In this document: piece after piece, positions 1 through 8,439 of the stretch
Position numbering within the stretch: the stretch's first letter is position 1
Layout of the letters: every line of letters starts with the position of its first letter
Program-made: the position numbers and the translations under genes
The notes under the pieces: model-generated
The model's database searches: none
Seen by the model: the letters and a program-made list of their open reading frames with translations, nothing else
Told to the model about the DNA's origin: nothing
DNA from: Microcaldota archaeon
GTDB lineage: Archaea; Micrarchaeota; Micrarchaeia; Anstonellales; Bilamarchaeaceae
DNA: 8,439 bases
Direction of reading: 5' to 3'
Assembly (NCBI GenBank): GCA_030666035.1
Contig: DAOUYQ010000030.1
Span: 1 to 8,439, forward strand

Positions 1-163
1 TTACCCTTCCCTTGAAATCCTTGAGCGGAGTCCCATCTTCCTGCCGAATGGATGCAAGAAACTGGTAAAGAATATTCATTGCATCGATTGCAATGGGTTT
101 TCCTGAAAAATCAGCAATTGCCGCTTTGTGCTTTATACTGAGGTCCCCCAGGTCTACCCCCAT
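1..163 (-). CDS. fen: Flap endonuclase 1 N-terminus from a possible internal start (partial)
   Basis: The ATG at 163-161 lies inside the longer MBF1 frame and begins MGVDLGDL, the expected native N-terminus of archaeal FEN1/XPG-family flap endonuclease. About 54 residues are present before the window edge, including the first metal-binding aspartate in IAIDAMN, YQFLASIRQ and DGTPLKDFKGRV. FEN1 cuts 5' flaps during Okazaki-fragment maturation and base-excision repair, bound to PCNA. In known FEN1 structures the N-terminal residues just after Met lie beside the active site, so a 161-residue extension would be awkward. That favours separate initiation here. A purine-rich GGGGA about 7 nt upstream (168-172 on this strand) could act as a ribosome-binding site. 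The catalytic core and PCNA-binding tail lie outside the window. The family call is confident; use of this start is inference. Confidence 0.6.
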   Translation of the reverse strand, partial: MGVDLGDLSIKHKAAIADFSGKPIAIDAMNILYQFLASIRQEDGTPLKDFKGRV

Positions 164-646
164 GTCTTTCCCCTTTTTCTTATTCTGCATCTCGAGCATG
201 TCCAGCAGGCTCAGCTCTTTTTTCTTGTAACTGGTCAATTCAGATGGCACCGTTCCATCTTTCACTTTTTCCAGTATCTTTACTTTAAGTGCCTTTTCCA
301 GTTTCTTCGCAGTCTCTATTGGGGGGCGGGTACGCTCATTCTCAATTTTGTCCAGGTAGCTTGCCATCTCATTGATTTGCCCTGCAAATTCCTCAATCCT
401 GAGCCCGCGCGCTTCCCTTGCCCCTCTCACTATTTTCCCATACCCCTCTATTAGGTCTTCTTCCATTCGCAGGGCTTTTGGCACCCCCCTTCCAGCCTGG
501 CTCTTGAATTCCCGTATAGGGGCATCTTCTTCAAGGGAGATTAAAATTTTCCCGTGATATGCACACCCTTTGCACGCGGCCACTTTTGCCCCTTCAACCT
601 GAATTATGAATGAAGCTTCCCGCTTTCCACACACATCACATTCCAT
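1..646 (-). CDS. MBF1-like zinc-ribbon/HTH regulator, in frame with FEN1 N-terminus (partial)
   Basis: Read from ATG at 646-644, the frame stays open to the window edge. Residues 1-161 are an archaeal multiprotein-bridging-factor-1 homologue. An N-terminal zinc ribbon has two CxxC pairs (C3/C6 and C25/C28), a linker follows, and a Cro/C1-type helix-turn-helix spans about 66-122 (EARGLRIEEFAGQI, then SYLDKIENERTRPP). A lysine-rich tail covers about 141-160. MBF1 links TATA-binding protein to regulators and, in archaea, associates with ribosomes. With no stop codon the frame continues at residue 162 into MGVDLGDL, IAIDAMNILYQFL and IRQEDGTPL, the N-terminus of flap endonuclease 1. Archaeal MBF1 usually ends near 160 residues, so this is either a true fusion, a lost stop, or an indel in the A/G-rich junction. 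The start is supported by the first CxxC lying two codons after ATG and a TATA element about 26 nt upstream. MBF1 identity is sure; the fused state is less so. Confidence 0.85.
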   Translation of the reverse strand, partial: MECDVCGKREASFIIQVEGAKVAACKGCAYHGKILISLEEDAPIREFKSQAGRGVPKALRMEEDLIEGYGKIVRGAREARGLRIEEFAGQINEMASYLDKIENERTRPPIETAKKLEKALKVKILEKVKDGTVPSELTSYKKKELSLLDMLEMQNKKKGKDMGVDLGDLSIKHKAAIADFSGKPIAIDAMNILYQFLASIRQEDGTPLKDFKGRV

Positions 647-667
647 GAAACAAATTTTCTAAGCATG

Positions 668-680
668 TATTTTTATATTG
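668..680. promoter_or_regulatory. Shared bidirectional TATA element
   Basis: The 52-bp divergent gap (647-698) contains one AT block. Read on plus it gives TTTTATATT centred near 675, about 24 nt before ATG 699. Read on minus it gives AATATAAAAATA, about 26 nt before ATG 646. Both spacings match an archaeal TATA box serving leaderless transcripts. One core element therefore probably drives both genes, although the two strands could use slightly offset registers. No second AT-rich element fits in the gap. Confidence 0.6.
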
Positions 681-698
681 TTGCTGCAAATTCTTCCC

Positions 699-2072
699 AT
701 GCATCGGCCATCTCCTTTAGATAAAGTGCTGCTAGCCATTCTTATCCTGGCTGCATTTTCGATGATATTCCTGATTCTGGAGACTGAGCTTTCAGCCCCG
801 CTCAAGTTCTTTGGGGCAATCATTGTTCTTATGGCCTCAGCCAAGGGCCTAACAATCCTGACCGGAGTCAAATCCGAATGGGGCATAATCATGCTCCGCA
901 CCAAAAAAGGAATAGAAGTAGTAAAGAAAATCGCAAAGCACGAAGAGTTTTGGAAATTTTTTGCTGACGTGGGAATCTGCCTTGCATTCGGCATCATGGG
1001 CTATTTTGTTGTCCAGAGGCCGAGAATCGGAAGGCTCAAAGTTCTCGGCACCGCAATGATTCTCCTCACATTCCTCCTGTTTTTTGTCTCCCCAATGGTT
1101 CTTCCCTTCCTCTCAATTTCTCTGGGCCTGAGCCTTGGAACCGAGAGCGGGGGCGTAACAACAACTACAGACCTCCTGGGCCCCACACTCCTTCTTTCTG
1201 CAGTTTACCTAGGTGGCCTCTCAACAATGGTAACCCTCTCAATTATTTCGTACGGCGCAACGATTCTTGGCGCAGTTATTGATACAGTTGTTTTCGGAAA
1301 AGATACAATTTCCCAAACCGCTCCCGGAGTTACATTAATCCTCCCAGGCATAAACATCCCGCTTATTGAAGGCATTCTTGCATTGGTTTTGATACTTGTT
1401 GTGCATGAGGGCGCCCACGCAGTCCTTTCTGTAATTGGAAGAATCCCCCTCCTCTCCTCAGGAATAGCCCTATTCGGGGTAATCCCTGTAGGCGCATTTG
1501 TCGAGCCTGATGAGGCGCGCCTAAATTCCAAATCCAAGAATGTGCAGACACGCGTAATTGTTGCAGGCTCCACTTCCAACCTGCTCACAGCCATAGTTTT
1601 CTTCATTCTCTTATTTGCTTTTCTTTTCATAACCGCCCCATTCAAGGAAACCGGCTGGTTTGTGCTGGAGGGAATGGAAAATGAAACAATAATCTATTCT
1701 GTAAATGGAATGGAAGTAGATGGATATGAGAAATTTGCATTGGAGCCCGGAGAAACAATAACCCTTGAAACCAACCACGGAACAATAGAAAAAACAGCAA
1801 ACCAGGACGGCAAGATTGGAATCCGCTACCTTCCCCTTTCTTCCCCGCCGTATACCCGCTACGAGTTCCCCGTATTTGGCTTCATTTTCAGATTGCTCGC
1901 ACTTGCATTCTGCCTTAATTTCATTATCGGAATTGTAAACCTGCTGCCGCTCCCCTTCTTTGATGGCTACCGCTTGCTGGAACTTAATCTGGACCATAAA
2001 TGGATACCTAAAGTAATAATGTATGTGTGCATAATCGCATTTCTTATGAACTTCCTGCCCTGGTTCTTCTAA
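699..2072 (+). CDS. Site-2 protease-type intramembrane zinc metalloprotease (M50)
   Basis: A 457-residue polytopic membrane protein of the M50/site-2 protease family, which cuts substrates inside or near the membrane (typically anti-sigma factors, regulators or signal-peptide remnants). The zinc motif HExxH is present as HEGAH at residues 236-240 within a hydrophobic helix. The conserved GSTSNLL stretch is at 290-296. The third ligand lies in LPFFDG at 418-423, the family's NPDG-like motif with Asp422. A soluble segment at about 317-378 (VNGMEVDGYEK, then PGETITLETN) between the two catalytic helices resembles the PDZ insertion of this family. Several extra N-terminal hydrophobic segments (about 10-27, 35-55, 90-105, 117-145) precede the core. 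ATG 699 is chosen because the TATA element lies about 24 nt upstream; a TTG at 678 in the same frame overlaps that TATA and is unlikely. The next gene starts 11 nt after its stop. The native substrate is unknown. Confidence 0.9.
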   Translation: MHRPSPLDKVLLAILILAAFSMIFLILETELSAPLKFFGAIIVLMASAKGLTILTGVKSEWGIIMLRTKKGIEVVKKIAKHEEFWKFFADVGICLAFGIMGYFVVQRPRIGRLKVLGTAMILLTFLLFFVSPMVLPFLSISLGLSLGTESGGVTTTTDLLGPTLLLSAVYLGGLSTMVTLSIISYGATILGAVIDTVVFGKDTISQTAPGVTLILPGINIPLIEGILALVLILVVHEGAHAVLSVIGRIPLLSSGIALFGVIPVGAFVEPDEARLNSKSKNVQTRVIVAGSTSNLLTAIVFFILLFAFLFITAPFKETGWFVLEGMENETIIYSVNGMEVDGYEKFALEPGETITLETNHGTIEKTANQDGKIGIRYLPLSSPPYTRYEFPVFGFIFRLLALAFCLNFIIGIVNLLPLPFFDGYRLLELNLDHKWIPKVIMYVCIIAFLMNFLPWFF

Positions 2073-2083
2073 AAGTGATTTTA

Positions 2084-2761
2084 ATGCCTGAATTCCAAAC
2101 TGACAGCAATGCAAAAGAAAAACTCTCGGGAATTAAAGTTGGTTACCTCCTCTTTTCTAGGATCAACGTGAAGAAAACCAATCCTAAACTTGAGGAAGTG
2201 ATGGGAGAGGCAATCTCCACTGTTTTGGGCAGATTCCCCACCCCGGAATCAATTCTAAAAGACCCTGTAGTGCAGGGCTTCAGAACCCTCTTCTCAAAAC
2301 TTGGAATCGACCCCACGAAGGAACGCCCTTCAGGAGAAGCACTAATCCGCCGGGTTTCTGCAGGAAAGGGAATTTACCGCATAAACACAGTAGTTGATGT
2401 GAATAATATGGTTTCACTCCTGAGCGGGTGCCCCTGCGGAGCTTATAATGCGGATAAAATAGAAGGAAAGATTAGCTTTATTGTAGGCAAAAAAGGCGAG
2501 AGCTACGAAGGCATAGGAGGCAAAAAACTGGATGCGGAAAACAAGCTGCTTACCAAAGATAAAATATCTGTCTTTGGAGGCCCAACAGCAGATTCGGCCC
2601 GCACTGCAATAACCCAAAATACAAAAAATGTCCTTATGCTAATCTATCTTCCCCCCACAGCCCCAGAAGACGTTTTGCTAAAGGCTATGGAACTTGCCAA
2701 AGAAAAAATGAGCCAGGTTACAGGATGCACATCTGAAGAAGCAGGCATCTATAGGGTATGA
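2084..2761 (+). CDS. B3/4 domain protein (PheRS beta-like tRNA-editing fold)
   Basis: A 225-residue stand-alone B3/4-domain protein, the fold found in the editing region of bacterial and archaeal phenylalanyl-tRNA synthetase beta chains and in small free-standing proteins (COG3382 type). Recognisable family stretches are RPSGEALIRRV at 81-91, VVDVNNMVSL at 103-112, GAYNADKIEGKI at 119-130, and YEGIGGKKLDAEN at 141-153. By analogy it may hydrolyse mischarged aminoacyl-tRNA or bind RNA, but free-standing members have no firmly assigned substrate. A Cys pair in GCPCGAYN (C116, C118) sits where relatives usually have LPVG, a small oddity that could bind metal or be structural. ATG 2084 lies 11 nt after the protease stop, preceded by a weak GTGA at 2075-2078; the two genes are probably cotranscribed. 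Longer in-frame starts would overlap the protease. It is followed by a palindrome and T-rich DNA that could end transcription. Confidence 0.88.
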   Translation: MPEFQTDSNAKEKLSGIKVGYLLFSRINVKKTNPKLEEVMGEAISTVLGRFPTPESILKDPVVQGFRTLFSKLGIDPTKERPSGEALIRRVSAGKGIYRINTVVDVNNMVSLLSGCPCGAYNADKIEGKISFIVGKKGESYEGIGGKKLDAENKLLTKDKISVFGGPTADSARTAITQNTKNVLMLIYLPPTAPEDVLLKAMELAKEKMSQVTGCTSEEAGIYRV

Positions 2762-2780
2762 GCCTTTGATTCGCGTTCTG

Positions 2781-2798
2781 AGAAATCTATAGATTTCT
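2781..2798. repeat. Perfect 18-bp palindrome
   Basis: AGAAATCTATAGATTTCT equals its own reverse complement. It lies 20 bp after the B3/4 stop and is nested between ATTCGC (2769-2774) and GCGAAT (2816-2821), which also pair. It could form an mRNA 3'-end hairpin or a dimeric protein-binding site; the position after a gene makes the 3'-end role more likely. Confidence 0.6.
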
Positions 2799-2840
2799 TC
2801 TCTTGTGCTCTTTCTGCGAATAGATATAAACAAATTTTCT

Positions 2841-2858
2841 TCCTTCCTTTATTTTTTT
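2841..2858 (+). terminator. T-rich termination region after the protease-B3/4 unit
   Basis: A pyrimidine-rich stretch ending in seven consecutive Ts (2852-2858) lies about 90 nt downstream of the B3/4 stop. Archaeal RNA polymerase terminates at oligo-T tracts, so this is the likeliest 3' end of the 699-2761 transcript. The palindrome at 2781-2798 precedes it. Confidence 0.5.
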
Positions 2859-2861
2859 ACA

Positions 2862-2908
2862 ATCTTCAAGATACTGTATTCTGGTGCAGAAGTATCTTCC
2901 AAGATACT
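2862..2908. repeat. Three-part alternating inverted repeat (AAGATACT/AGTATCTT)
   Basis: AAGATACT occurs at 2868-2875 and 2901-2908, and its reverse complement AGTATCTT at 2891-2898. The middle copy can pair with either outer copy. The left pairing is reinforced by an inner stem TTCTG/CAGAA (2879-2883 with 2887-2891 or close by). The right pairing makes a tight 7-bp hairpin with a 4-nt loop. Mutually exclusive hairpins of this kind are typical of RNA switches, though a set of protein operators would look similar. Confidence 0.5.
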
Positions 2909-2999
2909 ACTAATTTTCCATAATTAGTAGTTACCCATTTCAGTAGAGCAATATCCAATTACTAATAAAACCCAAAAAAATTAGTAGTTATTAGTAGTT
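2906..2999. repeat. TTAGTAGTT repeat cluster with two hairpins
   Basis: TTAGTAGTT occurs three times directly (2924-2932, 2981-2989, 2991-2999), the last two in tandem. ACTACTAATT at 2906-2915 pairs perfectly with AATTAGTAGT at 2922-2931 around a 6-nt loop. TACTAATAA at 2960-2968 pairs perfectly with TTATTAGTA at 2988-2996. The arrangement suggests either repeated binding sites or a folded RNA; no mobile-element ends or CRISPR-like spacing are seen. Confidence 0.55.
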
Positions 3000-3033
3000 C
3001 CAATTTTATGCAACCAAAACACCGAGTAATGTT

Positions 3034-3050
3034 GAAAAACCGTTTTTTTT
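3034..3050 (+). terminator. Oligo-T run with short dyad
   Basis: AAAAAC at 3035-3040 faces GTTTTT, and the run extends to eight Ts (3043-3050). On plus this would be a strong archaeal oligo-T terminator. There is no protein gene to its left after 2761, so it may end a short RNA that covers the hairpin cluster at 2862-2999. The source of such a transcript is inferred only. Confidence 0.35.
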
Positions 3051-3086
3051 GAGAACTTGACTGAAGATAAAACAAAACTCGTAGGC

Positions 3087-3131
3087 CATAAAGCCCGACT
3101 CCGGAGGGTTTTATGAGCAGAACACGTGCTC
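3087..3131. repeat. Two adjacent hairpins upstream of the tRNA trailer
   Basis: CATAAAGCCC (3087-3096) pairs with GGGTTTTATG (3106-3115), ten pairs including one G-U if transcribed on plus, around a 9-nt loop. GAGCA (3115-3119) then pairs with TGCTC (3127-3131). This section is more GC-rich than the DNA to its left. The fold could belong to a small RNA, but no H/ACA or C/D signature could be assigned with confidence. Confidence 0.4.
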
Positions 3132-3181
3132 AGGTTTTCTAGTAACACACAGAAGTAGCGTAACACGGGCCATGTTTTGAA

Positions 3182-3223
3182 GAAATTTTTTACCACCGGA
3201 GTACTCCAGCAGCAAAAAATTTC
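3182..3223 (-). terminator. tRNA-Val trailer: T6 terminator within a 10-bp inverted repeat
   Basis: On minus, six Ts begin 7 nt after the tRNA 3' end (3219-3214), a typical oligo-T stop for an archaeal tRNA gene. This run is one arm of a perfect 10-bp inverted repeat: GAAATTTTTT at 3182-3191 with AAAAAATTTC at 3214-3223. The loop contains the palindrome GGAGTACTCC (3198-3207). Confidence 0.5.
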
Positions 3224-3225
3224 AG

Positions 3226-3298
3226 TGAGCCCGCCCGGGATCGAACCGGGGATCTCTACCATGTCAAGGTAGCGTCTTAACCGCTGGACCACGGGCTC
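3226..3298 (-). tRNA. tRNA-Val (anticodon GAC)
   Basis: A 73-nt cloverleaf reads GUC and the other pyrimidine-ending valine codon. The acceptor stem GAGCCCG pairs perfectly with CGGGCTC, and the discriminator is A at 3226. The anticodon stem CTACC/GGTAG encloses TTGACAT, so the anticodon is GAC (3265-3263). The T stem CCCGG/CCGGG holds the loop TTCGATC. The D stem has three good pairs plus a C13-A22 mismatch, and GG is present in the D loop. The 5-nt variable loop is ordinary. CCA is not encoded: the trailer begins CTG. There is no intron in the anticodon loop. A TATA-like ATTAAAAAT on minus (3341-3333) sits about 39 nt upstream, consistent with a short leader removed by RNase P. Confidence 0.95.
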
Positions 3299-3332
3299 TT
3301 GCGAATAAGCGTAACCATTTCTACTACACAAC

Positions 3333-3341
3333 ATTTTTAAT
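3333..3341. promoter_or_regulatory. Shared TATA element for tRNA-Val and the 3363 gene
   Basis: ATTTTTAAT is the only strong AT element in the 64-bp divergent gap. On plus it is centred 26 nt before ATG 3363, right for a leaderless mRNA. On minus it reads ATTAAAAAT, placing a start about 14 nt before the tRNA 5' end. Confidence 0.5.
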
Positions 3342-3362
3342 TCTCCTCATGTTTATGCAGTT

Positions 3363-4304
3363 ATGGCGCCCAGTGGCCACCACCCCCGTTCAGGGGAAGG
3401 TGCTCCAGCTTCCAGAAGCACTCCTGGTTCTTCACAACGCGTATTGGATGAGGCCCCAACAAGCATTGCAAAAAAACTCACTAAGCTGGAGAAAACCCAG
3501 CGTACCCTCCGCATCCTCTCAGCCAGGGTAATCCAAAACAACATGCTCAACCCGGTTACAGGCACTGACCCGGCCCGTTTTGTGCTGGGAATCGTAAGTT
3601 CCATAAAGCACGCAGAAGAACGCCTTTTTGGAGAGGTGCCTATTACCCTCATTAACACAAAGAGTGCGCAGTATATCGACCCCCCAAGAAAAGAAGGGAG
3701 GAAGCAGCCTCCCCTTGTAACGAGCAATTTCCTGCTTGGGGAGCGGCTCCCCGGCACGCTTGCACAAGATCCTAAAATTTCCCAATTCATACATGATTCT
3801 TATCTGGAATTCGAAGCTTTGGAAGAAGGCGGAAAACCCCTTTATCTCTTCCCGGTTGAGGCAGGGATACAGGGAGCCCTTGCAAGAACAATCATTTCAA
3901 AAGAGCCCAAGGAAAAGCTGATAAAAAAAGAGGACTTCATGGACCTTTCTGTGCTTTCGGTATATCTTCCATTTGGCCTCAAAGAAGCAAGGGATATTCT
4001 CATAAATCATGAAGTGCACGATGGCGCGCCCCTAGACATAGACAAAATCCATGATAACCTAAATGAGGTAACGGTTGTCCAGTTTGAAGGCGCGCAGAGA
4101 AAAACCAGCCTTCCCTTTGCGATACTCAAGCTTGAAGGGGGCGCCACTTTCAGGCTTTACCCTTATGGAAATTACCCTCCAGCGAACTTGACCCCACAGG
4201 GCTGCGAAATCATCTCCTCCGGGGAAAAATACTATCTGGTTATGCCTGAAATTGTTGCCAAGCAAATGGAGCAGCAGTTAATGTCCAAGCACCTATCTCC
4301 TTAG
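3363..4304 (+). CDS. Hypothetical soluble protein, 313 aa
   Basis: Not recognised. The first ~30 residues are low-complexity (Gly, Ser, Pro, Arg rich) and probably disordered. A charged, helical segment follows at about 33-60 (SIAKKLTKLEKTQRTLRI), then a mixed alpha/beta body. The C-terminal third alternates hydrophobic strands and turns (VTVVQFEG, FAILKLEGGATFRLYPYG, KYYLVMPEIVA), suggesting a beta-rich domain. There is no signal peptide, transmembrane segment, Cys-rich site or known nucleotide-binding motif. ATG 3363 is preferred because a TATA-like element lies 26 nt upstream; the ATGs at 3349 and 3355 are in other frames. The 3' end overlaps the convergent glycosyltransferase by 12 bp, so the two may interfere with each other's transcript ends. 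Codon choice resembles neighbouring genes, giving no sign of recent transfer. Confidence 0.75.
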   Translation: MAPSGHHPRSGEGAPASRSTPGSSQRVLDEAPTSIAKKLTKLEKTQRTLRILSARVIQNNMLNPVTGTDPARFVLGIVSSIKHAEERLFGEVPITLINTKSAQYIDPPRKEGRKQPPLVTSNFLLGERLPGTLAQDPKISQFIHDSYLEFEALEEGGKPLYLFPVEAGIQGALARTIISKEPKEKLIKKEDFMDLSVLSVYLPFGLKEARDILINHEVHDGAPLDIDKIHDNLNEVTVVQFEGAQRKTSLPFAILKLEGGATFRLYPYGNYPPANLTPQGCEIISSGEKYYLVMPEIVAKQMEQQLMSKHLSP

Positions 4305-5672
4305 CAGCAAAAGCAGGGGGTTTGAGATAAAGAGCAACCCCCACCAGGCAGAAGCAATGCTATTTTCCCCCCAGGCAACCCAGAAGAATACAAACCCAAG
4401 CAGAAGCTGCAGAGTTGCCGAGAGCAGGAGTGTCCTTTTCCCAAAATCCTTAATTCCAAAAACCGTTCCAATTGTTGCAAAAATCCTGGGAATAACAAGC
4501 GAGAAGTTAAGCAGGTATGCGTAGAGCCCCACTTTCATTGAGCCCACGTATGCCTTGGAGAGTATCAGCAAGGATGCAAGTGTTGAAAACAAGTACGCAA
4601 GGGATGCGAGCTCCCCCAGCGCTACCCCCCACAATGCACACACTATTGCAATTAAGCATGCCCCCAACTGCACAATGGAAACATAGTGCAGCCCGAGTGC
4701 ATGCACCATCATAATCCCCTTTTGCTCAGCAGGGTACCTCCAGATGTTCTTTGCATACTCAGGAAGCAAAGATGTAACCCCGGAAATATATTTCATGTGC
4801 TGGGATGCAAAGCGGCTGAATTTGCTTACCGGTGCCCCCACCGCATATACTTTGGCAACATGCTCAGCGCTCCACCCCTTCCAGAAAAGCTTAAGCGAAA
4901 CAGCAACATCCTCTATTACCGAGTCAGGGAAGCCCCCAACCCCCTTGAGTGCACTCACCCTGAATATTCCGCAGGACCCGGTAAAGAGCCCAACCCCTTT
5001 CTTTGTGTTTATTGGCTGGATAAGGTTCACGAATGCAGCATTTGTATAGTTTGCCGCCTGCTCAAACAATCCATTGCCCCCGCATTCCTTGTTGGTTTGC
5101 ACAAATGCAACATCCTTTTTCCTAAAATGCCCCATTGTTTCCATGAAAAATGAGTTGTCCCCCACAACTTCATCCCCATCAAAGATTGCCATGAATTCCG
5201 CATCTGTTTCTTTCAGGAGCATATTCAGTGCCCCTGCCTTTCCCCCTTCCCTGCCTGCCCTCCGGAGCACCACCACCTCTTCTTCTTCACAGAGTTCCCG
5301 GACCTTCCCAGCATGAACCTCTTCTTCAGTATCATCCAGCACAAAAATCTCAAATTCCCCAGGGTACTCAAGTTTCTTTATGGATCTTATGCTCATCCTG
5401 AGGGTCTCTATTTCCGGCTTATATACCGGAACCGCTATTGCAACTTTCCCAGGGGCCTTCTTTATTTTTGAAATATTCTTTTCCAGTTTTTTTCCTTCTG
5501 CAAGGTATTCTGCCCCACTTAAGTTGAAAAAAAACGAGCATAATGCAATTACAAATGAGGCTGCAGCAATCGCCCTCCAGGCAGTTGCGGCATCAAGGAG
5601 CCATAAGGCTGATGCTGCCACCATTACCAGCGAAAGCAAAACAACCGAACCAATAACCAGCCTGCTGCGCAT
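4293..5672 (-). CDS. Membrane-anchored family 2 glycosyltransferase (cellulose-synthase-like)
   Basis: A 459-residue processive-type GT2 enzyme that would transfer sugars from a nucleotide sugar at the inner face of the membrane to a lipid or growing polysaccharide. Two hydrophobic segments (about 5-27 and 35-50) precede the GT-A domain at about 75-300. Motifs in order: AVPVYKP at 80-86, VLDD at 111-114, GGKAGALN at 143-150, the metal-binding DGD at 165-167, TGSCGIFR at 231-238, and the likely catalytic acid in IEDV at 253-256. The usual QxxRW is represented by QHMKY at 291-295, a variant. Four or five transmembrane segments follow from about 322 to the end (322-349, 354-375, 384-402, 415-435, 440-457). 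The start has a TGAGG-like ribosome-binding site (5681-5685 on minus) and a TATA-like element about 37 nt upstream. It converges on the 3363 gene. The substrate is unknown; surface glycan or glycolipid synthesis is the reasonable guess. Confidence 0.88.
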   Translation of the reverse strand: MRSRLVIGSVVLLSLVMVAASALWLLDAATAWRAIAAASFVIALCSFFFNLSGAEYLAEGKKLEKNISKIKKAPGKVAIAVPVYKPEIETLRMSIRSIKKLEYPGEFEIFVLDDTEEEVHAGKVRELCEEEEVVVLRRAGREGGKAGALNMLLKETDAEFMAIFDGDEVVGDNSFFMETMGHFRKKDVAFVQTNKECGGNGLFEQAANYTNAAFVNLIQPINTKKGVGLFTGSCGIFRVSALKGVGGFPDSVIEDVAVSLKLFWKGWSAEHVAKVYAVGAPVSKFSRFASQHMKYISGVTSLLPEYAKNIWRYPAEQKGIMMVHALGLHYVSIVQLGACLIAIVCALWGVALGELASLAYLFSTLASLLILSKAYVGSMKVGLYAYLLNFSLVIPRIFATIGTVFGIKDFGKRTLLLSATLQLLLGFVFFWVAWGENSIASAWWGLLFISNPLLLLLRR

Positions 5673-5703
5673 TTCTTATTCCTCAGGTTTTTCTTCCAAG
5701 ACG

Positions 5704-5715
5704 CTATTTTTAAAG
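5704..5715. promoter_or_regulatory. Shared AT-rich promoter element between glycosyltransferase and gap operon
   Basis: CTATTTTTAAAG reads TTTAAAAATAG on minus, about 37 nt before ATG 5672, and ATTTTTAAAG on plus, about 48 nt before ATG 5757. Both directions would give short leaders carrying the ribosome-binding sites seen next to each start. A second AT stretch at 5725-5735 could serve the plus direction instead. Confidence 0.45.
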
Positions 5716-5745
5716 ATTGGTGTGTTAATTATTATGTTTCTTTTT

Positions 5746-5751
5746 AGGTGG
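5746..5751 (+). promoter_or_regulatory. Ribosome-binding site deciding the gap start
   Basis: AGGTGG ends 5 nt before ATG 5757. It is a good archaeal Shine-Dalgarno core and includes the GTG at 5748, so the GTG is part of the binding site rather than the start codon. This places the initiator at ATG 5757, giving the family-typical MKVGISGFGRIGR. Confidence 0.6.
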
Positions 5752-5756
5752 GAATT

Positions 5757-6758
5757 ATGAAAGTAGGAATTTCAGGTTTTGGAAGGATAGGCAGGATGTT
5801 CCTGCGCGCTGCAATTGAGCAGGGTGCAATAGGGCGGGATTTTGATATCGTAATGATAAATAACAGGAGCGATGTTTTTGTAAACGCACACCTGTTCAAG
5901 TATGATTCTGCCCAGGGCAGGTTTCCGGGCACAGTAGAGGCCAAAGAAGGCACCCTCATTGTAGATGGCCATGAGATAAAGTGGACCCGGGAAACTGAGC
6001 CCTCCAAAATCCCCTGGGGCGAAAATGGAGTGGATGTAGTAGTAGAATGCACCGGCCGCTTCAGGAGCCGGGCAGACTGCCAGGCACACCTTGATGCTGG
6101 TGCAAAGCGCGTATTGATTTCTGCCCCAGGAAAAGACTGCCCAATGATTGTTCCCGGGGTAAATATGGAAACTGCAGACAGGAACGAGAAGATTTTCTCG
6201 CTTGCTTCCTGCACCACCAACTGCCTTGCACCCGTAATGAAGGTGCTCCAGGATAATTTTGGGGTGCAGAAAGGCTTCATGACTACAATCCATGCATACA
6301 CCAGCGACCAAAAACTCCTGGATGGCTCCCACAAGGATTTGAGGAGGGCCCGCGCAGCAGCAGTCTCCATAATCCCAACTTCCACAGGTGCAGCAAAAGC
6401 AATCGGAAAGGTAATTCCCGCACTTGAAGGGAAGATGGATGGGTTTGCCCTCCGTGTTCCTGTTGTTGATGGCTCAATTACAGACATTACCGTGGAAGTG
6501 GAAAAGCCCACAACCAAAGAAGAAGTAAATGCAAAGCTAAAAGAAGCAGCACTTGGCCCGCTCAAGGGAATTCTCCAGTACACTGAGGAGCCCCTTGTTT
6601 CTGTAGACATAATTGGGAACCCCCACTCTTCCATTGTGGACTCCGAATTCACAAACGTATCCGGAAACCTGGTAAAAGCTGTTTCCTGGTATGACAATGA
6701 GTATGGATATTCCAACAGGCTCATTGATTTTCTCAAATACATAAAAACCTGGCAATGA
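5757..6758 (+). CDS. gap: Class I glyceraldehyde-3-phosphate dehydrogenase, probably NADP-accepting
   Basis: A 333-residue cytosolic phosphorylating GAPDH that interconverts glyceraldehyde-3-phosphate and 1,3-bisphosphoglycerate. It belongs to the bacterial/eukaryotic class I family, not the class II enzyme typical of many archaea. The Rossmann motif is GFGRIGR at 7-13. The catalytic cysteine C152 lies in SCTTNCLAP, His179 in TTIHAYTSD, the phosphate-site stretch STGAAKA at 209-215, and WYDNEYGYSNR at 311-321. Cofactor-selecting positions are unusual: the aspartate that holds the NAD ribose is Asn36 (INNRSD where NDLTD is usual), and the Leu-Pro pair before HKDLRRAR is Gly190-Ser191, like the DASHRDL of chloroplast and cyanobacterial enzymes. 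These changes are known to favour NADP, so an anabolic or dual-cofactor enzyme is likely. It heads an operon; its stop overlaps the next start as ATGA. Confidence 0.95.
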   Translation: MKVGISGFGRIGRMFLRAAIEQGAIGRDFDIVMINNRSDVFVNAHLFKYDSAQGRFPGTVEAKEGTLIVDGHEIKWTRETEPSKIPWGENGVDVVVECTGRFRSRADCQAHLDAGAKRVLISAPGKDCPMIVPGVNMETADRNEKIFSLASCTTNCLAPVMKVLQDNFGVQKGFMTTIHAYTSDQKLLDGSHKDLRRARAAAVSIIPTSTGAAKAIGKVIPALEGKMDGFALRVPVVDGSITDITVEVEKPTTKEEVNAKLKEAALGPLKGILQYTEEPLVSVDIIGNPHSSIVDSEFTNVSGNLVKAVSWYDNEYGYSNRLIDFLKYIKTWQ

Positions 6759-7486
6759 AGGTGCATAATATAGAAGAAAAAACAAAACCCCGCCATATCG
6801 CTATCATTCCTGATGGAAATTTGTAAACCAAAACCATAAACAGGAGATGGGGCGAATTAAATGGCGTTTCCAGGCAGGAAGCCTATGAAACCGGCATACG
6901 CAAAATAAGCGATGTCCTTAGCTGGTGCATGGAAGAGGATGTCCCAATGCTTACAATGTGGGGCTTTTCCACAGAGAATTTCCAGCGTGATTCAAGTGAA
7001 ATATCCAGCCTCTTTGGGCTCTTTGAAAAAGACCTCCTCACAATGTTAACCCGCAAGGACGACCTGCTCAGGAAAGATGTGAGGATTCGCTTTTTGGGAA
7101 GGACTAACCTCCTCCCAAAGAAAATCTCAGATATGTTTGCAAAGGTAGAAGGGATGACCAGGGGGGCAAAAAAACATTCCCTCAACCTCCTCCTTGCCTA
7201 TGGAGGAAGAACCGAAATTGTGGATGCTGTAAATTCAATTATCAAGGAAGGCATAACCAAAGTGGACGAAGAAACCCTCAGCAGCCACATGTACACTGCG
7301 GGCCTTCCTGACCCTGAGCTGGTAATACGCACTTCAGGGGAAAAAAGGCTGAGCGGTTTCCTCCCATGGCAAACCGTTTACAGCGAAATTTACATAAGCG
7401 ATAAGCTCTGGCCGGATTTTTCCAGGGAAGATTTTGAAGACGCCCTGAAATTCTATGAAAAGACCCAAAGGCGATTTGGAAAATGA
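6755..7486 (+). CDS. uppS: Cis-prenyl (undecaprenyl-type) diphosphate synthase, interrupted by a 21-nt BHB intron
   Basis: This enzyme condenses isopentenyl diphosphate units in cis to make the polyprenyl carrier lipid for glycan assembly. Exon 1 (6755-6818) encodes RHIAIIPDGN; exon 2 (6840-7486) resumes RRWGELNGVSRQEAYETGI. Between them lie 21 nt with an in-frame TAA (6824-6826). Removing 6819-6839 restores the universal active-site motif DGNRRW (Asp20, Asn22, Arg23, Arg24, Trp25) and gives 236 residues, normal for the family. All later motifs are intact: MWGFSTENF, LLLAYGGRTEIVDAV, DPELVIRTSGEKRLSGFLPWQ and YSEIYI. There is no other frameshift or stop, which argues against decay. ATG 6755 overlaps the gap stop and the final TGA overlaps the next start (both ATGA), so translation is probably coupled. 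Starts downstream of the stop, such as 6929, would lack the catalytic aspartate. The family call is certain; splicing is inferred from structure. Confidence 0.92.
6807..6846 (+). other. Bulge-helix-bulge splicing motif around the uppS intron
   Basis: The outer helix UUCCUG (6807-6812) pairs with CAGGAG (6841-6846), five Watson-Crick pairs and one G-U. The 4-bp central helix is AUGG (6813-6816) with CCAU (6834-6837). The left 3-nt bulge is AAA (6817-6819) and the right 3-nt bulge is AAA (6838-6840), on opposite strands. The inner stem is UUU (6820-6822) with AAA (6831-6833), closing a loop of 8 nt. This is the canonical hBHBh' substrate of the archaeal tRNA splicing endonuclease, with the exact 3-4-3 geometry. 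Confidence 0.82.
6819..6839 (+). other. Predicted 21-nt archaeal mRNA intron in uppS
   Basis: The predicted intron runs from the third A of the left bulge to the second A of the right bulge, the canonical cut between bulge nucleotides 2 and 3. It holds the in-frame TAA. Joining 6818 to 6840 gives GGA AAC AGG AGA TGG, encoding G-N-R-R-W after the catalytic Asp. Because both bulges are AAA, the joined sequence is the same whichever symmetric cut is used. The length is in the range of small archaeal tRNA introns. Confidence 0.8.
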
Positions 7487-7836
7487 TTGTCGAGAATACA
7501 CAAAACCAGAAAAAAGTGGAGTGCCTAAAAGCACTTTCCCCATTTGAAAAGATGCGCGGGCTCATGTTCCGCAGGAAGATAGTTCCCATCCTTTTTGATT
7601 TCTCCAAAGACGGAATACATGCAATCCATTCCTTTTTCGTTGCTGCCCCGTTTTATGCAGTTTATATCTCCTCTTCAGGGGAAGTGGTGGATAAGTTCAG
7701 GGTAGTTCCCTCAGAAGCCCACAGGCAGAATTCCACCCCCGCCCGCTACCTCCTTGAAATTGATGAGGCGAGGGCTTCCTGGTTTAACAGAGGAGACAAG
7801 GTGATGCTCTATGCTAGGATGGAAAATGCTAACTGA
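7483..7836 (+). CDS. DUF192 family protein
   Basis: A 117-residue protein of the DUF192 family, small beta-rich proteins of unknown biochemical role that are widespread in bacteria and archaea. Family features are the opening LSPFEKMRGLMFRRK at 18-32, the central IHSFFVAAPFYAVYIS at 49-64 in place of the more usual FWMKNT-type motif, GEVVDKFRVVP at 68-78, and PARYLLEIDEA at 89-99 followed by GDKVML near the end. Many bacterial members have an N-terminal export signal; none is visible here, so it is probably cytosolic. Its ATG overlaps the uppS stop as ATGA, and its 3' end overlaps the ATPase start by 11 nt. It is therefore probably translated by coupling within the operon. Nothing in the sequence links it to a specific substrate. 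Confidence 0.85.
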   Translation: MIVENTQNQKKVECLKALSPFEKMRGLMFRRKIVPILFDFSKDGIHAIHSFFVAAPFYAVYISSSGEVVDKFRVVPSEAHRQNSTPARYLLEIDEARASWFNRGDKVMLYARMENAN

Positions 7837-8439
7837 AGGCGATTATGAGCTTAAGCTCCCGCGCCTGAGCGCGGAAGAAGAACAGGTAATCTCATTAGTG
7901 GAAGAGCGCTTCAGGGAAGAGGCAAGGAGAAGCGAGTTCGCAAGTGAGCAGGATGTTTCCTCGCTCCTGAAACAGCTCCTTATTGAGCATTCCGGGGCAG
8001 AAGGAATAATGCTGGACCATGACCAGCTGGAATACCTCTCTGAAATGGCCCGCCTCCACATCTATGGCTTTGCATTTTTGGACCCGATACTCAAAGATTC
8101 CAGCATTGAAGAAATAAGCGTAATAGGCATAAACAAGCCAGCATACGTTTTTGTCCGCAAGGAAGGCTGGAAATCCGTGAATGCAATGTTCACCGATGAG
8201 CGTGCCCTCATGGATGTAATAAACAAGATGGCCAAGCACTTAGGCAGGAGAATCACGCTCCAGAGGCCAAAGCTCAACACAATTCTGCAGGATGGCTCCA
8301 GGCTGCATGCAACCCTTCCGCCGCTTTCCGATGGTGAATTAACCCTCCGCAAATTCAGCGAGGCCCCATTTTCCCCCAGCGACTTAATCTCGCTTAAAAC
8401 AATGCCTGCAGCTGCCCTTGCCGCACTCTCCTTTATTAT
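7826..8439 (+). CDS. Type II/IV secretion system ATPase, GspE/FlaI/TadA-like (N-terminal part)
   Basis: About 204 residues are present before the window edge, so Walker A, the Asp and His boxes and Walker B lie outside. The visible part is the N-terminal domain of hexameric secretion/pilus ATPases. A charged helical lead (about 15-50) is followed by FLDPILKDSSIEEISV at 84-99, an N-domain hallmark, and then RPKLNTILQDGSRLHATLPP at 147-166. TLRKF at 173-177 and FSPSDLISLKTM at 182-193 lead into the start of the ATPase core. These proteins power assembly of type IV pili, archaella or secretion pseudopili at the inner face of the membrane. The start ATG 7826 overlaps the DUF192 stop by 11 nt and is preceded by GGA-rich sequence. 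Which subfamily it is cannot be told without the C-terminal half; partner membrane protein and pilin genes would be expected to the right. Confidence 0.88.
   Translation, partial: MLTEGDYELKLPRLSAEEEQVISLVEERFREEARRSEFASEQDVSSLLKQLLIEHSGAEGIMLDHDQLEYLSEMARLHIYGFAFLDPILKDSSIEEISVIGINKPAYVFVRKEGWKSVNAMFTDERALMDVINKMAKHLGRRITLQRPKLNTILQDGSRLHATLPPLSDGELTLRKFSEAPFSPSDLISLKTMPAAALAALSFI

What the first reader, a model, noticed from the sequence alone, without database searches (positions are those of the whole stretch)
6807..6846. A 21-nt bulge-helix-bulge intron splits the catalytic motif of an archaeal uppS gene
Seen directly: the gene is intact except for 21 nt, with in-frame TAA, between the codons for DGN and RRW of the universal DGNRRW motif. 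The flanks fold as UUCCUG/CAGGAG, then AUGG/CCAU, with AAA bulges of exactly 3 nt on opposite strands. That is the canonical 3-4-3 bulge-helix-bulge cut by archaeal tRNA splicing endonuclease. Predicted splicing gives GGA AAC AGG AGA TGG and a normal 236-aa enzyme. Established: a few archaeal protein genes, such as cbf5, have BHB introns, but these are rare and usually longer. I know of none in a cis-prenyltransferase. Nine Watson-Crick pairs in the dictated register make chance unlikely. The gene is single-copy within this window and sits in an operon, so loss of function is not the simplest reading.
Basis: partly seen in the sequence, partly recalled or inferred. Interest (0 to 1): 0.95.

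Follow-up and report, generated by a model that had tools for sequence, protein, structure and literature searches.

The report
Tiny RNA-spliced intron in archaeal uppS
In a small uncultured archaeon, 21 extra letters with a stop codon interrupt the active-site code of a lipid-carrier enzyme gene; eleven relatives carry inserts of 15-69 letters at exactly the same point, most of them predicted to fold into the shape that the cell's tRNA-splicing enzyme recognises, so they are likely cut out of the RNA, which would make uppS one of very few archaeal protein genes known to be spliced.

Summary
Bases 6819-6839 split codon N of DGNRRW in the only uppS found in this Micrarchaeota MAG; the minimum-energy fold of 6805-6848 is the described bulge-helix-bulge. 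Inserts sit at the identical point in 12 genomes: 11 of 40 uppS starts read in its family, plus one genome of another family of the class. They measure 15-69 nt; 7 of 12 are not multiples of three; unspliced, 12 of 12 meet an in-frame stop; cutting by the canonical BHB rule gives PDGNRRW in 12 of 12. Helices covary: Asp codon base 3 with an intron base (11 of 12), Pro codon base 3 with Arg codon base 1 by synonymous changes (12 of 12, against 9 of 29 intronless family members). The genome encodes a full-length homologue of the ARMAN-2 epsilon2 splicing endonuclease and RtcB, the latter cut by a contig end. Four of 12 BHBs are relaxed. No RNA data were available: splicing is inferred. A 2020 paper names cbf5 as the only other reported mRNA case. 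Why one codon recurrently holds introns is open.

The parts
6755..6818 (+). uppS exon 1 (MKVHNIEEKTKPRHIAIIPDG + first base of the N codon); its ATG overlaps the GAPDH stop
   Evidence: exon 1 ends at the canonical cut between bases 2 and 3 of the 5' bulge
6819..6839 (+). 21-nt BHB intron (predicted) with in-frame TAA (6824-6826)
6840..7486 (+). uppS exon 2 (last two bases of the N codon, RRW..., 214 codons, stop)
   Evidence: PF01255 7.9e-68, TIGR00055 uppS 196.8 bits over cut-off, both for 6842-7483
6807..6812 (+). outer helix, 5' strand UUCCUG (exon 1)
   Evidence: 6808-6812 in the MFE; Pro codon base 3 covaries with Arg codon base 1
6841..6846 (+). outer helix, 3' strand CAGGAG (exon 2)
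   Evidence: 6841-6845 in the MFE; the 4 inner pairs are kept in 12 of 12 carriers
6813..6816 (+). central 4-bp helix, 5' strand AUGG (exon 1, Asp-Gly codons)
6834..6837 (+). central 4-bp helix, 3' strand CCAU (intron)
   Evidence: U-A/C-G covariation in 11 of 12
6817..6819 (+). 5' bulge AAA, predicted cut 6818/6819
   Evidence: rule (between second and third bulge residue) as stated in PMC2738675
6838..6840 (+). 3' bulge AAA, predicted cut 6839/6840
6820..6823 (+). inner helix, 5' strand UUUG
6829..6832 (+). inner helix, 3' strand CAAA
5748..6758 (+). upstream gene in the likely operon: type I GAPDH; stop overlaps the uppS ATG
   Evidence: TIGR01534 430.7 bits over cut-off
7483..7836 (+). downstream gene: DUF192 protein, overlaps the uppS end by 4 nt

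Best explanation
Bases 6819-6839 interrupt the catalytic DGNRRW motif of uppS (cis-prenyltransferase) and are likely a bulge-helix-bulge intron, predicted to be excised from the pre-mRNA by the genome's epsilon2-type tRNA-splicing endonuclease, after which the exons would be joined by RtcB. Shown: position, computed fold, exact motif restoration by the canonical cut rule in 12 of 12 genomes, helix covariation, presence of the enzyme genes. Inferred: co-transcription with GAPDH and the DUF192 gene; folding of exon-intron complementarity into a BHB in the cell; cuts at 6818/6819 and 6839/6840; ligation; translation of a 236-aa enzyme; a linear or circular 21-mer by-product. The relaxed BHBs in some relatives would be tolerated because the epsilon2 enzyme has broad specificity. 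The intron is old at this site or re-acquired there; its function, if any, is not known, and I take it to be a near-neutral passenger kept tolerable by efficient splicing.
For: (1) Same-site inserts in 12 genomes: G000 21 nt, G002 20, G003 20, G004 20, G005 17, G011 41, G027 69, G030 35, G033 15, G034 33, G078 28 and G129 36. (2) The canonical rule yields PDGNRRW in 12 of 12; 12 of 12 meet an in-frame stop unspliced; 7 of 12 lengths are not multiples of three. (3) Outer CCNG/CNGG 4 bp in 12 of 12; central helix 4 pairs in 8, 3 in 3, 2 in 1. (4) Covariation: Asp base 3 with its intron partner is U-A in 5, C-G in 6, C.U mismatch in 1. Pro base 3 with Arg base 1 is paired in 12 of 12 carriers (11 of 11; G129), against 9 of 29 intronless family members and 13 of 33 of other families (73 starts). 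Strict exon helix 11 of 11 against 3 of 29 (Fisher 1.6e-7; against all 62 intronless starts 4.7e-8; relatedness ignored). (5) Shuffled introns with exons fixed reach the observed central pairing at rates of 0.008-0.034 in the eight full BHBs. (6) Exon 2 is under purifying selection: pN 0.08-0.22 and pS 0.64-0.82 in 15 of 15 pairs among the six genomes of the genus. (7) A 381-aa endonuclease, E 4e-125 over residues 7-381 to 4fz2/9w2k, the ARMAN-2 enzyme; PF01974 in 40 of 40 genomes searched and RtcB in 38 of 40, own included in both. (8) ARAGORN flags introns in 8 of 44 tRNA calls on overlapping stretches of genus-mate G005, with 23 nt in Trp and 22 nt in Tyr.
Against: No transcript, cleavage or protein evidence. 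By MFE, G027, G034 and G129 do not form the central helix and G011 forms it with three pairs. Even among the eight full cases the MFE bulges are exactly 3 and 3 nt in the expected register only in G000 and G005; in the others the 5' side is off by one or the register shifts. G034 has only 2 of 4 central pairs, no better than chance (0.29), and G011 and G027 are weak alone (0.08, 0.15). The covariation rests on few independent lineages. The distribution is patchy: 7 parsimony changes, at least 3 forced, on the uppS tree, awkward for a simple single gain. G004 has a second, partial uppS at a contig edge (C51:6-308, C-terminal half only), so a second copy cannot be excluded there. The own MAG is 81.75% complete, so a second uppS could be missing, and its RtcB gene is cut by a contig end. 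A scan of about 99% of G005 found no other convincing protein intron, so a general mRNA-splicing habit is not shown.
Confidence: 0.92

Rival explanations
1. Programmed translational bypassing: ribosomes hop over the insert from a take-off codon to a matching landing codon, helped by the hairpin, as in T4 gene 60 (recalled).
For: Short inserts of varied length, most with hairpins, and a stop; in G000, G003 and G027 the take-off codon AAT matches the landing codon AAC (same Asn tRNA).
Against: In 9 of 12 genomes neither take-off/landing pair that I tested matches (AAT->AAC in 3 of 12; GGN->GGN in 1 of 12, G027). Pairing of the two exon flanks with each other, and two cut points that fit the BHB rule in 12 of 12, are not expected from bypassing.
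Confidence: 0.03
2. Pseudogene: uppS is being lost in these genomes and the insert is a disabling mutation.
For: An in-frame stop in 12 of 12 carriers; patchy distribution.
Against: Exon 2 is conserved with pN well below pS in 15 of 15 genus pairs; the insert falls at one point in 12 of 12; uppS is present in 143 of 146 genomes sampled across the phylum; it is the only copy found in 11 of 12 carriers; covariation.
Confidence: 0.03
3. Initiation downstream: a shortened UppS made from a start inside exon 2 (first ATG 6929) is the real product.
For: An open 185-aa ORF from ATG 6929.
Against: It would lack DGNRRW, whose Asp is catalytic in cis-prenyltransferases (recalled). The exon 1 peptide HIAIIPDG and the start of exon 2 stay recognisable in carriers, and the exons around the insert are constrained to pair.
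Confidence: 0.02

Closest known systems
cbf5 (archaeal RNA pseudouridine synthase) BHB introns of Sulfolobales and Desulfurococcales (Yokobori 2009, PMC2738675; Watanabe 2002 seen only as a citation)
   Same: [quoted passage not shown] exon-intron pairing; cut between second and third bulge residue; same site across relatives; variable interior; relaxed BHBs in many; loss in some lineages
   Different: Different gene (uppS), different phylum (Micrarchaeota), epsilon2-type endonuclease instead of the crenarchaeal hetero-tetramer; intron within the catalytic-motif codon; present in a minority of the family and in one distant family; splicing shown by cDNA for cbf5, not here
Archaeal tRNA BHB introns, incl. 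22-23 nt introns flagged in tRNA-Tyr/Trp of genus-mate G005
   Same: Size class, BHB architecture (recalled for tRNA), same predicted enzyme
   Different: Host RNA is an mRNA, so no tRNA body helps recognition
HVO_1309 5'-UTR BHB intron of Haloferax volcanii (PMC7714728, passages)
   Same: BHB element in an mRNA cut by the tRNA-splicing endonuclease
   Different: Lies in a 5' UTR, not in the coding sequence; 46 nt; other enzyme type

Membership tests
Archaeal BHB intron | Two 3-nt bulges on opposite strands separated by a 4-bp helix, at the exon-intron borders | tested here: met
   Own sequence. Across carriers in the register of the cut rule: 8 of 12 full, 3 with one mismatch, 1 with two; MFE folds agree less exactly
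Archaeal BHB intron | Cutting between bulge bases 2 and 3 restores the mature product | tested here: met
   PDGNRRW in 12 of 12
Archaeal BHB intron | Helices conserved by compensatory change | tested here: met
   Two covarying pairs; relatedness not corrected
Archaeal BHB intron | Host encodes a tRNA-splicing endonuclease and a ligase | tested here: met
   own RtcB gene seen in part (contig end)
Archaeal BHB intron | RNA is cleaved and exons joined in vivo | not testable with these tools
   No transcript data held
Pre-mRNA BHB intron (cbf5 type) | Interrupts the coding sequence of a conserved protein gene and would disrupt it unspliced | tested here: met
   12 of 12
Intein | In-frame protein insert with self-splicing domains | tested here: not met
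   15-69 nt with stops in 12 of 12
Group I / group II intron | Hundreds of nt with a catalytic core (recalled) | tested here: not met
   Length 15-69 nt; no covariance-model search was run

The most novel reading that the evidence does not exclude
The DGN codon of uppS is a natural proto-splice site where BHB introns have been gained repeatedly and independently, by reverse splicing with the tRNA-splicing endonuclease and RtcB followed by return to DNA, so that uppS in Micrarchaeota catches archaeal mRNA introns in the act of birth and precise loss (G001 retains the carriers' junction sequence exactly, without the intron).
Probability: 0.3. Interest if true: 0.9.

Novelty: new member of a known kind. 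Interest (0 to 1): 0.82.

Why it matters
A 2020 paper states that cbf5 was the only additional BHB intron reported in an archaeal mRNA (PMC7714728, passage seen), and a 2009 paper calls for tools to find more and for experimental confirmation (PMC2738675). A second recurrently interrupted coding gene, in DPANN archaea that carry the structurally characterised broad-specificity epsilon2 endonuclease, would link that enzyme's relaxed specificity to mRNA splicing and makes it testable in vitro. Introns of 15-21 nt in the active-site codon of an enzyme present in 143 of 146 sampled genomes mean that gene callers may truncate or miss such genes in MAGs, and the one-site, many-lineage pattern with an intronless genus-mate makes intron gain and loss in archaea open to direct study.

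Tried and rejected
Genome-wide scan for further BHB introns: 74 stretches of G005 (1,261,909 bases with overlaps, about 99% of the genome) gave 22,277 strict BHB geometries. 78 survived a coding filter; the short ones that I looked at by eye appear to be gene-gene junctions of operons (I did not go through all 78). A filter against downstream start codons left 6 of 15,583 geometries with L up to 80, none convincing to me. The coding filter also rejects uppS itself, because exon 1 is short, so the scan is insensitive and does not show that uppS is alone.

G005 against G003 (59 stretches, 916,261 bases with overlaps, of about 1.2 Mb): two split alignments were listed, neither a convincing intron. 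A listing of in-frame stops in alignments looked dominated by upstream and antisense extensions, its output was cut, and it led nowhere. Introns shared by both genomes would not show in this comparison.

Translational bypassing, pseudogene and downstream start: see rivals. Stop-codon read-through alone fails because 7 of 12 inserts shift the frame. Recent horizontal transfer from the family to G129 is not supported: family f1 is one side of a branch (99/96) and G129 lies outside it, although G129 is a long branch that meets another.

Pattern search of 301 class genomes: 11 genomes matched; 9 are known carriers, G141 is an intronless uppS and the G191 match is not in a uppS frame; the reversed control pattern matched in 2 genomes. 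The pattern excludes G027, G034 and G129.

Not done: reading the uppS starts of the class genomes outside the order, except G129 and G141. They were only screened by the profile start, and that table was capped ('more matches are not listed'). G115 and G162 are cut near contig ends; G179 runs off its contig end, so its motif is not held.

Full report
What is there. The window is contig C8 of a 950-kb, 81.75% complete MAG. uppS starts at 6755, overlapping the stop of a type I GAPDH gene, and is followed by an overlapping DUF192 gene. Its frame is broken by TAA at 6824-6826, and the rest of the protein continues in the same frame after 21 nt. The MFE fold of 6805-6848 shows a 5-bp outer helix, a 3-nt bulge on each strand, a 4-bp central helix and a 4-bp inner helix with one extra A.

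More than chance. For this sequence alone the fold energy is moderately unusual (z -2.35). The decisive test is comparative. In 59 genomes (own included; 55 with uppS) and then 84 genomes of the order (78 with uppS), several HMM matches began at profile position 4-5 instead of 1. Reading 73 of those 78 starts showed 11 with an insert and 62 without; the other five (G043, G052, G055, G081, G082), read later, have none. So 11 of 78 starts in the order carry an insert: 11 of 40 in family f1 and 0 of 38 in the other families. The inserts lie at one point, within the N codon: 5 of 6 genomes of the window's genus, and G011, G027, G030, G033, G034 and G078. A phylum-wide sample of 146 genomes (143 with uppS; match table capped) flagged one more outside the order, G129, of another family in the class; its insert of 36 nt sits at the same base. 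A pattern search in 301 class genomes re-found nine carriers and no new one.

Rule test. If each insert is removed by the canonical rule (cut after the second base of each bulge), 12 of 12 give P-D-G-N-R-R-W. Without removal 12 of 12 run into a stop, and 7 of 12 are frameshifting.

Helix test. The four inner pairs of the outer helix (both strands exonic) are kept in 12 of 12. The central helix (exon with intron) has 4 of 4 pairs in G000, G002-G005, G030 (one G-U), G033 and G078, 3 of 4 in G011, G027 and G129, and 2 of 4 in G034. Asp codon base 3 and its intron partner are U-A in five and C-G in six carriers, and C.U in G129. Pro codon base 3 and Arg codon base 1 are T/A in eight and G/C in four carriers; both are synonymous changes, so the pairing has no reason in the protein. 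In intronless genes of the same family the same two bases pair in only 9 of 29 (13 of 33 in the other families read), and the strict exon helix exists in 3 of 29 against 11 of 11 (Fisher 1.6e-7; relatedness not corrected). Against my reading: MFE folds of G027, G034 and G129 do not form the central helix, G011's forms three pairs of it, and among the eight full cases exact 3-and-3 bulges in the expected register appear in the MFE only for G000 and G005. Pairing in G034 is no better than chance (0.29), and weak alone in G011 and G027 (0.08, 0.15).

Machinery. The genome encodes a 381-aa endonuclease (L193:4911-6056) that aligns over residues 7-381 to the ARMAN-2 enzyme 4fz2/9w2k at 4e-125. The paper on that structure (PMC12397907; abstract and passages seen) reports broad substrate specificity through an ARMAN-specific loop. 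PF01974 is in 40 of 40 genomes searched and RtcB in 38 of 40, own included; the own RtcB gene runs off a contig. Genus-mate G005 has ARAGORN-flagged introns in 8 of 44 tRNA calls, those of Trp and Tyr being 23 and 22 nt, so an enzyme for introns of about 20 nt is expected to be active.

Function of the gene. Exon 2 evolves under purifying selection in the genus (pN 0.08-0.22, pS 0.64-0.82, 15 pairs, one member intronless), and only one uppS was found in 11 of the 12 carriers; G004 has an additional C-terminal fragment at a contig edge. A dead gene is therefore unlikely. Bypassing lacks matching take-off and landing codons in 9 of 12.

History. On an uppS tree of 44 rows the label needs 7 changes, at least 3 forced by well-supported branches. 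G001 has the carriers' junction sequence without the insert, which looks like a precise loss. G129's gene falls outside family f1 (long branch). Either one ancient intron was lost many times or this site gains introns recurrently; the data do not decide.

Is it alone? The scan of about 99% of G005 and a comparison with 916,261 bases of G003 found no other convincing protein intron, but the scan would have missed uppS itself.

Literature. Searches (PMC open-licence papers only) listed no title or abstract that reports a BHB intron in uppS or in a Micrarchaeota protein gene; most listed papers were not opened. PMC7714728 (passages) names cbf5 as the only other reported mRNA case and adds a 5'-UTR case in Haloferax. 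PMC2738675 (section 8 part 1, section 9, passages) describes cbf5 introns with the same logic, relaxed BHBs, and gain and loss, and mentions predicted introns in other protein genes that I could not look up. PMC6125680 (passages) reports group I introns, all in rRNA genes, some in Micrarchaeota. Passages of PMC7994747, PMC13149111 and PMC11291895 held nothing on introns inside archaeal coding sequences. Subscription papers were not searchable, so priority is not proven.

Verdict. A real, recurrent insert with the anatomy of a BHB micro-intron in uppS; splicing inferred with high confidence, not shown.

Noticed in passing
G000:C101 (RtcB), also G004, G012, G017, G019, G041, G044, G051: RtcB matches split into profile 1-50/51 and about 41-426 (42-259 in G000) within one open frame of 811-991 aa: an intein-sized in-frame insert at about the same place in 8 of 40 genomes.
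   Followed up: no
L193:2296-2781 (G000:C76): A second, 161-aa endonuclease-like protein (PF01974, 33 bits) encoded near the epsilon2 enzyme; similar small second matches occur in many relatives. Its role beside an epsilon2 enzyme is unclear.
   Followed up: partly
window 5748-6758: The GAPDH gene is of the type I family (TIGR01534 over cut-off), whereas archaea usually have type II (recalled).
   Followed up: no
L066 (G001), uppS start: Genus-mate without the intron but with CCTGATGGAAACAGGAGATGG, the same as the joined exons of carriers such as G005: looks like a precise intron loss.
   Followed up: partly
G004:C51:6-308: A second, partial uppS (profile 116-219) at a contig edge in the MAG of G004, 85% identical to the window protein: a strain variant or duplicate.
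   Followed up: no
window 3225-3298: tRNA-Val(gac) on the minus strand; no intron reported by ARAGORN.
   Followed up: no
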